64,000 nt of DNA from Acidobacteriota bacterium (lineage in GTDB: Bacteria > Acidobacteriota > Vicinamibacteria > Vicinamibacterales > JAFNAJ01), in NCBI GenBank assembly GCA_023384575.1, contig JAHDVP010000013.1, positions 3,406 to 67,405 of the forward strand. The letters are read 5' to 3'. Positions 1 through 64,000 of this stretch are shown here, piece after piece. The position numbers were made by a program, and so were the translations under genes. Every line of letters begins with the position of its first letter. The first letter of the stretch is position 1. A model generated the notes under the pieces. The model did no database searches, was not told where the DNA came from, and saw only the letters and a list, made by a program, of their open reading frames with translations.

Positions 1-10
1 CCGGACCCCC

Positions 11-418
11 ATGTCACACCACCTCATGCGTCTCACAGTGGCCCTGCTGTTCCTCGGGGCCGGCCTGCCGTCGTTTTCCGCCTGCGCCTCGTCGCCCACC
101 TCGCCGTCGCGCGAGGCCGTCGTCACGTTTCGCGTGGTCGACGAGATCTTCCGCGTGCGCCTCGTCACGCCGGAACAGATCCGCGCGGCCGAGGCGGCGC
201 AGGCCGGACGCGGCCCGAGCATTCCCATCGGCCGCCTTCGCGCCGGGACGGACGTCAACGTCGGCTGGAGCTGGCACATGGTCGACGTGGAGTTCGCCGA
301 GGTGACCATCGAGCTCTGCGATGGCCGGCCCTCGCTCGTCGAGCAGGAAGGCCCCGGTTTCGCCCAGGGCTGGTACTGCCCGTGGGGCGCGCGGGTCGTG
401 TCGATCGAGCGGCGCTGA
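11..418 (+). CDS. Small secreted or lipoprotein-like hypothetical protein
   Basis: A 135-residue protein of unknown function. The N-terminus has a short basic start, a hydrophobic stretch and then FSACASS, which resembles a lipobox (Cys at about residue 25), so it is probably an exported lipoprotein. After a Ser/Thr/Pro-rich linker come about 100 residues of mixed beta-type sequence with no motif I recognise; two Cys near the C-terminus (LCDGR, WYCPWG) could pair. It stops 12 bp from the convergent HD-GYP gene. ATG at 11 is used, but it lies so near the window edge that upstream context cannot be judged; ATG at 26 is an alternative. Confidence 0.65.
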   Translation: MSHHLMRLTVALLFLGAGLPSFSACASSPTSPSREAVVTFRVVDEIFRVRLVTPEQIRAAEAAQAGRGPSIPIGRLRAGTDVNVGWSWHMVDVEFAEVTIELCDGRPSLVEQEGPGFAQGWYCPWGARVVSIERR

Positions 419-430
419 CGGCCGCCGGGT

Positions 431-1543
431 TCAGTCGTACTGGCGGGGAATCGCTTCCTCGAGGTCGTCCTCGAGACGAGGGTCGGCCGGCCCGAGCCCG
501 CTGGTCGCAACGAGGTCGAGGAACGCGTCGACCACCTGGGGATCGAACTGCCGCCCGCTCTGCGCCTGGATCTCGGCGCAGGCGCGCTCGACCGACCAGG
601 CCTTCTTGTACGGGCGGGTGTGGGTCAGCGCGTCGAAGACGTCGGCCACGGCCACGATCCGGCTCACCACCGGGATGCGCTCGCCGCCAAGGCCGGGCTG
701 GTAGCCCTTGCCGTCCCAGTGCTCGTGGTGGGTCAGCGCGATCTGCTCGGCCAGCTGCAGCAGCGGATGGCGGCTGCCCGACAGGATGCGCGCGCCGATG
801 GTCGTGTGCGACCGGATGATGGCGAACTCCTGGTCGGTGAGCTTGCCGAGCTTCAGCAGGATCGAGTCGGGCACCGCGATCTTGCCCAGGTCGTGGAGCG
901 GCGCGGCGCGGCGAATGAGCTCGACGACGTCCGGCGGCATGCCCATGCGCTGGGCGAGCCGGGCCGAGATCTCGCCCACGCGCCGCGTGTGCTCCTGCGT
1001 CGCGTCGTCGCGGTACTCGGCCGCCAGGGCGAGCCGTTCGAGAATCTCGACCTGGGCCTCCTCGAGCTCCCGTGTCCGCAGCCGCACCTTCTGCTCGAGC
1101 AGTTCGTTCTGTTCCTGCAGCTCGAGGTAGAGGAACCGGCCCTCGAGCAGGTTCCTGATGCGGAGCAGCACCTCCGTCGAGTCGAAGGGCTTGGCGAGGA
1201 AGTCCTTCGCCCCCATCGAGAGCGCGCGCTGCTTGGCCTCCGGGCTGATGTCGGCCGTCAGCACCAGGATCGGCATGTAGGTGCCGGGCGCAATGTACGG
1301 GGCGAGGCGCTCGAGCACGCCGAAGCCGTCGAGGTGCGGCATGTGGAGATCGAGCAGCACCAGGTCGGGTCGATGCTGGTCGAAGAGCGGTTGCGCGTCG
1401 CGGGGATCGGTCGAGCTGACGAGCTGCTCGTAGCCTGCCTTGCGGAGCATCCGCTCGAGGATGCGGATGTTGTTCTCCTGGTCGTCGACGATGAGAATCG
1501 TGCCGCGGCACGGGCGGAGGTCGGTCATCGGCGCTGACGTCAC
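431..1543 (-). CDS. Response regulator with HD-GYP phosphodiesterase output domain
   Basis: A two-domain regulator of about 370 residues. Residues 15-135 form a receiver domain (ILIVDDQ at the start, phospho-acceptor Asp about 65 in VLLDLHMP, Lys in LAKPFD). A coiled-coil linker rich in Glu/Leu follows (about 140-185), then an HD-GYP domain with [10 protein letters not shown] and [16 protein letters not shown]. Proteins of this family hydrolyse cyclic di-GMP in the cytoplasm after phosphorylation by a partner kinase. The GYP triplet reads GYQ here, while the metal-binding His and Asp residues are kept. A second start (MTDLRP, at 1528) is possible. It is the last gene of a minus-strand group, 59 bp after the DUF2339 gene; no kinase is adjacent on the same strand. 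Confidence 0.93.
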
Positions 1544-1602
1544 GGCCCGCCCTCACCGGGGAGCGCGGCGCTCGCGGTCCCTATTCTGGGCGAAACGCCC
1601 GA

Positions 1603-3930
1603 TCAGGGCAAGTTCAGCTGATCGGGCTGGCTGGGCCTGGACACGAGCTGCTGGTACAGCCAGGACGCGACGAGCAGCAGCACGCCGAGGCCGAGGGTGC
1701 TCACGATCCGGTAGACGCGGTCGACCTGCGCGAGGTCGTAGAAGAACACCTTGCCCGTCGTCAGGACGAACAGGCCGATGGCGAAGTACCGCCACGGCGC
1801 GTACGACGTGCGGAGACCGACCGTGACGAGCAGCAGCGCATACGCGGCCCAGGCAATGGAGACGGCGACCTGACGCCGTGCCGCGCCGGCGGTGATCGCG
1901 CCGGCGCCGCCATCGGCGGCCTGCCACGCCGCCAGGTCGAAGTACAGGCCGATCTCGCTCGTCAGGGCGACGACGGTCAGCACGCTCGCGACGACGACGA
2001 GGCCGGCGGTCACGTGACGGGCGCCGGGCGGACGGGGGTCGGCCCTCGCGTGCCACCACGCGACGAGATAGAGCAGCGCGAGCGCGAAAAGCGTGACGCC
2101 GAACCGCACGTTGACGAGCGGCCACGTGCCGACTGCCAGGGCCTGATCGTGCCACTCGACCAGTCGGAGCAGGGCCATCGCTCCGAGCCCCCCCCCGGCC
2201 AGGCGCATCCAGGTGCGGCCGGCGCCGAGTCCCATCCACGCCAGGCCAGCCCCGAGCGCCGCCCAGCCGGTCGCCTGGCCGGCGCCGTCGAAGGTGACGG
2301 CGACGCCGATCGCAGCCAACGCGAAGGACAGCGTCGCCCACTGCAGCATCGCGTCGCGGTGGAGGCGGCTCGCCGCGCCGGCAAGCGCCAGGTGCCAGAG
2401 CGCGAGGACCGCTGCCGCCGGACCCAGCCAGTCGAGCGCGACCGGGCGGACGAGCGAGTCGATCGCGTCGTAGGCCCAGAGGCCATTGCCGTGGATCAGG
2501 ACGATGTCCGCGGCGCCGAGCCGCGTCTCGGCGGGCGGCAGCGATTTCCAGGTGGCCAGGAGGTGCAGGCCGTAGATCGCGCCGAGCGTGACGAGGCCGG
2601 GCCACACCCACGCCGCACCACTCTCCTCCGCCGCCCAGACCGACAGCGGCACGGCCACCGCCGCCCAGCTCGCCAGTCGCAGCCAGGCGTGGCCGGCTCT
2701 GACCGTCAGCGTCACGGCCGCGGCGGAGAACGCGATCAGGTACACCAGCAGCCACGTCCAGGTCGGTGCCTGGGCGAGGTTCGCCAGCGACGCCAGGTGA
2801 TACGCGAGCGGACCCGTCGCGAGAACGACCGCCGCGGCGCGGCCCGCGCTCGTGCCGATTCGACGCGCGTGCCACCACGCGACGACGAACAGCCCGGCGA
2901 GCACCGTGAGGAAGAGCTCGGTCAGTGCCCACTTGGCCGGCGTGTAGTGCGCCGTCGCCCACGCCGCAAACGTCAGGCCCGTCAGGATGAAGCCGACAAC
3001 CGGCAGGGCCGACCACCGGTGGCGCGACGCCAGCCAGATCGCCCCCGCCACGAGGATCGTGACGTAGGTGAAGAGCGTGACCTGCGCATCGCGCGTCCCG
3101 CCGACCAGCATGGGCGTCGCGAACCCGCCGACGAGCGCCGCCATGGCGAGCGCCTGCGCACGCTGACGGTCGCCCACCCAGGCGCCGAGCGCCGTGATGC
3201 CCACCATCACGAGGAAGGCGGCCTCGCGGGTGATGAGCCCGTAGAAGTGATACGTCGCGTAAGAGGTGAGGTACAGCAGGGCAATGCCGCCCCCGACGAC
3301 CACCTGCCCGAAGAAGCGCGCGCCGCGCGCCGCGAAGCGCGTGCCGGCGCCGACGCAGCCGAGACCCGCGAGGGCCCCGAGCGCGACGCGGAGGCCGGGC
3401 GTGATCCACTCGTTGTCGAAGGCGTACTTCAGGAAGAAGCTCGCGCCGACGAGCAGCGTCGCGACGGCCGCGTAGAGCAGCCAGCGCCCCCCCACGCGCG
3501 CCTCGAACGACGGACCGGCGGGCGCCGGCGGTGGTGTCGCGCCAGAGAGCGGCGTAGCGCCCACCGGCGCCGTCCGCGCGTCGGGCGGGGCCACCCTCGG
3601 TGCGGCCGTGACCTCTGGCCCGATGGTCTCGCTCGCCGGAGGGCCGGCGAGCGTCTCGGCGTTCGTGGAGGCGGCCGGCACTGGCGGGGCGGTTGCGGAG
3701 GTCGCGTGCGCCGTGGGCCGTCGGAGGTCGTGACGCGCGGCGCCGGCTGCGGGCCCGGACGCCTCGTGCTCGCTCGTCCGGAGGTGCTCGGCGAGCCGAT
3801 CGAGACGCCGGCCGAGCTCGTCGATCTGGCGCGCCAGGCGGGCCGATCTCACCAGGGAGACAATCGGCAGCCCGATCGCCAGGAGGAAGCCGACGCCGAC
3901 CACAACGAGGCCGATCAGGAGCTCAATCAC
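1603..3930 (-). CDS. DUF2339 family polytopic membrane protein
   Basis: A 775-residue integral membrane protein. The N-terminus has one hydrophobic segment (residues 1-27), then a short coiled coil (RQIDELGRRLDRLAEHL), a Pro/Ala/Thr-rich linker, and from about residue 145 a long series of more than 20 hydrophobic helices opening with VGGRWLLYAAVATLLVGASF. The coiled coil, low-complexity linker and very many helices are the pattern of the DUF2339 family, whose function is not established. The gene is 24 bp after an unknown membrane protein and 59 bp before the HD-GYP regulator, suggesting one transcript. A run of nine G on the coding strand (plus-strand C at 2188-2196) lies inside the reading frame. 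Confidence 0.88.
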   Translation of the reverse strand: MIELLIGLVVVGVGFLLAIGLPIVSLVRSARLARQIDELGRRLDRLAEHLRTSEHEASGPAAGAARHDLRRPTAHATSATAPPVPAASTNAETLAGPPASETIGPEVTAAPRVAPPDARTAPVGATPLSGATPPPAPAGPSFEARVGGRWLLYAAVATLLVGASFFLKYAFDNEWITPGLRVALGALAGLGCVGAGTRFAARGARFFGQVVVGGGIALLYLTSYATYHFYGLITREAAFLVMVGITALGAWVGDRQRAQALAMAALVGGFATPMLVGGTRDAQVTLFTYVTILVAGAIWLASRHRWSALPVVGFILTGLTFAAWATAHYTPAKWALTELFLTVLAGLFVVAWWHARRIGTSAGRAAAVVLATGPLAYHLASLANLAQAPTWTWLLVYLIAFSAAAVTLTVRAGHAWLRLASWAAVAVPLSVWAAEESGAAWVWPGLVTLGAIYGLHLLATWKSLPPAETRLGAADIVLIHGNGLWAYDAIDSLVRPVALDWLGPAAAVLALWHLALAGAASRLHRDAMLQWATLSFALAAIGVAVTFDGAGQATGWAALGAGLAWMGLGAGRTWMRLAGGGLGAMALLRLVEWHDQALAVGTWPLVNVRFGVTLFALALLYLVAWWHARADPRPPGARHVTAGLVVVASVLTVVALTSEIGLYFDLAAWQAADGGAGAITAGAARRQVAVSIAWAAYALLLVTVGLRTSYAPWRYFAIGLFVLTTGKVFFYDLAQVDRVYRIVSTLGLGVLLLVASWLYQQLVSRPSQPDQLNLP

Positions 3931-3954
3931 GTCGTCCTCGCGACGGATCGACCC

Positions 3955-4950
3955 TCACCCGCGGATGGCCTCGGCGGCGGGCGACTCGGGCCACTCGGGT
4001 GTCGGGCTCGTCAACTGGTCGGCATGGGCCAGTTCGCCCTGGAAGAACGCGGCAGACGAGGCGTAGAACTGGAGCTTCACGAAGGCGCGGCCGAGCACGT
4101 ACACCTGCCCCACGGCGACCGGCCACCACCACGCGCCGCCGGCCGACGGCGCGACGAGCAGGTACAGCACGGCGACGCCGACGAACAGGGCGAGGTTGAG
4201 CCCGTAGAGCAGCGCCACCCGTGACAGCCGCCTGCCGACGAACCGCGCCCCGGCCAGCAGCGCCGCCAGCACGCTCCGCCGGTCCTCGACGACGAGCCTC
4301 ACGCGCGCGTAGTCGACCATCAGGTTGACGCCCACGAGGGGCAGCGCAAACAGAACGTACAGCGCGAGGCGCCAGAGAAACGCGGTGCGCTCCACCGTGA
4401 GGTCGCGCGTCAGCCATCGGAACAGGTCGTCGAACAACCAGCCGTGCACCCAGCCGAAGAGGACGGCGTAGGCGAGCCACGCGCACGCCCCGAGGCGGAG
4501 CATGCGCACGAAGAGCCGGCCGGCCGACCCGAAGAACCCCGACGCGCCGAGCGCCCGGTTCCGCGCCAGGCGGTCGATCGCCCCGCCCGACAGGAACGCG
4601 CCAAACGCGAGCCATCCGGCCACGACGGCCGCCAGCGCCGTCGCGAGGGGCACGTTGTCGGCGAGGTCGCTGGCGTTCTTCACGACGGCCGCGCCGCCGA
4701 GGATCGCGGGCCCGAAGCTCCTGCCGAGGCCGCTCGCCCGGTCACGGAACTCCTGCCACCACTCCCAGTCGACGCCGTCGGCTACCGACGCCGAGACGAG
4801 GCTCGGTCCGAGGTCGTCGGCCAGCGTGGCGCGCATCACGGCGGCGAGCGGCAGGCCGAAGGCGACCGTGGCGAGCCAGAGCCCGACGACGAGCCAGGGC
4901 GCCCGTGCCACGCGGGCGAGTCCGTTGCGAAACGCCGTGAAGGCCGACAT
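3955..4950 (-). CDS. Unknown polytopic membrane protein
   Basis: A 331-residue protein that I do not recognise. It has about six hydrophobic helices: the first at residues 15-40 (WLVVGLWLATVAFGLPLAAV), others near 105-130, 155-180, 195-220, 245-265 and 270-290. A soluble loop rich in Trp and Asp follows the first helix. The start ATG lies one base after the stop of the M1 peptidase gene, and the next gene begins 24 bp after its stop, so it is almost certainly co-transcribed with the peptidase and the DUF2339 protein. Bacterial stress- or envelope-related membrane proteins often look like this, but no function should be assigned. Confidence 0.8.
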   Translation of the reverse strand: MSAFTAFRNGLARVARAPWLVVGLWLATVAFGLPLAAVMRATLADDLGPSLVSASVADGVDWEWWQEFRDRASGLGRSFGPAILGGAAVVKNASDLADNVPLATALAAVVAGWLAFGAFLSGGAIDRLARNRALGASGFFGSAGRLFVRMLRLGACAWLAYAVLFGWVHGWLFDDLFRWLTRDLTVERTAFLWRLALYVLFALPLVGVNLMVDYARVRLVVEDRRSVLAALLAGARFVGRRLSRVALLYGLNLALFVGVAVLYLLVAPSAGGAWWWPVAVGQVYVLGRAFVKLQFYASSAAFFQGELAHADQLTSPTPEWPESPAAEAIRG

Positions 4951-4951
4951 G

Positions 4952-7030
4952 TCAGATGAACATCCCGTAAGTCATCAACAGGTCCTGCAGCCACACCAGC
5001 CAGATCGCCGCCCACTTCGTGGCGGCCTCTCGCTGGCGCGGCGCGAGCGTCCGGCTGTTGTTGGTGACGTTGAGATCGAGCAGCAGGACGCGGTCGGGGT
5101 CGACCTCGGCCGACACGGCCCGCGCGTCGCGGACGAAGGTGTACGCCTGCCAGCGATCGCGGCCGTCCCAGCGCTCCTGCACGATCTCGCCGTCGTCGAA
5201 CCTCACGACGACGTCGACGGGGAAAATGGCGTCGCCGTACCGGCGGACGATCACCCGAGTCTCGTACCGCCCCTCGGTCGACGACCCGTCGCGGAACTCG
5301 CGTCCGGCGGCGCCGTCGACCCAGCCCCTGATGCCCGCGGGGCCGGTCGTGAGATCGGCGATCCCGTAGTCGAACGTCGAGGAGCTTCGGTGGACCTGGT
5401 CGAAGAACCAGGTCAGGTCCTGCCCGCTCACCTCGTTGGCGACGCGGAAGAAGTCGTCGGGCGTCGGGTGGCGGAACTGGAAGCGCTCGAAGAAGGTCGA
5501 GAGGATGCGCTGCAGCGTGTCCCACCCGAGCAGACGTTCGAGGGTGTGGAGCCACAGGGCGGTCTTGTTGTACGAGAGCGCACCGCCCGCCCCGGGATAG
5601 TACTGCCACGACGGGGTCGACTGCGCATCGATTGTCGCGCTGGCGCGATACCCGGCGACGCGGTTGCCATCGACCGCACGCGACAAGGCGATGTCGCGAT
5701 ACACCCAGGGGATGAACCCGCCGAAGAAGCGTTCGGCGTGGTGGTTCGGCTGATAGACCTCGCCGATCACACGCGCGGTCGAGAAGGTGTTGAGGCCCTC
5801 GTCGAGCCAGGCGTGCTCGAACTCGTCGTTGGCGACGATGCCGTACCAGAACTGGTGACCGGCCTCGTGAATGGTGACGCCCTCGGGTTGCGTCACGCCC
5901 CGCGGCGCGAGCCACCGCGTCCCCGAGGTGAAGAGCGTCGGGTACTCCATGCCCCCCGCTCCGCTCTGCCACGCCGGGTCGACGATCGTGATGTGCCCGT
6001 ACGGGTAGGGACCGAACCACTCGCCGTAGTAGCGGAGGGCCGCGCGCGTCGCGTCGAAGTGGCGATCGGCCTGGCGCGCGTGTTCGGGCTGGAGCAGCAG
6101 GCGCATCTCCACGGCCGGCAGCGTCGGGTGCTCGAACCGGGCCGTGCGCTCCAGGTAGTCGGGGCTCGTCGTCCAGGCGAAGTCGTGGACGTCGTGCTGC
6201 ACGTACCGGTGCGTGGTGGTGCCGTCGTCGTTGTCCTCGCGCGACTGTTCACGGCCGGTGGCCCCGACGACCCAGCCCGCCGGTACCCGCAGCGACACGT
6301 CGTACGCGCCGAAGTTCGAGAAGAACTCGGTGCCCGAGTGGAACTGGTGGGCCCGCCAGCCCCCGTCGTGCAGGACGGCCACCTTCGGGAACCACTGGGC
6401 CAGGAAGAAGTAGCGGCCGATCGTCCCCGTGCGCGCGAAGGTGCGAGGGACGCGCGCGCGCCACTGGATGACGATGTTGATCGTCTCGCCCGGGGCCACG
6501 GCCGACGGCAGCGAGACGCTCGCCAGCGTCCGATCGTGCTCGTTGCCGTCGTCGGGCGCGAGGAAGCGCAGCGAGGGCAGGAGATCGACCGGCGGCCCGT
6601 CGCCGAGCAGGCGGATGGCCGTGATGTCGATGGCGGCCCAGTCGGCCTCCGGGCGCTCGAGCAGCGCGCGGGCCGACCCGCCGAGTGCGCGACCACGAAG
6701 CCACGTCGACGCCGAGTTCCTCCACGCGTTCCAGTAGAGGTGCCACTGCAGTTCGCTCGTCGGCGCGGCCGAGATGTTTCGCCAGGCCACCTCGGCGCGG
6801 CCCTCGATCGTGCGCGTCTGGGCGTCGAGTCTCGCTTCGATCGTGTAGTTGGCGTTGCGAGGGCTGAGCGCCCCGGGCAGCGGCGCGCCGCGATCGACGG
6901 GGGCTGGCAGGGCCGCAGGGGGCGGTGGCGGGCCGGCCGGCTGCCGCCTCGCATCGAGGCCGGCAGCGGCAGCGAGCAGGAGGGCGACCGCGAGCGCGGC
7001 TGCCGACGGGCGGAGCGGAGTGGGCATCAA
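4952..7030 (-). CDS. M1 family zinc metallopeptidase, secreted
   Basis: A 692-residue gluzincin peptidase. A signal peptide (residues 1-28, ALAVALLLAAAAGLDA) indicates export. The zinc site is HEAGH at about residue 386 with the third ligand Glu in WLDEGLNTFS about 18 residues later, the M1 arrangement HExxH-18-E. The usual GAMEN exopeptidase loop corresponds to GAGGMEYP. A beta-rich N-terminal domain precedes the catalytic domain, as in the family. It probably trims peptides in the periplasm. A TAGGAT box on the minus strand at 7052-7057 sits 21 bases before the start and could be its -10 element. It heads a four-gene minus-strand unit that continues to 431. Confidence 0.93.
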   Translation of the reverse strand: MMPTPLRPSAAALAVALLLAAAAGLDARRQPAGPPPPPAALPAPVDRGAPLPGALSPRNANYTIEARLDAQTRTIEGRAEVAWRNISAAPTSELQWHLYWNAWRNSASTWLRGRALGGSARALLERPEADWAAIDITAIRLLGDGPPVDLLPSLRFLAPDDGNEHDRTLASVSLPSAVAPGETINIVIQWRARVPRTFARTGTIGRYFFLAQWFPKVAVLHDGGWRAHQFHSGTEFFSNFGAYDVSLRVPAGWVVGATGREQSREDNDDGTTTHRYVQHDVHDFAWTTSPDYLERTARFEHPTLPAVEMRLLLQPEHARQADRHFDATRAALRYYGEWFGPYPYGHITIVDPAWQSGAGGMEYPTLFTSGTRWLAPRGVTQPEGVTIHEAGHQFWYGIVANDEFEHAWLDEGLNTFSTARVIGEVYQPNHHAERFFGGFIPWVYRDIALSRAVDGNRVAGYRASATIDAQSTPSWQYYPGAGGALSYNKTALWLHTLERLLGWDTLQRILSTFFERFQFRHPTPDDFFRVANEVSGQDLTWFFDQVHRSSSTFDYGIADLTTGPAGIRGWVDGAAGREFRDGSSTEGRYETRVIVRRYGDAIFPVDVVVRFDDGEIVQERWDGRDRWQAYTFVRDARAVSAEVDPDRVLLLDLNVTNNSRTLAPRQREAATKWAAIWLVWLQDLLMTYGMFI

Positions 7031-7051
7031 CGGGCCTCGGAGTCGGCGCCC

Positions 7052-7057
7052 ATCCTA
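7052..7057 (-). promoter_or_regulatory. Candidate -10 box (TAGGAT) for the M1 peptidase operon
   Basis: TAGGAT on the minus strand, 21 bases before the peptidase ATG, within a GC-rich divergent intergenic region. No convincing -35 element is visible. Confidence 0.35.
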
Positions 7058-7098
7058 TCACCGACGCCCGGCGTCGCGCGCCCGGACGCCGCAGCCGA

Positions 7099-7104
7099 TA
7101 TAAT
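7099..7104 (+). promoter_or_regulatory. Candidate -10 box (TATAAT) for the phosphotransferase gene
   Basis: A perfect TATAAT on the plus strand, 74 bases before the GTG at 7179. It is one of very few AT-rich hexamers in the region. The implied leader of about 68 bases contains an 11-C homopolymer at 7143-7153. Confidence 0.45.
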
Positions 7105-7178
7105 CGTCACGGCGGTTCGCGCGTGCCCGTCCCTGACGGCCGCCCCCCCCCCCGTCCGCCGCCCCCCTGGGTGACTCC

Positions 7179-8210
7179 GTGCCATCCACGATCGACGTGC
7201 GCCCCGCTCACCGGTTCGACGAGGGCGCACTCTTGCAACACCTCGAACGACACCTGCCCGGGTTCGCCGGGCCGCTCGACGTCCGCCAGTTCGCCGGCGG
7301 CCAGTCGAACCCGACGTTCCTCCTGCGTGCGGCGTCGGGCGACTACGTCCTGCGCAAGCAACCGCCCGGTGTGCTGCTCGCGTCAGCGCATGCCGTGGAG
7401 CGCGAGTTTCGCGTCGTCCGCGCGCTCGAGGGGCGGGTCCCGGTGGCACGCGCCCTGCTGCTCTGCGACGATCCCGGCGTGATCGGCACCCGATTCTTCG
7501 TGATGGAGTACCTCGACGGGCGGATCTTCTGGGATCCCAGGCTGCCGGAGCTGCTGCCGGAAGAGCGCCGCGCCGCCTACCACGACATGACCCGCGTGCT
7601 GGCCGCCGTGCACGCCGTCGACTGGCAGGCGGTCGGCCTCGAGGGCTTCGGCCGCCCGGGCAACTACTTCGCCCGGCAGGTGGCCCGGTGGACGACCCAG
7701 TACGACGCGTCGCAGAGCGAGACGATCGACGACATGACGCGGCTCGGCGCCTGGCTGGCCGCTCACGTGCCGGCATCGGACGAGACGACGCTCGTGCACG
7801 GCGATTTTCGCATCGACAACCTGATGTTCCACCCGTCCGAGCCGCGGATCGTCGCGGTCATCGACTGGGAACTGTCGACGCTCGGCCATCCGCTGGCCGA
7901 TCTGGCCTACAACTGCCTCGCCTACTACATCACGCCGGCGGGCGAGCCGCGGGCCGGCCCCCTGGCGGTTTCCGGCACCGGCCTCCCCGACGAGCACGCG
8001 CACGTCGCCGACTACTGCCGTCACGCCGGCCGGGAGCTCCCCGCCGACTGGCCGTTCTACCTCGCGTTCTCGGTCTACCGCCTGGCCGCGATCGCACAGG
8101 GCGTGCACGCGCGCGGGCTCCAGGGCATCGAGTCGTCGGCCGACCCGCGCCGGTTCGACGTCGTGGCCCGCCAACTCGCCGCCGTGGGGTGGCGCCTGGC
8201 GTGCGGCTGA
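7179..8210 (+). CDS. Phosphotransferase family protein (APH/choline-kinase fold, ACAD10-like)
   Basis: A 343-residue kinase-fold protein. It has the N-terminal motif FAGGQSNPTF, a Lys in DYVLRKQPP (nucleotide binding), the catalytic loop VHGDFRIDN at about residue 205 and the metal-binding IDWELSTLGHPLADLAY at about 228. These are the marks of the aminoglycoside/choline phosphotransferase superfamily, and the DWELSTLG.P..D form is typical of the branch related to the kinase part of ACAD10/11, linked in other organisms to hydroxyacyl-CoA phosphorylation during fatty acid oxidation. The start is GTG; the reading frame begins shortly before the conserved Phe-Asp segment, so little can be missing. 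It is monocistronic and divergent from the M1 peptidase operon. Confidence 0.9.
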   Translation: MPSTIDVRPAHRFDEGALLQHLERHLPGFAGPLDVRQFAGGQSNPTFLLRAASGDYVLRKQPPGVLLASAHAVEREFRVVRALEGRVPVARALLLCDDPGVIGTRFFVMEYLDGRIFWDPRLPELLPEERRAAYHDMTRVLAAVHAVDWQAVGLEGFGRPGNYFARQVARWTTQYDASQSETIDDMTRLGAWLAAHVPASDETTLVHGDFRIDNLMFHPSEPRIVAVIDWELSTLGHPLADLAYNCLAYYITPAGEPRAGPLAVSGTGLPDEHAHVADYCRHAGRELPADWPFYLAFSVYRLAAIAQGVHARGLQGIESSADPRRFDVVARQLAAVGWRLACG

Positions 8211-8258
8211 CCGGCCCCTTCAAGTTCCTGCCCGGCCGGGCGATTCAGTACTCGCGCG

Positions 8259-10514
8259 ATGGACGTCTCCCTGTCCCCGTTCGTGTGGCTCTTCGGGCTG
8301 GCCATCGCCGGCACGGCCCACCGCCGGGTGCGGGCCGCCCTGTCCGCCGCGTTTCCCGCAGCAGCCCCAGCCCTCGTCGGCATCGCGCTGATCGTCGGTG
8401 GGCCCGCCGCCGGGGTCTTCGCGGGTCTGTCGGCCCTCCTCGGCGGCATCGCCGTCTGGCATCGGGCCCTCGAGGCGGCCGACCTCCGGCAGCGCTCCGC
8501 CGAGGCCGTCGCCCGCGAGCAGCGGATTCGGTCGCTGCTTGGGAGCATGCAGGACCTCGTGTTCGTCCTCGACCGGCGACTCGTCTTCACCGAGCACTGC
8601 CAGCCGGGAATCGAGGGCCTGCTGGTGCCCGCCTCGGAGTTCGTCGGCCGGCGCATCGACGAGACGGGGCTCCCGAGCTCGGTGGTCGAGGCGCTCCGGC
8701 CGGCCCTCGACTCGGTGCTCAGCGACGGCACCCCCGGCGTGGTCGACTACCGCCTCGAACTGCCCGTGGGCGCACGCTGGTTCAGCGCGGCGGTCTCGCC
8801 CTATCACGTGGCCGACGGACCGTGCGAGGGCGTGGTCTGCGTCGTCAGGGACATCACCGAAGCCAGGCGGCGCGACGAGCGTCTCCAGGCCCGCACCGAG
8901 GAGCTCGAGGGGTTCTTCGACGTGGCCCTCGACCTGCTGTGCATCGCCGATCTCGATGGCCGCTTCGTCAAGGTCAACCGGGCCTGGGAAGAAACGCTCG
9001 GCTACACGCGCGAGGAGCTCGAAGGGGCCCGGTTCCTCGAGTTCGTCCATCCAGACGACGTCCAGGTCACCATCGACACGATGGGACGGCTCGCCACCGG
9101 CCACCGTGTGGTGGACTTCATCAACCGGTACCGGTGCCGGGACGGGACGTACCGGGACATCGAGTGGCGCTCGAACCCGGCCGGCCGCCGCGTGTATGCC
9201 GCGGCGCGCGACGTGACCGACCGGCTGAGGGCGGAACGCGAGCTCGTGGCCATCAACCACGACCTCGAGGCGGCGACCGCGAGGGCCAACGAGATGGCCG
9301 TGCAGGCCGAACTGGCCAGCGCGGCGAAGACCCAGTTCCTCGCCAACATGAGCCACGAGATCCGGACGCCGATGAACGGTGTCATCGGGATGACCGGTCT
9401 GCTGCTCGACACGGGGCTCTCGCACGAGCAGCGCCGGTACGCCGAGGTCGTGCGGACCAGCGGCGAAGCGCTGCTGGCCCTGATCGACGACATCCTCGAC
9501 TTCTCGAAGATCGAAGCCCGCCGGGTCGAGCTCGACCGCGTGACCTTCGGCCTCAGGACGCTGACCGACGGCGTGATCGACCTGCTCGGCGTGAAAGCGC
9601 GGGAGAAACAGCTCGACCTCTCCTGTGACGTCGACGCGGCGGTGCCCGACACGCTGTGCGGCGATCCGGGGCGGCTGCGCCAGGTGCTCCTCAACCTGCT
9701 CGGCAATGCCCTCAAGTTCACCGAGGCGGGCGGCGTGACGCTCCGCGTCGGCCTCGAGGTGCTCGCGGCCGACCGCGTCACGCTGCGCTTCGCGGTGACC
9801 GACACCGGCATCGGGATCCCGGCCGACCGCCAGCACATCCTCTTCTCGCCCTTCACGCAGGTCGACGGGTCGACCACGCGGAAGTACGGGGGCACGGGCC
9901 TCGGGCTGGCCATCTCGAAGCAGCTCGCCGAGCTGATGGGCGGCACGATGGGGCTCGAGAGCGCGGAAGGGCGCGGTTCGACGTTCTGGTTCACGGCCGT
10001 CTTCCACGTCGTGGCGACCGACCGCCGGTGCGACGACCGGCGCACGCCGCAGCCCGGGCCGCGCGAAGCCCACCCGACCGCGCCGGCAGGATCGAAGGGC
10101 CGGTTCCGGATCCTGCTCGCCGAGGACAATCCCATCAACCAGACGGTGGCGCTCAAGACGCTCGAGCGCCTGGGGTATGCTGCCGACGTCGTCGCGACCG
10201 GCGATGAGGTTCTCGGGGCCGTTGCCGACGTGGCCTACGACCTCGTCCTCATGGACTGCCAGATGCCGGGCATGGATGGCTTCGAGGCGACGCGTCGGAT
10301 TCGGCGGTCGGAGGGCAGCGCGTCGAACCCGCGCGTGCCGATCGTGGCGATGACGGCCCACGCCATGGCCGGCGACCGCGATCGCTGCCTCGCCGCCGGC
10401 ATGGACGACTACCTGTGCAAGCCGTTCCGGCCACGTGAGCTCGGCGCCGTGCTCGACCGCTGGCTGGCAACCGAGCCGGCCAGCGCCTCCGCCTCTGTTA
10501 TCCTCGGCGAGTGA
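8259..10514 (+). CDS. Hybrid sensor histidine kinase with PAS domains and C-terminal receiver
   Basis: A 751-residue membrane-associated kinase. Two hydrophobic helices lie at about 5-20 and 33-68, then PAS-like domains at about 85-205 and 210-325, a short coiled coil, HisKA with NMSHEIRTPMNG (phospho-His about 366), a HATPase_c domain (N box LLNLLGNALKFT, G1 DTGIGIPADR, G2 GGTGLGLAI) and a receiver domain at about 620-735 with phospho-acceptor Asp about 665 in LVLMDCQMPGMDG. The order is that of group I hybrid kinases that pass phosphate to a separate Hpt protein, which is not encoded nearby. Its stop overlaps the GTG of the next gene by four bases, implying translational coupling to the PEGA protein. 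Confidence 0.95.
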   Translation: MDVSLSPFVWLFGLAIAGTAHRRVRAALSAAFPAAAPALVGIALIVGGPAAGVFAGLSALLGGIAVWHRALEAADLRQRSAEAVAREQRIRSLLGSMQDLVFVLDRRLVFTEHCQPGIEGLLVPASEFVGRRIDETGLPSSVVEALRPALDSVLSDGTPGVVDYRLELPVGARWFSAAVSPYHVADGPCEGVVCVVRDITEARRRDERLQARTEELEGFFDVALDLLCIADLDGRFVKVNRAWEETLGYTREELEGARFLEFVHPDDVQVTIDTMGRLATGHRVVDFINRYRCRDGTYRDIEWRSNPAGRRVYAAARDVTDRLRAERELVAINHDLEAATARANEMAVQAELASAAKTQFLANMSHEIRTPMNGVIGMTGLLLDTGLSHEQRRYAEVVRTSGEALLALIDDILDFSKIEARRVELDRVTFGLRTLTDGVIDLLGVKAREKQLDLSCDVDAAVPDTLCGDPGRLRQVLLNLLGNALKFTEAGGVTLRVGLEVLAADRVTLRFAVTDTGIGIPADRQHILFSPFTQVDGSTTRKYGGTGLGLAISKQLAELMGGTMGLESAEGRGSTFWFTAVFHVVATDRRCDDRRTPQPGPREAHPTAPAGSKGRFRILLAEDNPINQTVALKTLERLGYAADVVATGDEVLGAVADVAYDLVLMDCQMPGMDGFEATRRIRRSEGSASNPRVPIVAMTAHAMAGDRDRCLAAGMDDYLCKPFRPRELGAVLDRWLATEPASASASVILGE

Positions 10515-11317
10515 GTCTGCTGTCACCACCGCCGGACGCCTCTTCGTCTGCCGGGTCGAAACGCCCGGTCGTGATCGGCCTGTCCATCGCCGCTGCCGTG
10601 GCGCTCGCTGCGACGCTGGTCCTCGTGTGGCGGCCGTCGCCGCCGGTGCCTGACGCGACGCCTCCGGTCCCCGAAACGAGCGAGGGGCCGAGGCCGACGA
10701 CGAGACCGCCCGCTCCGGTCGACGAGCCGGCGGCCCCCGCGCCGCCTGCGGCCCGCCCGCGTCGCGTGCCGGTCGCGCCGGCCGAGGCGCCGCCGCCTCC
10801 CGAGGCCGCGGCCGGTCCCGAGCTGCGGGTCGACAGCGACGTGCCTGGCGCCTCGGTGTTCGTCGACCGCCAGTACCTCGGGACGACGCCGCTCGTGACG
10901 CGTGACGTCACCCCCGGCGCGAAGACCCTCAACGTCTCGGCCGAGGGGCACGATGGCGTGGTCCAGGCGATCGAGGTGGCCGCCGACGCGCCGACGTCGG
11001 TCGTGGTCAGGCTCAGGGAAGTGCGCCTGCAGGCACGGATTCCGGTGGTGCACAAGCACCGGATGGGCCGATGCGAGGGCCAGCTCTCGGCGACGGTCGA
11101 CGGCCTGCGCTACGAGACGTCGAACGCCAACGACGGGTTCTCGCTGCCGCTGGCCGATCTCGAGGTGTTCGAGGTCGACTACCTCCAGAAGAACCTGCGG
11201 GTCAAGGCCCGGGGCGGGCGCACCTGGAACTTCACCGATCCCGGCGACGAGGCCGATCCCCTGTTCGTCTTCCACCGCGACGTCGAGCGGGCCCGCGCCC
11301 GGCTCGCGCGGCCCTGA
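10511..11317 (+). CDS. PEGA-domain membrane-anchored protein
   Basis: A 268-residue protein beginning with GTG in a GTGA overlap with the kinase stop. Residues 20-40 form a single membrane helix; residues 45-100 are a Pro/Ala-rich spacer; residues 100-165 match a PEGA domain (LRVDSDVPGASVFVDRQYLG, then the GTTP..... form, GAKTLNVSAEGH). The C-terminal 95 residues contain the segment VHKHRMGRCEGQLSATVDGL and look like a small beta-rich domain that is often found beside PEGA repeats in Acidobacteria; its role is unknown. PEGA domains are surface or periplasmic beta modules. Co-translation with the kinase suggests it may modulate or be tied to that sensor. Confidence 0.85.
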   Translation: MSLLSPPPDASSSAGSKRPVVIGLSIAAAVALAATLVLVWRPSPPVPDATPPVPETSEGPRPTTRPPAPVDEPAAPAPPAARPRRVPVAPAEAPPPPEAAAGPELRVDSDVPGASVFVDRQYLGTTPLVTRDVTPGAKTLNVSAEGHDGVVQAIEVAADAPTSVVVRLREVRLQARIPVVHKHRMGRCEGQLSATVDGLRYETSNANDGFSLPLADLEVFEVDYLQKNLRVKARGGRTWNFTDPGDEADPLFVFHRDVERARARLARP

Positions 11318-11335
11318 CCGCCCGCGCCCGGTCAG
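11314..11335. terminator. Hairpin between convergent genes, both stops in the stem
   Basis: A 7-bp perfect inverted repeat, CTGACCG and CGGTCAG separated by 8 bases, contains the stop codons of both the PEGA gene (+) and glgA (-). There is no U tract, so a bidirectional terminator role is only plausible. Confidence 0.4.
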
Positions 11336-12795
11336 CCGCCGCGGACGCGCGCGACGGCCCAGCCGTACAGGTGAGCGTAGCTGCGCGCCGAGGTGTGCCA
11401 CGAGAAGTCCTGGCTCATGCCGTGCGCCTGCAGCGCCCGCCACCCGTCGCGGTCGGTGCGCCAGACGTGGACGGCGCGTGCGAGGGCGTTCCAGCAGGCC
11501 TCGGCCGAGAACTCGCTGAAGGCGAAGCCCGTCACCCCGTCCCGGACCGTGTCGACGAGGCCGCCCGTCGCGCGCACCACCGGCACGCTCCCGTAGCGCA
11601 TCGCGATCAACTGTCCAAGCCCGCAGGGCTCGAAGAGCGACGGCATCAGGAAGAGGTCGCTGCCGCCGTAGATGAGGGCCGGCAGGTCGGACGAGTAGCC
11701 GAGGACGACCGCCATCTTCTGCCGGTGGTAGGCGGCGAGGCCGGAGAGCATCTGTTCGTACTCCTCGGCCCCCGACCCGAGCAGCACGAACTGCGCCTCG
11801 CCGCCGGCGACGTTGTTCATCAGCAGGTGGACGACGTGGCCGACGAGGTCGAGGCCCTTCTGGCGATCGAGCCGGGTGATCATCCCGACGAGCGGCAGAT
11901 CGTCGCGCTCGGGCAGGCCGAGCCGCGCCTGCAGCGCCCGCTTGTTGGCGAGGCGCGCCTCGAGCGTGCCCGACGAGAACGTCGCGGCGAGTCCCCGGTC
12001 GCTCGTGGGATCCCAGACATCGGTGTCGATGCCGTTCAGGATGCCGTGGACGTCGAAGTGCCGGTACCGCAACAGGCCGTCGAGAGCGCAGCCGCCCTCG
12101 GGCGTCAGTATCTCGCGGGCGTAGGTCGGGCTCACCGTGTTGATCATGGTCGCGTGGTAGATGCCGCGCGCGAGCAGGTTCGTCTCGCCCGGCGGCTCTT
12201 CGAGCAGCGGCGGGGCGTCGATGCCGGCGTAGCCGAGCACCTCGCGAGGGGCGGAGCCCTGGTGCATCAGGTTGTGGATGGTCTGCACGGTCGGCAGGTC
12301 GCGGTAGCGCGGGTCGAGCCGGCCGGCGGTCGCGAGCCACGCCACGGCCGGCGCGGTGTGCCAGTCGTGGACGTGCACCACGTCGGGGCGCCACCCCATC
12401 GCGGCCACGGCCAGGTCGAGGGCGGCCCGGCTGAAGAACGCGTACCGCCACGCGTCGTCCTGATCGCCGTACACCCGCGGACGGTCGAAGAGCTGCCGCT
12501 CGGCGACGAACCAGACCGGGACGGCGCTTCCGGGCAGCGTCGCCTCGAGCACACCGGCCTCCACGAGCCCGCCACCGACCGGGGTGCGCAGCCGCAGGTC
12601 GAGCCAGCGCGTGCCCCAGCGACCGATCCGGGCCGCCGCCTCGATGCTGCGGTGCGCGGGGGTGACGATCCGCACGTCGTGACCGAGGCTCGCCAGGGCC
12701 TTCGGCAGCGAGCCCGTGACGTCGGCCAGCCCTCCGGTCTTGGAGAACGGCGCGACCTCGGCGGCGATGAAGAGGATCTTGAGTGGCTGAGCCAT
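11332..12795 (-). CDS. glgA: Glycogen synthase (ADP-glucose, GT5)
   Basis: A 487-residue GT-B glycosyltransferase that adds glucose from ADP-glucose to alpha-1,4-glucan. The diagnostic N-terminal KTGGLADV motif is at about residue 19 (ADP-glucose binding), and the C-terminal Rossmann domain carries FEPCGLGQLIAMRYG with the retaining E-x7-E pattern followed by TGGLVDTV. Length matches the bacterial family. No other glycogen genes are next to it. The only transcription signal is a perfect TATAAT nine bases before the ATG, which would give an almost leaderless mRNA. Confidence 0.96.
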   Translation of the reverse strand: MAQPLKILFIAAEVAPFSKTGGLADVTGSLPKALASLGHDVRIVTPAHRSIEAAARIGRWGTRWLDLRLRTPVGGGLVEAGVLEATLPGSAVPVWFVAERQLFDRPRVYGDQDDAWRYAFFSRAALDLAVAAMGWRPDVVHVHDWHTAPAVAWLATAGRLDPRYRDLPTVQTIHNLMHQGSAPREVLGYAGIDAPPLLEEPPGETNLLARGIYHATMINTVSPTYAREILTPEGGCALDGLLRYRHFDVHGILNGIDTDVWDPTSDRGLAATFSSGTLEARLANKRALQARLGLPERDDLPLVGMITRLDRQKGLDLVGHVVHLLMNNVAGGEAQFVLLGSGAEEYEQMLSGLAAYHRQKMAVVLGYSSDLPALIYGGSDLFLMPSLFEPCGLGQLIAMRYGSVPVVRATGGLVDTVRDGVTGFAFSEFSAEACWNALARAVHVWRTDRDGWRALQAHGMSQDFSWHTSARSYAHLYGWAVARVRGG

Positions 12796-12804
12796 CGCGC
12801 CGCG

Positions 12805-12810
12805 ATTATA
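12805..12810 (-). promoter_or_regulatory. -10 box (TATAAT) just before glgA, leaderless type
   Basis: A perfect TATAAT on the minus strand with nine bases between it and the glgA ATG. A transcript from it would start within about three bases of the start codon. No -35 match at 16-18 bases upstream. Confidence 0.5.
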
Positions 12811-12819
12811 CGGCGTCGG

Positions 12820-13596
12820 TCAGATCAGCTCGGCGAAGCGGCGTTCGTGACGCGTGAACACGGCGAGGCCGACGGCGAAGGCCGCTCCCGCGGCGACGGC
12901 CATGATGGCGAAGGCGGCCGCACCCGGCCACTGCTGCTCGAGCACGACGTGCTGGTAGGCGCCGACGAAGTGCGCCATCGGGTTCAGCGCGAACCACGGA
13001 CGGTAGGCGGGGGGCACGAGCGAGGCCGCGTACACGATCGGCGTCACCCAGAACCACAGCTGGAGGCCGACCTCGAGGAGGTGACGCGTGTCGCGGAAGT
13101 GCACGTAGGCCGTCGCCGCGACGAGCGCGAGCCCCGCGGTGAACACCGCGTGCAGCGCCGCGACGGGCGCGAGGGCGACGAGCGCCGGCGTGAGATCGCT
13201 GCCGAGCACGAGGGCGACCGGCACGATTACGACGTACATGAGCAGGAACTGCACGAACTGCGAGGCAACCGCGCCGACCGGCAGCGTCAGGCGTGGAAAC
13301 GCCACCTTGCGCACGAGCGCGCCGTTGTCCGCAATCGAGCCGGTGGCCTGCAGCACCGCCGTCGAGAAGAACATCCACGGCAGCAGGCCGGCCAGCAGGA
13401 ACAGCGGGAAGCGATCGATCTGGATCCGGATGATGTACTTGAAGGCGACCGTGTACACCGCGGCCATGAGCAGCGGGTTGACGAGCGACCACGCGAAGCC
13501 GAGCGTCGAGCCCTTGTAGCGCAGCCGCAGGTCGCGCTGTACGAGGCCGCGGACGAGATCGCGATAGCGCCACAACGCGGCGAGGCTGGTCAACAT
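12820..13596 (-). CDS. ABC-2 type polysaccharide export permease
   Basis: A 258-residue membrane protein with six hydrophobic helices. The N-terminal cytoplasmic segment with RDLVRGLVQRDLRLRYKGS followed by LGFAWSLVNPLLMA is the hallmark of the Wzm/RfbA/TagG permease family, which exports lipid-linked polysaccharide or O-antigen with an ATPase of the Wzt type. No ATPase gene lies on either side, so the partner must be elsewhere. It is divergent from a sugar-modifying gene set (DegT, RmlD-like), which fits a role in surface polysaccharide. A TACACT box ten bases before the ATG may be its promoter. Confidence 0.92.
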   Translation of the reverse strand: MLTSLAALWRYRDLVRGLVQRDLRLRYKGSTLGFAWSLVNPLLMAAVYTVAFKYIIRIQIDRFPLFLLAGLLPWMFFSTAVLQATGSIADNGALVRKVAFPRLTLPVGAVASQFVQFLLMYVVIVPVALVLGSDLTPALVALAPVAALHAVFTAGLALVAATAYVHFRDTRHLLEVGLQLWFWVTPIVYAASLVPPAYRPWFALNPMAHFVGAYQHVVLEQQWPGAAAFAIMAVAAGAAFAVGLAVFTRHERRFAELI

Positions 13597-13606
13597 CCGA
13601 ACGCCG

Positions 13607-13616
13607 AGTGTAGCAT
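13607..13616. promoter_or_regulatory. Overlapping divergent -10 boxes (TACACT on -, TAGCAT on +)
   Basis: Minus-strand TACACT at 13607-13612 is ten bases from the permease ATG. Plus-strand TAGCAT at 13611-13616 precedes the divergent gene. Sharing bases, the two promoters should exclude each other. Confidence 0.35.
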
Positions 13617-13655
13617 GGAGGGTCGGTGCGCCCAGGTCCGCGCCGGCCCGAACCC

Positions 13656-14216
13656 ATGAAGCCCGGAACTCTCGCGCTGTTCGTCGTCGTCGGCATCGTC
13701 GCCCTGCTCGGTGGCTGCTGGTTCGCCGCCGGCCCGATCGGTCCGGCCGTCTCGCTCATCGACCGGTTCGACGCCGCCGAGAAGCGGTCGACCGAGCCGG
13801 TCGCTGAGGCCTTCGCGGTGCGCGACGTCACGCTCGCCGGCGAGACGCGCCGCGCGATCTTCGCCCACGCATCGAGCCGCCTCACCTTCCCGGACGTGAC
13901 GCTGCCCGGGGAGGCCTGGCTGCACGTCGCCATCGGCATCGAAGAGGCGGCCTGGACGGCCGAGGCCTCGGATGGCGTGGTGTTCCGCGTGGGCGTCTCC
14001 GACGGTCGCGAGTACGAGGAGCTGCTGGCGCGCCATCTCGACCCGGCGTCGCAGCCCGGCGACCGCCGCTGGCTGCCCCTCGTCATCGACCTGACGCGAT
14101 ACGGCGGCGAGCGCGTCGACCTGATCTTCAACGCCAACGCCAGCCCGCCAGGCGCCGACAACCGCGAGTTCGATCTCGCGGTGTGGGGCACGCCCGAGAT
14201 CCACACGAGACGATGA
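13656..14216 (+). CDS. Hypothetical lipoprotein, beta-sandwich like
   Basis: A protein of about 186 residues with no name I can give. The chosen ATG gives [20 protein letters not shown] then Cys, a signal sequence with an LGGC lipobox-like end; an earlier ATG at 13626 would only add a basic, Pro-rich tail. The mature part has short hydrophobic strands and Trp residues ([35 protein letters not shown]) suggesting a jelly-roll carbohydrate-binding-like fold. Its stop overlaps the ATG of the aminotransferase gene by four bases, placing it in the sugar nucleotide operon. Confidence 0.7.
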
Positions 14217-15337
14217 CGCCGATGAGAGTGCCGCTGCTCGACCTCCAGGCCCAGTACGGGCCAATCCGCGACGACGTGCTCGCGGCGATGACGCGCGTCT
14301 GCGACAGCCAGCAGTTCATCCTCGGCCGCGAGGTCGAGCGGCTCGAAACGGAACTCGCCTCGATGCTGGGCGTCCGGTTCGCGGTCGGCGTCTCCTCGGG
14401 CACCGACGCCCTGCTCGTCGCGATGATGGCGCTCGGCATCGGGCCGGGCGACGAGGTGATCACCCCCACCTATTCGTTCTTCGCGACCGCGGGCTCGGTC
14501 GCCCGCCTCGGTGCCACCCCGGTGCTGGTCGACATCGACCCGGCGACCTGCAACATCGACCCGGCGGCCGTGCAGGCCGCCGTGACGCCCCGCACCCGCG
14601 CCGTCGTTCCGGTGCACCTGTTCGGCCAGAGCGCCGACATGCGACCGATCCTCGAGCTGGCGCGGGCGCGCGGCATCGTCGTCGTCGAGGACGCCGCGCA
14701 GGCCATCGGGGCGACCTACGAGGGTGCCCTCGTCGGCGGCCTCGGCGAGGTCGGCTGCTTCTCGTTCTTCCCGAGCAAGAACCTCGGCGCGTTCGGCGAC
14801 GCGGGCCTCGTCACGACCAACGACGAGGCGCTGGCCGAGCGCGTGCGCCTGCTGCGCGGCCACGGCATGCACCCGAAGTACTATCACCGCTTCCTCGGGG
14901 GCAACTTCCGCCTCGACGCGCTGCAGGCGGCGATCCTGCGCGTGAAGGCGCCGCACCTGGCCGCGTGGACCGACGCGCGCCGGCGGAACGCCGACCGGTA
15001 CCGGGCCCTGTTCGCCGCGCGCGGCCTGACCGGCGTCGGCCTTCCGATCGAGCGGCCGGGCCGGCGTCACATCTACAACCAGTTCGTGATCCGGGTGCCC
15101 GAACGAGACCGCCTTCGCGCGGTCCTCGCCGAAGAGGGCGTCGGCACCGAGATCTACTACCCGGTGCCGTTCCATCTGCAGGAGTGCTTCGCGCCGCTGG
15201 GCTACCGGGAAGGCGAGTTCCCGCACGCGGAGGCCGCCGCGCGCGAGACGCTGGCCCTGCCGATCTACGGCGAGCTGACCGAGGCGCAGCAGGCGCACGT
15301 CGTCGAGGCGATCGCCCGGTTCATGGAGGCGCGATGA
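14213..15337 (+). CDS. DegT/DnrJ/EryC1/StrS family aminotransferase
   Basis: A 374-residue PLP-dependent sugar aminotransferase. The start [18 protein letters not shown] matches the family beginning; GTDALLVAM binds the cofactor phosphate, [12 protein letters not shown] carries the PLP-contacting Asp, and [15 protein letters not shown] contains the catalytic Lys. These enzymes transaminate nucleotide keto-sugars for surface polysaccharides or glycolipids. The ATG at 14213 overlaps the upstream stop (ATGA), and its own stop overlaps the next ATG at 15334 in the same manner, a three-gene coupled operon. The exact sugar cannot be told from sequence. Confidence 0.94.
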
Positions 15338-16206
15338 GCGCGGCGCTGGTCTTCGGGGCAGCGGGCCAGCTCGGCGCCGTCATGGTCGACCGCCTCGCCG
15401 CCGACGGACACGAAGTCGTCGCGGTGACGCGGCGCGAGATCGACGTCACCGACCACGACGCGGTCACCGCGGCGGTCGCGGGCCGCAGGCCGTCGCTCGT
15501 GGTCAATTGCACCGCGTTCAACGACGTCGACGGTGCGGAGTCGCAGCCGGCCGTCGCGCTCGACGTCAACGCGTTCGCGGTGCGCTCGATGGCGCGCGCG
15601 GCGGCCGCCGTCGATGCGACGTTCGTGCACTACAGCACCGACTTCGTGTTCGACGGACGGGCCACCGAGCCCTACCGCGAGTCGGACCGGCCGAGCCCCG
15701 AGAGCGTCTACGCGTCATCGAAGCTGCTCGGCGAGTGGTTCGCGGCCGACGCGCCGAGGCACTACGTGCTGCGCGTCGCGAGCCTCTTCGGCGGGCCCGC
15801 GGCGCGCAGCAGCATCGATCGCATCGTCGATGCCCTGGTCGCGGGACGCGAGGCCCGCGTGTTCGTCGATCGCGTCGTGTCGCCGAGTTACGTCGACGAC
15901 GTGGCGGCCGCGACCCTGGCCCTCGTGTCGAGGGAGGCGCCGCACGGTCTCTACCACTGCGTCAACAGCGGCGTGACGACGTGGGCGGAGCTCGGCCAGG
16001 CCGTGGCCCGACTGCTCGGCGTCGACGGGGCCCTGCTCGCGCCCGTGAAGGTCGACGACGTCATCATGAAGGCACGCCGCCCGAAGTACGCCGCGCTGTC
16101 GAACGCGCGGCTGCGCGACGCGGGCGTCGACATGCCCGGGTGGGAAGACGCGATCGCGCGTCACCTCCTGAAACGGCGGGAGAGTGGCGGCGCCGCCCGC
16201 AGGTGA
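15334..16206 (+). CDS. RmlD-like sugar nucleotide reductase (extended SDR)
   Basis: A 290-residue protein of the RmlD family, which reduces dTDP-4-keto-6-deoxy sugars with NAD(P)H. The Rossmann motif is [14 protein letters not shown] at residues 7-20, then [15 protein letters not shown], the catalytic [10 protein letters not shown] (Tyr-x3-Lys) and STDFVFDGR. Length is the usual one for RmlD. The true start is the ATG at 15334 overlapping the aminotransferase stop. RmlA, RmlB and RmlC are absent nearby, so it may act on another deoxy sugar with the DegT enzyme. It ends four bases from the convergent NCS2 permease stop. Confidence 0.92.
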
Positions 16207-16210
16207 TCCC

Positions 16211-17536
16211 TCAGCCGAGCACGAAGTAGGCCGCAAAGGCCAGGGCGCTGCCGATCATCAGCGGGTGCAGCTCGCGCGGCCGTCGCTCGAGCAGCTTGAT
16301 GGCCACGTGCGCGATGAAGCCGTACCCGATCCCATGCGAGATCGAGTAGGTCAGGGGGACGAGCACCACCACGAGGAACGCCGGCAGGCCCGTGTCGAGC
16401 CGGCCGAAGTCGATGCGCGTGATCTGCGCGCACATCAGGAAGCCCACCACGATCAGCGCCGGCGCCGTGGCGGCGGCCGGCACGAGGGCCGCGAGCGGCG
16501 CCGCCATGACCGCCACGGCGAACAGCAGCCCGACGACGACCGTGTGGAGCCCCGTCCGGGCGCCTTCGCTCACCCCCGCGGCGGACTCGATGTACGACGT
16601 GGCCGAGCTCGCACCGAAGAGACCGCCGAGCGAGGCGCCCACGGCGTCGACCGCCAGGATCCGCCGCAGCCCGGGCACCTGCCCGCGATCGTCGGCCAGG
16701 TAGCCGGCGTCGGCCACCGCCGTGACGGTCCCGATGGTGTCGAAGAAATCGACCATCACGATCGCGATGAGCAGGGGCACGAAGCGCCATGCCAGCGCGC
16801 CACCGACGTCGGCCGCGAAGAACGTCTCGAAGCTCGGGGCGCGCCAGAGGCCCTCGACTGGCAGCGTCACGACGCCGGCGAGCGCGGCGAGCGCCGTGCT
16901 CGCCCCGATTCCGAGAACGAGGGCGCCGTTCCAGCGGCGGTACAAGAGGTACGCGGTCAGGAGCAACCCGGCGAGCGCAATGGCCGGCTCGGCGGCCGCG
17001 AGCGTCCCGTACGTCACGGGAGGCAGCACGGCGTCGGGATCGGCCGCGAGCGTCGCGACCGTGCCGCCGGGTACGACGACGAGTCTGGCGTTCACGAGGC
17101 CGATGAAGGCGATGAAGAGGCCGATGCCGACGCCGATCGCCCGGCGCAGGTCGGCCGGGATGGCGCGCATCACCGCCTCGCGCAGGCCCACGACGACCAG
17201 GGCCAGCACGACGAGGCCGTCGAGCACGACGAGCCCCATCGCCGTCTGCCACGACCCCGTGACCGGCGCGATCTGGAACGCGACGACGGCGTTGAGGCCC
17301 ATGCCGGGCGCCAGTGCCATCGGGAAGTTCGCGCCGAGGCCCATCAGCAGGCACGTCAGCGCCGCGACCGCGGCCGTCGCGGTCGCGGCCGCATCGGCGG
17401 GCACGCCCGCCGCCGACAGGATGGCGGGGTTGGCGACGACGATGTACGACATCGTCAGGAACGTCGCGACGGCGCCGCGGACTTCGCGGGCGATCGTCGT
17501 ACCTCGGGCCTCGATGTCGAAGAACCTGGTGAGCAT
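16211..17536 (-). CDS. NCS2 family guanine/hypoxanthine permease
   Basis: A 441-residue transporter of the AzgA/PbuG branch of the nucleobase-cation symporter-2 family. The N-terminus RFFDIEARGTTIAREVRGA followed by TFLTMSYIVVANPAIL is diagnostic, and later motifs include MGLNAVVAF (substrate loop), VDFFDTIGT and GASSATSYIESAAGV. About 12-14 membrane helices are visible. It likely imports purine bases by proton symport. A TACACT -10 box with ten bases before the ATG is the only promoter-like element, and the divergent gene is a MerR regulator. No purine metabolism gene is adjacent. Confidence 0.95.
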   Translation of the reverse strand: MLTRFFDIEARGTTIAREVRGAVATFLTMSYIVVANPAILSAAGVPADAAATATAAVAALTCLLMGLGANFPMALAPGMGLNAVVAFQIAPVTGSWQTAMGLVVLDGLVVLALVVVGLREAVMRAIPADLRRAIGVGIGLFIAFIGLVNARLVVVPGGTVATLAADPDAVLPPVTYGTLAAAEPAIALAGLLLTAYLLYRRWNGALVLGIGASTALAALAGVVTLPVEGLWRAPSFETFFAADVGGALAWRFVPLLIAIVMVDFFDTIGTVTAVADAGYLADDRGQVPGLRRILAVDAVGASLGGLFGASSATSYIESAAGVSEGARTGLHTVVVGLLFAVAVMAAPLAALVPAAATAPALIVVGFLMCAQITRIDFGRLDTGLPAFLVVVLVPLTYSISHGIGYGFIAHVAIKLLERRPRELHPLMIGSALAFAAYFVLG

Positions 17537-17546
17537 TCGCGGTGCC

Positions 17547-17552
17547 AGTGTA
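17547..17552 (-). promoter_or_regulatory. -10 box (TACACT) just before the NCS2 permease
   Basis: TACACT on the minus strand, ten bases before the ATG at 17536. Same hexamer and spacing as at the ABC permease gene. Confidence 0.4.
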
Positions 17553-17615
17553 ACGCCAGGCGCGCGGCGGCGAGAGCCGGATGGGCGGAGGCGGCCCGCC
17601 GCGGCGCAGGCGGGG

Positions 17616-17648
17616 GCTTGACCCGTCTATCGTCGTCGGGTTGAGACT
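17616..17648 (+). promoter_or_regulatory. MerR-type operator/promoter upstream of the merR-like gene
   Basis: TTGACC at 17618-17623 and GAGACT at 17643-17648 are separated by 19 bases, the elongated spacing that MerR proteins act on. Between them is a dyad, ACCCG and CGGGT with an 11-base centre, extending outward to CTTGACCCG/CGGGTTGAG with two mismatches. An alternative is that only the dyad matters, because the ribosome site GGAGG (17649-17653) would lie at the transcript start. Confidence 0.4.
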
Positions 17649-17660
17649 GGAGGCAGGTCG

Positions 17661-18194
17661 ATGGTCACAGTGTCCACGCTCGCGCGTCGCTGCGGCCTGA
17701 GCCGCACCACGGTGCTCTACTACGAGTCCATCGGCCTGCTGGCGCCGGCTCATCGCTCGCCGTCGAACTACCGGTACTACGGCGAGCGGGAGGTGGAACG
17801 GATGCGGCGGATCCGCGCCTATCGCGACGCGGGCCTCGCGCTGACCGACATCCGCGTCCTCCTCGACCGGACCGGCCAGGACGCCGCGACGGTCCTGTCG
17901 CGGCGGATCGTCGAGCTGGACGCCGAAATCGCGCGCCTGCGCGAGCACCAGCGGGCCATCGCCCGCCTGCTGCCCGGCACGGGCGTCGCAGGGAGAGACG
18001 AGATGATCAGCAAGGAGAAGTGGGTCGAGATCATGCGCGGCGCCGGGTTCACCGACGAGGACATGGGCCGGTGGCACGCCGAGTTCGAGCGCTCGGCTCC
18101 TGCCGAGCACCAGGAGTTCCTGCAGTTCCTGCGGATCCCCGCCGAGGAGATCACCAAGATCCGCGAGTGGAGCCGGACCGAGGCCGCGCGGTGA
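17661..18194 (+). CDS. MerR family transcriptional regulator
   Basis: A 177-residue regulator. Residues 1-70 are a winged helix-turn-helix with TVSTLARRCGLSRTTVLYYE and SNYRYYGEREVERMRRI, typical of MerR; residues 75-110 form the dimerisation coiled coil. The C-terminal segment (about 118-177, MISKEKWVEIMRGAGF, then WHAEFERSAPAEHQEFLQFL) is a small helical effector domain without the Cys pattern of metal sensors, so a metal ligand is unlikely. A good GGAGG ribosome site precedes the ATG. It probably regulates itself through the dyad at 17616-17648; the divergent NCS2 permease could be a second target. Confidence 0.92.
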   Translation: MVTVSTLARRCGLSRTTVLYYESIGLLAPAHRSPSNYRYYGEREVERMRRIRAYRDAGLALTDIRVLLDRTGQDAATVLSRRIVELDAEIARLREHQRAIARLLPGTGVAGRDEMISKEKWVEIMRGAGFTDEDMGRWHAEFERSAPAEHQEFLQFLRIPAEEITKIREWSRTEAAR

Positions 18195-18215
18195 CGCGAT
18201 CCGTCGCGCGGGTCG

Positions 18216-19496
18216 TCAGACGCGTTCGAGCAGCCGGCTCTCGGCCAGCTGCAGGACCGAATACAGGGCGCCGTGGAGCTGCGCTTCGTCCCCGAGCTCC
18301 GTGACGCGGATTTCGGGGCAGTTGGGGACGATCCGCGCGACGACCTCCCGCACCGGATCGAGCAGCTGGTCGCCCGCATGGCTGATGCCGCCGCCGAAGA
18401 CGACCATCGTCGGGTCGAGCACGGTGACGATGTTGGCGACGGCCGTGCCGAGGTAGACGGCGATGCGCTCCACGACCCGCTGGGCGGCCCGGTGGCCGTC
18501 ACGGGCCGCCTCGAAGAGCGAGGCGGGCAGCACCTCGGTGCGCCTGCGAGGCGACGCGATGGTGAGGGGCGGGCTCGCGACGACGCCCTCACCGAGGCGG
18601 GCAATGGCCGCCGCCCCGGCCCGGCTCTCGAGGTAGCCCTGCTCCCCGAAGTCCTCGTGCCAGCGCCGGTAGTCGAGGTTCATGTGGCTGATCTCCCCCG
18701 CGTACCACCGGCTCCCGCGGTGGAGGTGCCCATCGACGACGATGCCCGCGCCGACGCCCGCGCCGAGGGCGACGAACACGAAATTGCGCTCACCGCGGGC
18801 GCAGCCGGCCCAGAACTCGCCGAGCGCCGCCATGTTCACGTCGTTGTCGACGACGGTCGGCACGCCGAACGCCGATTCGAGGAGATCGCGCAGCGGTACG
18901 TCGACCCAGCCGCGCAGGTTGACCGCGCGGATGACCGTGCCGCGCGCGACGTCGGTCATGCCCGGCGCGCCGATGCCGATCGCGAACAGCTTGCGCGCGT
19001 CGAGCCCGGACTCGGTGAAGAGCGCCGAGATCCCGCTGGTGATCCGCGCGATCACGGCGTCGCGCGACGACCCCGGCGTACGTTCCTGGCGCCGGTGCAC
19101 GACGCGGCCCTGAAGGTCGGCGAGCGCGAAGCGGATGGTCGTCGAACCGAGGTCGACCGCGGCCACGTACCCGAACTCCGCGTTGAACTCGACCATGACC
19201 GGTCGCCTCCCGCCACTCGACACCCCGATGCCGGCCAGCCGCAGCAGGCCCTTCCGGTTCAGGAGGTCGTTGACGAGCGCCGACACCGTGGGGGGACTGA
19301 GGCGCGACCGGCGCGCGAGGGCGGCGCGGGAGATCGGCCCGTGACGCCGCACCGCTTCCAGGATGCGCACGCCGTTGTGCCGCCGCATCATCGCGCCGTT
19401 GAGCCCTCCGGCGTCGAGCGCCACGGGCACACTGCGGAGATCGTCGGTCGTCAGCGCGGGAGCGGGACGGGTTGACGGCACACGGGGAGTCGGCAT
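18216..19496 (-). CDS. ROK family transcriptional regulator lacking the zinc-site cysteines
   Basis: A 426-residue ROK protein with an N-terminal winged helix-turn-helix (about 45-100: RHGPISRAALARRSRLSPPT) and a sugar-kinase-like C-terminal domain (AVDLGSTTIRFALADLQG, VDNDVNMAALGEFWAG, ALGAGVGAGIV). Such proteins repress sugar utilisation genes and respond to a sugar or sugar phosphate. In most ROK proteins the GEIGH segment is followed by CxCGxxGC; here the matching stretch reads DFGEQGYLES, with all cysteines replaced. The ATG at 19496 is preferred because upstream codons look non-coding. Together with the PIG-L and lyase-like genes upstream it may form a carbohydrate operon. Confidence 0.9.
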   Translation of the reverse strand: MPTPRVPSTRPAPALTTDDLRSVPVALDAGGLNGAMMRRHNGVRILEAVRRHGPISRAALARRSRLSPPTVSALVNDLLNRKGLLRLAGIGVSSGGRRPVMVEFNAEFGYVAAVDLGSTTIRFALADLQGRVVHRRQERTPGSSRDAVIARITSGISALFTESGLDARKLFAIGIGAPGMTDVARGTVIRAVNLRGWVDVPLRDLLESAFGVPTVVDNDVNMAALGEFWAGCARGERNFVFVALGAGVGAGIVVDGHLHRGSRWYAGEISHMNLDYRRWHEDFGEQGYLESRAGAAAIARLGEGVVASPPLTIASPRRRTEVLPASLFEAARDGHRAAQRVVERIAVYLGTAVANIVTVLDPTMVVFGGGISHAGDQLLDPVREVVARIVPNCPEIRVTELGDEAQLHGALYSVLQLAESRLLERV

Positions 19497-19617
19497 CGGG
19501 TGTTGGCGTCGAGTGGCTCGGTTGCCGGCGCTCGCCGGTGGCGGACGTCGGCCCCGGCGGCCGACGCCCGCTGACCACGCCTCGGCCGCCGTCGGAAGCG
19601 TAACGCAAGATGCGGCG

Positions 19618-22347
19618 TCACGGCACGTTCGTCGTCGGGCGGTCGGCACGTGGACGACCCACGAGGTTCGCCAGGATCCGGTAGGCGCCGGGAGTCCCCG
19701 CCGGCAACTGCCGCCAGAGCCCCAGGCCGACGTACGTCCACGTTCCCTGACCCACCGGGGCGACGGTCAGCAGGCCCCGCTTCTCGCCCGGGTTCTTCGG
19801 CCACGGATCGCTCGACGCGAGCAGGTCGACGTACCGTTCGTCCTTCGCGCCGAAGAAGTAGAGGCCGCGTTCCTGGACCCAGCCGTCGAAATCGCGCGCG
19901 CCGATGCGGTTCGGGGTCGTCAGTTCGAGCCGGTCGGGCGTGAGCACGACGACCGGCGCCTCTTCCACGGTGACGCGGTGGCTCGTGATGAGCGCCGGGT
20001 AGGGCGTATAGGGGCTCGACTCCGGCATCGGCCCCCCGAATCCTCCGTGCCGTTCGCCGCCGAGCCAGTTCATGCCGACCTTGTTGTACTGCACCACCAG
20101 GTGGCCGCCCTCGCGCACGAAGTCGAGCAGGCGCTGATGGTACGCCCGGAGGTCGGGCCGCTTCTCGTAGGCCCGGATGCCGGTGACGATCGTCGGGAAG
20201 CGGGAGAGGTCGCCGAAGGCGATGTCGTCCGGCGTCAGCAGCGTCACGCTGGCGCCGAGCTGGCGGATCGCGGCGGGGACCTCGTCACCCGATCCCATGA
20301 CGTAACCGACCGCGAGATCCGGCGTGACCGCGACGTCGATCGTCTTCACCCGCGAGGTGGCCGCGTGGAAGAGATGCCGGGCCTGGATGTGATGGTAGGC
20401 GATGACCTGGTAGCCCTCGCGGAATTCCTCGCCGTCGCGCACGGCGACCGCGCGGATCTCCACCTCGCCTTCCTCGAGGCGCGCGGGCGGCGTGACGAAG
20501 AACCTCGCCGTCATCTCCTCCTCCTCGAGCGAGAAGGCGAGCGAGGCCTCGCGGGGTTCGACCGTCCAGCCGGCCGGCGCTTCCAGGCGGACCGACGCCT
20601 TCGACGCCGCCGGCGCGTTGTTGAGCACCGACACCCGGAACTCCCGCGCCCGCCCCCCGGCGACGACGGGAACGATGGCAATCTCCGGCGTGAGCCTGAC
20701 CGAGAGCGCCGGCACCACGTTGAGCACCTTCTGCTTCTCGCCGCCCACCCACGGGCCCTCGTAGCGGAAATACGCGGGGTGGTTGACCGTGGCCGTCGTG
20801 CCTTCGACGGTGAACGTGACGTCGGCGGTCACGTCCGGCGGGCTCCATGGCAGCGTGTGGTGCTCCGGTGCCTCGATGTCGTAGCGGTCCACGGTCCGGT
20901 TCATCTTCCAGTACGGCTGCGAGTAGCGTGCGCTGGCGCCGACCGCGACGGTGAAGACGAGCTCCGTCGACCCGTTGGGGGCGAGCGCCCTCGCGCCGCC
21001 GCCCTCGAGCGTGGCCGACCAGCCGTCGGGGACGTTCAGCGTGACGGCGTCGATCGCCAAGGGCGTCGAACCCGCGTTGAACACCGCCGCGGTCACCTCG
21101 ACCTGCTGCCCGCGCACGACGTTGCCGTCGGTGGTGGTGACGTGAACCACGAGGCCCTGAGCCAGGGCGAGCGCGCGCACGAAGTCGCCGGCCTTGCGGT
21201 CGAGCCGCCAGACGATCTCCTCGCGGGCGGCCGGCGGGAGTGCGCTGGCGGCCACGGCGTCGCGGAGCTGTCGGGTCTTCGCGAGGCCTGCCGAGAGCGT
21301 CGGCAGCGTCTCGTGCGGCGCCAGGACGGCGTAGGCGGCCTGGGCCCGCCTCGCGTCGGCCTCGATGGCGGCCAGGCCGGCCGCGAGCGACGGGACGAGG
21401 GCCTCGTGACCCGACGCAAAGCGCGCGAGACGGCCGAGCGACGTGTCGACACCATCGAGCAGGTCAGCCTCGGCGCCCGCGACGGCCGGCTCGCTGTCGA
21501 CCAGCGCGAAGCGGGCCTGCCCCGACCCGGGCCGCGCCTCGAGCTGGCCCATCCCCTGGCACAGGTGCGCCGCACGGGCGATCATCCCGAACTGCTGCCA
21601 TGACATGCCGAGCAGCGGGTCGACGTCGCTGTAGGTCATCGGGACGGCACCTGCGGCGGTGGTGCTCGCGCCGGCCCCTGGGCTGCCGCTCGCCGCTTCG
21701 TAGATCTTGCGCGCCTGCCACGGGCGCAGCCCTTCGGCGATCTGCTCCGGGAAGCGTGTGGGGTCGGCGGCCGCGCGGAACGCCTCCTCACCGAGGCGTG
21801 CGGTCGTCTGGTGGTGCTGGCCGCCGCCTGGGGCCTCGCGGGGCATCGTCAGGATCACGTCGGGCCGCACCGTGCGCACCACGCGGACGACGTCGCGCAG
21901 GATCTCCTCTCGGCCCCACTTCTCGAACGTCTCCTCGACGCTGAACGAGTACCCGAACTCGTACGCGCGCGTGAAGTACTGGGCCGCCCCGTCGTACCGG
22001 TGAACCTCGGCGAGCTCCTCCGTGCGCAGGATTCCGATGGCCTGGAAGAGCTCCGGACCGATCTCGTTCTGGCCGCCGTCGCCCCGCGTCACCGTCAGCA
22101 GGGCGGTCTTGAGCCCGCGGCCCCGGTTCAGCATCACCAGCGCGCCGTTGTTCTCGTCGTCCGGGTGCGCGGTGATGTAGAGCACCGCCCCGTCGACCGG
22201 CAGGTGGCGCAGTGCCAGGCCGAGGCCCACGGCGCCCTGATCGTGTCCGAGAGGCGTGACCTGCGCCATCGCGGCGCCGGTCGTGGCGAAACAGCAGACG
22301 AGGGCCGCCGCCAGGCGACGGGCCGGTGAACGGAGCCGACGGGACAT
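19618..22347 (-). CDS. Secreted multidomain PIG-L family deacetylase
   Basis: A 909-residue exported protein. After a signal peptide ending near AMAQ (residue 29) comes a LmbE/PIG-L domain with the zinc motif HPDDE at 61-65 and a second ligand region GGQHHQTT near 177; this family removes N-acetyl groups from sugars. The central part (about 430-700) contains beta-sandwich modules, one NEW3-like (GWTVEPREASLAFSLEEEE). The C-terminal 200 residues resemble a class I glutamine-amidotransferase/ThuA-like fold (FVREGGHLVVQYNK) without a clear catalytic triad. It is 40 bp after the lyase-like gene and 121 bp before the ROK regulator. The substrate is unknown; an extracellular amino-sugar polymer is plausible. 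Confidence 0.88.
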   Translation of the reverse strand: MSRRLRSPARRLAAALVCCFATTGAAMAQVTPLGHDQGAVGLGLALRHLPVDGAVLYITAHPDDENNGALVMLNRGRGLKTALLTVTRGDGGQNEIGPELFQAIGILRTEELAEVHRYDGAAQYFTRAYEFGYSFSVEETFEKWGREEILRDVVRVVRTVRPDVILTMPREAPGGGQHHQTTARLGEEAFRAAADPTRFPEQIAEGLRPWQARKIYEAASGSPGAGASTTAAGAVPMTYSDVDPLLGMSWQQFGMIARAAHLCQGMGQLEARPGSGQARFALVDSEPAVAGAEADLLDGVDTSLGRLARFASGHEALVPSLAAGLAAIEADARRAQAAYAVLAPHETLPTLSAGLAKTRQLRDAVAASALPPAAREEIVWRLDRKAGDFVRALALAQGLVVHVTTTDGNVVRGQQVEVTAAVFNAGSTPLAIDAVTLNVPDGWSATLEGGGARALAPNGSTELVFTVAVGASARYSQPYWKMNRTVDRYDIEAPEHHTLPWSPPDVTADVTFTVEGTTATVNHPAYFRYEGPWVGGEKQKVLNVVPALSVRLTPEIAIVPVVAGGRAREFRVSVLNNAPAASKASVRLEAPAGWTVEPREASLAFSLEEEEMTARFFVTPPARLEEGEVEIRAVAVRDGEEFREGYQVIAYHHIQARHLFHAATSRVKTIDVAVTPDLAVGYVMGSGDEVPAAIRQLGASVTLLTPDDIAFGDLSRFPTIVTGIRAYEKRPDLRAYHQRLLDFVREGGHLVVQYNKVGMNWLGGERHGGFGGPMPESSPYTPYPALITSHRVTVEEAPVVVLTPDRLELTTPNRIGARDFDGWVQERGLYFFGAKDERYVDLLASSDPWPKNPGEKRGLLTVAPVGQGTWTYVGLGLWRQLPAGTPGAYRILANLVGRPRADRPTTNVP

Positions 22348-22387
22348 GAGGAACCCTCCTGGCCGCCGCGTGCGGCCGCGTGGGCGT

Positions 22388-25117
22388 TCAGCGTGCGAGG
22401 CCGTCGCGCGCGGCGGCCGGCGCCGGCGGCGGCGAGGTATCTTCCAGCTGGGCGAGCGCGTACGGCAGGGTGAAGGCGTGGGTCCACCCGAAGATGCGCA
22501 GGCCGTTCGTGAAGGCCCAGCCGGCGCGGCGCGGTGGGGGGACCTGGCCGGCGCGCAGCTTGACCGGACCACGGTTCAGCAGGTCGAGCCGGTGCCGGTT
22601 GGGGTCGTCCGGCAGGTGGCTAGCGGCCTCGAGCGCCTCGAACAGCGCTGCCTGCGTCCACGTGTCGTCGACGGGTCGCGGCAGCTCGTCGACCCGCAGC
22701 GGCTCGAGGCGACGCCGCATCTCGTCGAGGAACGAAGGCTCGCCGCTCAGCCGGTATCCCAGCACGAGACCGTGAATCGTCGACAGGTACGATTCCATCC
22801 AGTGATCGAGCGGCGGGACGTCGCGCACGGCGCGCGCATGGCGGATGAGGGCCGCCCTGACCGCGGGGTCGTCCGTCATGTCGAGATACCGGGCGAGCCC
22901 GTGCGACGCGTACACGTTGGCGTACCCGTACCGGTCGATGACCAGATTGTCGCGCTGCGTCCGCTGCAGCCGGAGCATCCGCTCGACCCGCGCTTTGACC
23001 TCGGCTTCGTAGCGGGGGTCCTTCGTGGCGTCCCACACCTCGACGAGGTTCCACACCGACAGGTAGAGGCGGCGTCCGGTCAGCTCGTGCTCGCCCCAGA
23101 GGCGCCGCAGGTGCATGTCGGCCGTCAGGCGCGCCACGTCGAGCCCCCGGTGCTCGCCGGCCAGGTAGTAGCTGGCGAGCCAGCCCTGCACCCAGACGTG
23201 CGCGCTCAGGATGTGCAGCCAGTGCTGCGCCGAGTGGCGTCGTCCGACACCGAGGTACTTTGTCCCGGGCGGCGCGTTCAGCGTGTTCCAGTAGTCGAGC
23301 GGGTAGTTCGACTCGCCGTGGTACTCCGGGCCCGTCGGCCAGTGGGTGTTGTCGACGTCCATCGTGTGGCGGCTCATGGCCAGCGCCGCGTCGAAGAGGC
23401 GGGGATCGCCCGTGCGCATGAACTGGAGCCACAGCATGAAGTCCTGGGCGGGCTCGTTGTGGCCGAACGTGTTCCAGGCGCTGCCGTCGAAGGTGTTCAT
23501 CATGTCGCCGTGATCGAACAGGCCGTACCACGGCTGCCATTTCTGATTGAACAGCATCCACTCGAACTTGTAGTCGAGCGCCCGCTGGAACTCGGGAAAC
23601 GCCTCGCCCGCCGGCGCGAAGGCGCCGTAGACCCCCGAGCGGCCGTACCACGAGGGATCGACGTGGGCCACCGGCGGGTCGAGCACGTGGCGCATCGTCC
23701 GCGCCACGTCGTCGGCCGACGTGTCGGCGCCGTGGAAGAACAGCGCGAGCTCGCTCGTCTTCGCGATGCCCTGTGCCCAGTTCTCGATGGCACCCTCGGA
23801 CGCGGGCCGGTCGGTGGCCCGAGCGAAGCTCATCGGGCCAGCCCGCGGCGACCAGAAGTACGCCGTGAGCTCACCCGTCGCCGCGTCGAAGGCCAGCTCC
23901 TTCGGGTACTCCTCGAGGAAATGACGCACGCCCATCGCCACGCCGCGCGTGCCATCGAAGACGTCGACCCATCCGGCCGCGCGCTCGGCGCGATCGACGA
24001 CCGCGTCGCCGTCGCGCACGTCGGCGGTGAAGCCGTCGAGACGAGACGTCGGCGTCGCCGTCGGTACGGGCGGGACGCGGTCGGGCTTGGGGCCGGTCTG
24101 CGCCACCGAGAAGCGGCCGGCCGCCCCAAGCGGCCGCCGCACCGGGCGCGCGGGTCCCGGCGACCACCACGTGCCGTCGACGAGCGCGGTGCGGACCTCG
24201 GGCTCGGGGCCCAGCCGGAGCTGAAGGCCGAGGCCCAGGGCCGCGAGGCGGTCGTTGGGCTGCGACCAGCCGGCGTCGGTCGGGTCGGGGCGGATGAGCG
24301 ACCCGGCCTGGGTCGCGACGTGCGGGTACTCGCCCGTCTGTGGCGCGTGCTTGTCGGGCGTTCCGGTGTAGACGAAGGTGTGCAGCACGCGCACGTACGG
24401 CCGGTTGGCGTACGCGTGGACGCGCAGGACGAACGGGCCGGCCACGTTGTCGTCGCGCGTGTACCGGTACTCGCCTTCGACGCGGACGATGGCGTGCAAC
24501 GGCCCCGAGCCCTTGTCGATGACGGTGCGCCTGATGGTCGCTCGCGACGGGTCGAGGCCCGCGTCGTCGAGCAAATCGGCGAACGAGCCTCGTGCGCCGG
24601 GACCGGCGGCGATGAGGTCGGCTTCGTCGAAGCCGTTGCCGTCGAGGTCGAGCAGGACGCTGTGGACGAACCCCCCCTCTCCCTGCTGGATGACGAGGCG
24701 CATGGGGCCGGTCGTGATCTCGGCGAGGCCCTGGGCGCGCTGGCTGTTGACGATCTCGAGCGCGTGCGCCGGCCGCGACCGGACGACGTCGTCGCCGAAC
24801 TCGAGGACGTAGCGATCCGCTCCCTCCGCGAAGAAGAAGACCCAGGCCCATTTCACGCTCGGGTCGGCTGGCTCCCAGGTCGCGATCTCGGTCACCTGTG
24901 CCGGAATCTCGCGCCCGTCGGAGGTAACGACGCGAATCTTCTCCGGCGACGACACCACGCCCCTGGGAAACGGCACGCCGAGCGTGAGTGGCGCGCCCGG
25001 TTGGGGGCGCGCCACCCGGATCGACAGTCGTTCGGCTCCGACAACCTCGGTGGGGGGGAGGAGTAGCCAGAGCGCGAGCGCGACCGCCGAACCTCTGCGA
25101 ACGGACCGGGTCGTCAT
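22388..25117 (-). CDS. Large secreted protein related to exo-rhamnogalacturonan lyases (RGLX/YetA-like)
   Basis: A 909-residue protein with a signal peptide (residues 1-28). The N-terminal beta domain opening LTLGVPFPRGVV and continuing with WEPADPSVKWAWVFFF matches the RGLX/YetA-like family N-terminal region. The long middle and C-terminal part is rich in aromatic residues and helical repeats (WMLFNQKWQPWYGLFDHGD, HWPTGPEYHGESN, YANVYASHGLARYLDM), as in an alpha/alpha barrel polysaccharide lyase. Function in pectin-type polymer degradation is inference. It is the first gene of the PIG-L/ROK group. The start ATG at 25117 is followed by basic residues and a hydrophobic core, so the start is good. 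Confidence 0.75.
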   Translation of the reverse strand: MTTRSVRRGSAVALALWLLLPPTEVVGAERLSIRVARPQPGAPLTLGVPFPRGVVSSPEKIRVVTSDGREIPAQVTEIATWEPADPSVKWAWVFFFAEGADRYVLEFGDDVVRSRPAHALEIVNSQRAQGLAEITTGPMRLVIQQGEGGFVHSVLLDLDGNGFDEADLIAAGPGARGSFADLLDDAGLDPSRATIRRTVIDKGSGPLHAIVRVEGEYRYTRDDNVAGPFVLRVHAYANRPYVRVLHTFVYTGTPDKHAPQTGEYPHVATQAGSLIRPDPTDAGWSQPNDRLAALGLGLQLRLGPEPEVRTALVDGTWWSPGPARPVRRPLGAAGRFSVAQTGPKPDRVPPVPTATPTSRLDGFTADVRDGDAVVDRAERAAGWVDVFDGTRGVAMGVRHFLEEYPKELAFDAATGELTAYFWSPRAGPMSFARATDRPASEGAIENWAQGIAKTSELALFFHGADTSADDVARTMRHVLDPPVAHVDPSWYGRSGVYGAFAPAGEAFPEFQRALDYKFEWMLFNQKWQPWYGLFDHGDMMNTFDGSAWNTFGHNEPAQDFMLWLQFMRTGDPRLFDAALAMSRHTMDVDNTHWPTGPEYHGESNYPLDYWNTLNAPPGTKYLGVGRRHSAQHWLHILSAHVWVQGWLASYYLAGEHRGLDVARLTADMHLRRLWGEHELTGRRLYLSVWNLVEVWDATKDPRYEAEVKARVERMLRLQRTQRDNLVIDRYGYANVYASHGLARYLDMTDDPAVRAALIRHARAVRDVPPLDHWMESYLSTIHGLVLGYRLSGEPSFLDEMRRRLEPLRVDELPRPVDDTWTQAALFEALEAASHLPDDPNRHRLDLLNRGPVKLRAGQVPPPRRAGWAFTNGLRIFGWTHAFTLPYALAQLEDTSPPPAPAAARDGLAR

Positions 25118-25554
25118 CGTCGGCCGGGAGCGGATCTTCCCGGGTCGAGCGGCCCGCGGACCTCGATGCCACGGCGGGTGGCGCGAGACGGGGCGCTCGG
25201 GGGACGCCGGCGGGACGACCTGGCCGCGCGGGTCCCGAACACGTGGCGCCGCCCGGTCGGGGGCGCGTCATCCGGGTGGAGCGGGCGGGGGGGTGTCCGC
25301 GCCGGGGCAGTCCAGCGGAAGGGGGACGCCGGCGGAGCGGAGAGGACCCGGGACACGCGCGCTCTACATGAAGCGACTTAATAAAGAGAGTTAACGAAGT
25401 AGCTAGGTGGAGTATTGGCCCAGGGCTCGAGCGTGTCAAGGGAAAACCGAGGAGCCTGGCCCCGGTGACGATCTTTTACAGGCGGGCCCGACGGGTGGCG
25501 CCGGGCGTGTGGTAGAGTCTGGCCGCGACCCCCGCGAACACCGGACTCGGAACG
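25118..25554. other. 437-bp divergent intergenic region with an AT-rich dyad
   Basis: This region separates the lyase-like gene (-) from the NSS transporter (+). Most of it is GC-rich without features. At 25375-25402 there is a striking AT-rich island holding a 25-bp partial dyad (ACTT..T.AA, seven central bases, TT.A..AAGT), suggestive of an operator. TAGAGT at 25513-25518 is a candidate -10 for the transporter. I see no gene here. Confidence 0.5.
25376..25400. promoter_or_regulatory. Candidate operator: AT-rich partial dyad
   Basis: A 25-bp sequence with symmetric positions ACTT, T, AA on the left and TT, A, AAGT on the right. It is the lowest-GC stretch in the divergent region. It could regulate either flanking gene; the binding protein is unknown. 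Confidence 0.3.
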
Positions 25555-27021
25555 ATGAACAAGCAAGAGAGCTTCACCTCTCGCTGGGGCCTGATTCTGG
25601 CAGGCCTCGGGATGGCCGTGGGCACCGGGAACATGTGGCGCTTTCCGCGCATCGTCGCGCAGAATGGCGGCGCCGCCTTCCTCATCCCCTGGGTGATCTT
25701 CCTGTTCGTCTGGTCGATTCCCCTGCTCGTCACCGAGTTCGCGATGGGCCGGCACAGCCGCCGGGGCGTCGTCGGCGCCTTCACCACGCTCATCGGCCCC
25801 CGCTTCGCCTGGATGGGCGGCTTCGTGGCCGTCACGTGCGTGATGATCCTCTTCTACTACTCGGTGGTCACCGGGTGGACGTTGCGCTACTTCTTCGCCG
25901 CCCTCACCGGCGAGCTGCACGGGGTGAGCCCCGGCGAGTTCTGGGGCGCGTTCACCGGCTCCGGCTGGCAGCCGGTGCTGTTCCACGTGGCGGCCGTGCT
26001 CGTTGGTGCCTGGATCATCCGCCAGGGGGTGGTGAAGGGCATCGAGCGGGCGAACAAGATCCTCATCCCGTCGCTCTTCCTCCTGCTCATCGTCGCGGCG
26101 GTGCGGTCGATCACGCTGCCCGGCTCCGAACGCGGGCTCGAGTTCCTGTTCAACCCCGACCTGACGCCGCTCGCGAGCTACCGGACGTGGCTCGAGGCCC
26201 TCACGCAGTCGGCCTGGTCGACCGGGGCGGGCTGGGGCCTCATCATGACCTACGGCATCTACATGCGGCAGCGCGACGACACCGTGCTGAACGCCACGAC
26301 CATCGGCTTCGGCGACAACTCCGCGTCGCTGCTCGCGGGCATGGCCGTCGTGCCCGTCGCCTTCTCGCTGCTGCCGTCCAACGAGGCCATGGCCGCGATG
26401 GCCGCCGGCAACGAAGGGCTGATGTTCGTCTGGATCCCCCAGCTCTTCGCGCGCATCCCCGGCGGCGGGGCCTTCCTCGTCCTGTTCTTCCTCGCGCTCT
26501 TCTTCGCCGCGCTCTCGTCGCTCATCGCGATGATCGAGCTCGCCACGCGCATCCTGATGGACGGCGGCATGGCACGCCACCGCGCGGTGTCGCTCGTCAC
26601 GGGCGCCGTCATCGTGTGCGGCCTGCCCTCCGCGATGAGCCTGCAGGTGTTCAACAACCAGGACTGGGTGTGGGGCCTCGCGCTCATGCTGAGCGGTGTG
26701 TTCATCGCCTTTGCCGCGCGCCGGTTCGGCACGCGCGCCTTCGCCGAGCAACTGGTGAACACCGCGCCGGGCGGCCTGCGCGCCGGCCGCTTCTGGGAGT
26801 GGACCATCAAGTACCTCGTGCCCGTCGAGTTCGCCCTGATGTTCGGCTGGTGGATCTACCAGGCCGTCTTCGTGTTCGACCCGTCGGGCTGGTGGAACCC
26901 GCTGCACGTCTATTCGGTCGGCACCTGCTTCCTCCAGTGGGGCATCGTCCTGCTGCTCCTCACGAGTTTCAACCGCAAGCTGGCCGCGGCCTCCACGCGC
27001 CAGCCTCTGGAGGCGCGATGA
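25555..27021 (+). CDS. Sodium-dependent amino acid transporter (NSS/SNF family)
   Basis: A 488-residue LeuT-fold transporter with about 11-12 helices. Helix 1 carries the sodium and substrate site GMAVGTGNMWRFP, followed by the family motif GGAAFLIPW; helix 6 and 8 regions include the GAGWGLIMTYG and ALSSLIAMIE segments. The family couples inward amino acid uptake to sodium in the inner membrane. Its stop overlaps the ATG of a 36-residue MetS-like gene, the arrangement known for MetPS methionine/alanine transporters. A secreted M20 amidohydrolase follows, which could supply amino acids for uptake. Confidence 0.95.
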   Translation: MNKQESFTSRWGLILAGLGMAVGTGNMWRFPRIVAQNGGAAFLIPWVIFLFVWSIPLLVTEFAMGRHSRRGVVGAFTTLIGPRFAWMGGFVAVTCVMILFYYSVVTGWTLRYFFAALTGELHGVSPGEFWGAFTGSGWQPVLFHVAAVLVGAWIIRQGVVKGIERANKILIPSLFLLLIVAAVRSITLPGSERGLEFLFNPDLTPLASYRTWLEALTQSAWSTGAGWGLIMTYGIYMRQRDDTVLNATTIGFGDNSASLLAGMAVVPVAFSLLPSNEAMAAMAAGNEGLMFVWIPQLFARIPGGGAFLVLFFLALFFAALSSLIAMIELATRILMDGGMARHRAVSLVTGAVIVCGLPSAMSLQVFNNQDWVWGLALMLSGVFIAFAARRFGTRAFAEQLVNTAPGGLRAGRFWEWTIKYLVPVEFALMFGWWIYQAVFVFDPSGWWNPLHVYSVGTCFLQWGIVLLLLTSFNRKLAAASTRQPLEAR

Positions 27022-27128
27022 GCACCGCGACGCTGTTGATGATGCTCGGACTGCTCGCGTTCAACTGGGGCGGGTTCATCCTGCTGCTCGCCTACGGCGC
27101 GATGCGCGACCAGGACCGGGACGAGTAG
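27018..27128 (+). CDS. MetS family small subunit of NSS transporter
   Basis: A 36-residue peptide, MSTATLLMMLGLLAFNWGG to DQDRDE, starting in a four-base ATGA overlap with the NSS gene. It has one hydrophobic helix (residues 5-28) with the FNWGGF segment typical of the methionine/alanine importer small subunit, and a charged Asp/Arg C-terminal tail. In Corynebacterium the MetS partner is required for MetP transport. It is too short for ordinary gene finders but its position, overlap and sequence make it very likely real. Confidence 0.85.
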   Translation: MSTATLLMMLGLLAFNWGGFILLLAYGAMRDQDRDE

Positions 27129-27142
27129 GGGAGCGTGGGCAG

Positions 27143-28492
27143 ATGCGACACCTCGTGACATTCCGGATCCTGCCGCTCGTCGTCGCGGCTCTGGCGGCCG
27201 TCGCCGGCCCCTCGTCCGCGCAGGCGCCGCCGGCGGCGCTGCACGAGGCCGTCGACGCGCGGGCTGCCGCGGTCGTGCCGAAGGTGGTCGCCTGGCGCCG
27301 CGACTTCCACCAGCATCCTGAGCTCGGCAACCGTGAGTTCCGCACTGCCAAGGTCGTCGCGGCACACCTCGAGTCGCTTGGCCTCGAAGTCCGGACCGGC
27401 GTGGCCCACACGGGGGTCGTCGGCGTGCTGCGGGGCGGCCGTCCGGGCCCAGGCGTCGCCTTGCGGGCCGACATGGACGCCCTGCCCGTGACCGAGGACG
27501 TCGACGTGCCGTTCAGATCGACGGCGCGCGGTGAGTACAACGGGCGCGAGGTCGGCGTGATGCACGCCTGCGGCCACGACACCCATATGGCCATGCTCAT
27601 GGGCGCCGCCGAGGTGCTCGCCTCGATGCGCGACCAACTGGCCGGCACGGTCACCTTCATCTTCCAGCCGGCCGAGGAGGGACCGCCCGAGGGCGAGGAC
27701 GGCGGGGCGAGCCTGATGATCGAGCAGGGCGTGCTCGACGAGCCCAAGGTCGACGCGGTCTTCGGGCTCCACGTGTTCCCCTACGAGGTCGGCACGATCG
27801 CGTTCCGCCCGCGGGGGCTGATGGCCGCGAGCGACACGTTCTCGATTGGCGTCCGCGGGCGCCAGACGCACGGGGCGTTGCCATGGGCGGGCGTCGACCC
27901 CATCGTCGTGGCCTCGCAGATCGTGCTCGGCCTGCAGACGGTGATCAGCCGTCAGTCCGACCTGACGATTGCGCCCGCCATCGTGACGGTCGGGGCGCTG
28001 TCGGGCGGGACGCGCTTCAACATCGTGCCCGACGAGGTGACGATGGCGGGCACCATCCGGACGTTCGACCCGGAGATGCAGCGGCAGATTCACGAGCGCG
28101 TGCGCCGCACGGCCGAGCGCATCGCCGAGAGCGCCGGCGCCACCGCGACGGTCGACATCCGGATCGGCAACCCGGTGACTTACAACGACCCCGACCTCAC
28201 CGAGCGGATGACCCCGTCGCTGCGCCGCGTGGCACCTGGACCGTTCGAGCCGAACACGCAGCCGACGACGACCGCCGAGGACTTCTCGGAGTACCAGCGG
28301 CGTGTACCTGGGCTGTTCTTCTTCTTGGGGATCGCGCCGAAGGGCGCCGACCCGGCGACCGTCGCGCCGAACCACTCGCCGCGGTTCTACGTCGACGAGG
28401 GCGCGCTCGTCACCGGCGTGCGAGCGCTCGCCAGCCTCGCGGTCGACTTCCTCGCGCAGGGCGCCGCAGGAGCTTCGTCCGCGGGCCGCTGA
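27143..28492 (+). CDS. Secreted M20 family amidohydrolase/peptidase
   Basis: A 449-residue binuclear metal amidohydrolase of the M20D subgroup (IAA-amino acid hydrolase, hippurate hydrolase, AbgA/AbgB). Residues 1-27 are a signal peptide (AALAAVAGPSSAQ), so unlike most M20D enzymes it works outside the cytoplasm. Catalytic features: FHQHPELGNREF, the metal site ALRADMDALPV and HACGHDTHMAMLMGAA, EEGPPEGEDGGASLMI, and the C-terminal TAEDFSEYQRRVPGLFF. It is 14 bp after metS and probably co-transcribed with the NSS transporter. It likely cleaves N-acyl or N-aroyl amino acids. Confidence 0.94.
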   Translation: MRHLVTFRILPLVVAALAAVAGPSSAQAPPAALHEAVDARAAAVVPKVVAWRRDFHQHPELGNREFRTAKVVAAHLESLGLEVRTGVAHTGVVGVLRGGRPGPGVALRADMDALPVTEDVDVPFRSTARGEYNGREVGVMHACGHDTHMAMLMGAAEVLASMRDQLAGTVTFIFQPAEEGPPEGEDGGASLMIEQGVLDEPKVDAVFGLHVFPYEVGTIAFRPRGLMAASDTFSIGVRGRQTHGALPWAGVDPIVVASQIVLGLQTVISRQSDLTIAPAIVTVGALSGGTRFNIVPDEVTMAGTIRTFDPEMQRQIHERVRRTAERIAESAGATATVDIRIGNPVTYNDPDLTERMTPSLRRVAPGPFEPNTQPTTTAEDFSEYQRRVPGLFFFLGIAPKGADPATVAPNHSPRFYVDEGALVTGVRALASLAVDFLAQGAAGASSAGR

Positions 28493-28609
28493 GGCTCGGG
28501 CTGCGGCACGGGCCGCCCTTCACACTTCTGCACGGTCCTTCACCGAAACGCGCGGTCCCCCCTGGACCGCCCCTTCTCGACACGCCGGCTGCGACCGAAA
28601 GAGAAGGGC

Positions 28610-28816
28610 ATGAGACACATCACCGACCGGAGCGACGACGTGCCGGCGACGCCGTTCGTGATGGAACGGCGCCGGACGCCCGATCGCCGCGCGGAGTGGC
28701 GCGGCGGCCGGCGCGATGCGGACTGGCTCCACCGCCCTCCCGGCGCCTGGCCGCGCCTCGACGAGCGGCGCGCCACGAGGCGGCCGCGCTTGCTGTCGTC
28801 GCTGAACCTCTGGTGA
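28610..28816 (+). CDS. Small Arg-rich protein with DRR-RGGRR motif
   Basis: A 68-residue basic protein. Its core reads ERRRTPDRRAEWRGGRRDAD followed by W, a repeated RR-x2-DRR-x3-RGGRR pattern that I have the impression recurs in small hypothetical proteins of other high-GC bacteria; function is unknown, and nucleic acid or anion binding is only suggested by charge. A purine-rich ribosome site (AAAGAGAAGG) directly precedes the ATG, which supports translation. It lies 117 bp after the M20 gene and is convergent with the AbgT transporter. No homology search was possible. Confidence 0.5.
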   Translation: MRHITDRSDDVPATPFVMERRRTPDRRAEWRGGRRDADWLHRPPGAWPRLDERRATRRPRLLSSLNLW

Positions 28817-28930
28817 ACGACGGCACCCGTGCCGGACGCGAGGCGCCGCTCCGGCCGCCCTTTGGTGTCGCCCCCCTCTCCCAGGCGCCGCCGTCAGGGG
28901 CGCTGGGCGGAGGGTCGGTCGCCCACTGGC

Positions 28931-30487
28931 TCACGGCGTGTACGTCAGCGGCGCCCCCGGGCCCACCGGCAGCTCGAAGACGATCCAGATGATCAACATC
29001 GGGATGCGCACCAGCGCGAACGTCACCGCGTAGGGCAGCATCAGCGAGATGAGCGTACCGATGCCCACGTCCTTCACGTACTTCTGCGCGAAGACGATGA
29101 CGAGCGGGAAGTACGGCAGCAGCGGCGTCAGGATGTTCGTGTAGGAGTCGCCGATGCGATATGACGCCTGCGTGAGCTCGGGCGAGTAGCCCATCAGCAT
29201 CAGCATCGGCACGAAGATGGGTGCCATGATGGCCCACTTGGCCGACGCGCTGCCGATCATGATGTTGATGAAGGACGCCACCAGCACGAACGCCACGATC
29301 AGCGGCAGACCCGTGAAGCCGATCTGCTGCAGCACGTTCGCGCCGGAGATCGCCACGATCGTGCCGAGGTTCGACCACGCGAAGTAGGCGACGAACTGCG
29401 CCGCGGCGAAGGCCAGCACGATGTAGCCCCCCATGCTGGCCATGGCCTCGGCCGTCATCTTCGCCACGTCCTTGTCGCTCGAGATGCTCCCCGTCACCAT
29501 CCCGTAGGCGAGCCCCGGCAGCAGGAACAGGATGAACATCAGCGCGACGATGCTGGTGAAGAGCGGGGTCAGGCTGCCATCCTCCGCCCTCAGAACCGCG
29601 CCCTGCGGGGCGGCGAGCCAGACCACGCCGACGAGCAGGACGAGCAGCACCGCGCCCGCGACCCACAGCCCCCTGCGCTCGACGGCCGTCAACTCGCCGT
29701 GATCGTCGCCGAGGTCGGCCGTGCCCTCGTACGCGCCGAGCCGTGGCTCGACAATGCGCTCGGTGACGATGGCGCCGGCGATGGCGACGACCGGCACCGA
29801 CGCGGCCATGAAGTACCAGTTCGCCGTCGCGTCGACCCGGTAGGCCGGGTCGATGAGGTGGGCGGCGGGCTCGGTGAACCCGGCAAGCAGCGGGTCGAGC
29901 GACGTCAGCACGAGGTTGGCGCCGAAGCCGCCCGACACGCCCGCGAAGGCGGCGGCGAGACCGGCGAGCGGGTGCCGACCGAGCCCGTAGAAGATGACGG
30001 CGCCGAGCGGGATCAACACGACGTAGCCGGCATCGACGGCAATGCTCGACAGCATGCCCGCCGTGACGACCGACACCGTGATGAGCTTCGGCGGGATGCT
30101 CCCGACGAACGCCCGCAGGCTCGCCGAGATCAGGCCCGACCGTTCGGCCACGCCGATGCCGAGCATCACGACGAGCACGAGCCCGAGGGGCGGGAAATCG
30201 GTGAACGTCTTCACCATCTGCGTGAAGATCCGCTGGAGCTGCGCGCCCTCGAGCAGGCTCACGGCCCGGATCTCCTGGCCGGTGCCCGGATGCACGGCGC
30301 TCACGCCGAAGGCCGCCGCGACGACCGACGCGATAATCACCAGGCCGACGAGCATCGCAAACAGCGTCACCGGCTGCGGGAGGCGGTTGCCGGCCCGCTC
30401 GACGGCGTCGAGCGACCGGAGGACGAGGCGTTGCAGCGCGCCCTCGCGGGCGGGAGTCTTCTTGGCCAACGCGGGATCTCCGTGCAC
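28931..30487 (-). CDS. AbgT family transporter
   Basis: A 518-residue membrane transporter. N-terminal cytoplasmic segment, then AGNRLPQPVTLFAMLVGLVI typical of the AbgT family (p-aminobenzoyl-glutamate transporters, some of which export sulfonamides). Other family marks are SSIAVDAGYVVLIPLGAV, SGGFGANLVLTSLDPL and GSASAKWAIMAPIFVPMLM. About 11-13 helices are visible. In Escherichia coli AbgT works with the M20D hydrolase AbgAB; here an M20D gene lies convergent and close by. A consensus TATAAT on the minus strand at 30543-30548 probably drives it, from within the tail of the upstream reading frame. Confidence 0.94.
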   Translation of the reverse strand: MHGDPALAKKTPAREGALQRLVLRSLDAVERAGNRLPQPVTLFAMLVGLVIIASVVAAAFGVSAVHPGTGQEIRAVSLLEGAQLQRIFTQMVKTFTDFPPLGLVLVVMLGIGVAERSGLISASLRAFVGSIPPKLITVSVVTAGMLSSIAVDAGYVVLIPLGAVIFYGLGRHPLAGLAAAFAGVSGGFGANLVLTSLDPLLAGFTEPAAHLIDPAYRVDATANWYFMAASVPVVAIAGAIVTERIVEPRLGAYEGTADLGDDHGELTAVERRGLWVAGAVLLVLLVGVVWLAAPQGAVLRAEDGSLTPLFTSIVALMFILFLLPGLAYGMVTGSISSDKDVAKMTAEAMASMGGYIVLAFAAAQFVAYFAWSNLGTIVAISGANVLQQIGFTGLPLIVAFVLVASFINIMIGSASAKWAIMAPIFVPMLMLMGYSPELTQASYRIGDSYTNILTPLLPYFPLVIVFAQKYVKDVGIGTLISLMLPYAVTFALVRIPMLIIWIVFELPVGPGAPLTYTP

Positions 30488-30496
30488 ACCCGGGCG

Positions 30497-31636
30497 TCAG
30501 CCGCAGCCAGCGCCGGTGCTTGGGGACGGGGTCTGGCCGCCCATTATACTCAGCCGCCCCGGCTGCGGGGGCAGCCGTGTCGGCCGGGGCCGCGGTCCAG
30601 GGACCGCCATCGGTGGAAGGGCGCCGGTCGGTCCGACGCGCCGTGACGGAAGGTCACCGTCTCCGTGCGGCACCGCCAGCCCTGCCAGCGGCTCCCCTCG
30701 CGAGAGCATGGCCCCGGAAGGGCCGAACTCCTCGCGCCCGCGCGTCCAGATCTGGTGCCAGGTCGGCGACGTCCGCTCGTCGAGCTCGTTGCGGATGAAC
30801 CGGCGTCTCACGCGACGAACGTGGGCGAGGTACTCATCACCCTCGCCGCTTCGCGCCGCGCGAATGCCTCGGTGGTAGGCGCGCACGGCCAGGTCGAGAT
30901 CGCCGTCTGCCTCCGCCAGCATGAGGTCGAACCACACGGCCACGACACGGGTGGCCTGCCACGGGTCGAAGTAGTCCTCGTCGGTCAGCGCGAAATCGAC
31001 GAAGCCCTGCCTCGAGAGCGCGTCGAGCCGGGCGCGGCAGAAGTCTGACGCCTGCGAGAGCCCCAGGTCACGGTTGCCCCGGCTCTCCTGGACGGCGCGG
31101 TGTTCGAACCACGATTCGGCCATCACGATCGCGTTCATCGTGTCGGCGACGCGCTGACGAGCGATCGCATAGGCGATGCCCACGCCGTAGTGCTCGTTCC
31201 AGTACTCCACCATGCGGATGAACGCCATGGCGCGCATCGGCTGAGGCACCTCGTCCCAGTCGAAGACCGTCAGCCGGGCCCAGACCTCGGGACCCGCGAG
31301 CACCTCGCGGTGACGGCCGAACATGGTGTCGACGACCGACGCGCGCAGCGGGTCGGCGACGACGTCCCAGTCGTCGAAGTGCATGCGCCGCCAGATTGCG
31401 GAATCGCGTGCGAAGGCGTGCACCGTGGTCACCTCGCGCAGCTTCTGCCAGGCGGCAGTGACCTGCACCACGACGGGACGGAGGTCGGGTGCCATCCAGA
31501 GCGCCGGGGCCGGCGCGCGCGCGGGCAGCGGGTGGGCCAGCCGGTGGAGCGTGACCTCGTAGGCGACGGCCAGCGCGGTGGCCGCGACGGCCGCCAGGAC
31601 GAGCAGCCACGTCAGCAGGCGTCGGAGCAGGGTCAT
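30497..31636 (-). CDS. Lytic transglycosylase-like (lysozyme-fold) protein with extended C-terminal tail
   Basis: A 379-residue protein with a membrane anchor or signal at residues 5-28 (LTWLLVLAAVAATALAVAY). Residues about 160-210 carry VMAESWFEHRAVQESRGNRD then LGLSQ, the pattern of a Glu-centred soluble lytic transglycosylase active site (Glu about 173). Such enzymes cleave peptidoglycan. The domain seems to end near residue 305; the last 70 residues are Pro/Gly/Arg-rich, without structure, and the DNA coding for them contains the TATAAT and a hairpin that look like the promoter region of the AbgT gene, so the tail may result from a lost stop codon. Confidence 0.75.
   Translation of the reverse strand: MTLLRRLLTWLLVLAAVAATALAVAYEVTLHRLAHPLPARAPAPALWMAPDLRPVVVQVTAAWQKLREVTTVHAFARDSAIWRRMHFDDWDVVADPLRASVVDTMFGRHREVLAGPEVWARLTVFDWDEVPQPMRAMAFIRMVEYWNEHYGVGIAYAIARQRVADTMNAIVMAESWFEHRAVQESRGNRDLGLSQASDFCRARLDALSRQGFVDFALTDEDYFDPWQATRVVAVWFDLMLAEADGDLDLAVRAYHRGIRAARSGEGDEYLAHVRRVRRRFIRNELDERTSPTWHQIWTRGREEFGPSGAMLSRGEPLAGLAVPHGDGDLPSRRVGPTGALPPMAVPGPRPRPTRLPPQPGRLSIMGGQTPSPSTGAGCG
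30543..30548 (-). promoter_or_regulatory. -10 box (TATAAT) for the AbgT gene
   Basis: Perfect TATAAT on the minus strand, 55 bases before the AbgT ATG. A hairpin (CGGCTG and CAGCCG around six bases, 30560-30577) lies directly upstream. It falls inside the tail of the upstream transglycosylase frame. Confidence 0.5.
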
Positions 31637-31747
31637 CGGGGGCCAGGGAGGCGGCCACGCCGCACCACGTGGCGGCCGGTCACGGATTCACTGTACTCTG
31701 GCCACGCCGCGGCCGGTGAACGGCTGCCGCCTCCGACACGAACCCGC

Positions 31748-32413
31748 ATGCGCGTCCGGGCCCTCATCTTCGACTTCGACGGTCTCGTCATCGACAGCGA
31801 GACGCCGCTCTTCGACATCTGGCAGGAGATCTACCGCCGGCACGGTGCCGACCTCACCCTCGACGCGTGGCGGCACGCCCTCGGCACGCAGGGGGGCTTC
31901 GATCCCTACGCGGACCTGGCCGCGCGGACGGGCCTGGTGCTTCCCAGGGACGAGACGGCGGCGCACGTGCGACGCGAGCACATCGCGCGCTGCGAGCGGG
32001 AACCGCTGCTCGCCGGGGTGTCCGAGCGCCTCGCGGAAGCGCGCGGGGCACGCCTGGCCACGGCCGTCGCGTCGAGCAGCCCCCGCTGGTGGGTCGAGCC
32101 GTGGATCGAGCGTCACGGCCTCGGGCCCTCGATCGACACGATCTGCACGCGTGACGACGTCGCGCGCGTGAAGCCGGCCCCCGACCTCTTCCTGCTGGCC
32201 GCCGAACGCCTCGGCGTCGCGCCCGCCGACTGCGTCGTCTTCGAGGACTCGCCAAACGGCGTCCTGGCGGCACGGGCGGCAGGCATGTGGGCGGTGGCCG
32301 TCCCGAATCTCCTGACGCGGTCGTTGTCGTTTCCCGACCCGCATCTCGTCCTGACGTCACTCGGCGACCTCACGCTCGACGAGATCGTCCGACGACTCGA
32401 CGGGTTCACCTGA
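31748..32413 (+). CDS. HAD-superfamily hydrolase, beta-phosphoglucomutase/phosphatase-like
   Basis: A 221-residue HAD enzyme of subfamily IA. Motif I is LIFDFDGLVIDSE (nucleophile Asp 9, acid Asp 11), motif II VASSSPRWW, the Lys is in VKPAPDLFL and motif IV is VVFEDSPNGVLAARAAGM. A helical cap lies between motifs I and II. The family includes beta-phosphoglucomutases and sugar phosphate or phosphoglycolate phosphatases; the substrate is not predictable. A TACTCT box at 31693-31698 may be its -10. Its 3' end overlaps the convergent alcohol dehydrogenase gene by eight bases. Confidence 0.93.
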   Translation: MRVRALIFDFDGLVIDSETPLFDIWQEIYRRHGADLTLDAWRHALGTQGGFDPYADLAARTGLVLPRDETAAHVRREHIARCEREPLLAGVSERLAEARGARLATAVASSSPRWWVEPWIERHGLGPSIDTICTRDDVARVKPAPDLFLLAAERLGVAPADCVVFEDSPNGVLAARAAGMWAVAVPNLLTRSLSFPDPHLVLTSLGDLTLDEIVRRLDGFT

Positions 32414-33419
32414 CGGGGTGCGCCCGGGCTCGATCCCCGGGCACGAGCACGGCGGCGCCTTCGATCCGGCCGTCGCGCAGGCGTGTCAGGGCCAGCTCGG
32501 CATCCTCGATCGGCCAGCGCTCCGTGACCGTGCGGACCGGGACCCGCGGTGCCAGGTCGAAGAACGCGACGCCGTCAGCGCGCGTCAGGTTGGCGACGGA
32601 TCGCACGACGCGTTCGTGCCACAGCCACCTGTACGGCAACGGCGGAATGTCGCTCATGTGGATGCCGGCGCAGACGACGACGCCCCCGCGATCGACCGAC
32701 TGGAGCGCTTCGGCGACCAGACGTCCGACGGGAGCGAAGATGATCGCGGCGTCGAGTCGCTCGGGCGGGCGCCGATCCGAGTCGCCCGCCCACTCGGCGC
32801 CGAGCGATCGGGCAAAGGCCTGGCCGTGCGCGTCGCCCGGGCGCGTGAAGGCGAACACCCGGCGTCCCTCGTGGCGTGCGACCTGCGCCACGATGTGTGC
32901 CGAGGCGCCGAACCCGTAGAGGCCCAGCCGTTCGGCATCGCCCGTCATCCTCAGCGACCGGAACCCGATGAGTCCGGCGCACAGCAGCGGCGCGGCCGAG
33001 ACGTCGTCGTAGGCGTCCGGGATGGGAAACACGTAGCGCGCGTCGGCGACGATGTGCTCCGCGAACCCGCCGGGCCTCGTGTAGCCCGTGAAGGTGGCCG
33101 CCTCGCAGAGGTTCTCGCGGCCCGACTGGCAGAGTCGGCACGCGCGGCAGCTGCCCCCGAGCCACGGCACGCCGACGCGGGCGCCGGGCACGAGCGTTTC
33201 GACCTCGCGACCCGCCGCGACGACGCGGCCGACGACCTCATGGCCGAGCACGAGCGGCAGCGCGGGATCGGGCAGCTCACCGTCGCGAACGTGCAGGTCG
33301 GTCCGACAGACGCCACAGGCGCCCACGGCAATTCGCACCTCGTGCGGGCCGGGTTCAGGGACGGGAAGATCGCGGAGCGCCAGGGCCTGGCCCGGCTGCT
33401 CGAGCAGCATCGCGCGCAT
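32406..33419 (-). CDS. Zinc-dependent alcohol dehydrogenase family protein
   Basis: A 337-residue medium-chain dehydrogenase. Catalytic zinc ligands are Cys in GVCRTDLH and His-Glu in LGHEVVG; the structural zinc site is CRACRLCQSGRENLC with four Cys. The Rossmann part, LGLYGFGASAHIVAQVA, keeps the GxGxxA-type NAD(P) loop. It resembles the AdhT/AdhA-type group that oxidises short alcohols or reduces aldehydes. The chosen ATG (MRAMLLEQ) has an excellent AGGAGG ribosome site; a longer frame reaching 34013 is rejected because it runs through the divergent promoter. A TATCCT -10 candidate (33457-33462, minus) lies 37 bases upstream. Confidence 0.94.
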   Translation of the reverse strand: MRAMLLEQPGQALALRDLPVPEPGPHEVRIAVGACGVCRTDLHVRDGELPDPALPLVLGHEVVGRVVAAGREVETLVPGARVGVPWLGGSCRACRLCQSGRENLCEAATFTGYTRPGGFAEHIVADARYVFPIPDAYDDVSAAPLLCAGLIGFRSLRMTGDAERLGLYGFGASAHIVAQVARHEGRRVFAFTRPGDAHGQAFARSLGAEWAGDSDRRPPERLDAAIIFAPVGRLVAEALQSVDRGGVVVCAGIHMSDIPPLPYRWLWHERVVRSVANLTRADGVAFFDLAPRVPVRTVTERWPIEDAELALTRLRDGRIEGAAVLVPGDRARAHPVR

Positions 33420-33665
33420 GGACGTGCCTCCTGCGTGGCGCGAACGACTGTCGGTCAGGATAGCGTGGATTGCCGGCGGCCGGCTGGCTGAGGTCGGGAC
33501 CGTCGGGTGTCCGGCGTGCTCTCTGGGTGCGAAAACCGCTGCAGCTTCTGGCGCGGCCCCACCCCTCGCGGACGGCCTCGCGGACGTCGGGAGGCCCCCG
33601 TCCGCCAACCTGTGGCAGAATCGAGGCTCCGCAGACAGGGCGATATGGCGCGAGGAGAACGAAAG

Positions 33666-33956
33666 ATGACGGTCGACGAGCTGAGGGCGACCCTCGGTGA
33701 GGAGGAGCCTCCCGATGGGCTCGACGACGCGCTTGTCGCCCTCTGGCACGAGGCGAAGGGCGACTGGGCGCGGGCCCACGCGGTGGTGCAGGACCTGTCG
33801 TCGCCTGAGGCGGCGCTCGTCCATGCCTACCTTCATCGGAAGGAAGGCGACCTCGCCAACGCACGGTACTGGTATCGCCGCGCGTCGGCCACCGAAGCCA
33901 CTGGCGCGCTCGACGACGAATGGCGGGCCATCGCCGCGGCCCTGCTCGATAGGTGA
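33666..33956 (+). CDS. Small hypothetical protein, helical
   Basis: A 96-residue acidic, mostly helical protein (MTVDELRATLGEEEPPDGLD, then ALVALWHEAKGDWARAHAVV, and HRKEGDLANARYWYRRA). The Trp/Ala helix pairs resemble a tetratricopeptide-like fold, and similar short proteins are widespread in soil bacteria without an assigned role. GAGGAG at 33651-33656 sets the ATG at 33666. The stop is overlapped by the GTG of the next gene (GTGA), implying coupled translation with a thioredoxin-like exported protein. A CAGAAT box some 50 bases upstream could be the -10. Confidence 0.75.
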   Translation: MTVDELRATLGEEEPPDGLDDALVALWHEAKGDWARAHAVVQDLSSPEAALVHAYLHRKEGDLANARYWYRRASATEATGALDDEWRAIAAALLDR

Positions 33957-34636
33957 CGATGGTGACGCGTCGCGTGATGACCCGGCTGGCCGTGACCCTG
34001 ACGGCGATCGCACTGGCGTCCGGCCCTGGGCGTGCGCAGGAGGCGTCGACGCCGGCAGCCGCTGCCGAGCGGCTCGAGCCCGGCCTGCTCGAGCGGCTCT
34101 ACGCGGGCGGGCGGACCTTTGGCGAATTCCTCGACGCCGCGACGGCTCGCCGCGACCAGTGGGTGAGCCACTACGAACGGGGCCAGGCGCTCGACGAGCT
34201 CGTCGAGCGGGCGCGCGCGGTGCCGGGAGCCTGGCGGTTGCTGGTCGTCGCCGTCGATGCCTGCAGCGACTCGGTGGGCACGCTCCCGTATCTGGCGCGG
34301 CTCGATGAAGCCGTCGCCACGCTCGACCTGCGAATCGTCGATCGGGAAGCCGGCAAGCCGATCGCCGAGGCCCGCCGCAGCCCGGACGGCCGCGCGACGA
34401 CGCCGACGCTCGTGCTGCTCGATGGCGACGGCCGGGAACGTGGATGCTGGGTCGAACAGCCGGCCGGGCTCCAGACCTGGTGGCTCACGGTTGACCGCGC
34501 GAAGCAGCGGGAGCTGCTCTCGAAGAAGATGGCGTGGTACGCCGACGACGCCGGCGTGTCGACGGTGCGGGAGGTGGTGGAGATGCTCGAAGCCGCGGCG
34601 GCCGGGCGTACGATCTGCCCGCCGCTCACGCGGTAG
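33953..34636 (+). CDS. Exported thioredoxin-family-like protein
   Basis: A 227-residue protein with a signal peptide (about 1-29, TLTAIALASGPGRAQ). The mature sequence has a strand LLVVAVDACSDSVGTLPYLA followed by RIVDREAG and ATTPTLVLLDGDG (cis-Pro position), the layout of a thioredoxin fold with a single Cys in place of CxxC. It may bind rather than oxidise thiols. The GTG start overlaps the preceding stop by four bases; an ATG at 33959 is an alternative. It ends immediately before the palindromic element at 34638. Confidence 0.75.
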   Translation: MTMVTRRVMTRLAVTLTAIALASGPGRAQEASTPAAAAERLEPGLLERLYAGGRTFGEFLDAATARRDQWVSHYERGQALDELVERARAVPGAWRLLVVAVDACSDSVGTLPYLARLDEAVATLDLRIVDREAGKPIAEARRSPDGRATTPTLVLLDGDGRERGCWVEQPAGLQTWWLTVDRAKQRELLSKKMAWYADDAGVSTVREVVEMLEAAAAGRTICPPLTR

Positions 34637-34637
34637 C

Positions 34638-34725
34638 GGAAAAGGGGACACTCATCTTTTTCCCCGGTCGCCCAGCCGACATGTCGCCGGACCGACAACC
34701 GGAAAAGGTGAGTGTCCCCTTTTCC
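34638..34725. repeat. 88-bp REP/RAYT-like palindromic element
   Basis: The sequence is an imperfect palindrome centred on the 10-bp perfect palindrome CGACATGTCG (34677-34686). The outer 25 bases (34638-34662) pair with 34701-34725 without a gap, only two G-U pairs, and begin GGAAAAGGGGACACTCA. Such GGGGACA-type arms flanked by A and T runs are known around REP-associated tyrosine transposases and as dispersed palindromes. It fits exactly between the stop codons of two convergent genes, so it can also end transcription in both directions. No transposase gene is present in the window. Confidence 0.75.
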
Positions 34726-34982
34726 TAGCCCTCGAGGCGGTCGACGAGATCGACGTAGTCGCGCATTGCCTGTTCCCGCGACGTGCCCTGCAAGGCCGCC
34801 CAGGCGTCGTACTTCGCGCCAGCGACGAAGTCGAACATCCCCGGACGGTCGCCCGAGACATCGCCCGACGTCGCCTGTTTGTAGAGCGCGTACAACCGGA
34901 GCAACGTGTCGTTGTCCGGACGGGACGGCAGCTGCTTCGATCGAGCGGATGCCGCTTCGAACTGCTGGACCAGGTCGGTCAT
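34725..34982 (-). CDS. Acyl-CoA-binding protein
   Basis: An 85-residue four-helix acyl-CoA-binding protein. The family signature LPSRPDNDTLLRLYALYKQA is followed by TSGD, RPGMFDFVAGAKYDAW and YVDLVDRLE, including the Tyr and Lys that hold the CoA. It buffers long-chain acyl-CoA in the cytoplasm. An upstream TTG (34994) could extend it by four residues, but GGAGGG before the ATG favours 34982. It is convergent with the thioredoxin-like gene, and its stop codon touches the palindromic repeat. Confidence 0.92.
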   Translation of the reverse strand: MTDLVQQFEAASARSKQLPSRPDNDTLLRLYALYKQATSGDVSGDRPGMFDFVAGAKYDAWAALQGTSREQAMRDYVDLVDRLEG

Positions 34983-35035
34983 GTCGCCCTCCAACCCTTG
35001 ATTCTGCCTCGTTCCGGTGCCCGCGGTGCCGCCCG

Positions 35036-38000
35036 TCAGGTCATGGACACCGCGACCGGCTCACCCCACAGATACCCTTGGCCGTAGCGGACGCCGAGGT
35101 CGACGAGCAGTGCCACCTCTTCCTCGCTTTCGATTCCCTCGGCGATGACCAGCGCGCCGAGCGTGTCGGCGACCTCGACGAGGCGCTTCAGCGTACGCAC
35201 GCGCCCCCGCTCGTGCCCAATCCCGGCGACCCAGCGCCGGTCGAGCTTCACCACCTCCGGTTCGAGGAGCACCAGGCTCTCGAGCGAGGTGCGGCCGAAG
35301 CCGACGTCGTCGATGGCCACGCGCAGGTCGGCCCGACGCAACGCCGCGACCGCGTCGCGGATGGTCGACGGGTTGCCCAGCAGCTGTTGTTCGGAGAGCT
35401 CGATGCAGTACTGGTGGCGCGTCGCTGGTTCCGGAAAGAGGCGGAGCAGCTGCTCGACGGGCGTCTCGAGCAGGGTCGACGGGTAGAGATTCAGGTGGTG
35501 CCAGCCCTCGCCCGACTGCGCCGCGGCCCGAAGGCACGCGCTCAGACATCGCAGGTCGAGGGCCGAGAGCAGGCCGTCCTCGCCGGCGCGCCGGAAGAAG
35601 TCCTGCGGCAGGTTCAACGGACCGTCCGGGCCGCGTGACAGGAACTCGTGTCCCGCGACCTGTCGCTCGACGAGCCGCATGATCGGCTGCCGCGCCACCG
35701 TGATGACGTCCGGTGCCCGGAGCAGGTGCGCGACGTCCCGCGGGCCGGTGGGTGATTCGATGGTCGCGGTCGAGGTGGCCAGCGTGATGCGGTTCTTGCC
35801 CCTCACCTTGCTGTCCTGCAGGGCCACCCGGGCGTTCCTGAGGATGTCGTCGATCGATCCCGTGTCGACGTCAACCGGCGTCACCGCCAGGCTCACGGTG
35901 AGCGGCACCATGTCCTGCCCGACGTGAATGCGCTCGCCGACGCCCGCGAGTCGCAGCCGGTCGGCGACGAGCGCGGCCTCCATGAGCCGTGTCTCTGGCA
36001 GCAGCACCAGGAACTCGTCACCCCCGATGCGGGCCATCCGATCGGTGGGCCGCAGCGAGTCGGACAGGCCGCGCGCCAGCGTGGCGAGCACCCGATCGCC
36101 AGTCGCGTGTCCGAAGCGGTCGTTGATCTGCTTGAAGTCGTCGCAGTCGATGAAGATGGCCGACAGGGTCGACGCGTGGCGCCGGGCCCGCTCGAGCTCG
36201 TCGGTGAGGTACTCGGCGAACCCCCGCCGGTTGAGGAGTCCGGTCAGCGGATCGACCATGGCCAGCTCGCGCAGGCTGATCTCGGCGAGCTTGCGATCGG
36301 TGATGTCGATGTGCGACACGACGACCCCGCCCGACCCGGTAATGCGCGAGGCGTGCATCAGGTACCACCGCTGGTCGTTCAAGGAGTGGCAGGGGTACTC
36401 GAGCACGTACTGGTCGATCTCGTCGGCCAGCAGCCGTTCGAGGCCCTGGCGCGCCTCGTGTCCTTCGCTGTTCGGCGGGAGCCGGTGCGGCGCGCACACC
36501 TCGAGGTAGTTGGCTCCCACACCGATCGACGCGTGCACGGAGCCGCCGTTCTCGGCGGCGAAGCGCTCCCACGCGGCGTTGACCATGATGATCGTGCCTC
36601 GCCGGTCGAGCATGGCGACGTGCTGCGGCATCGAATCGAGTACTTTCTGGGTCCGCTCGTTCGCCTCGGCGAGCGACGTCACGTCGATGAAGCTGACGAC
36701 GACGCCGGTGGGGCGGGTGGAGCGCGTCAGGTAGGGTGACATCCTCACCAGTACGTGCCGTCCGCGTTCCGTCGTCATGGGCCGTTCGGCCGGCTGCCCG
36801 TGGAGGAGCACGGCGCGGCAGTCGGTGACGAACGACTCGCCGCCGAAGTGCATCGCGAGGTGGTCGACCGGGCGGCCGACGTCACGCTCGAGCAGGCTGA
36901 CGTACGACGACGCCGACGGCGTGAACTTCCTGACCGTCAGCTGGTCGTCGAGCAGCAGCGTGCCAATGCTCGTGCTCCGCAGGATGTTGTCGATGTCGTT
37001 GTTGAGCTCGATCAGTTCGGCGATCTTCCGTTCGTGCTCGGCATTGACGGTGTACAACTCTTCGTTGACCGCCTGCAACTCCTCGTTGGTGCTCTGGAGC
37101 TCCTCGTTCGACGAGGTGAGCTCCTCGTTGATCGCCTGGAGCTCCTCGTTCGACGTCTCGAGCTCCTCCACCATGGCCTGGAGGTTCTCGCGGGAGTGCT
37201 GCAGCTCCTGCTGCAGATCGGCGAGCTGGCGTTCGGTCTCGGCGCCCATGTCGATGAGCGCCGTCTCGGGGCCCGGCGCGCCGGCCGCCGCACCCGGCTC
37301 GAAGACGACGATGGCGAGGCGACGCCCGAGGACGGTGTCGATGAGCGGCATGAGCCGCATGCCGATCGACCCGCTGCCGGTCTCGGAACGGATCCCCGTG
37401 TACCGCCGCTCCCGATCCTCGCGGATGACTCGAGGCACGCCGGCCGCCGCGACCACCGAGAGCGCGCGAGGCAGCATCGTGAGCAGGTTCAGGTTCGCCT
37501 GTCCGGTGGGGATCTTCATGTAGGGAGCGACGTCACCGAACACGTGCAGCAGGCGGAAGCTCTCGTCGACGAGCACCGCCGCGGGTGCGTACGCCTCGAG
37601 CAGGACCCCCGTCGCCGACTCGACCACTCGCGAATGCTGCGAGCGCGGCAGCCCGTCGCTGGCGACGTGCGCGGGCCGTGGAGCCAGCGGCTCGCGGGCG
37701 AACATCGCCGCCACCGGCCGGTCGCCGATGGCCCGGTAGATGCGCAGCCGGCCGTCGATCGGCTCGAACGCATCCGAGCGGTCGCCCACCGTCTCGCTCG
37801 TGCCGAGCACCAGCGTGGCGCCGCGTTTGAGCGCGAAACGAAACGCGGCGAGGGCGCGCTCCTGCAGCGTCTGATCCAGGTAGATCAGCAGGTTGCGGCA
37901 CGAGACGAGCGAGACCCGGGTGAACGGCGGGTCGCTCACGAGGTTGTGCTGCGCGAGGACCACGAGCTGCCGCAGCTCCCGCCGCACGACGTAGTGATCC

Positions 38001-39163
38001 TCCTTCCACTCGAAGAACCGCGCCAGTCGGGGCGCCGAGACGTCCTGGGCGATCGACGGACCGTAGATGCCCGCCGACGCCACCTCGAGCGCCGCCTTGT
38101 CCATGTCCGTCGCGAAGATTCTCACGTCCAGCGTGCGCGCCGAGCGCTCCATCGCCTCGCTCAGCAGCATGCCCACCGTGTAGGCCTCCTCGCCCGTCGC
38201 GCACCCCGCGACCCACACGCGCAGCGGCTGATCGGCCGGCGCCTGTTCGACGAGCGGCAGCAGCACGTGTTCCTGCAGGTGCGTCCACACGTCGGGGTCG
38301 CGGAAGAAGCGGGTCACGCTGATGAGCAGCTCCTTCAGCAGGAGGTCGACCTCGGTCGAGGAGCTGCGGGCCAGGCGCAGGTACGCCTGCAGGTCCTCGC
38401 TCTCGGTCGCCGCGATGCGTCGGGCCACCCGCCTCAGCACCGTGTTGCGCTTGTAGTGCGAGAAGTCGACCGTGGTCGCCTGCGTGACGAGCGCCATCAA
38501 CTGCGCGTACGCGTCTGCCTCCGTCGCCGGGTCCTCGCGGTGATCGAGGAAGACTCGCAGCAGCAGCGGGTCGCGCACCGCCCGCCCGACGAGGTCGGGC
38601 ATCTGGGCGGGGGGCAGCACCGCGTCGACGAGCCCCGTGGAGATGGCGCTGCGCGGCATGCCGTCGAACCGGGCCGACGCCGCGTCCTGCACGAACACGT
38701 GGCCGCCGCCGGCCTTGATCGCCCGCACGCCGCGCATGCCGTCGCTGCCCGTGCCCGACAGCACCACGCCGATGCTGCGGGCGCCCTGGTGCTTCGCCAG
38801 CGACTCGAAGAACAGGTCGATCGGCAGGTTCAGACTCGAGCCGCCGCTGCGAGCCACGAGGCGCAGGCGCCCGCCCTCGATCACCAGGTTGTTCTTCGCG
38901 TCGTTGAGGTACACATGGTTCGGTTCGACCGCCAGACCGTCGGTGGCGCGGCTCACCGGCATCGGCGTGTGCCGGGCCAGCAGTTCGGCCATCAGGCTCT
39001 TGTGGCCGGGCGAGAGGTGCTGCACCACGACGAACGCGCACCCGACGTCACCGGGCATCCTGTCGAAGAACTGCTCCAGGGCCTCGAGGCCGCCGGCCGA
39101 CGCGCCGAGTCCCACGACGAAGAACGGAAGGCTGGAGGCGGCCTCGTGACGGTCGTCGTGCAT
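35036..39163 (-). CDS. CheB-CheR-PAS-GGDEF-EAL fusion signalling protein
   Basis: A protein of about 1375 residues. Order: CheB methylesterase (about 10-190; Ser in GLGASAGG, His in VQHLSPGH, Asp in GTGSDGMRG), CheR methyltransferase (200-455; VTRFFRDPD, VAGCATGEEAYTVG, CRNLLIYLDQ), a long coiled coil of ELETSNEELQAINEELTSSN type (650-730), two PAS domains, GGDEF (RIGGDEFLVLLPE, near 1048) with an RxxD I-site exactly five residues upstream, and EAL (EFLSR for EALLR, IELSE, IDDVGFGRTSLESL, KLDRRW, AEGIES, GQGY). All key active-site residues appear present. It should link methylation-type sensing with c-di-GMP synthesis and breakdown. ATG at 39163 is chosen; a TTG at 39181 is possible. Confidence 0.93.
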   Translation of the reverse strand: MHDDRHEAASSLPFFVVGLGASAGGLEALEQFFDRMPGDVGCAFVVVQHLSPGHKSLMAELLARHTPMPVSRATDGLAVEPNHVYLNDAKNNLVIEGGRLRLVARSGGSSLNLPIDLFFESLAKHQGARSIGVVLSGTGSDGMRGVRAIKAGGGHVFVQDAASARFDGMPRSAISTGLVDAVLPPAQMPDLVGRAVRDPLLLRVFLDHREDPATEADAYAQLMALVTQATTVDFSHYKRNTVLRRVARRIAATESEDLQAYLRLARSSSTEVDLLLKELLISVTRFFRDPDVWTHLQEHVLLPLVEQAPADQPLRVWVAGCATGEEAYTVGMLLSEAMERSARTLDVRIFATDMDKAALEVASAGIYGPSIAQDVSAPRLARFFEWKEDHYVVRRELRQLVVLAQHNLVSDPPFTRVSLVSCRNLLIYLDQTLQERALAAFRFALKRGATLVLGTSETVGDRSDAFEPIDGRLRIYRAIGDRPVAAMFAREPLAPRPAHVASDGLPRSQHSRVVESATGVLLEAYAPAAVLVDESFRLLHVFGDVAPYMKIPTGQANLNLLTMLPRALSVVAAAGVPRVIREDRERRYTGIRSETGSGSIGMRLMPLIDTVLGRRLAIVVFEPGAAAGAPGPETALIDMGAETERQLADLQQELQHSRENLQAMVEELETSNEELQAINEELTSSNEELQSTNEELQAVNEELYTVNAEHERKIAELIELNNDIDNILRSTSIGTLLLDDQLTVRKFTPSASSYVSLLERDVGRPVDHLAMHFGGESFVTDCRAVLLHGQPAERPMTTERGRHVLVRMSPYLTRSTRPTGVVVSFIDVTSLAEANERTQKVLDSMPQHVAMLDRRGTIIMVNAAWERFAAENGGSVHASIGVGANYLEVCAPHRLPPNSEGHEARQGLERLLADEIDQYVLEYPCHSLNDQRWYLMHASRITGSGGVVVSHIDITDRKLAEISLRELAMVDPLTGLLNRRGFAEYLTDELERARRHASTLSAIFIDCDDFKQINDRFGHATGDRVLATLARGLSDSLRPTDRMARIGGDEFLVLLPETRLMEAALVADRLRLAGVGERIHVGQDMVPLTVSLAVTPVDVDTGSIDDILRNARVALQDSKVRGKNRITLATSTATIESPTGPRDVAHLLRAPDVITVARQPIMRLVERQVAGHEFLSRGPDGPLNLPQDFFRRAGEDGLLSALDLRCLSACLRAAAQSGEGWHHLNLYPSTLLETPVEQLLRLFPEPATRHQYCIELSEQQLLGNPSTIRDAVAALRRADLRVAIDDVGFGRTSLESLVLLEPEVVKLDRRWVAGIGHERGRVRTLKRLVEVADTLGALVIAEGIESEEEVALLVDLGVRYGQGYLWGEPVAVSMT

Positions 39164-39188
39164 GTCGGCCGCCGGATGCAAAACGTGA

Positions 39189-39194
39189 TCCTAC
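39189..39194 (-). promoter_or_regulatory. Candidate -10 box (TAGGAT) for the CheB-CheR fusion gene
   Basis: TAGGAT on the minus strand, 25 bases before the ATG at 39163. Directly upstream is a perfect 7-bp inverted repeat (CCAGCCG/CGGCTGG, 39195-39217) with a 9-base AT-rich centre, a possible operator. Confidence 0.35.
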
Positions 39195-39321
39195 CAGCCG
39201 GTCGAATTACGGCTGGCATCGGGCGGGCCCGAGATTCCGGCCAGCCCATCGACTGAACGAGGCCAGCTTCGTGGGACGGCCTGCCAACGACCCGCCCGGC
39301 GCGGCGGCTTTATTGATGAGC

Positions 39322-39337
39322 TGCCGGGCGCCCGGCA
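39322..39337. terminator. 16-bp GC palindrome downstream of the PQQ-propeller gene
   Basis: TGCCGGGCGCCCGGCA is a perfect palindrome six bases past the stop of the minus-strand propeller gene, followed on that strand by an AT-rich stretch (ATCAATAAAG). It may act as a terminator. Confidence 0.35.
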
Positions 39338-39343
39338 ATTCCG

Positions 39344-40969
39344 TCAGCGCCCGCCTCGGAGGTCGTACGCCGCCATCTCGGTGGTGTTGCGAACGAACAG
39401 CCGGCCGTCGGCGAGCGCCGGCACGTTCCACGTCTTGCCGCGCAGCGACGAGACCCGCGACACCTCGTCGTGCCGCTCGGGGGTCGCACGCACCAGCACG
39501 AGGTCGCCGTCCTCCGTCAACACCAGCAGGTGTCCCGACGCGAGCAGCACCTGGCCGTGCCCGTACCGCCCGGCCTTCCAGTGCCGCTCACCGGTCATCA
39601 CGTCGACGGCCCCGAGGATGCCCTCGTCGAGGCCGTAGACGACACCCTCGTGCAGCACCGAGCTCGAGAAGCGGTTCTTCATGCCGATGTTCTCCCACAC
39701 CGCCCGAGCCGCGAACCTTCCGTCCTCGCGCGCGACCTCGACGAGTGCCGCCCCCTTTCCGTACCCGGACGACAGGAACACGCGGCCCTCGTCGACCACG
39801 ATCGGCTGCGCGGCGTTCACGTTGTACATCGTCGTCCACGGATACTCCCAGAGGAGGGAGCCGTCTTCAATCGCCAGCCCCATCGCTCGCGACGCGCTCA
39901 TCACGAGGAGCTGACGCACGCCCGCGAGCGTCACGACCATCGGCGACGCATAGGCCGCCTGATCGTCGAGGGCGCGCCACACCGGCGCCCCCGTGACGCG
40001 GTGGTACGCCACGACCGATCGTCCACCCGGTCCGCCTGGCAGCACGATGACGAGATCGTCGACCACGAGCGGCGAGGCGGCCATGCCCCACTGCAGGTTC
40101 GTCGCGCCGTTGTCGTCGAGGATGTTCCGGCTCCAGAGCACGCGTCCGCTCGCGGCGTCGAATGCCCTGAACTCGCCCGTGGCGCCGAGCGCGTACAGCC
40201 GTCCGTCGTGCCACGTGGGCGTCGAGCGCGGGCCGTCGCCTCCCATGAACTCCCTGAACTCGGCGTCCCACGCGTCGGTCCACACCTCGCGGCCCGTCTC
40301 GATGTCGTAAGCCGCCACGACCTCCTGGCGCCGCCGCTGCTCGATGGTGAAGAGCCTGGCGCCGGCGACGACGAACGACGCGTACCCGGCACCGACCGGC
40401 TGGCGCCACACCTCGCGCGGGCCGCTGGCTGGCCACGGCAGCGCGAGCGCCCGTTCGGTGTAGTGCCCGTCGCGGCGAGGGCCACGGAAGTCGGTCCAGA
40501 AGGGAGCCATCCCGCGTCCGACCGGCATCGTCGCCGCCGCCGGGTCGTCCGCCGGCGTGGACGTCGCGTCGGCGGACACGCGCGTCGACGGCACCTCGCC
40601 CGCGTCGACCGCCGAGGCCGGATCCTCCGATGTCGCCAGTGGCAGCGCTTCGACCGGAGCGTCCCGAAGCGCGGCGTCGGCATCGGCGCCGGCCTGCGCC
40701 GCGCGCTGCTGCTCGAGCGCCGCGTAATGGCGCGCGGGCGACGTGAAGGCGACGCGCGGGCGGCCGCTGCCATCGAGGACAACGTGCCACCCCAGCACGA
40801 GGTGGGCCCACAGCACACCGGCGACGAGCGCGGCCAGCGTGGCGGCGAGCTTCTTCCAGAGCCGAAGCCCGCCGCTCGCCCAGATCAGAGCCAGGCCCAG
40901 CGGCGGGAAGACCACCGTTGCCGCCGCAATGGCCGCGGGGCGGGACGTCCAGCGTTCGTGTGTGCCCAC
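39344..40969 (-). CDS. PQQ-type beta-propeller repeat protein, membrane anchored
   Basis: A 541-residue protein with two hydrophobic helices at the N-terminus (about 10-30 and 36-58) and a long Ala/Asp/Thr-rich linker, then about seven propeller blades from residue 160. Blade motifs include FTIEQRRRQEVVAAYDIETG, YALGATGEFRAFDAASGRVL, GAVDVMTGERHWKAGRYGHG and HLLVLTEDGDLVLVRATPE, as in BamB/quinoprotein-like families. No quinone-binding Cys pair or catalytic pattern is obvious, so an enzyme role is not claimed. The start is GTG; a TAGAGT -10 box lies only six bases before it. Confidence 0.88.
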   Translation of the reverse strand: MGTHERWTSRPAAIAAATVVFPPLGLALIWASGGLRLWKKLAATLAALVAGVLWAHLVLGWHVVLDGSGRPRVAFTSPARHYAALEQQRAAQAGADADAALRDAPVEALPLATSEDPASAVDAGEVPSTRVSADATSTPADDPAAATMPVGRGMAPFWTDFRGPRRDGHYTERALALPWPASGPREVWRQPVGAGYASFVVAGARLFTIEQRRRQEVVAAYDIETGREVWTDAWDAEFREFMGGDGPRSTPTWHDGRLYALGATGEFRAFDAASGRVLWSRNILDDNGATNLQWGMAASPLVVDDLVIVLPGGPGGRSVVAYHRVTGAPVWRALDDQAAYASPMVVTLAGVRQLLVMSASRAMGLAIEDGSLLWEYPWTTMYNVNAAQPIVVDEGRVFLSSGYGKGAALVEVAREDGRFAARAVWENIGMKNRFSSSVLHEGVVYGLDEGILGAVDVMTGERHWKAGRYGHGQVLLASGHLLVLTEDGDLVLVRATPERHDEVSRVSSLRGKTWNVPALADGRLFVRNTTEMAAYDLRGGR

Positions 40970-40975
40970 GGATCT

Positions 40976-40981
40976 ACTCTA
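40976..40981 (-). promoter_or_regulatory. -10 box (TAGAGT) just before the propeller gene
   Basis: TAGAGT on the minus strand with six bases before the GTG at 40969, a leaderless-type arrangement. Confidence 0.35.
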
Positions 40982-41031
40982 CACCGGTGACCGTGCCGCC
41001 GCCTCTGCGGGCCGGTGTCCGGTCCCTCGAC

Positions 41032-41622
41032 TCACCTCGTGTGTCGCGTCGGCACCACGCGGTCGACGTCGTAGCCGAGTGACGCGGCACGAGCGAGCAG
41101 GGCTGCGTACCGCTCGCCTCCGACGTCCGCAGACCGCGCGAGCACCCAGAGATACCTGCGGTCGGGCGTGCCGACGAGGGCCGTGCTGTAGTCGGGCGCG
41201 AGGTCGAGAATCCAGTAATCGCCCCACACCGCGGAGATGAACGACAGAAAGGCGGGGGCGAAGCGCACCTCGAGCTTCGAGTTCGAGCCGTCGCGCGAGA
41301 CGACACGCGCGAGGCCCTTCGCCCGGTCCACGGCTCCGTCCGCCTTGACGCACGCGTTGATGACATCGACACGGCCGTCTCCGCGTAACACGTACTCGGC
41401 AGTGACGTCGCTCACGCACTGCCGCTGGAACCGGAACGGCAGCCGCCCCAGCTCGAACCACGTGCCCTGATAGCGATCGAGATCGACGGCCGCGACCGTT
41501 GGCGGGTCGGGCGACGTGCGTGCGTCCACGGTGGACGCCAGTCCCGCGAGCACAACCGTCACGGCGATCCCTGGAATGCTCGTGCGACGGGAACGAAGAA
41601 GGGTGCGACGTGCCATGGTCAC
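41032..41622 (-). CDS. Lipocalin family protein (Blc-like)
   Basis: A 196-residue bacterial lipocalin. A signal sequence (SIPGIAVTVVLAGLASTVDA) is followed by the first lipocalin signature YQGTWFELGRLPFRFQRQC, then NACVKADG, RFAPAF and the WGDYWILDLAPDY strand pair seen in Blc. These outer-membrane or periplasmic proteins bind lysophospholipids or other hydrophobic molecules. No lipobox Cys is present after the signal, so it is probably soluble. An ATG at 41616 (MARRTLL) is an equally good start. It lies 62 bp from the propeller gene in the same direction. Confidence 0.93.
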   Translation of the reverse strand: MTMARRTLLRSRRTSIPGIAVTVVLAGLASTVDARTSPDPPTVAAVDLDRYQGTWFELGRLPFRFQRQCVSDVTAEYVLRGDGRVDVINACVKADGAVDRAKGLARVVSRDGSNSKLEVRFAPAFLSFISAVWGDYWILDLAPDYSTALVGTPDRRYLWVLARSADVGGERYAALLARAASLGYDVDRVVPTRHTR

Positions 41623-41703
41623 TCAGACGCGTTCACAGGCTGTGGGGGTTGCATCGCCCTGCCGGCGTGTTGCCGCGTCGGGCCGGAATCGAGGCCCCCG
41701 GGG

Positions 41704-42984
41704 TCAGCGCGCGGCGCGCCGCACGGCGATCGTGGCCTCGAGCGACCCCTCGTGCGCCGCAGGCGTCACCTCGAGCACGTCCGCCATCAGCGCGTAGAGA
41801 TCGATGGCCCTGACGACGCCCACCCGCTGGCCCTGCTTGAAGGCAGGCCCGTGCGCGATGAAGATCCCCCGCATCGACTCGAGCTCGTTGTCGAAGCCGT
41901 GGTTGCCCTCCCCCCAGCGCCGCGTCGAGTCCGTCGCGCGCGCACGCGTCGTGATCGTCCAGCCCTCGTCGGCGAGGCCGACGATCGGGGTGACCCGCGG
42001 CCCGGGACGCAGGCGGAAGCGCTCGGGGAGGTCGCGGTCGCGATAGACCGCAAGGTGTGGATGCTTGTCCTTCAGCGCCGCGTAGAGCTCCTCGTCGTGC
42101 CCGATCTTCGACCGCAGCGACAGGACCGGGGTCCAGTCGACGACCGAGACGGTGTCGAGGTCCACGTAGTCGTCGAGCAGGATCGCGCGTTCGCGGGGCG
42201 TCGCCGCCATGCCATGGTCCGACACGACGATGACGTTCACGCGCCCCAGCAGATCGCGCCGCTCGAGGCCCTCGACGAAGTGACCAAGCGCCGCATCGAC
42301 CCGCGCGACCGCCGCCTCCACCTCCGGTGAGTCCGGGCCGTGTCGATGTCCGGCGTCGTCGACGTCGCTCATGTAGAGCGTGAGGAACACCGGCCGGTCG
42401 GCCGAAGGCCGGTCGAGCCAGCCGAGCAGGCGGTCGCCTCGCGCCTCGTTGCTCAACGCGCCGTCGTACGCCTGCCAGTACCGGGGCCGCAGCCCGCCGA
42501 TAGCCGCTTCCGACCCCGGCCAGAAGAGCGGAGCCGTGGGTCGCCCGGCCCGCTCGAGCGCGACCCAGATGGGTTCGCCGCCCCACCAGGCGGCATCGCC
42601 GACCGCGTTGCGGTTCGACAGGCTGAACCACCGATCGCGCCGGGCGTCGTGGATGTTGTTGGCGACGATGCCGTGGGTGCCCGGGTGGAGGCCCGTGACC
42701 AGCGAGTAATGGTTCGGAAACGTCTTCGTCGGGAACACGGGCACCAGGCCGCGCGCCCGAACGCCACCCGCCGCGAGCCGGTCGAGCGTGGGCGTGGCCA
42801 CGCGGTCCTGGTAGTCCCAGCGGAAACCGTCGAGCGAGACGAGGATCACCGTCGAAGGCCACGAGGCGCCTTCGTGGCGCGTCTCGAGGCGGGTCCCTGT
42901 GGACGCGGCGCATCCCGATGCGGCGGCGATGGCGAGCGTGGCGAGGATCGCGGCGAGCGGGCGGCTCACCCGACGGCGGAACAT
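41704..42984 (-). CDS. Alkaline phosphatase superfamily phosphodiesterase (ENPP-like lipoprotein)
   Basis: A 426-residue type I phosphodiesterase/nucleotide pyrophosphatase. The signal ends ATLAIAAASGC, a clear lipobox, so it is lipid-anchored. Metal and nucleophile residues are visible: VSLDGFRWDY, FPTKTFPNHYSLVTGLHPG (nucleophile Thr about 88), MSDVDDAGHRHGP, VSDHGMAATP and GNHGFDNE. It cleaves phosphodiester or pyrophosphate bonds in the periplasm. The ATG at 42984 is preferred over 43062 because the signal peptide begins there. It lies 113 bp after a polytopic membrane protein gene on the same strand. Confidence 0.95.
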   Translation of the reverse strand: MFRRRVSRPLAAILATLAIAAASGCAASTGTRLETRHEGASWPSTVILVSLDGFRWDYQDRVATPTLDRLAAGGVRARGLVPVFPTKTFPNHYSLVTGLHPGTHGIVANNIHDARRDRWFSLSNRNAVGDAAWWGGEPIWVALERAGRPTAPLFWPGSEAAIGGLRPRYWQAYDGALSNEARGDRLLGWLDRPSADRPVFLTLYMSDVDDAGHRHGPDSPEVEAAVARVDAALGHFVEGLERRDLLGRVNVIVVSDHGMAATPRERAILLDDYVDLDTVSVVDWTPVLSLRSKIGHDEELYAALKDKHPHLAVYRDRDLPERFRLRPGPRVTPIVGLADEGWTITTRARATDSTRRWGEGNHGFDNELESMRGIFIAHGPAFKQGQRVGVVRAIDLYALMADVLEVTPAAHEGSLEATIAVRRAAR

Positions 42985-43097
42985 CGCGGGCCGGGACGCC
43001 TCGGAGGAGTCGCGTCGGCAGGTCACCGGCGGATCGTTCACCAGAACCGGTCGGTGGCGCAACCGCGACGGCCGTGGCCCGCCACGTCCCGATCCGG

Positions 43098-44645
43098 TCA
43101 GGGGCGCGGCCAGGGCGCAGGCGTGGGCCGATCGTCACCGAGGGCGTAGACGTGGAACACGTCGTTGTCGTACACGAGCGGCAGAGCCATCGGCCTGTCG
43201 ATGACGAGATAATCGAGGTCGTGCTCTCGCGCGAGACGCATCGCATCCTCGGCGGTGAGCGCCGAGAAGTCGCCGACGGCCTGCAGGCGCTCGAGCACCT
43301 CCTCGGCGATGTCCCGCGAGTAGGTGGCGATGGCCGCGTCCTTGACGCTCTCGATGAAGACGTCGCGCTCGGCAGCGACCCGGAAGCTCACACCGTACTT
43401 CCAGGCATGGCCCGGGTCGGCCAGGAAGTGGGCGTCGAGCGTCGTGTGCGTGGCCGCCCAGTCGCCGATTCCCTGCCACGCGGTCGCCGGAAGGTCCACC
43501 CGAACCAGTGGACGATCGTGCTCGACCCAGAGCGAGTAGGTGCCGCGAGCGAGGCTGGCCGCCGCGACGATCGCCACCAGCGCGCCGGCGCGCACCGGCG
43601 GAGCGATCGACGGCCACCGCCAGGGTGCCTCCGCGATGGCCCAGACCAGGTACGCCGTCGCGACGAAATCGACGAGCCAGAGCACGCGTGAGGTCTGCAA
43701 CTGGACCGCGAAGGCCACACGGGCCTCGATGAGCGGCAGGGAAGCCGCAAAGAGCAGCAGCAGGGCCGCGCATCCCGCGACCACGCCCCGCTCCTCGCGC
43801 GAGACCAGCCCGGCCCGTCGTCTGGCGACGTAGACGGCGGCCAGCACGCCAGGCGCCACGAGGTTGACGAGCCAGGTCGCGGCGTCCCAGTCGCTGGGGA
43901 ACAGGTAGTCCTTCTCGCCGAGCACCGCGGTCCAGGAGGGATCCATGACCACGAAACTCGATGACAGCGGGCCGCCGACGATCACGGCCACGATCACGGC
44001 GATGCCGATCGCGAGCCCCGTCCCGAACCGTCCGAGGCCCGGGTCCTGCCGCCCGGCCACGACGAGCGCCGTGGCGATGCACACCGCGAACCACCCCGCG
44101 GTCGTCGGGTGCGCGAGAAAGGCGACGGCCACGAGCACGACGGCGCAGACGCGCCGGCGGTGCAGGACGGCGCCGAGGGCCGCGAGTCCGATGGCGAAGG
44201 CGAGCACGCGCGGGTGGAAGTACCCTTCGAAGGTGTTGACACCCGTCTCCGCGATACGATGGCGGAGGGTGAGCCCGAGTCCGAGCGCCGCGAGGCTCCA
44301 GGGCGAGCGGTACAGCCGAACGCCGATGAGCGTCGTGCCGGCGACGAAGACGAGGACCGTGAGGATGTACCCGGCGAAGAACAGGAACTCGAGCTCGGCA
44401 CCCGTCGCCACGGCGATCGCGGCGACGATCTCGTCGGTCGCCATCAGCCTCGACTGCGATTCGATGAGCGCGGCGCCGTCCGGAAACAGCGCCGGCGAGA
44501 TGTCGCGCTCGATGGCCGGAATGTAAAAGGCTTGATCGGACACGCCGAAGCGGTAGCCTCCGGCGTTCGACGTCACGAGTACGCCGAACGCGACGGAAGC
44601 ACCGACGGCGAAGACGGTCAGGCGCAGGCGATTCGAGGAGTACAC
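43098..44645 (-). CDS. Polytopic membrane protein, GT-C-like topology
   Basis: A 515-residue protein with about 11-12 hydrophobic helices and a soluble C-terminal part of about 100 residues ending near HDLDYLVIDRPMALPLVYDN. The early loop after helix 1 has GVSDQAFYIPAIERD, and the tail mentions alternating helices and strands as in membrane glycosyltransferases of the GT-C fold, but no DxD or defined family motif is clear. The start is GTG with a GACAAT -10 box nine bases upstream. Function unknown; envelope glycan or lipid modification is a guess from topology alone. Confidence 0.78.
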   Translation of the reverse strand: MYSSNRLRLTVFAVGASVAFGVLVTSNAGGYRFGVSDQAFYIPAIERDISPALFPDGAALIESQSRLMATDEIVAAIAVATGAELEFLFFAGYILTVLVFVAGTTLIGVRLYRSPWSLAALGLGLTLRHRIAETGVNTFEGYFHPRVLAFAIGLAALGAVLHRRRVCAVVLVAVAFLAHPTTAGWFAVCIATALVVAGRQDPGLGRFGTGLAIGIAVIVAVIVGGPLSSSFVVMDPSWTAVLGEKDYLFPSDWDAATWLVNLVAPGVLAAVYVARRRAGLVSREERGVVAGCAALLLLFAASLPLIEARVAFAVQLQTSRVLWLVDFVATAYLVWAIAEAPWRWPSIAPPVRAGALVAIVAAASLARGTYSLWVEHDRPLVRVDLPATAWQGIGDWAATHTTLDAHFLADPGHAWKYGVSFRVAAERDVFIESVKDAAIATYSRDIAEEVLERLQAVGDFSALTAEDAMRLAREHDLDYLVIDRPMALPLVYDNDVFHVYALGDDRPTPAPWPRP

Positions 44646-44954
44646 CGGTCGCTCATTGTCTCACGGGCCGGTCTCTTCGACGTCTCGGACCTGGTACTAG
44701 CCCTGATGCGTCAGAACGGCTGGCGCCTGGCGACCGGCGGCTGGCGGCCCCACAAGGCTCTCCGCGACGCGCCACGCTGGTGGCAAGACGTGACCAGAAG
44801 TGAGATGAAGGGATCGGGGGCGTTGGCGCGGAACGCGTTGCAGGCCGCGAGTCTGAAGCCGGCAGCCTGCAGCCGGATTGTCGGATTGGGGCTGGTGGCG
44901 GCGAGGCCCGAACCGTCCGACGCGGCCCGACGTCTGAACCTGGAGGGTGTCCCC
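44646..44954. other. 309-bp intergenic region with heptamer-phased repeat remnants
   Basis: Between divergent genes. At 44719-44746 four tandem 7-mers occur (GCTGGCG, CCTGGCG, ACCGGCG, GCTGGCG); at 44853-44880 another four (CTGAAGC, CGGCAGC, CTGCAGC, CGGATTG). GACAAT at 44655-44660 (minus) is the likely -10 of the membrane protein gene. No gene is seen here: the upstream extension of the DUF3014 frame through this region reads as low-complexity translation. Confidence 0.5.
44655..44660 (-). promoter_or_regulatory. -10 box (GACAAT) just before the polytopic membrane protein gene
   Basis: GACAAT on the minus strand with nine bases before the GTG at 44645; same spacing as at glgA. Confidence 0.3.
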
Positions 44955-45800
44955 GTGACCCGACTCGACGAGATCCAGATCGCCAGAGACCCCGAGCCGC
45001 CGGTCGAGCCCGCGTCGCCACCAGGCCAGCGGTGGATCTGGGCCCTCGGTCTCCTCGCCTTCGTGGCGGTGCTCGCCGCGACGTGGTACTGGTGGCCGCG
45101 AGGCGAGGCCGAAGCGCCTCCCCCGGAGGCCGCCCGGACGGAGCCCGAGACGGCTGCGACCCCGGCGCTGCCGCTCGGTTCGCCGGGCGATGCGATCGAT
45201 GTCCCGCCGCTCGACGAGACCGACCCGCTCGTCCGCGACCTGCTCGGCCGTCTTTCCTCGAGCCCGGCGCTCGTGGCGTGGCTCGCGACCGATGGGCTCG
45301 TCCGCACGTTCGTGGTCGCCGTCGACAACGTCGCAACGGGGGCCTCGCCCGCGCAGCACCTCAGAGTCCTCCGGCCCGGCGAGCCGTTTCGCGCCGAGAC
45401 GCGGACGGGCCGGCTCGTGGCGAGCGACGCGACCAGCCGTCGGTACGACCGGCTGGCCGATGCCTTCGTGTCGCTCGATCCCGATGGCCTCGCGCGCGTC
45501 TACGGCACGCTCAAGCCGCGCTTCGACGAAGCGTACCGCGAGCTTGGCCATCCCGACGGCCGCTTCGATGCCGCGGTCGAACGCGCCATCGTGCGGCTGC
45601 TGCAGACACCGGTGCCACAGGGCGATCCGGTGCTCGTCGAGGCCGTCGAATCGTATCGGTACGCCGATGCCCGCCTCGAGGCGCTGACACCTGCGCAGAA
45701 GCAGCTCTTGCGTCTCGGGCCGAACAACCAGCGGCGCGTGCACGAGCATCTCCGCGTCGTCGCGCAGGCGCTTGGCCTCGACGCGTCGCGGCTGCCCTGA
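44955..45800 (+). CDS. DUF3014 domain-containing membrane-anchored protein
   Basis: A 281-residue protein. A cytoplasmic N-terminal segment is followed by one membrane helix (about 30-50, WIWALGLLAFVAVLAATWYWWP), a Pro/Glu/Ala linker, and a DUF3014-like domain with the run LPPLDETDPLVRDLL-type start, VRTFVVAVDNVATG, and YDRLADAFVSLDPDGLARVY, ending LEALTPAQKQLLRLGPNNQR. The family function is unknown; it is found as a single-pass inner membrane protein in Proteobacteria and Acidobacteria. GTG at 44955 has a GGAGGG ribosome site nine bases upstream; the longer frame is rejected as repeat translation. Confidence 0.85.
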   Translation: MTRLDEIQIARDPEPPVEPASPPGQRWIWALGLLAFVAVLAATWYWWPRGEAEAPPPEAARTEPETAATPALPLGSPGDAIDVPPLDETDPLVRDLLGRLSSSPALVAWLATDGLVRTFVVAVDNVATGASPAQHLRVLRPGEPFRAETRTGRLVASDATSRRYDRLADAFVSLDPDGLARVYGTLKPRFDEAYRELGHPDGRFDAAVERAIVRLLQTPVPQGDPVLVEAVESYRYADARLEALTPAQKQLLRLGPNNQRRVHEHLRVVAQALGLDASRLP

Positions 45801-45823
45801 CGGCGCGGGTGCGGCCCGACGTG

Positions 45824-45829
45824 TAGAAT
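45824..45829 (+). promoter_or_regulatory. -10 box (TAGAAT) just before the 34-residue ORF
   Basis: TAGAAT on the plus strand with nine bases before the ATG at 45839, leaderless-type spacing. Confidence 0.4.
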
Positions 45830-45838
45830 GCAGCCATC

Positions 45839-45943
45839 ATGTCCATCGAGTCGTTCCAGGACCCGAGGCGGCTCCGGCGCACGAGGCGCGTCGTCGCGGG
45901 CGGCGTCCCACTCGCGTTCACGGGCGCGGTCGTGTCGGTATGA
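45839..45943 (+). CDS. Candidate 34-residue leader or small membrane peptide
   Basis: A short frame, MSIESFQDPRRLRRTRRVV then AGGVPLAFTGAVVSV, with a basic N-terminal half and a hydrophobic end. It begins nine bases after a TAGAAT box and its stop overlaps the ATG of the next gene (ATGA), so the downstream gene could be translated by coupling. It may be a leader peptide or small membrane protein, or chance; the signal arrangement is the main support. Confidence 0.4.
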   Translation: MSIESFQDPRRLRRTRRVVAGGVPLAFTGAVVSV

Positions 45944-46605
45944 GGGCCGCTGCCCCGGGCTCCCGCTTCCGCGCGATCCTCGTGCGCGCGATCGTCGTGT
46001 TCGGCGTGCTGGCGGCGGCGATCGTCCTGTTCGTGCGGACGGCAGACGAGGCGCGAACGGCGCCCTACGAGATCCGCCGCGGCGACCTCGTGGGCTGGCA
46101 GCTCGTCGTCGACCAGGCCCGCGGTCCCGCGTCGCCCGTCGTCTCGCTCGCCGCGCCGCCCGAGTTGCCGATGCGTCTCTTCCGGCAGATCTTCACGCGC
46201 GCCGCCGAATCGCTCAACCACCCGGCCCGCCCGGGCATTCCTCTCGCGCTTGCGGGGGAGCTGGCCGGCGCGCCAGGGGTGACGCCGGCGCGCGTCGTCG
46301 AGCTCGCGCGCGAGGTGGGTCTCGACAAGACGCCGCCTGAGCCTCTCTGTGTGGCCCACTTCCGCGAGTCGGCCCCGGGCGTCGTGAGGCAGCTCTACGT
46401 GCTCGCCTTCGACCTGTCAGGCTTCGACCGGTTCCGGCAGCGGCTGGGCGAGAGGTTGCGTGAGGCTGGAGGGGGAGCGACCTACGATGCGGCCGCCTTC
46501 TCCCCGACGATGATTGCCGGCGCCTCGGACGAGGACTACTGGCGCTGGTTGCCTCTCGTCGTCGACCGCGCGCGCGACTGCAAGGCGCCGATATCCGTCG
46601 AGTGA
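45940..46605 (+). CDS. Hypothetical membrane-anchored protein
   Basis: A 221-residue protein I do not recognise. It has one N-terminal helix (residues 12-31, LVRAIVVFGVLAAAIVLFV) and an extracytoplasmic part with no signature. The C-terminal half is helical and acidic (ALAGELAGAPGVTPARVVEL, FDLSGFDRFRQRLGERL) and ends with WRWLPLVVDRARD and a lone Cys. The ATG at 45940 overlaps the stop of a 34-residue frame. It is convergent with the sortilin-like pair, separated by a strong hairpin. Confidence 0.65.
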   Translation: MRAAAPGSRFRAILVRAIVVFGVLAAAIVLFVRTADEARTAPYEIRRGDLVGWQLVVDQARGPASPVVSLAAPPELPMRLFRQIFTRAAESLNHPARPGIPLALAGELAGAPGVTPARVVELAREVGLDKTPPEPLCVAHFRESAPGVVRQLYVLAFDLSGFDRFRQRLGERLREAGGGATYDAAAFSPTMIAGASDEDYWRWLPLVVDRARDCKAPISVE

Positions 46606-46619
46606 GGGCTCGTCGGGGG

Positions 46620-46657
46620 CGGTGGCCGGCGGCGGAGGTGACTGCCGCCGGCCACTG
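46620..46657. terminator. Strong GC hairpin between convergent genes
   Basis: A perfect 12-bp stem (GTGGCCGGCGGC at 46622-46633 with GCCGCCGGCCAC at 46644-46655), extendable by a G-U and a C-G pair, around a 10-base loop. It lies between the stops of a plus- and a minus-strand gene. No U run, but it is the strongest hairpin seen in the window. Confidence 0.6.
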
Positions 46658-46668
46658 GCACGTGCGGA

Positions 46669-49600
46669 TCAGCGCCCGGGCATGGCGAGGCGGACGCGCG
46701 GGGTCGACGGCACGGCACGGGCCGCCGTCTCGAACGCGGGCCATGCGTTCAGCGCCACGTCGTTGGTGTCGTCGACCGCCTTCTGCAGCGCGTCGCGCAC
46801 CTCGGCTGTCTGGTCGACCTGCATCTGCGTCGGCCGACTCGTCGACCCCATCACCTGTGTCTTGAGGCCGCTGATGCGGTTGGGGAGCGCGCCGAAGCCG
46901 CCGGCGGCGCGGCCCGTGGCGGGATCGGCCACGCCGAACTGCCGGCGCAGGTCGGCCAGCCGCTTGTGAAGCGCGCCGGCCTGATCGGCGAGCGCTCCCT
47001 CGCGGGCCGGGGCCGTCCGGCCGTCGAGGGCGTGAAAGGCTCGCGAGACCTCGTCGATGACGTCGGCGGCCTGGATCGCCACCTCGTGCAGCCGGTGGAG
47101 CGCGAGGGCGGTGTCGTGCATGGCCCGCCGATCCTCGTCGCTGATCTCCACGAGCCAGTCGGGCTCGACCACGAACTGGCGCGCGCCCGCCTCACGCCCA
47201 TCGACGACGAGCGTGGCGCGGTACTGGCCCGGCAGCACGAACGGCGCGAAGTGCGGGTGGGCCTCGGTGCGCTCGATCTGTTGGAACATGTGCGACCGCA
47301 CCTGCTCCCGGCCGAGCAGGGGCGGCGGCGGGTCGTCGCCCGGCCGCTGCGGCGCGGGCGCGTAACGCAGGTCCCACGTTGCGCGGGTGTACCCGCGACG
47401 ACCGGGGACTCCGGCGTCCTCGCCCTGCAGTTCGCGCACGAGGGTCCCCGATGCGTCCGTGATCCGCAGCGACACACGGGCCGCGTCGCTGCGCAGGTGG
47501 TAGTCGAGAATGGCGCCAAACGGCGGGTTGTGGCCCCAGAAGCGCCCATCGCCCGCCATCCACCACCGGTCGAACGCGCGGTTGAACTGCCGCGCCGGAC
47601 GGACGTCGAACAGGAAGGCGTCGGCGCGGGCGGCCTCGGCCGCCTGCTGGATCGCCGCCACGTGGTCCAGAATCCACACGCCGCGCGAGTGCGTGCCGAG
47701 CAGGAGGTCGTTCTCCCGCGGGTGCTGCGCGATGCTGTAGACGGGGCCCGTCGGCACGTTGGCGCGCACGTGGGTCCACGAGGCGCCGCGATCGATCGAG
47801 ACGAAGAGACCGAACTCCGTGCCCGCGTAGAGCACGTCGGGGTTCTTGAGGTCCTCGGCCACGGTCCGGATCACGTGGCCCGGGCGGATGCCCCTCACGA
47901 TCGGTCGCCATGTCTGGCCGTAGTCCTCGGTCGCGAACAGGTAGACGCCGAAATCGTTCGTGCGGTGACCGTCGAAAGCCGCGTAGGCGCGGCCGTCCTC
48001 GAATCGCGATGCGACGAGGCGTGCGACGTAGGTGCCCTTCGGCACGCCGGGGAAGCGGCCCGAGATGTTCGTCCATGTCCCGCCGTCGTCGCGCGTCACC
48101 TGCACCGAGCCGTCGTCGGCGCCGGCGTAGAGCACGCCCGCCCGACGGGGCGACTCGGCGAGCGTCGTCAGCGTCGGCCAGAACGACACGCCGTCGTTCT
48201 TCGACAATCGGATCTCCTTTCCCTGCACGCCCATGAGCGACAGCGCTTCGCGGTCGGCGTTCGTCGTCAGGTCGCCGCTGATGGCCTGCCACGAGTGCCC
48301 CCGGTCACGGGTCCGGAACACCCGTTCGGCACCGATGTAGAGCGTCTTCGGGTCGTGCGCCGAGAGGAGGAACGGCGTGTCCCAGTTGAATCGGAGCGGA
48401 GGGTCGCCAGCCGCGGGAACGGGCCTGATGCTCTTGCGCTCGTTCGTGCGGCGGTCGACGCGCAGGATGTTCCCGTTCTGCGATTCGGTGTAGATGATGT
48501 TCGAGTCGGTCGGGTCGGCGAACGAGACGAAGCCGTCACCGCCGCCGATCAGGAACCAGTCGTCGTTGCCGATGCCCAGCCAGCTGCGGGTCGCGCTCGG
48601 CCCGCCCCACGACAGGTTGTCCTGCATGCCGATGTACACGCGGTAGGGCACGTCCATGTCGAACCCGACGTGGTAGATCTGCGCGAGGTCCATGTTGTCG
48701 AACATGCGCCAGGTCAGGCTGCGATCCCACGACACGAGCACCCCGCCGTCGTTGCCGATCAGCATGTGATCCGGGTTGTGCGGGTTGATCCACATCGCAT
48801 GCTGATCGGAGTGGATCGACGAGTTGATCGCGTTGCCAGGCGGCCACAGCCCGTCCTGCACCGCGCTCCGGTTCACCACCCACGTGCGCCCGCCGTCGTC
48901 CGAGATGTGGAGCGCGACGCCGAGCATGTACACGCGATGGTGATTGCGCGGGTCGACCCGGATCTGGCTGAAGTACATCGGCCGCGGGTTCTCCGGGCTC
49001 ATGTGCTGCCACGTCTCGCCACCGTCGTCGGTGCGGTACACCCCGCCGGCGCTGGCATGTTCGACGCGCGCGTACAGCACGCGCGGGTCGGCCCGGTAGA
49101 CGTCCATCCCGATGCGCCCGATGTCGCCCTGTGGGAGGCCGCCTGCGAGCCGGCGCCAGGTGCGCCCCCCGTCGGTCGTCTTGTGGATCCCGCTGCCCGG
49201 CCCGCCGCCGTTGAAGCCCCAGGGCGCCCGCTGGCGCTGGTAGGTGCCCGCGTACAGGACGAGCGGATTCGACGGGTCCATCACGAGCTCGGTCGCGCCG
49301 GTGAACTCGTCGACGTAGAGCAGCTTCTCCCACGTCCTGCCGCCGTCCGTGGTCCGGAACACGCCCCGTTGTTCGTGCGGGCCCCAGAGCGAGCCGGTGG
49401 CTGCCACGTACACGATGTCGTGATCGACCGGGTGGATGACGATGCGGCCGATGTGCCGCGTGTCCTCGAGCCCGAGGTGCGCCCACGTCCGGCCGCCGTC
49501 GGTCGACTTGTAGACGCCGTTGCCCCACGACGAGCTCTGGCGGTTGTTGTTCTCCCCGGTGCCGATCCAGACGAGATCCGGATCGTCCTGCGCGATGGCG

Positions 49601-49914
49601 ATGTCGCCAATCGACACCGCGTCGGGCTGGTCGGCAAACAGCACCTCCCACGTGGTGCCGCCGTTCCCCGTCTTCCATAGCGCGCCCGTCGACACCGCTA
49701 CGTAGAACAACGACGGGTTCGCCTCGTGTACCGCGAAGTCGCTGATGCGCCCGCCGAAGGTCGCGGGCCCGATCGTCCGGAACGTCAGCTGGTCGAAGTA
49801 CGAGCCGGGCGTCTCGGCCCGCACCGACGTCGAGACGGGCCACATGTGAAGGGCGGTCGCGACGGCGAGCGCCGCGACGGCCGCGAGGTGTCGAACCGGG
49901 ATGCGTATCTTCAC
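46669..49914 (-). CDS. Secreted sortilin/VPS10-like beta-propeller protein (second of tandem pair)
   Basis: A protein of about 1081 residues. A signal peptide (RHLAAVAALAVATALHMWP) is followed by a large multi-bladed propeller with many Asp-box/BNR motifs (STDGGRTW, TTDGGRTW, SDDGGRTW, TRDDGGTW), the pattern of the VPS10/sortilin-like, sialidase-related family, then a C-terminal helical and beta module (about 760-1080) with AMHDTALALHRLHEVAI. Such proteins are abundant in Acidobacteria and Bacteroidetes, with unknown ligand. GTG at 49914 has an AGGAGA ribosome site and gives a compact signal; an ATG at 49947 overlapping the upstream stop is the other candidate start. Confidence 0.9.
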   Translation of the reverse strand: MKIRIPVRHLAAVAALAVATALHMWPVSTSVRAETPGSYFDQLTFRTIGPATFGGRISDFAVHEANPSLFYVAVSTGALWKTGNGGTTWEVLFADQPDAVSIGDIAIAQDDPDLVWIGTGENNNRQSSSWGNGVYKSTDGGRTWAHLGLEDTRHIGRIVIHPVDHDIVYVAATGSLWGPHEQRGVFRTTDGGRTWEKLLYVDEFTGATELVMDPSNPLVLYAGTYQRQRAPWGFNGGGPGSGIHKTTDGGRTWRRLAGGLPQGDIGRIGMDVYRADPRVLYARVEHASAGGVYRTDDGGETWQHMSPENPRPMYFSQIRVDPRNHHRVYMLGVALHISDDGGRTWVVNRSAVQDGLWPPGNAINSSIHSDQHAMWINPHNPDHMLIGNDGGVLVSWDRSLTWRMFDNMDLAQIYHVGFDMDVPYRVYIGMQDNLSWGGPSATRSWLGIGNDDWFLIGGGDGFVSFADPTDSNIIYTESQNGNILRVDRRTNERKSIRPVPAAGDPPLRFNWDTPFLLSAHDPKTLYIGAERVFRTRDRGHSWQAISGDLTTNADREALSLMGVQGKEIRLSKNDGVSFWPTLTTLAESPRRAGVLYAGADDGSVQVTRDDGGTWTNISGRFPGVPKGTYVARLVASRFEDGRAYAAFDGHRTNDFGVYLFATEDYGQTWRPIVRGIRPGHVIRTVAEDLKNPDVLYAGTEFGLFVSIDRGASWTHVRANVPTGPVYSIAQHPRENDLLLGTHSRGVWILDHVAAIQQAAEAARADAFLFDVRPARQFNRAFDRWWMAGDGRFWGHNPPFGAILDYHLRSDAARVSLRITDASGTLVRELQGEDAGVPGRRGYTRATWDLRYAPAPQRPGDDPPPPLLGREQVRSHMFQQIERTEAHPHFAPFVLPGQYRATLVVDGREAGARQFVVEPDWLVEISDEDRRAMHDTALALHRLHEVAIQAADVIDEVSRAFHALDGRTAPAREGALADQAGALHKRLADLRRQFGVADPATGRAAGGFGALPNRISGLKTQVMGSTSRPTQMQVDQTAEVRDALQKAVDDTNDVALNAWPAFETAARAVPSTPRVRLAMPGR

Positions 49915-49943
49915 GTCGTTCGGTCTCCTGTTGACGCCGGGCT

Positions 49944-52900
49944 TCATGGCAGACGCGGCAGTGCGAGCGGCGCCAGCGCCAGCGGCCGCCCGCTGGTCCA
50001 CGTGATGTGCTGCTGGTCGAGTTGGCGATGCAGTGCCGGCAGCGTCTCGCCGATCAGACGGTTGACCCGGGTGACGACCTCGGTCAGTTGCTCGTGGCTC
50101 CGCCGCGTCCAGTAAGCCTGGTCGGAGGTCGGGGTGCCCGTCGAGGCGTTGACGGCGCCGTAGAGCTGCTGGATGCGCTGGGCCAGCGCTGGCGGACCCG
50201 GCGTCAGCGCGACGCCTCGCGGCGGCGTGCCCCGGAGCAGCCGCGTGATCGCCTGGACCTCGGCGGCGACCGCCTGGTGCTCCTTGAGCAGCGCTTCGGC
50301 GCCGGGGTGCGCCGACAGCGTGTCGCGGATCGTGCGCAGATCGGTTGCGGTCCGCTCGACGATCGACAGTGCCGCTCGCGCGGTTCGGTGCATGCCGGCG
50401 AGCGCGACCAGCGTGTCGTGCCAGAGCCGCCGATCCTGGTCGGTCAAGGGGACGAGCGGGTCGGCGAGCACGCTGACCGTCTGGCGGTGCTCCTTGCCGC
50501 CAACGCGCAGGCGCACGTGGTAGTCACCCGGCAGCACGAAGGCGCCACGCGGGCCTGCGAAGAACCCCTCCTCGTCATCGCCGCGACCCGGCTGCTCGAG
50601 CGGTGGTGCGTAACGCAGGTCCCACGACGTGCGGAAGACACCGGTTCGCGACGCCGGTGTGCCCGCGACGAGCCGCCGGACCACGCCGCCCGAGGCGTCG
50701 AGCACGTCGAGCTCGACGCGCTCGCCCTCGGTGGCGAAGTACGTGACGATCGAGCCGTCGGGCGGGTTCGGCGCGATGAACCGCTGCTGGCCCGTGGCCC
50801 CGCGCCCTCGGTTGAAGCGGTTGAACTGCCAGGCGCGCCGTACCGGGAAGAGGTGCGATCCCGAGGCGACGACCTCTGACGTGAGGCCCTCGAGCACGCC
50901 GATGTCGTCGAGGATCCAGAACCCTCGCCCGTGCGTGCCGAGCACGAGGTCGTTGTCGCGCGGGTGCACGACGAGATCGTGCACGGCGACGGTGGGCAGG
51001 TTGTTCTTCAGCTCCATCCAGTGACGGCCGTCGTCGATTGAGAAGAAGAGGCCGAACTCGGTGCCGACGAAGAGCAGGCCCGCCTTGCGCGGGTGTTCGG
51101 CCACCACGTGCACCGACCCGTGCGAGGGCAGGTTCGAGGTGATCGAGGTCCACGTGCGGCCGTGGTCGGTGCTCTTCAGCACGAACGGGCGGAAGTCGTT
51201 GTCCTGGTGCCCGTCGAACGAGGCGTAGACCGTGCCCTCGTTGAAGCGCGAGAGCACCACGCGGCTGACGCGGGTCTGCTCGGGCACGCCGGGGAACGTC
51301 TCGCTCTTCAGCCACGTCTGCCCGTCGTCACGCGAGACGTGCACGAGCCCGTCGTCGGTGCCGACGGCGAGCAGGCCCGCCCGGAGCGCCGACTCGCTGA
51401 CCGACGTGATGTTGCCGAAGTCGGCCGTGCTCGCGTGCAGGTCGATGGCGTCGTCGGGCTGCACCTTGTCCTGGAGCGGCAGCGCCCACTCGTCGATCTG
51501 GCGCGACAGGTCGGGGCTGATGCGCGTCCAGGTGTCGCCGCGGTCCGTGCTCTTGAAGAGATAGTTCGCGCCGAAGTAGAGCGTCCGGTGATCGTGCGGC
51601 GAGATGAGGAGCGGCGCGCTCCAGTTCCAGCGGTACTTCTCGCCGTCGGGCGACTGCGGCTGGATGAACCGCCGCTCCCCGGTCCGCGTGTCGAAGCGCG
51701 AGAGGTTGCCGTACTGCGATTCGCCGTACACCACCGTGGCGTCGGTCGGATCGATCTGCGCGTAGAAGCCGTCGCCACCCACCACGAGGTACCAGTCGGC
51801 GTTCACGATCCCGTCGGTGTTGCGCGTGCCGCTCGGACCACCCCAGGTGCTGTTGTCCTGCGTGCCGCCGTAGACGTAGTAGAAGGGCTCCTGCATGTCG
51901 ACGGCCACCGTGTAGAACTGCGTGATCGACAGGTGGTCCTGGAAGTCCCACGTCGCGCCGTCGTCGCGCGTGATGTAGATGCCCCCGTCCGTGCCGAGCA
52001 GCATGTGAGTCGGGTCGTGCGGGTTGATCCAGATCGTGTGGTGGTCGGCGTGCACGCCCCCGCGCGCGAAGTCGTCGCGGAAGGTGCGCCCGGCGTCCTC
52101 CGAGACGTAATGCCGCGTCATCGGCACGAACACGCGGTTCGGGTTCTTCGGGTCGCACTCGATCTGGCCGTAGAACCAGTGCGTCGAGATGCGGTCGGTC
52201 CGCTTCTCCCAGCTCGCGCCGCGGTCGTTCGACAGGAAGATGCCGCCGTCGGGACCGACGATGGCCGCGTAGAGCCGGTCGGGCTGACTGCGGCACACCG
52301 CCAGGCCGATGCGTCCGACCGGACCCCGGGCGAGCCCGTTCGTGAGGGGCCGCCACGTGCGGCCCGCGTCGGTCGACTTGAAGACGCCCCCTTCGGGCCC
52401 GCCCCCGAGGAAGCTGTAGTAGCGCCGCTCGCGCTGGAACGCGGCCGCGTAGAGCACGTCGGGATCGCGCGGGTCCATCACCACGTCGACCACGCCCGTG
52501 TACTTGCTGATGAACAGGATCTTCTCCCAGGTCCGTCCGCCGTCGATCGTCTTGTAGAGCCCGCGCTCCTCGTTCGAGCCCCAGAGGGCGCCGAGTGCGG
52601 CGATGTACACGGTGTCCGGGTCGTCGGGGTGGATGAGCACGCGGCCGACGTGCTGCGACTTCTCGAGCCCCATGTGCTGCCACGTGCGGCCGCCGTCCTC
52701 CGACTTGTAGACGCCGTCGCCCCACGACGAGCTGCGCACCTGATTCGCCTCGCCCGTGCCGATCCAGACGATGTTCGGGTTCTTCTGGGAGAGCGCCATC
52801 GCGCCGATCGAGACCGACGTCTCACGGTCGAACACCGGCTGCCACGTCACGCCGCCGTTCACCGTCTTGAACGCCCCGCCCGAGGCCGTCGCCGCGTAGA

Positions 52901-53150
52901 TGATCTTCGGGTCGGCCTCGACGACGGCGAACTCGACCATGCGGCCGCCCGTGATGGCCGGACCGATGTTGCGATACCGCAGCGCGTCGAGCAGGCCGAC
53001 GTCGTAGGGGGGCGCCGCCTCGACGCGGGGTGGGGCCTGGGGGCGAGGCTGGGCCCGACCCGGGGCCGGGCTGGCGAGCGTGACGAGCAGCGCGGCAGCG
53101 AGCGCGAGGCTCGGGAGGCGCCAGGACGGCAGCCGTCGTTCGGTCGGCAT
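49944..53150 (-). CDS. Secreted sortilin/VPS10-like beta-propeller protein (first of tandem pair)
   Basis: A 1068-residue paralogue of the next gene. Signal peptide (SLALAAALLVTLASPAPGRA), then LRYRNIGPAITGGRMVEFAV, aligned with LTFRTIGPATFGGRISDFAV of its partner, and repeated Asp boxes (SEDGGRTW, TIDGGRTW, STDAGRTW, SNDRGASW, SRDDGQTW, STDHGRTW). The C-terminal region has GTHGRGFWILDDI and a helical tail. No Asp/Glu/Tyr sialidase catalytic set is evident, so binding or structural roles are more likely than hydrolysis. Its promoter is the TTGACA/TACAAA pair about 100 bases upstream, next to an 18-bp inverted repeat. Confidence 0.92.
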   Translation of the reverse strand: MPTERRLPSWRLPSLALAAALLVTLASPAPGRAQPRPQAPPRVEAAPPYDVGLLDALRYRNIGPAITGGRMVEFAVVEADPKIIYAATASGGAFKTVNGGVTWQPVFDRETSVSIGAMALSQKNPNIVWIGTGEANQVRSSSWGDGVYKSEDGGRTWQHMGLEKSQHVGRVLIHPDDPDTVYIAALGALWGSNEERGLYKTIDGGRTWEKILFISKYTGVVDVVMDPRDPDVLYAAAFQRERRYYSFLGGGPEGGVFKSTDAGRTWRPLTNGLARGPVGRIGLAVCRSQPDRLYAAIVGPDGGIFLSNDRGASWEKRTDRISTHWFYGQIECDPKNPNRVFVPMTRHYVSEDAGRTFRDDFARGGVHADHHTIWINPHDPTHMLLGTDGGIYITRDDGATWDFQDHLSITQFYTVAVDMQEPFYYVYGGTQDNSTWGGPSGTRNTDGIVNADWYLVVGGDGFYAQIDPTDATVVYGESQYGNLSRFDTRTGERRFIQPQSPDGEKYRWNWSAPLLISPHDHRTLYFGANYLFKSTDRGDTWTRISPDLSRQIDEWALPLQDKVQPDDAIDLHASTADFGNITSVSESALRAGLLAVGTDDGLVHVSRDDGQTWLKSETFPGVPEQTRVSRVVLSRFNEGTVYASFDGHQDNDFRPFVLKSTDHGRTWTSITSNLPSHGSVHVVAEHPRKAGLLFVGTEFGLFFSIDDGRHWMELKNNLPTVAVHDLVVHPRDNDLVLGTHGRGFWILDDIGVLEGLTSEVVASGSHLFPVRRAWQFNRFNRGRGATGQQRFIAPNPPDGSIVTYFATEGERVELDVLDASGGVVRRLVAGTPASRTGVFRTSWDLRYAPPLEQPGRGDDEEGFFAGPRGAFVLPGDYHVRLRVGGKEHRQTVSVLADPLVPLTDQDRRLWHDTLVALAGMHRTARAALSIVERTATDLRTIRDTLSAHPGAEALLKEHQAVAAEVQAITRLLRGTPPRGVALTPGPPALAQRIQQLYGAVNASTGTPTSDQAYWTRRSHEQLTEVVTRVNRLIGETLPALHRQLDQQHITWTSGRPLALAPLALPRLP

Positions 53151-53245
53151 GGAGGACTCCTCGGACAGGCGGGCGGAGGGCGGCGCGTGACGGGGCGGGC
53201 GTCCCGGAGCGGCGTCGCCTGCACTCGCCGGGTGGTGTTGCCCGG

Positions 53246-53275
53246 TTTGTAGCGGCTCGACTGGGGCGATGTCAA
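53246..53275 (-). promoter_or_regulatory. Sigma-70-like promoter of the sortilin-like pair
   Basis: On the minus strand TTGACA (53270-53275) and TACAAA (53246-53251) are separated by 18 bases. The -35 is a perfect consensus, rare in this GC-rich window, about 95 bases before the ATG at 53150. Confidence 0.6.
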
Positions 53276-53280
53276 CGAAA

Positions 53281-53298
53281 TTCTACCTATTGGTAGAA
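53281..53298. promoter_or_regulatory. 18-bp inverted repeat next to the -35 (operator candidate)
   Basis: TTCTACC, four AT-rich bases, GGTAGAA: a perfect 7-bp inverted repeat beginning five bases upstream of the -35 of the sortilin-like operon. Its AT content and placement suggest binding of a dimeric regulator, either activator or repressor. The regulator is not encoded beside it. Confidence 0.5.
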
Positions 53299-53375
53299 AT
53301 CACGAGCCTCGCCCCGGCGTTCGTACCGCGGGCGCCCCCCGCCGGTCGGGCGGGCCCGCGGCGGCGGCCAGGGCG

Positions 53376-53744
53376 TCAGTCGGGCCGGCCCTTCAGCGTG
53401 TGGTCGGCGAGGTCGTAACGGCCCTTCAGGTCGTCGCAGTGGGTGCCCTTCCACAGGGGCACACCCGAGAGATAGGCGGCCCGGCCGATCATGTGCGAGG
53501 CGACGGGCGTCGTGAGCACGAGGAACATCAGGCCGGCCATCGCACGCGCCGTGATCGACACGTTGCCGGCGGCCACGGCCACCGCGAGGAACATGCACCC
53601 GGCGCCGAGCGACGACGCCTTCGACGTCGCCGACATGCGGAGGAACAGGTCGGGCAGGCGGACGATGCCGATGGCCGCGATCAGCAGCAGCACCGCACCG
53701 GCGACCATGAGACCAACGCTCGCGACATGCTGGAGGGCGGCCAT
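53376..53744 (-). CDS. mnhG: Na+/H+ antiporter subunit G
   Basis: A 122-residue three-helix subunit of a Mrp/Mnh antiporter. After ASVGLMVAGAVLLLIAAIGI come VRLPDLFLRMSATSKASSLG, the family signature, and MAGLMFLVLTTPVASHMIGRAA. Start ATG at 53744 overlaps the stop of mnhF by four bases; last gene of a seven-gene operon. The C-terminal tail (about 20 residues, DLKGRYDLADHTLKGRPD) is charged and longer than usual. Confidence 0.92.
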   Translation of the reverse strand: MAALQHVASVGLMVAGAVLLLIAAIGIVRLPDLFLRMSATSKASSLGAGCMFLAVAVAAGNVSITARAMAGLMFLVLTTPVASHMIGRAAYLSGVPLWKGTHCDDLKGRYDLADHTLKGRPD

Positions 53745-54010
53745 CAGAGGCTCCGCTCGATGTAGCGCGCGAACGCCACGGTGCCGAGGAAGCTGACGAG
53801 CGCCACGGCGATTGCGACGTCGACGTAGAAGTACTTCCCCGTGGCGATGGCGTAGGCGACGATGATGGCGATGCCGACGGCGCTCAGGAGGTCGAAGGCC
53901 ACGACGCGGTCGGGCAGCGACGGGCCGACGAGCAGACGCACGCACGTCACGGCGGCGCAGATCGTCAGCAGCGGGATGATCCAGTAGAGCGCGACGGTCT
54001 CGACACTCAC
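53744..54010 (-). CDS. mnhF: Na+/H+ antiporter subunit F
   Basis: An 88-residue three-helix protein. The segment RLLVGPSLPDRVVAFDLLSA is the MrpF signature; helix 3 is VAIAVALVSFLGTVAFARYI. The GTG start overlaps the mnhE stop (GTGA) and the stop overlaps mnhG. Small subunit of the inner membrane Mrp complex. Confidence 0.92.
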   Translation of the reverse strand: MSVETVALYWIIPLLTICAAVTCVRLLVGPSLPDRVVAFDLLSAVGIAIIVAYAIATGKYFYVDVAIAVALVSFLGTVAFARYIERSL

Positions 54011-54477
54011 TTGAAGACCTCCTCGACGGCGCGCTCGAAGCCCGTCTTGGTCTCGTCGCGGAACGCGGCGGGGTCGTCGACCTCGATCGAGTGCACGTAG
54101 AGCACCCGCCGGTCGTCGGAGACATCGAGGCTGAGCGTGCCCGGGGTGAGGGTGATCAGGTTCGCCAGCATCGTGATCTCGGCGTCGGATTCGATGTCGA
54201 GGGGAACGGCCACGATGCCGGGCCTGAGGCGGTGCACCGGGGTGAAGAGCACGGTCCGGGCGACCTTCACGTTGGCCAGTACGAGCTGCCATGCGACGTA
54301 GGCGCTGAAGCGCGCGGCCCGCGTGATGCGTCGGAAGTAGCTGCCGCCGCCGTTGCCCCGCGCGCCGAAGTACAGGATCGCGTAGCCCAGCGCGAAGCCG
54401 AACGCGAGGTTGAACCAGCCCAACTGGCCCGTCAGCGCCACCCAGGCGAGCGCCAGGAGGATGTTCATCAGCAGCAT
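54007..54477 (-). CDS. mnhE: Na+/H+ antiporter subunit E
   Basis: A 156-residue protein with two to three N-terminal helices (MNILLALAWVALTGQLGWFN, then LAFGFALGYAILYFG) and a soluble C-terminal domain with ITMLANLITLTPGTLSLDVS, the family hallmark, and VYVHSIEVDD-like continuation. The ATG is placed two bases after the mnhD stop. Part of the seven-gene Mrp operon. Confidence 0.93.
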   Translation of the reverse strand: MLLMNILLALAWVALTGQLGWFNLAFGFALGYAILYFGARGNGGGSYFRRITRAARFSAYVAWQLVLANVKVARTVLFTPVHRLRPGIVAVPLDIESDAEITMLANLITLTPGTLSLDVSDDRRVLYVHSIEVDDPAAFRDETKTGFERAVEEVFK

Positions 54478-54479
54478 GG

Positions 54480-55979
54480 TCAGCCCCGCACACCGAACAC
54501 CGCGCGCACGTACTCGGTCGGGTCGAGCAGTTGCTCGGCCGCGCGCATGGCCAGCGCGAGCACCGGCTCGGCGAACGAGCCGATGGCCACCGTGACGAGC
54601 GCGAGGGCCGCCACGGGGCCGAGCGTCCGGCGCCACCCCGCGGGCGTCAGGCCCGCCCCGAGGCTCCCCTCGGGCGCCGGCTTCCAGAAGGCCTCGGCCC
54701 AGATCTTCGTCATCGAGAAGAGCGTCAGCAGGCTCACGGCCAGCGCGACGGTGACAATGACGTATCCCTCGACGTCGAGCCCCGACCGCACGAGCAGCAG
54801 CTTCGCCCAGAAGCCGGAGAGGGGTGGGATACCGGCCAGCGAGAGCGCGGGAATCAGGAAGAGCAGCCCGAGCAGCGGCTGCTCGTGGTACAGGCCGCCG
54901 AGCCGTTTCAGCTCGAAGCTGCCCTTCAGCCGCTCGGCGATGCCGCTCACCAGGAACAGGTTCGTCTTCACGACGATGTGGTGCGCGATGTAGAAGACCG
55001 AGCCGGCGAGGGCCAGCTTCGTGAAGAGTCCGAGCCCCATCAGCATGTAGCCGATCTGGCTGACGATGTGGAACGACAGGATGCGGCGGAACTCGTTCTG
55101 CGCCGCCGCGCCGAGCACGCCGGTGATCATCGTCAGGCCGGCGACGGCGAGGATGAGGCCGTGGGTGAACGCGACGTCCTGCGTGAAGATCAGCGTGAAG
55201 ACCCTGATGAGGGCGTAGACGCCGACCTTCGTCAGCAGCCCCGCGAAGATCGCCGAGACCGCCACCGGCGGCGTGTGGTACGAGGCCGGCAGCCACGCGA
55301 AGAGGGGGAACATCGCGGCCTTGATGCCGAAGGCCACGAGGAACAGCATCGCCAGGGTCAGCACGAGGCCCGGGTTCGCCGGCTGGCTGAGCGACACCGA
55401 GAGGTCGGCCATGTTCAACGTGCCCGCAACGCCGTACAGGATCCCCACGGCCGCGAGGAACAGCGACGAGGAGAGCAGGTTGAGCGTGACGTACTTGATC
55501 GAGCCCTCGAGCTGGGCGCGCTCGCCGCCGAGTGCCATCAGCACGAACGACGAGATCAGCAGGACCTCGAACCACACGTACAGGTTGAAGAGGTCGCCCG
55601 TGAGGAAGGCGCCGCAGACGCCCATCAGCATCACGTGGTACAGCGGGTGATAGGCGTACCGCTCGCGGGCCTCGTCGACGGTCGCGAGCGAGTAGACGAT
55701 CACGGCAAGGCCCATCAGGCCAGCCAGAACGACCATCAGCGCGCCGAAGACGTCCGCGACCAGCGTGATGCCGAACGGCGCCGGCCAGTTGCCACTCTGC
55801 ATGGCGAGGATTCCGTGGCGCCACACGCTTGCGAGCAGGCCGAGCGACGTCGCAAACAGGGCCACCGCGCCCGCGAGGCTGACGCCGCGCTGCCAGGCGC
55901 GTCGTCTGACCGCCAGGGCCAGCACCGCCGTGAAGAGCGGTATCAGAATCGGAAGGATCAGCAGCACCTTCATCGTCAC
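54480..55979 (-). CDS. mnhD: Na+/H+ antiporter subunit D (proton-pumping, NuoN/L-like)
   Basis: A 499-residue membrane subunit with about 14 helices, homologous to complex I antiporter-like subunits. Functional residues are visible: Glu in [19 protein letters not shown], Lys in [17 protein letters not shown], and [20 protein letters not shown], plus [17 protein letters not shown]. It carries one of the two proton or sodium channels of the Mrp complex. ATG at 55979 overlaps the mnhC stop by four bases; ATG at 55973 is an alternative start. Confidence 0.94.
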
Positions 55980-56329
55980 GCGTCCGTGTCGGTCGCCTTG
56001 AGCTGATCGATGTCGTCGACGCCGACCGTCTGGTACGCGCGGCGGAAGAGGACGAGCGCGAAGACCTGCACCCCGAAGCCGATGACGATGGCCGTGAGGA
56101 TGAGCGCCTGGGGCAGCGGGTCGGCAAACGGCGGCGTCGGCGCTTCGGCGCCGAAGGGTACGAGCGGCGCCTGCACGCGCGTGAGGCGTCCCGCCGAGAA
56201 GATCAGCAGGTTCGCGGCGTGGCCGAGCAGCACGAGGCCGAGAATGACCTTCACGATGCTCCGCCGCATCAGCATGTAGATGCCCGCGGCGTAGAACGCC
56301 CCGACGACGAGGGCGAGCAGCGTGTGCAC
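55976..56329 (-). CDS. mnhC: Na+/H+ antiporter subunit C (NuoK-like)
   Basis: A 117-residue three-helix protein resembling NuoK. Key segments: [20 protein letters not shown] then [19 protein letters not shown] and [20 protein letters not shown]. The conserved Glu of NuoK helix 2 is not obvious, as in other MrpC. Start GTG lies one base after the mnhB stop, with a GGAGGAG ribosome site inside mnhB. Confidence 0.93.
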
Positions 56330-56330
56330 G

Positions 56331-56738
56331 TCACTCCTCCTGCAGGGCGAACAGCATGGTGAGCGTCACGCCGAGCACGACGATCATCACGCCCATGTCG
56401 AAGAAGAGCGGCGTCCCGATCTTGCCCACGACCGGCAGGTAGGGCGTGTACCACTGGCTCGTCATGAACGGCTGACCGCGAAAGAGGCCCATCACGCCGC
56501 TCAGCCCGGCGAGGCCGAGGCCGATCGCGATGAGCGCGCGCGGCTCGACCGTCAGCGTCCGGCGCGCCTGGTGGACGCCGTTGGCGAGCGCGTAGAGCGC
56601 GAACGCGGTCGCCGCGACGAGTCCGGCCACGAACCCGCCGCCCGGCTCGTTGTGCCCGCGCAGCAGGATGAAGACCGCGAAGACCAGCATCACGGGCATG
56701 ATGGCGCGCGTCGCCGTCGCGAGAATCAGCGAGAACAT
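56331..56738 (-). CDS. mnhB: Na+/H+ antiporter subunit B
   Basis: A 135-residue four-helix protein with the MrpB signature [20 protein letters not shown] near the N-terminus and [20 protein letters not shown] at the end. The ATG overlaps the mnhA stop by one base (TGATG). Small membrane subunit of the Mrp complex. Confidence 0.93.
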
Positions 56739-59035
56739 CAGGACTCCCCGCCGTGCAGCCGCAGCTTCAGCAAGGCGTACACCCCGAGCGCCGCGATGGC
56801 GAGCACGGTGATCTCCCCGAGCGTGTCGAGCCCGCGGAAGTCGACCAGGATCACGTTCACGATGTTGCGCCCGAACGCCGACGGCACGCTCTCCTCGGCG
56901 AAGAACGTGCTGAGCCGCGAGGGCGACGGGTCGGGCGTCGTCGCGAGCAGGATCACCGTCACCAGGCCCCCGAGGCCCAGCGCGACCGCGGCGTCACGCG
57001 CCCGCGCGACCGCGGGCGAGCGCCGGGCCAGCTCCGGCATCCGGTAGAGCACGAGTACGAACAGCACCACGCCGAGCGTCTCGATCGCAAACTGCGTCAT
57101 CGCGAGATCGGGCGCGCCGAAGAACAGGAAGAGCAGCGCCACGCCGTAGCCGATCACCCCGAGCGCCACGATGGCGACGAAGCGCGACTCGGTGTGGAGC
57201 AGCTTCCAGGTGGCGGCGAGCATGATGAGCAGCAGCAGCACCTCGTGGAACCGCGCGTCGGCGAGGTCGGCCGGCACCGGCACCGCCACGGCGGTCGCGA
57301 TCACGTACCCGCCGAAGACGACCGTGACCAGGACCGCCGTCAGGATGTAGAAGCGGAGGTAGCCGTTCTGCAGCACCTTCGTCTGCCACCTGGCCGATGC
57401 CATCAGCCCCGCGAGCGTCCACTCGTACCAGCGTTCCGGACCGAACGCGTAGGCGTGCCGCAGCACAGCCCCCAGCGCCAGCAGCCGCCAGCGCGCCGCG
57501 TAGGCGAGCAGGCCCGCCGCGATCGTCGTCGCCGAGAGCGCGAGCGCGGCGCCGGCGTCGCCCTCGAGGCCATGCCACAGCGCGAGGTGCGTGTCGCGTG
57601 GCGCACCGAGCGAGGCCGACGCCGCCGCGCCGATCAGCCCGTCGGCCAGAGCCGGCGCCACCCCGAGCAGCAGGCCGAGCGACGCCAGCAGCATCGGGCC
57701 GATCCACATGGCGGGCGGCGCCTCGTGCGGGTGGTGCGGCGTCTCGCGTGGCTCCCCGAAGAACGTCTGGTAGCCGACCACGCCCGCCGACAGGAACACG
57801 CAGGCATTGGCCACGACCGCGGCGACGACGAGCGCGGGCGCCCCGAGCAGCGACGTGTACGCCGTTTCCTTGGCCACGAAGCCGAAGAGCGGCACGAGCC
57901 CGGCCGTCGACAGCGCCGCGAGCCCCGCCGCCCAGGCCGTGACCGGCATCGCCCGCCGCAGGCCGGAGAGCGCCGTGATCTCGCGCGTCCCCGTCCCGTG
58001 GTCGATGGCCCCGACCACCATGAACAGCGAACCCTTGTAGAGAGCGTGCGCGAGAAGGAAGACCATCGCGGCCTCGAGGGCGACCGGGCTCCCGACGCCA
58101 ACCAGCATGGTCATCGCGCCCAGGGCCATCACGGTCGTGAAGGCCAGGATGCGCTTGAGGTCGGTCTGCTGCGTGCCCAGCCAGGCGCCGACGACCATCG
58201 TCGTCGCGCCGAACGTGGTGAGCGCCGCCGTCCACGCCTCGGTGCCACCGAGCACCGGCGTCAGCCGCATCAGCAGGAAGACGCCCGCCTTCACCATCGT
58301 CGCCGAGTGGAGGTAGGTGCTGATCGGGGTGGGGGCCTCCATGGCCGACGGCAGCCAGAAGTGGAACGGCACCTGCGCCGATTTCGTGAACGCGCCCGCG
58401 AGGACGCAGAGCAGGATCGGCACGTAGAGCGCGTGCGACCGGAAGAGGTCGCCCTGTGCGGAGAGTTCGCTCAGTTCGTACGAGCCACCCACCGTGGCCA
58501 GCATGATGAGGCCCGGCAGCAGCGCCAGACCGCCGGCGCCGGTCACGAGCAGCGCCTGCAGCGCCGCCTTTCTGGACTTCTCGTACTCGTGCTTGTAGCC
58601 GATCAGGAGGTACGAGCTGATGCTCGTCAGTTCCCACGAGATGTAGAGGAGGATGACGTTGTCGGCCGTGACCACCCCGATCATGGCCGCCATGAAGATC
58701 AGCAGGAACGCGTAGAGCCGGCCCGTGTGGCGGTCGCCCGCCATGTAGGCGCCGCTGTAGATCAGCACCAGCGCGCCGATGCCGGCCACGATGAGCGCAA
58801 AGAGCAGGCTGAGCCCGTCGAGGTGGAACGAGAGCGTGATGCCGAGAGACGGGACCCAGTCGTGAACGGACCGCGCGACCTCGCCGTGTGCCGCACCCGG
58901 CACGTGCGAGAGGAACCAGATCGTCAGCGAGAGCGGCAGCAGCGCGAGCAGCCACCCGGCCGCCCGAGGCGCTCGGTGGTGGATCGACGGCGCGACGGCC
59001 GACAGGACGAACCCGGACAAGAACGCGAAGACCAT
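56738..59035 (-). CDS. mnhA: Na+/H+ antiporter subunit A (NuoL-like with MbhD/MbhE C-terminus)
   Basis: A protein of about 765 residues, the largest Mrp subunit. The NuoL-like part contains [20 protein letters not shown] (channel Glu), [20 protein letters not shown] (Lys), [17 protein letters not shown] (His) and [20 protein letters not shown] (Lys). The C-terminus adds MbhD-like ([20 protein letters not shown]) and MbhE-like ([20 protein letters not shown]) modules, normal for MrpA. ATG at 59035 is chosen because upstream residues look non-coding; a longer form beginning at 59140 cannot be excluded. First gene of the canonical A-to-G operon. Confidence 0.92.
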
Positions 59036-59234
59036 CACGAGATGTATGACACGTCGGGTGCCGCGGGAACCGCGTCTGCGGCAGGAGTTGCTGGCTGGAC
59101 GCCGCAACGAGTCTACATGATGCGCGGCCGGGTCCGCCAACCCGCAGTATCATGGGACCTTCTGGCGAGTCGCGACGTCGCATCCAGGGTGGCCACATCC
59201 TGGCCGCTGGGGTCATGGGAGGACGAGAGGACGG
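59036..59234. promoter_or_regulatory. Divergent promoter region of two Mrp operons
   Basis: A 199-bp region between mnhA (-) and the second operon (+). TAGACT on the minus strand (near 59110-59115) and TATCAT on the plus strand (near 59149-59154) are the most promoter-like hexamers. No clear -35 or dyad is seen, and no small gene. Confidence 0.3.
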
Positions 59235-59717
59235 ATGTTCGCTGTTCGACTGGCACTGCTCGCGGGCCTCTGGTGGGCGCTGACGCCCGGCGAGCCCGCG
59301 TCGTGGATCGTGGGCGGCCCCGCTGTCGTCCTCGCGGCCTGGGCGGCCGCCGGGCTCGCCGCGCCCGAGGCGGGCCGGCTCTCGCCGGCCGGCGTACTGC
59401 AGTTCGTCCCCTATTTCGTCGGCACGTCGTTGCAGGGCGGCTTCGACGTGGCCTGGCGCGCCCTGCACCCGCGCCTGCCGATCGACCCGGCGTTCGTCCG
59501 GCACCCGCTACGACTACCCGAGGGCTCCGCCCGAACCTTCCTCGTCAACGTCGTCAGCCTGTTGCCGGGCACGTTGAGCGCCGAGGTCGACGACTCCACC
59601 CTGGTGGTCCACGCCCTCAGTCGACCCGGGGAAAGCGCCCGCGACGTGGCCACCCTCGAGACGCGGGTGGCGGCGCTGTTTGGTCTCGATCTCGCCGGCC
59701 GCGGAGGAGACGCCTAA
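59235..59717 (+). CDS. Na+/H+ antiporter subunit E-like (second cluster)
   Basis: A 160-residue MrpE homologue: N-terminal helices (FAVRLALLAGLWWALTPGEP) and the hallmark FLVNVVSLLPGTLSAEVD, followed by LVVHALSRPGE. It corresponds to MbhA in hydrogenase-type Mrp modules. First gene of the plus-strand operon; its TAA overlaps the next ATG (TAATG). Confidence 0.9.
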   Translation: MFAVRLALLAGLWWALTPGEPASWIVGGPAVVLAAWAAAGLAAPEAGRLSPAGVLQFVPYFVGTSLQGGFDVAWRALHPRLPIDPAFVRHPLRLPEGSARTFLVNVVSLLPGTLSAEVDDSTLVVHALSRPGESARDVATLETRVAALFGLDLAGRGGDA

Positions 59718-59992
59718 TGGAACCGGTGCTGTTCGGCGTGGCGTTCGCGCTGCTCCTGACCATTGCCGCCGGCGTCATCCGCGTCTCGCGCGGCCCGACC
59801 GATGCCGATCGCATGCTGGCGGCGCTTCTCTTCGGCACGGCTGGCGTCGCGATCCTGCTCCTGCTGTCGCAGGCCCTCGCGCTGCCCGCCGCCATCGACG
59901 TCGCGCTGGTCTTCGCCGTGCTCGCGTCGGTCGTCGGCGTGGCCTTCGCCACGCGACGCCCGGTGGCGCCTCCAGGCGGGGACCCGCGATGA
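59717..59992 (+). CDS. Na+/H+ antiporter subunit F-like (second cluster)
   Basis: A 91-residue MrpF/MbhB-type three-helix protein with RVSRGPTDADRMLAALLFGT as signature and a third helix AIDVALVFAVLASVVGVAFA. It ends in a Pro-rich tail and overlaps the following ATG by four bases. Confidence 0.9.
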   Translation: MEPVLFGVAFALLLTIAAGVIRVSRGPTDADRMLAALLFGTAGVAILLLLSQALALPAAIDVALVFAVLASVVGVAFATRRPVAPPGGDPR

Positions 59993-60294
59993 CCGCGATC
60001 GACGCGCTCTCGATCGCGTTCGTGCTCGCCGGGCTGGGTTTCTTCGTGGCGGGAACCGCGGGGCTCCTGCGGTTCCCCGACGTCTACTCGCGCCTGCACG
60101 CCCTCACGAAGGCCGACAACCTCGGCCTCGGTCTCGTCGCCGTGGGCGTCGCCCTGCAGGGCGGATCGTGGCTGGTGACGGTCAAGCTCTTCCTGGTGTG
60201 GCTGGTCGTGATGCTGGGGAGCTCGACGGTGGCCTTCCTCATCGCGAGACGGGCCCTGCGCGACGGCATCGAGCCGAGGAGCCACGTCCGATGA
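59989..60294 (+). CDS. Na+/H+ antiporter subunit G-like (second cluster)
   Basis: A 101-residue MrpG/MbhC-type protein: FVLAGLGFFVAGTAGLLRFP then DVYSRLHALTKADNLGLGLV (family signature) and LFLVWLVVMLGSSTVAFLIA. ATGA overlaps at both ends show tight coupling in the operon. Confidence 0.92.
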   Translation: MTAIDALSIAFVLAGLGFFVAGTAGLLRFPDVYSRLHALTKADNLGLGLVAVGVALQGGSWLVTVKLFLVWLVVMLGSSTVAFLIARRALRDGIEPRSHVR

Positions 60295-61280
60295 ACGGCC
60301 CGCTCCTGCTCGCATTCGACGGCCTGCTGGCCGGCCTCCTCGTCTGGCTGGCCTGGAGGGCGCTCTCGGTCGCCGACCTGTTCAAGGGCATCGTGCTCTT
60401 CATCGCGTTCGGCCTGTGCATGGCCCTCGCGTGGGTGCGGCTGAACGCCCCCGACATCGCGCTCGCCGAAGCCGCGGTGGGCTCGGGCATCACCGGAGCG
60501 CTGCTGCTTGCGGCCTGGAACCGGATGCGGTCGGTTGCGGCCGACACGGGCGTCGTCGCGTCGACTGGCCGGCGCGGCTTGCCGTCGGGCGCGCTGGCGT
60601 TCGGCCTCGCCTGCGGCGGACTCGGCGCGGTCCTGGGCTGGGCGGTGCGCTCGCTCCCACTCGGCGGCGACGGGCTCGCCGCGCGGGCGCTCGAGGCCCT
60701 GCCGCGAAGCGGCGTCACGAACCCTGTCACGGCCGCGTTGCTCAATTTCAGGGCCTACGACACGCTGCTCGAACTCGGCGTTCTGCTGCTCGCCGTGATT
60801 GCCGCGTGGGCGATGGCGCGGGCCGACGACCCCCCGGCCGACGCGCCGCGCGGGCCCGTCCTTCTCGGTCTCGCGCGCGTGCTCACACCACCGCTCGTCG
60901 TGCTCGCCGCCTACTTCCTGTGGGTCGGCGCGGCGAGGCCGGGCGGCGCGTTCCAGGGCGGCGCCCTGCTCGGCGGCGCCGGCGTCCTGCTGCTGCTCGC
61001 GCGCGGAGGCGACCTTCGCCTGCCGCCGGAGATCGCACTGCGAGCGGTCTTCGTCGCGGGACTTGCCGTGTTCGTCGCGGTCGGCCTCGGCGTTGCGACC
61101 GGGCCGCGACGCCTGCTGGAATACCCGGTCGACCTCGCCGGCCCCCTGATTCTCGTCATCGAGACGGCCGCCGTGGTGTCGATTGGCGCGACGCTCGCGG
61201 CGCTCTTCGCCGGCGGGCGACCCTCTGCGACCCCGCCCGGCCCGCCGCCCGGCTCGGGCCCGCGACAGGAGGCGTCGTGA
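60291..61280 (+). CDS. Fusion of MbhD/MbhE (MrpA C-terminus) with MrpB
   Basis: A 329-residue membrane protein made of three recognisable parts. Residues 1-75 are a DUF4040/MbhD module (LFKGIVLFIAFGLCMALAWV, APDIALAEAAVGSGITGALL). Residues about 140-170 match MbhE (NPVTAALLNFRAYDTLLELG). Residues about 185-310 match MrpB (WVGAARPGGAFQGGALLGGA, PLILVIETAAVVSIGATLAA). In Mrp operons the first two are the tail of MrpA; here they are detached from the NuoL-like part and joined to MrpB, as in hydrogenase-type (Mbh) clusters, where they are separate genes. Start ATG overlaps the previous stop. Confidence 0.88.
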   Translation: MNGPLLLAFDGLLAGLLVWLAWRALSVADLFKGIVLFIAFGLCMALAWVRLNAPDIALAEAAVGSGITGALLLAAWNRMRSVAADTGVVASTGRRGLPSGALAFGLACGGLGAVLGWAVRSLPLGGDGLAARALEALPRSGVTNPVTAALLNFRAYDTLLELGVLLLAVIAAWAMARADDPPADAPRGPVLLGLARVLTPPLVVLAAYFLWVGAARPGGAFQGGALLGGAGVLLLLARGGDLRLPPEIALRAVFVAGLAVFVAVGLGVATGPRRLLEYPVDLAGPLILVIETAAVVSIGATLAALFAGGRPSATPPGPPPGSGPRQEAS

Positions 61281-61603
61281 CCCTGACGCCGGCCCTGCTC
61301 TACGCCCTCGCCGGGTGTGCGCTGTTTGCGATCGGCCTGCACGCGCTCGTCGTCCAGCCGCACCTGCTGCGGAAGATCCTGGGCCTCAACGTCTCCGGCG
61401 GCGGCGTGTTCCTGGTACTCGTGGCCATCGCGCATCGCGGCCCCGGCGCGGCGCCCGACCCGGTGCCGCACGCCATGGTCCTCACCGGCATCGTGGTCGC
61501 CGTCTGCGGCACGGCGGTGGCGCTCGTGCTCGCCGGCCGCGTCCACCGTGCCACCGGCACGATGGAGCCCGGTTCGTCCCCGGCGGAGGCCCGCGAGCCG
61601 TGA
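61277..61603 (+). CDS. Na+/H+ antiporter subunit C / NuoK-like (second cluster)
   Basis: A 108-residue NuoK-type protein (MrpC/MbhG): LYALAGCALFAIGLHALVVQ, LLRKILGLNVSGGGVFLVLV and VPHAMVLTGIVVAVCGTAVA. GTG start within a GTGA overlap; stop overlapped by the next GTG. Acidic and Pro-rich tail. Confidence 0.9.
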   Translation: MTLTPALLYALAGCALFAIGLHALVVQPHLLRKILGLNVSGGGVFLVLVAIAHRGPGAAPDPVPHAMVLTGIVVAVCGTAVALVLAGRVHRATGTMEPGSSPAEAREP

Positions 61604-63108
61604 CGCCGCCCGTCGTCAACCCGTGGCTGCCGTGGATCGTCATGACGCCGCTCGCCGGCGTGATGCTGTCGTTTCTCCTGCCACGGCGCGCCGCTGGAAT
61701 CGGCCTCGCGACGAGCGCCGCGGTGGCAGGGGCCTCGGGCCTGTTCGTGGCACACGTGGCGCGCCACGGCGCGACGCGGTACGCCATTGGTGGATGGGGC
61801 GCGCCGCTCGGCATCGAGTTCGTGGCCGACGGTCTCAGTGCGTGGCTCGTCGGGCTCGGCGCGGTCGTCGGCCTGGCCGTCAGCGCCTACGCTCTCTCGT
61901 ATTTCGGACCACACGCGGGCGGCCACGACGACGACGAGGGGGCACGCGGGCGCCACGACTTCTGGCCGCTGTGGCTGTTTCTCTGGGCCGGGCTCAACGC
62001 GCTCTTCGTGTCCGGCGACATCTTCAACCTCTACGTCACGCTCGAACTGCTCGGCTTTTCCGCGGTCGCCCTCGTCGCCCTCGCCGGGACGCGCGATGCC
62101 ATCACGGCGGCCATGCGGTACATGCTGGCGAGCCTGCTCGGTTCGCTGTCGTTCCTGCTGGGCGTCGCGCTGATCTACGGCGCGTACGCCACGCTGGACC
62201 TGGCGAGGCTCGCCGAGGCGTCCCGGTCGGATCCGGCGACGCTCGTGGCGCTCACGCTGATGACGACGGGGCTGATGATCAAGGGGGCAGCGTTCCCGCT
62301 GCACTTCTGGCTGCCGCCTGCGCACTCGAGCGCGCCGGCGCCGGTCAGCGCCCTGCTCTCCGCGCTCGTCGTGAAGGCCCCGTTCGCCATCCTGGCGCGC
62401 CTCTGGTTCGACAGCTTCGCGTCGCTGAACACCGCGGCCCTCGCGGCGTGGCTCGGCGCGCTCGGCGCCGCGGCGCTCGTCTGGGGTGGCATCCTCGCCC
62501 TCCGCCAGGCCCGCCTGAAGCTGCTGGTGGCCTACTCGACCGTCGCCCAGCTCGGATACCTCTTCCTGGTCTTCCCGCTCGCGCGCGAGGCCGATACCGG
62601 CTTCACGGCGTGGAGCGGCGTCATGTTCTTCGTGGCGGCCCACGCCGCCGCGAAGGCCGCGATGTTCCTCGCGGCCGGCAACGTCATGCACGCGCTCGGC
62701 CACGACGAGCTCGACCGCATGGCCGGCCTCACGCGGGTGCTGCCGCGGTCGGCCTTCGCGCTCGTGCTCGCCGGCGTGAGCCTGATGGGGCTTCCGCCGA
62801 GCGGCGGCTTCCTCGCGAAGTGGCTCCTGCTGCACGCAGCCATCACGCGCGGCGAGTGGTGGTGGGTCGCCGGCATGCTCGCGGGCACGGCGCTCGCCAT
62901 CGCCTACATCATGCGCGTGGTCGCCCGCATGTTCGCGGAGCCGTCCACGCCGCCGAAGGCCGCAGCCGTTCCGGCGTCCATGGAATGGGCGGCGCTCTCG
63001 CTGGCGACGCTGGCGGCGCTCATGGCGCTCGCCGCGGTGCTGCCGTTCGACCTGCTGCGCATCGGGGCGCCCGTGGCCGGGCCGCTGCTCTTCGGGGGGG
63101 CGCCATGA
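61600..63108 (+). CDS. Proton-conducting antiporter subunit, MrpD/MbhH type (second cluster)
   Basis: A 502-residue membrane subunit of about 14 helices, homologous to NuoN/MrpD. Channel residues: Glu in FNLYVTLELLGFSAVALVAL, Lys in MIKGAAFPLHFWLPPAHSSA, ALLSALVVKAPFAILARLWF and Lys in AAHAAAKAAMFLAAGNVMHA. GTG start overlaps the preceding stop. A His/Asp/Glu-rich loop (GGHDDDEGARGRHD) after helix 3 is unusual and could bind a metal ion. Confidence 0.92.
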   Translation: MTPPVVNPWLPWIVMTPLAGVMLSFLLPRRAAGIGLATSAAVAGASGLFVAHVARHGATRYAIGGWGAPLGIEFVADGLSAWLVGLGAVVGLAVSAYALSYFGPHAGGHDDDEGARGRHDFWPLWLFLWAGLNALFVSGDIFNLYVTLELLGFSAVALVALAGTRDAITAAMRYMLASLLGSLSFLLGVALIYGAYATLDLARLAEASRSDPATLVALTLMTTGLMIKGAAFPLHFWLPPAHSSAPAPVSALLSALVVKAPFAILARLWFDSFASLNTAALAAWLGALGAAALVWGGILALRQARLKLLVAYSTVAQLGYLFLVFPLAREADTGFTAWSGVMFFVAAHAAAKAAMFLAAGNVMHALGHDELDRMAGLTRVLPRSAFALVLAGVSLMGLPPSGGFLAKWLLLHAAITRGEWWWVAGMLAGTALAIAYIMRVVARMFAEPSTPPKAAAVPASMEWAALSLATLAALMALAAVLPFDLLRIGAPVAGPLLFGGAP

Positions 63109-64000
63109 GCTTCGACGCCTCGCTGCCCGTCCTGATCGTCTTCAGCTCGTTCTTCACGGGCGTCGTCATCTTCTTCCTCGACGAGGAGAGCCACCTCCTG
63201 CGCACGGTGCTCAACCTGATCGGCGCGCTCCTCAAGGTGGCGCTCGTCGGTGTGCTCATCTGGGGGGTCCTGCACGAGCACGTCTACGAGACGCGGCTGA
63301 CGCTGCTGCCGGGGCTCGACTTCGCGTTGCGCGCCGACGCGCTCTCCGTGCTCTTCGTGACGCTCTCCGCCGTGCTGTGGCTGGCGACGACGCTGTACGC
63401 CGTGGGCTACCTCGAGGACTCGCCGAACCGCAGCCGGTTCTTCGGCGTCTTCAGCCTGTGCGTGAGCGCGACCATGGGCATCGCGCTCGCCGGCAACCTC
63501 GTCACGTTCCTGATCTTCTACGAGGCGCTGACCCTCTCGACCTTTCCGCTGGTCGTGCATCGGGGCACGGTGAAGGCGCTCAGGGCCGGCGCGGTGTACC
63601 TCGCCTACACCATGGGCGGCGGCATGCTCGTGCTGCTGGCGACCGTGTGGCTGCAGAGCTTCGCGGGACCCGTCGAGTTTCGGGAGCGGGGCGTGCTCGA
63701 GCCCTACGCCCTGACGCACGGCTGGCAGCTCGTCGTGCTGTTCTTCATGTTCGTCGCCGGCCTCGGCGTGAAATCGGCCATCGTGCCGCTGCACGGCTGG
63801 CTGCCCAAGGCCATGGTCGCGCCAGCGCCCGTCAGCGCGCTCCTCCACGCCGTCGCAGTCGTCAAGGCCGGCGTGTTCGGCATCGTCCGTGTCGTCTACG
63901 ACGTGTACGGCGTGGAGTTCTCGCAGGATCTCGGCGTGCTCGGCCCGCTCGCGGCAGCGGCGGCGGCGACCATCCTCTACGGATCGCTCCGCGCGGTGTT
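63105..64000 (+). CDS. Second antiporter-like subunit (MrpD/NuoL type), runs off window end
   Basis: The first 298 codons of another NuoL/M/N-type subunit, cut by the right edge. Visible features are LDFALRADALSVLFVTLSAV, the channel Glu in LVTFLIFYEALTLSTFPLVV, and GVKSAIVPLHGWLPKAMVAP followed by APVSALLHAVAVVKAGVFGI. The ATG at 63105 overlaps the previous stop by four bases. Two consecutive antiporter-type subunits in this cluster suggest a large Mrp-like or hydrogenase/oxidoreductase-linked complex that continues past 64000. Confidence 0.9.
   Translation, partial: MSFDASLPVLIVFSSFFTGVVIFFLDEESHLLRTVLNLIGALLKVALVGVLIWGVLHEHVYETRLTLLPGLDFALRADALSVLFVTLSAVLWLATTLYAVGYLEDSPNRSRFFGVFSLCVSATMGIALAGNLVTFLIFYEALTLSTFPLVVHRGTVKALRAGAVYLAYTMGGGMLVLLATVWLQSFAGPVEFRERGVLEPYALTHGWQLVVLFFMFVAGLGVKSAIVPLHGWLPKAMVAPAPVSALLHAVAVVKAGVFGIVRVVYDVYGVEFSQDLGVLGPLAAAAAATILYGSLRAV

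Follow-up and report, generated by a model that had tools for sequence, protein, structure and literature searches.

The window analysed here is a 64-kb stretch (C13:3406–67405) of the 5.89-Mb, 112-contig draft genome of an Acidobacteriota bacterium (G000). Direct reading confirms an 88-base palindrome at 34638–34725, where a first-pass annotation made from the sequence alone had set it between two convergent stop codons. The upstream gene (33953–34636, plus strand), encoding a Thioredoxin_9 protein (PF14595), ends with TAG at 34634–34636, one base ahead of the element, and the convergent downstream gene (34725–34994, minus strand), encoding an acyl-CoA-binding protein (ACBP; PF00887), has a stop codon, CTA on the plus strand at 34725–34727, that shares one base with the end of the element. 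TAGC stands as a direct repeat of four bases against both ends of the palindrome (34634–34637 and 34726–34729), overlapping the stop codons. ACBP homologues are present in three genomes of the same family (G001–G003); a search of about 1.5 kb on either side of them found no thioredoxin gene and none of three further neighbouring genes. Farther along, the minus strand (35036–39181) encodes a 1381-residue protein in which CheB methylesterase, CheR methyltransferase, PAS, GGDEF and EAL domains share a single chain.

The element is identical to its own reverse complement at 68 of 88 positions, with a 10-bp palindrome, CGACATGTCG, at its exact centre (34677–34686), as the annotation had described. 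The 25 paired arm bases also claimed there hold for the plus-strand RNA, which folds with 25 consecutive pairs including G–U pairs (−51.3 kcal/mol; z = −8.5), and do not hold for the DNA, in which the perfect inverted repeats are the outer 17 bases (GGAAAAGGGGACACTCA). Folding exceeds that of shuffled sequences as RNA (z = −8.5 and −8.8) and as DNA (z = −8.0). Within the window no other exact inverted repeat of at least 14 bases has arm starts up to 200 bases apart, and the 17-mer, with up to three mismatches allowed, matches only the two arms (shuffles, mean 0.01). An Rfam search of 33600–35400 returned three sub-threshold matches, two of them to microRNA families on the hairpin, which we took as chance.

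Judged by its inverted repeat, its copies and its fold, the palindrome is a non-autonomous, REPIN-like dimer of two terminal-inverted-repeat (TIR) units of about 41 bases each, inverted and joined tail to tail, with no strand assigned to the whole. The left unit (34638–34681, plus strand) carries a foot, AAAAGGGGACACTCATCTTTT, at 34640–34660 with one mismatch to the consensus, followed by an inner stem, GTCG/CGAC, in which 34667–34670 pairs with 34677–34680; the right unit (34682–34725, minus strand) has the foot AAAAGGGGACACTCACCTTTT with no mismatch and the same inner stem. The central palindrome forms the junction between the two inner hairpins, and an identical junction is found in a second dimer, on contig C40.

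Copies had been predicted elsewhere in the genome, and a search of all contigs with the 21-base arm unit finds 30 at up to two mismatches and 32 at up to three, with none for the reversed pattern; GGGGACACTC likewise occurs 29 times versus six for its reversal. The annotation had set a unique element against a mobile repeat; uniqueness proved false, with about thirty copies in the whole genome. At up to two mismatches, the 30 units make up four inverted dimers (on C3, C13, C35 and C40, that on C13 being the window element), one pair around a transposase gene and 20 single units that have no long stem. Each unit consists of the foot AAAAGGGGACACTCACCTTTT, an imperfect palindrome in its own right, followed by a variable stretch of six bases and then by a second hairpin with the consensus GTCGG-N4-CCGAC. 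In five units (C1:222234, C24:39755, C62:18926, C4:173431 and C77:11644) GGGGACAGTC replaces GGGGACACTC; these perhaps represent an older class.

The inner stem stands at a fixed register, mostly as GTCGG/CCGAC in G000 and often as GTCAA/TTGAC in a relative, G002. Across the 58 units of both genomes, 74.5% of cells pair, compared with 24.5–48.3% when the register is slid by one to four columns; all 500 shuffles stay below the observed level, a pooled signal that arises partly from joining two genomes. The G002 units alone exceed all 500 shuffles; those of G000 alone do not exceed the deal-out control (reached by 221 of 500 shuffles), because their stem hardly varies. A perfect inner stem of at least five pairs, sought anywhere in a 32-base stretch of each unit, is present in 10 of 30 G000 units (shuffles, 12%) and in 8 of 28 G002 units (shuffles, 10%).

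The genome contains a single Y1_Tnp match by profile search, a 230-residue transposase of the Y1/RAYT type encoded at C28:63547–64239 (L030:1462–2154). The arm unit brackets this gene in inverted orientation (L030:1242, plus; 2153, minus), the plus-strand foot ending about 200 bases upstream and the minus-strand copy overlapping the 3′ end of the gene, so that the predicted Y1_Tnp/RAYT gene flanked by the arm is indeed there. The protein has the motifs NHWH and YVEGNP (the Y-motif pattern used in our motif scan missed some rows), the solved structure that it matches best is E. coli TnpAREP (4er8; E = 2.9 × 10−5), and it scores 66.7 bits against NF047646, the NCBIfam model for REP-associated tyrosine transposases, below the 80-bit cut-off. 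In four transposases Pfam, run at E up to 5, reports Y1_Tnp alone and no C-terminal helix–turn–helix; a sequence profile can miss such a domain. The C-terminal tails of four transposases (L061, L062, L063 and L091) carry two RGRP motifs separated by about 22 residues, which might contact the A/T tracts of the unit.

Homologues of the transposase occur in 41 of 60 genomes, G000 included (E up to 0.001), and at 24 of 35 homologue loci, 19 of the 22 loci from the best-scoring genomes among them, an inverted repeat spanning the gene exceeds 10 mononucleotide shuffles; G044 fails because one unit lies more than 450 bases away. The degenerate pattern AAAAGGGGACANNCACCTTTTT, at up to two mismatches, matches in nine of the 60 genomes: 31 times in G000, 28 in G002, 34 in G026, 48 in G044 and at least 27 in G037, with one or two matches each in G003, G005, G047 and G053, near-palindromic units such as those of G026 being partly counted on both strands. 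G002, whose transposase is 71% identical to that of G000, has repeats of the GGGGACACTC type, whereas those of G044 are mostly GGGGACAGCC and those of G026 mostly GGGGACAGTCCCC; in each of G002, G026 and G044 the unit next to the resident transposase is of the most frequent type in that genome. The exception is G037, which has a related type among the matches listed yet only a distant Y1 homologue.

Patterns taken solely from the flank of a transposase gene behave in the same way. The G017 flank pattern occurs 18 times in G017, four times in its congener G027 and in none of the other 58 of the 60 genomes; that of G022 occurs 57 times in G022 and in none of 11 others, a set that does not include its sister G032; and that of G035 gives 46 forward and 42 reverse matches in G035, a double count due to its near-palindromic form, with no match in 11 others. 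The flank of the transposase thus predicts the dispersed family of its genome, which supports a correspondence of one transposase to one repeat family.

No TIR site common to 32 loci of G000 and 15 of G002 was seen among the matches listed, and comparison of their flanks gave three weak protein matches that, by eye, do not lie at the unit. Comparing the flanks of TIR loci in G000 with those in G002 and G003 gave no shared site but one, a stretch identical at 3,021 of 3,021 bases between contig C7 of G000 (L044) and C57 of G003 (L114), genomes of different genera. This is probably one contig binned into two assemblies, and the copy was therefore not treated as independent. From the dispersion of the units we infer that the G000 family has been mobile; among its copies, that in the window included, neither a presence/absence pair nor a fresh insertion was observed.

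Could the palindrome instead be a bidirectional transcription terminator common to the two convergent genes, its copies being terminators of common descent? Its exact placement between two convergent stop codons and the A4/T4 tracts that flank a strong hairpin on both strands would suit that role; a terminator scan of 33900–35400 reported one site, away from the element, with a loop limit that excludes so long a hairpin. However, the identical unit type brackets a transposase gene, 20 of the 30 units are single and have no long stem, and 9 of 14 examined dimers of G022 show a wobble phase that suggests a position within a reading frame. Moreover, among 27 places in G000, the 23 with a usable setting by home-made, codon-based gene calls comprise 12 unidirectional (one overlapping the end of a frame), six convergent and five divergent; the other four are a contig end, the transposase locus and two weak matches inside frames. 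As convergent gaps are not in excess, the terminator-like position of the window copy is not typical, and we regard a terminator origin of the family as unlikely.

Membership of the canonical GTAG-type REP/REPIN class is less probable still. An inverted doublet with invariant 17-base ends, a hairpin-forming spacer and a RAYT in the genome is what the portion of the REPIN report dealing with their structure describes (PMC3116915), yet the unit consensus contains neither a GT[AG]G nor a CGTC foot, its core being GGGGACAC; the foot refutes this membership while the REPIN-like organisation remains. Least probable of all, and very improbable, is a MITE mobilized by some unrelated DDE transposase, with the Y1 gene as its passenger. 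Terminal inverted repeats do surround a gene, and the TAGC repeat adjoining both ends of the window copy could be read in its favour, but no such repeat was seen by eye at the ends of the three other dimers of G000, and the match of flank to family tracks the Y1 gene in genome after genome.

We conclude that the palindrome is very probably a non-autonomous TIR dimer of the RAYT-type (TIRYT) HuH/tyrosine transposase that G000 itself encodes elsewhere. As a working model, the transposase would recognize the GGGGACACTC foot together with the small hairpins next to it in single-stranded DNA, cut, and then move or copy the unit, such that the genome would accumulate dispersed single TIRs and inverted dimers. 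The window copy would have moved at some time in the past and come to rest between two convergent genes; the ends of transcripts there may also be affected by its long hairpin. A previously unnoticed palindrome is thereby placed in a described but little-studied transposase–repeat system, and the success of flank-based predictions in several genomes indicates that transposases of this kind maintain dispersed families of repeats of their own.

Empty sites were sought in a genus (g21) with seven genomes, from another family of the same order, to which the sister species G022 and G032 belong. Of 24 dimer elements in G022, 14 have both flanks in the part of G032 that was read (about 1.5 Mb of 3.2 Mb), the flanks being 76–93% identical; the ten dropped from the count comprise nine with no flank match and one with matches that do not join. 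At 12 of these 14 sites the same place in G032 is occupied by a unit of a class proper to that genome (GACGTCGGGAGG or GACGTCGGGTGTC, with 0–4 mismatches of 22), as both arms in eight and a single arm in four (C1, C11, C13:30276 and C8). Eleven of the 12 differ from the G022 class by 8–11 mismatches, and at the twelfth (C24, a cluster) there is a match to that class with five. Of the remaining two sites, one (C10) is degenerate, with six mismatches, and one (C12:77733) is empty, with about 52 bases missing; shifted controls gave no match with up to five mismatches to the G032 classes in 84 trials.

The lengths at 11 of the 13 occupied sites differ between the two genomes by a multiple of three and the wobble phase is equal on both sides at 9 of 14, on which basis many G022 sites appear to lie inside reading frames. 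In-frame palindromes of G022 (L157–L178) often encode a peptide like MSSEAI..IASELI, with a nearly identical peptide on the reverse strand. Another dispersed repeat, about 75 bases long (L178:1576–1650, on C13 of G022), has dozens of matches in G022 and also in G032.

The transposase locus itself is syntenic in the two species: its flanks share 82.6% and 88.1% identity over 1.37 and 1.43 kb. The transposases, by comparison, share 56% of 175 aligned residues, and their flanking repeat classes differ. Within the genus the G032-type pattern occurs 66 times in G032, 55 in G060, 42 in G063, 28 in G061, five in G050, seven in G022 and not in G062, whereas G022-type dimers, searched with one 12-kb query, match dozens of other places in G022 and, across the six other genomes, give a single weak match (G062:C121). 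From this distribution G022 seems to be the genome that switched class, with a few relics left. The picture in G032 is itself composite: 10 of its 12 sites are nearer to the GGGAGG class, yet GGGTGTC is what flanks its transposase, and neither of its classes occurs at two additional Y1 loci (L333 and L335).

Together, different classes at the same sites, a syntenic locus and diverged transposases suggest, at the level of sequence comparison, that existing copies were rewritten in place. Rival accounts of this pattern are ordinary gene conversion and insertion that recurs at the same preferred sites. More tentatively, and as a possibility we rate below even chances, the TIRYT systems of this order might both spread repeats and rewrite existing copies in place, so that divergence or exchange of the transposase at its fixed locus would convert old sites, many of them within reading frames, to another class, usually in both arms of a dimer, and the window palindrome would be a slot in a genome-wide array matched to the resident transposase. 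A literature search joining REP repeats with concerted evolution returned only unrelated work, and we do not claim such rewriting as unreported. If in-place switching holds, it bears on the coupled change of repeat class and transposase, which is still debated for REPs, and the G022/G032 sites would offer a natural set for testing that co-change.

Among known systems, the closest are the TIRtrons, in which TIRYT genes are flanked by TIRs, some sharing the motif GGGGWSAS, with moderate families of singles and dimers, one of them acidobacterial, in the sections that describe them (Di Nocera, De Gregorio and Rocco 2013, PMC3733652). As there, a Y1 transposase lies between inverted repeats with GGGGWSAS, present here in the arm core GGGGACAC, and with no GTAG foot; the TIR overlaps the 3′ end of the gene, as in some of the published examples; and singles and dimers are dispersed. 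The window element fits this description and lacks the GTAG foot of canonical REPs: the annotation's REP/RAYT-like mobile repeat stands as regards a RAYT-type gene bracketed by the unit and gives way, as regards the repeat, to the GGGGWSAS TIR type. Beyond what those sections cover, the match of transposase to TIR is traced here across the relatives of one order, with copy counts in the tens.

TnpAY1 subclass 2.1, equated with RAYT group 1 of Bertels 2017, probably corresponds to TIRYT, with 20 of 26 Di Nocera examples falling there (Quentin 2018, PMC6006769). The proteins studied here resemble that subclass, as the relevant passages present it, in length (about 230–240 residues), in the NHxH and Y---NP motifs and in a C-terminal extension, and differ in the middle HuH residue, a tryptophan outside the class 2 residues listed there, and in the lack of a helix–turn–helix domain by Pfam at E up to 5. 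Those passages also report no REP-like sequences near subclass 2.1 genes, whereas the flanking units here belong to dispersed, partly hairpin-forming families. REPINs, in the corresponding part of their description, are inverted doublets with invariant ends, a variable spacer, a predicted long hairpin and a dedicated RAYT (Bertels and Rainey 2011, PMC3116915); the window element shares the inverted doublet, invariant ends, hairpin and a transposase in the genome, but has another foot sequence, and singles outnumber dimers in its family (20 versus four plus the transposase pair). Finally, the REP orthoswitch, as set out in the text bearing on it, concerns orthologous RAYT loci with different flanking repeat classes in related strains (Nunvar 2013, PMC3686654), and the G022 and G032 transposase loci are alike in being syntenic with different flanking classes; whereas in that model a new class spreads as the old decays, G022 and G032 hold different classes at the same sites.
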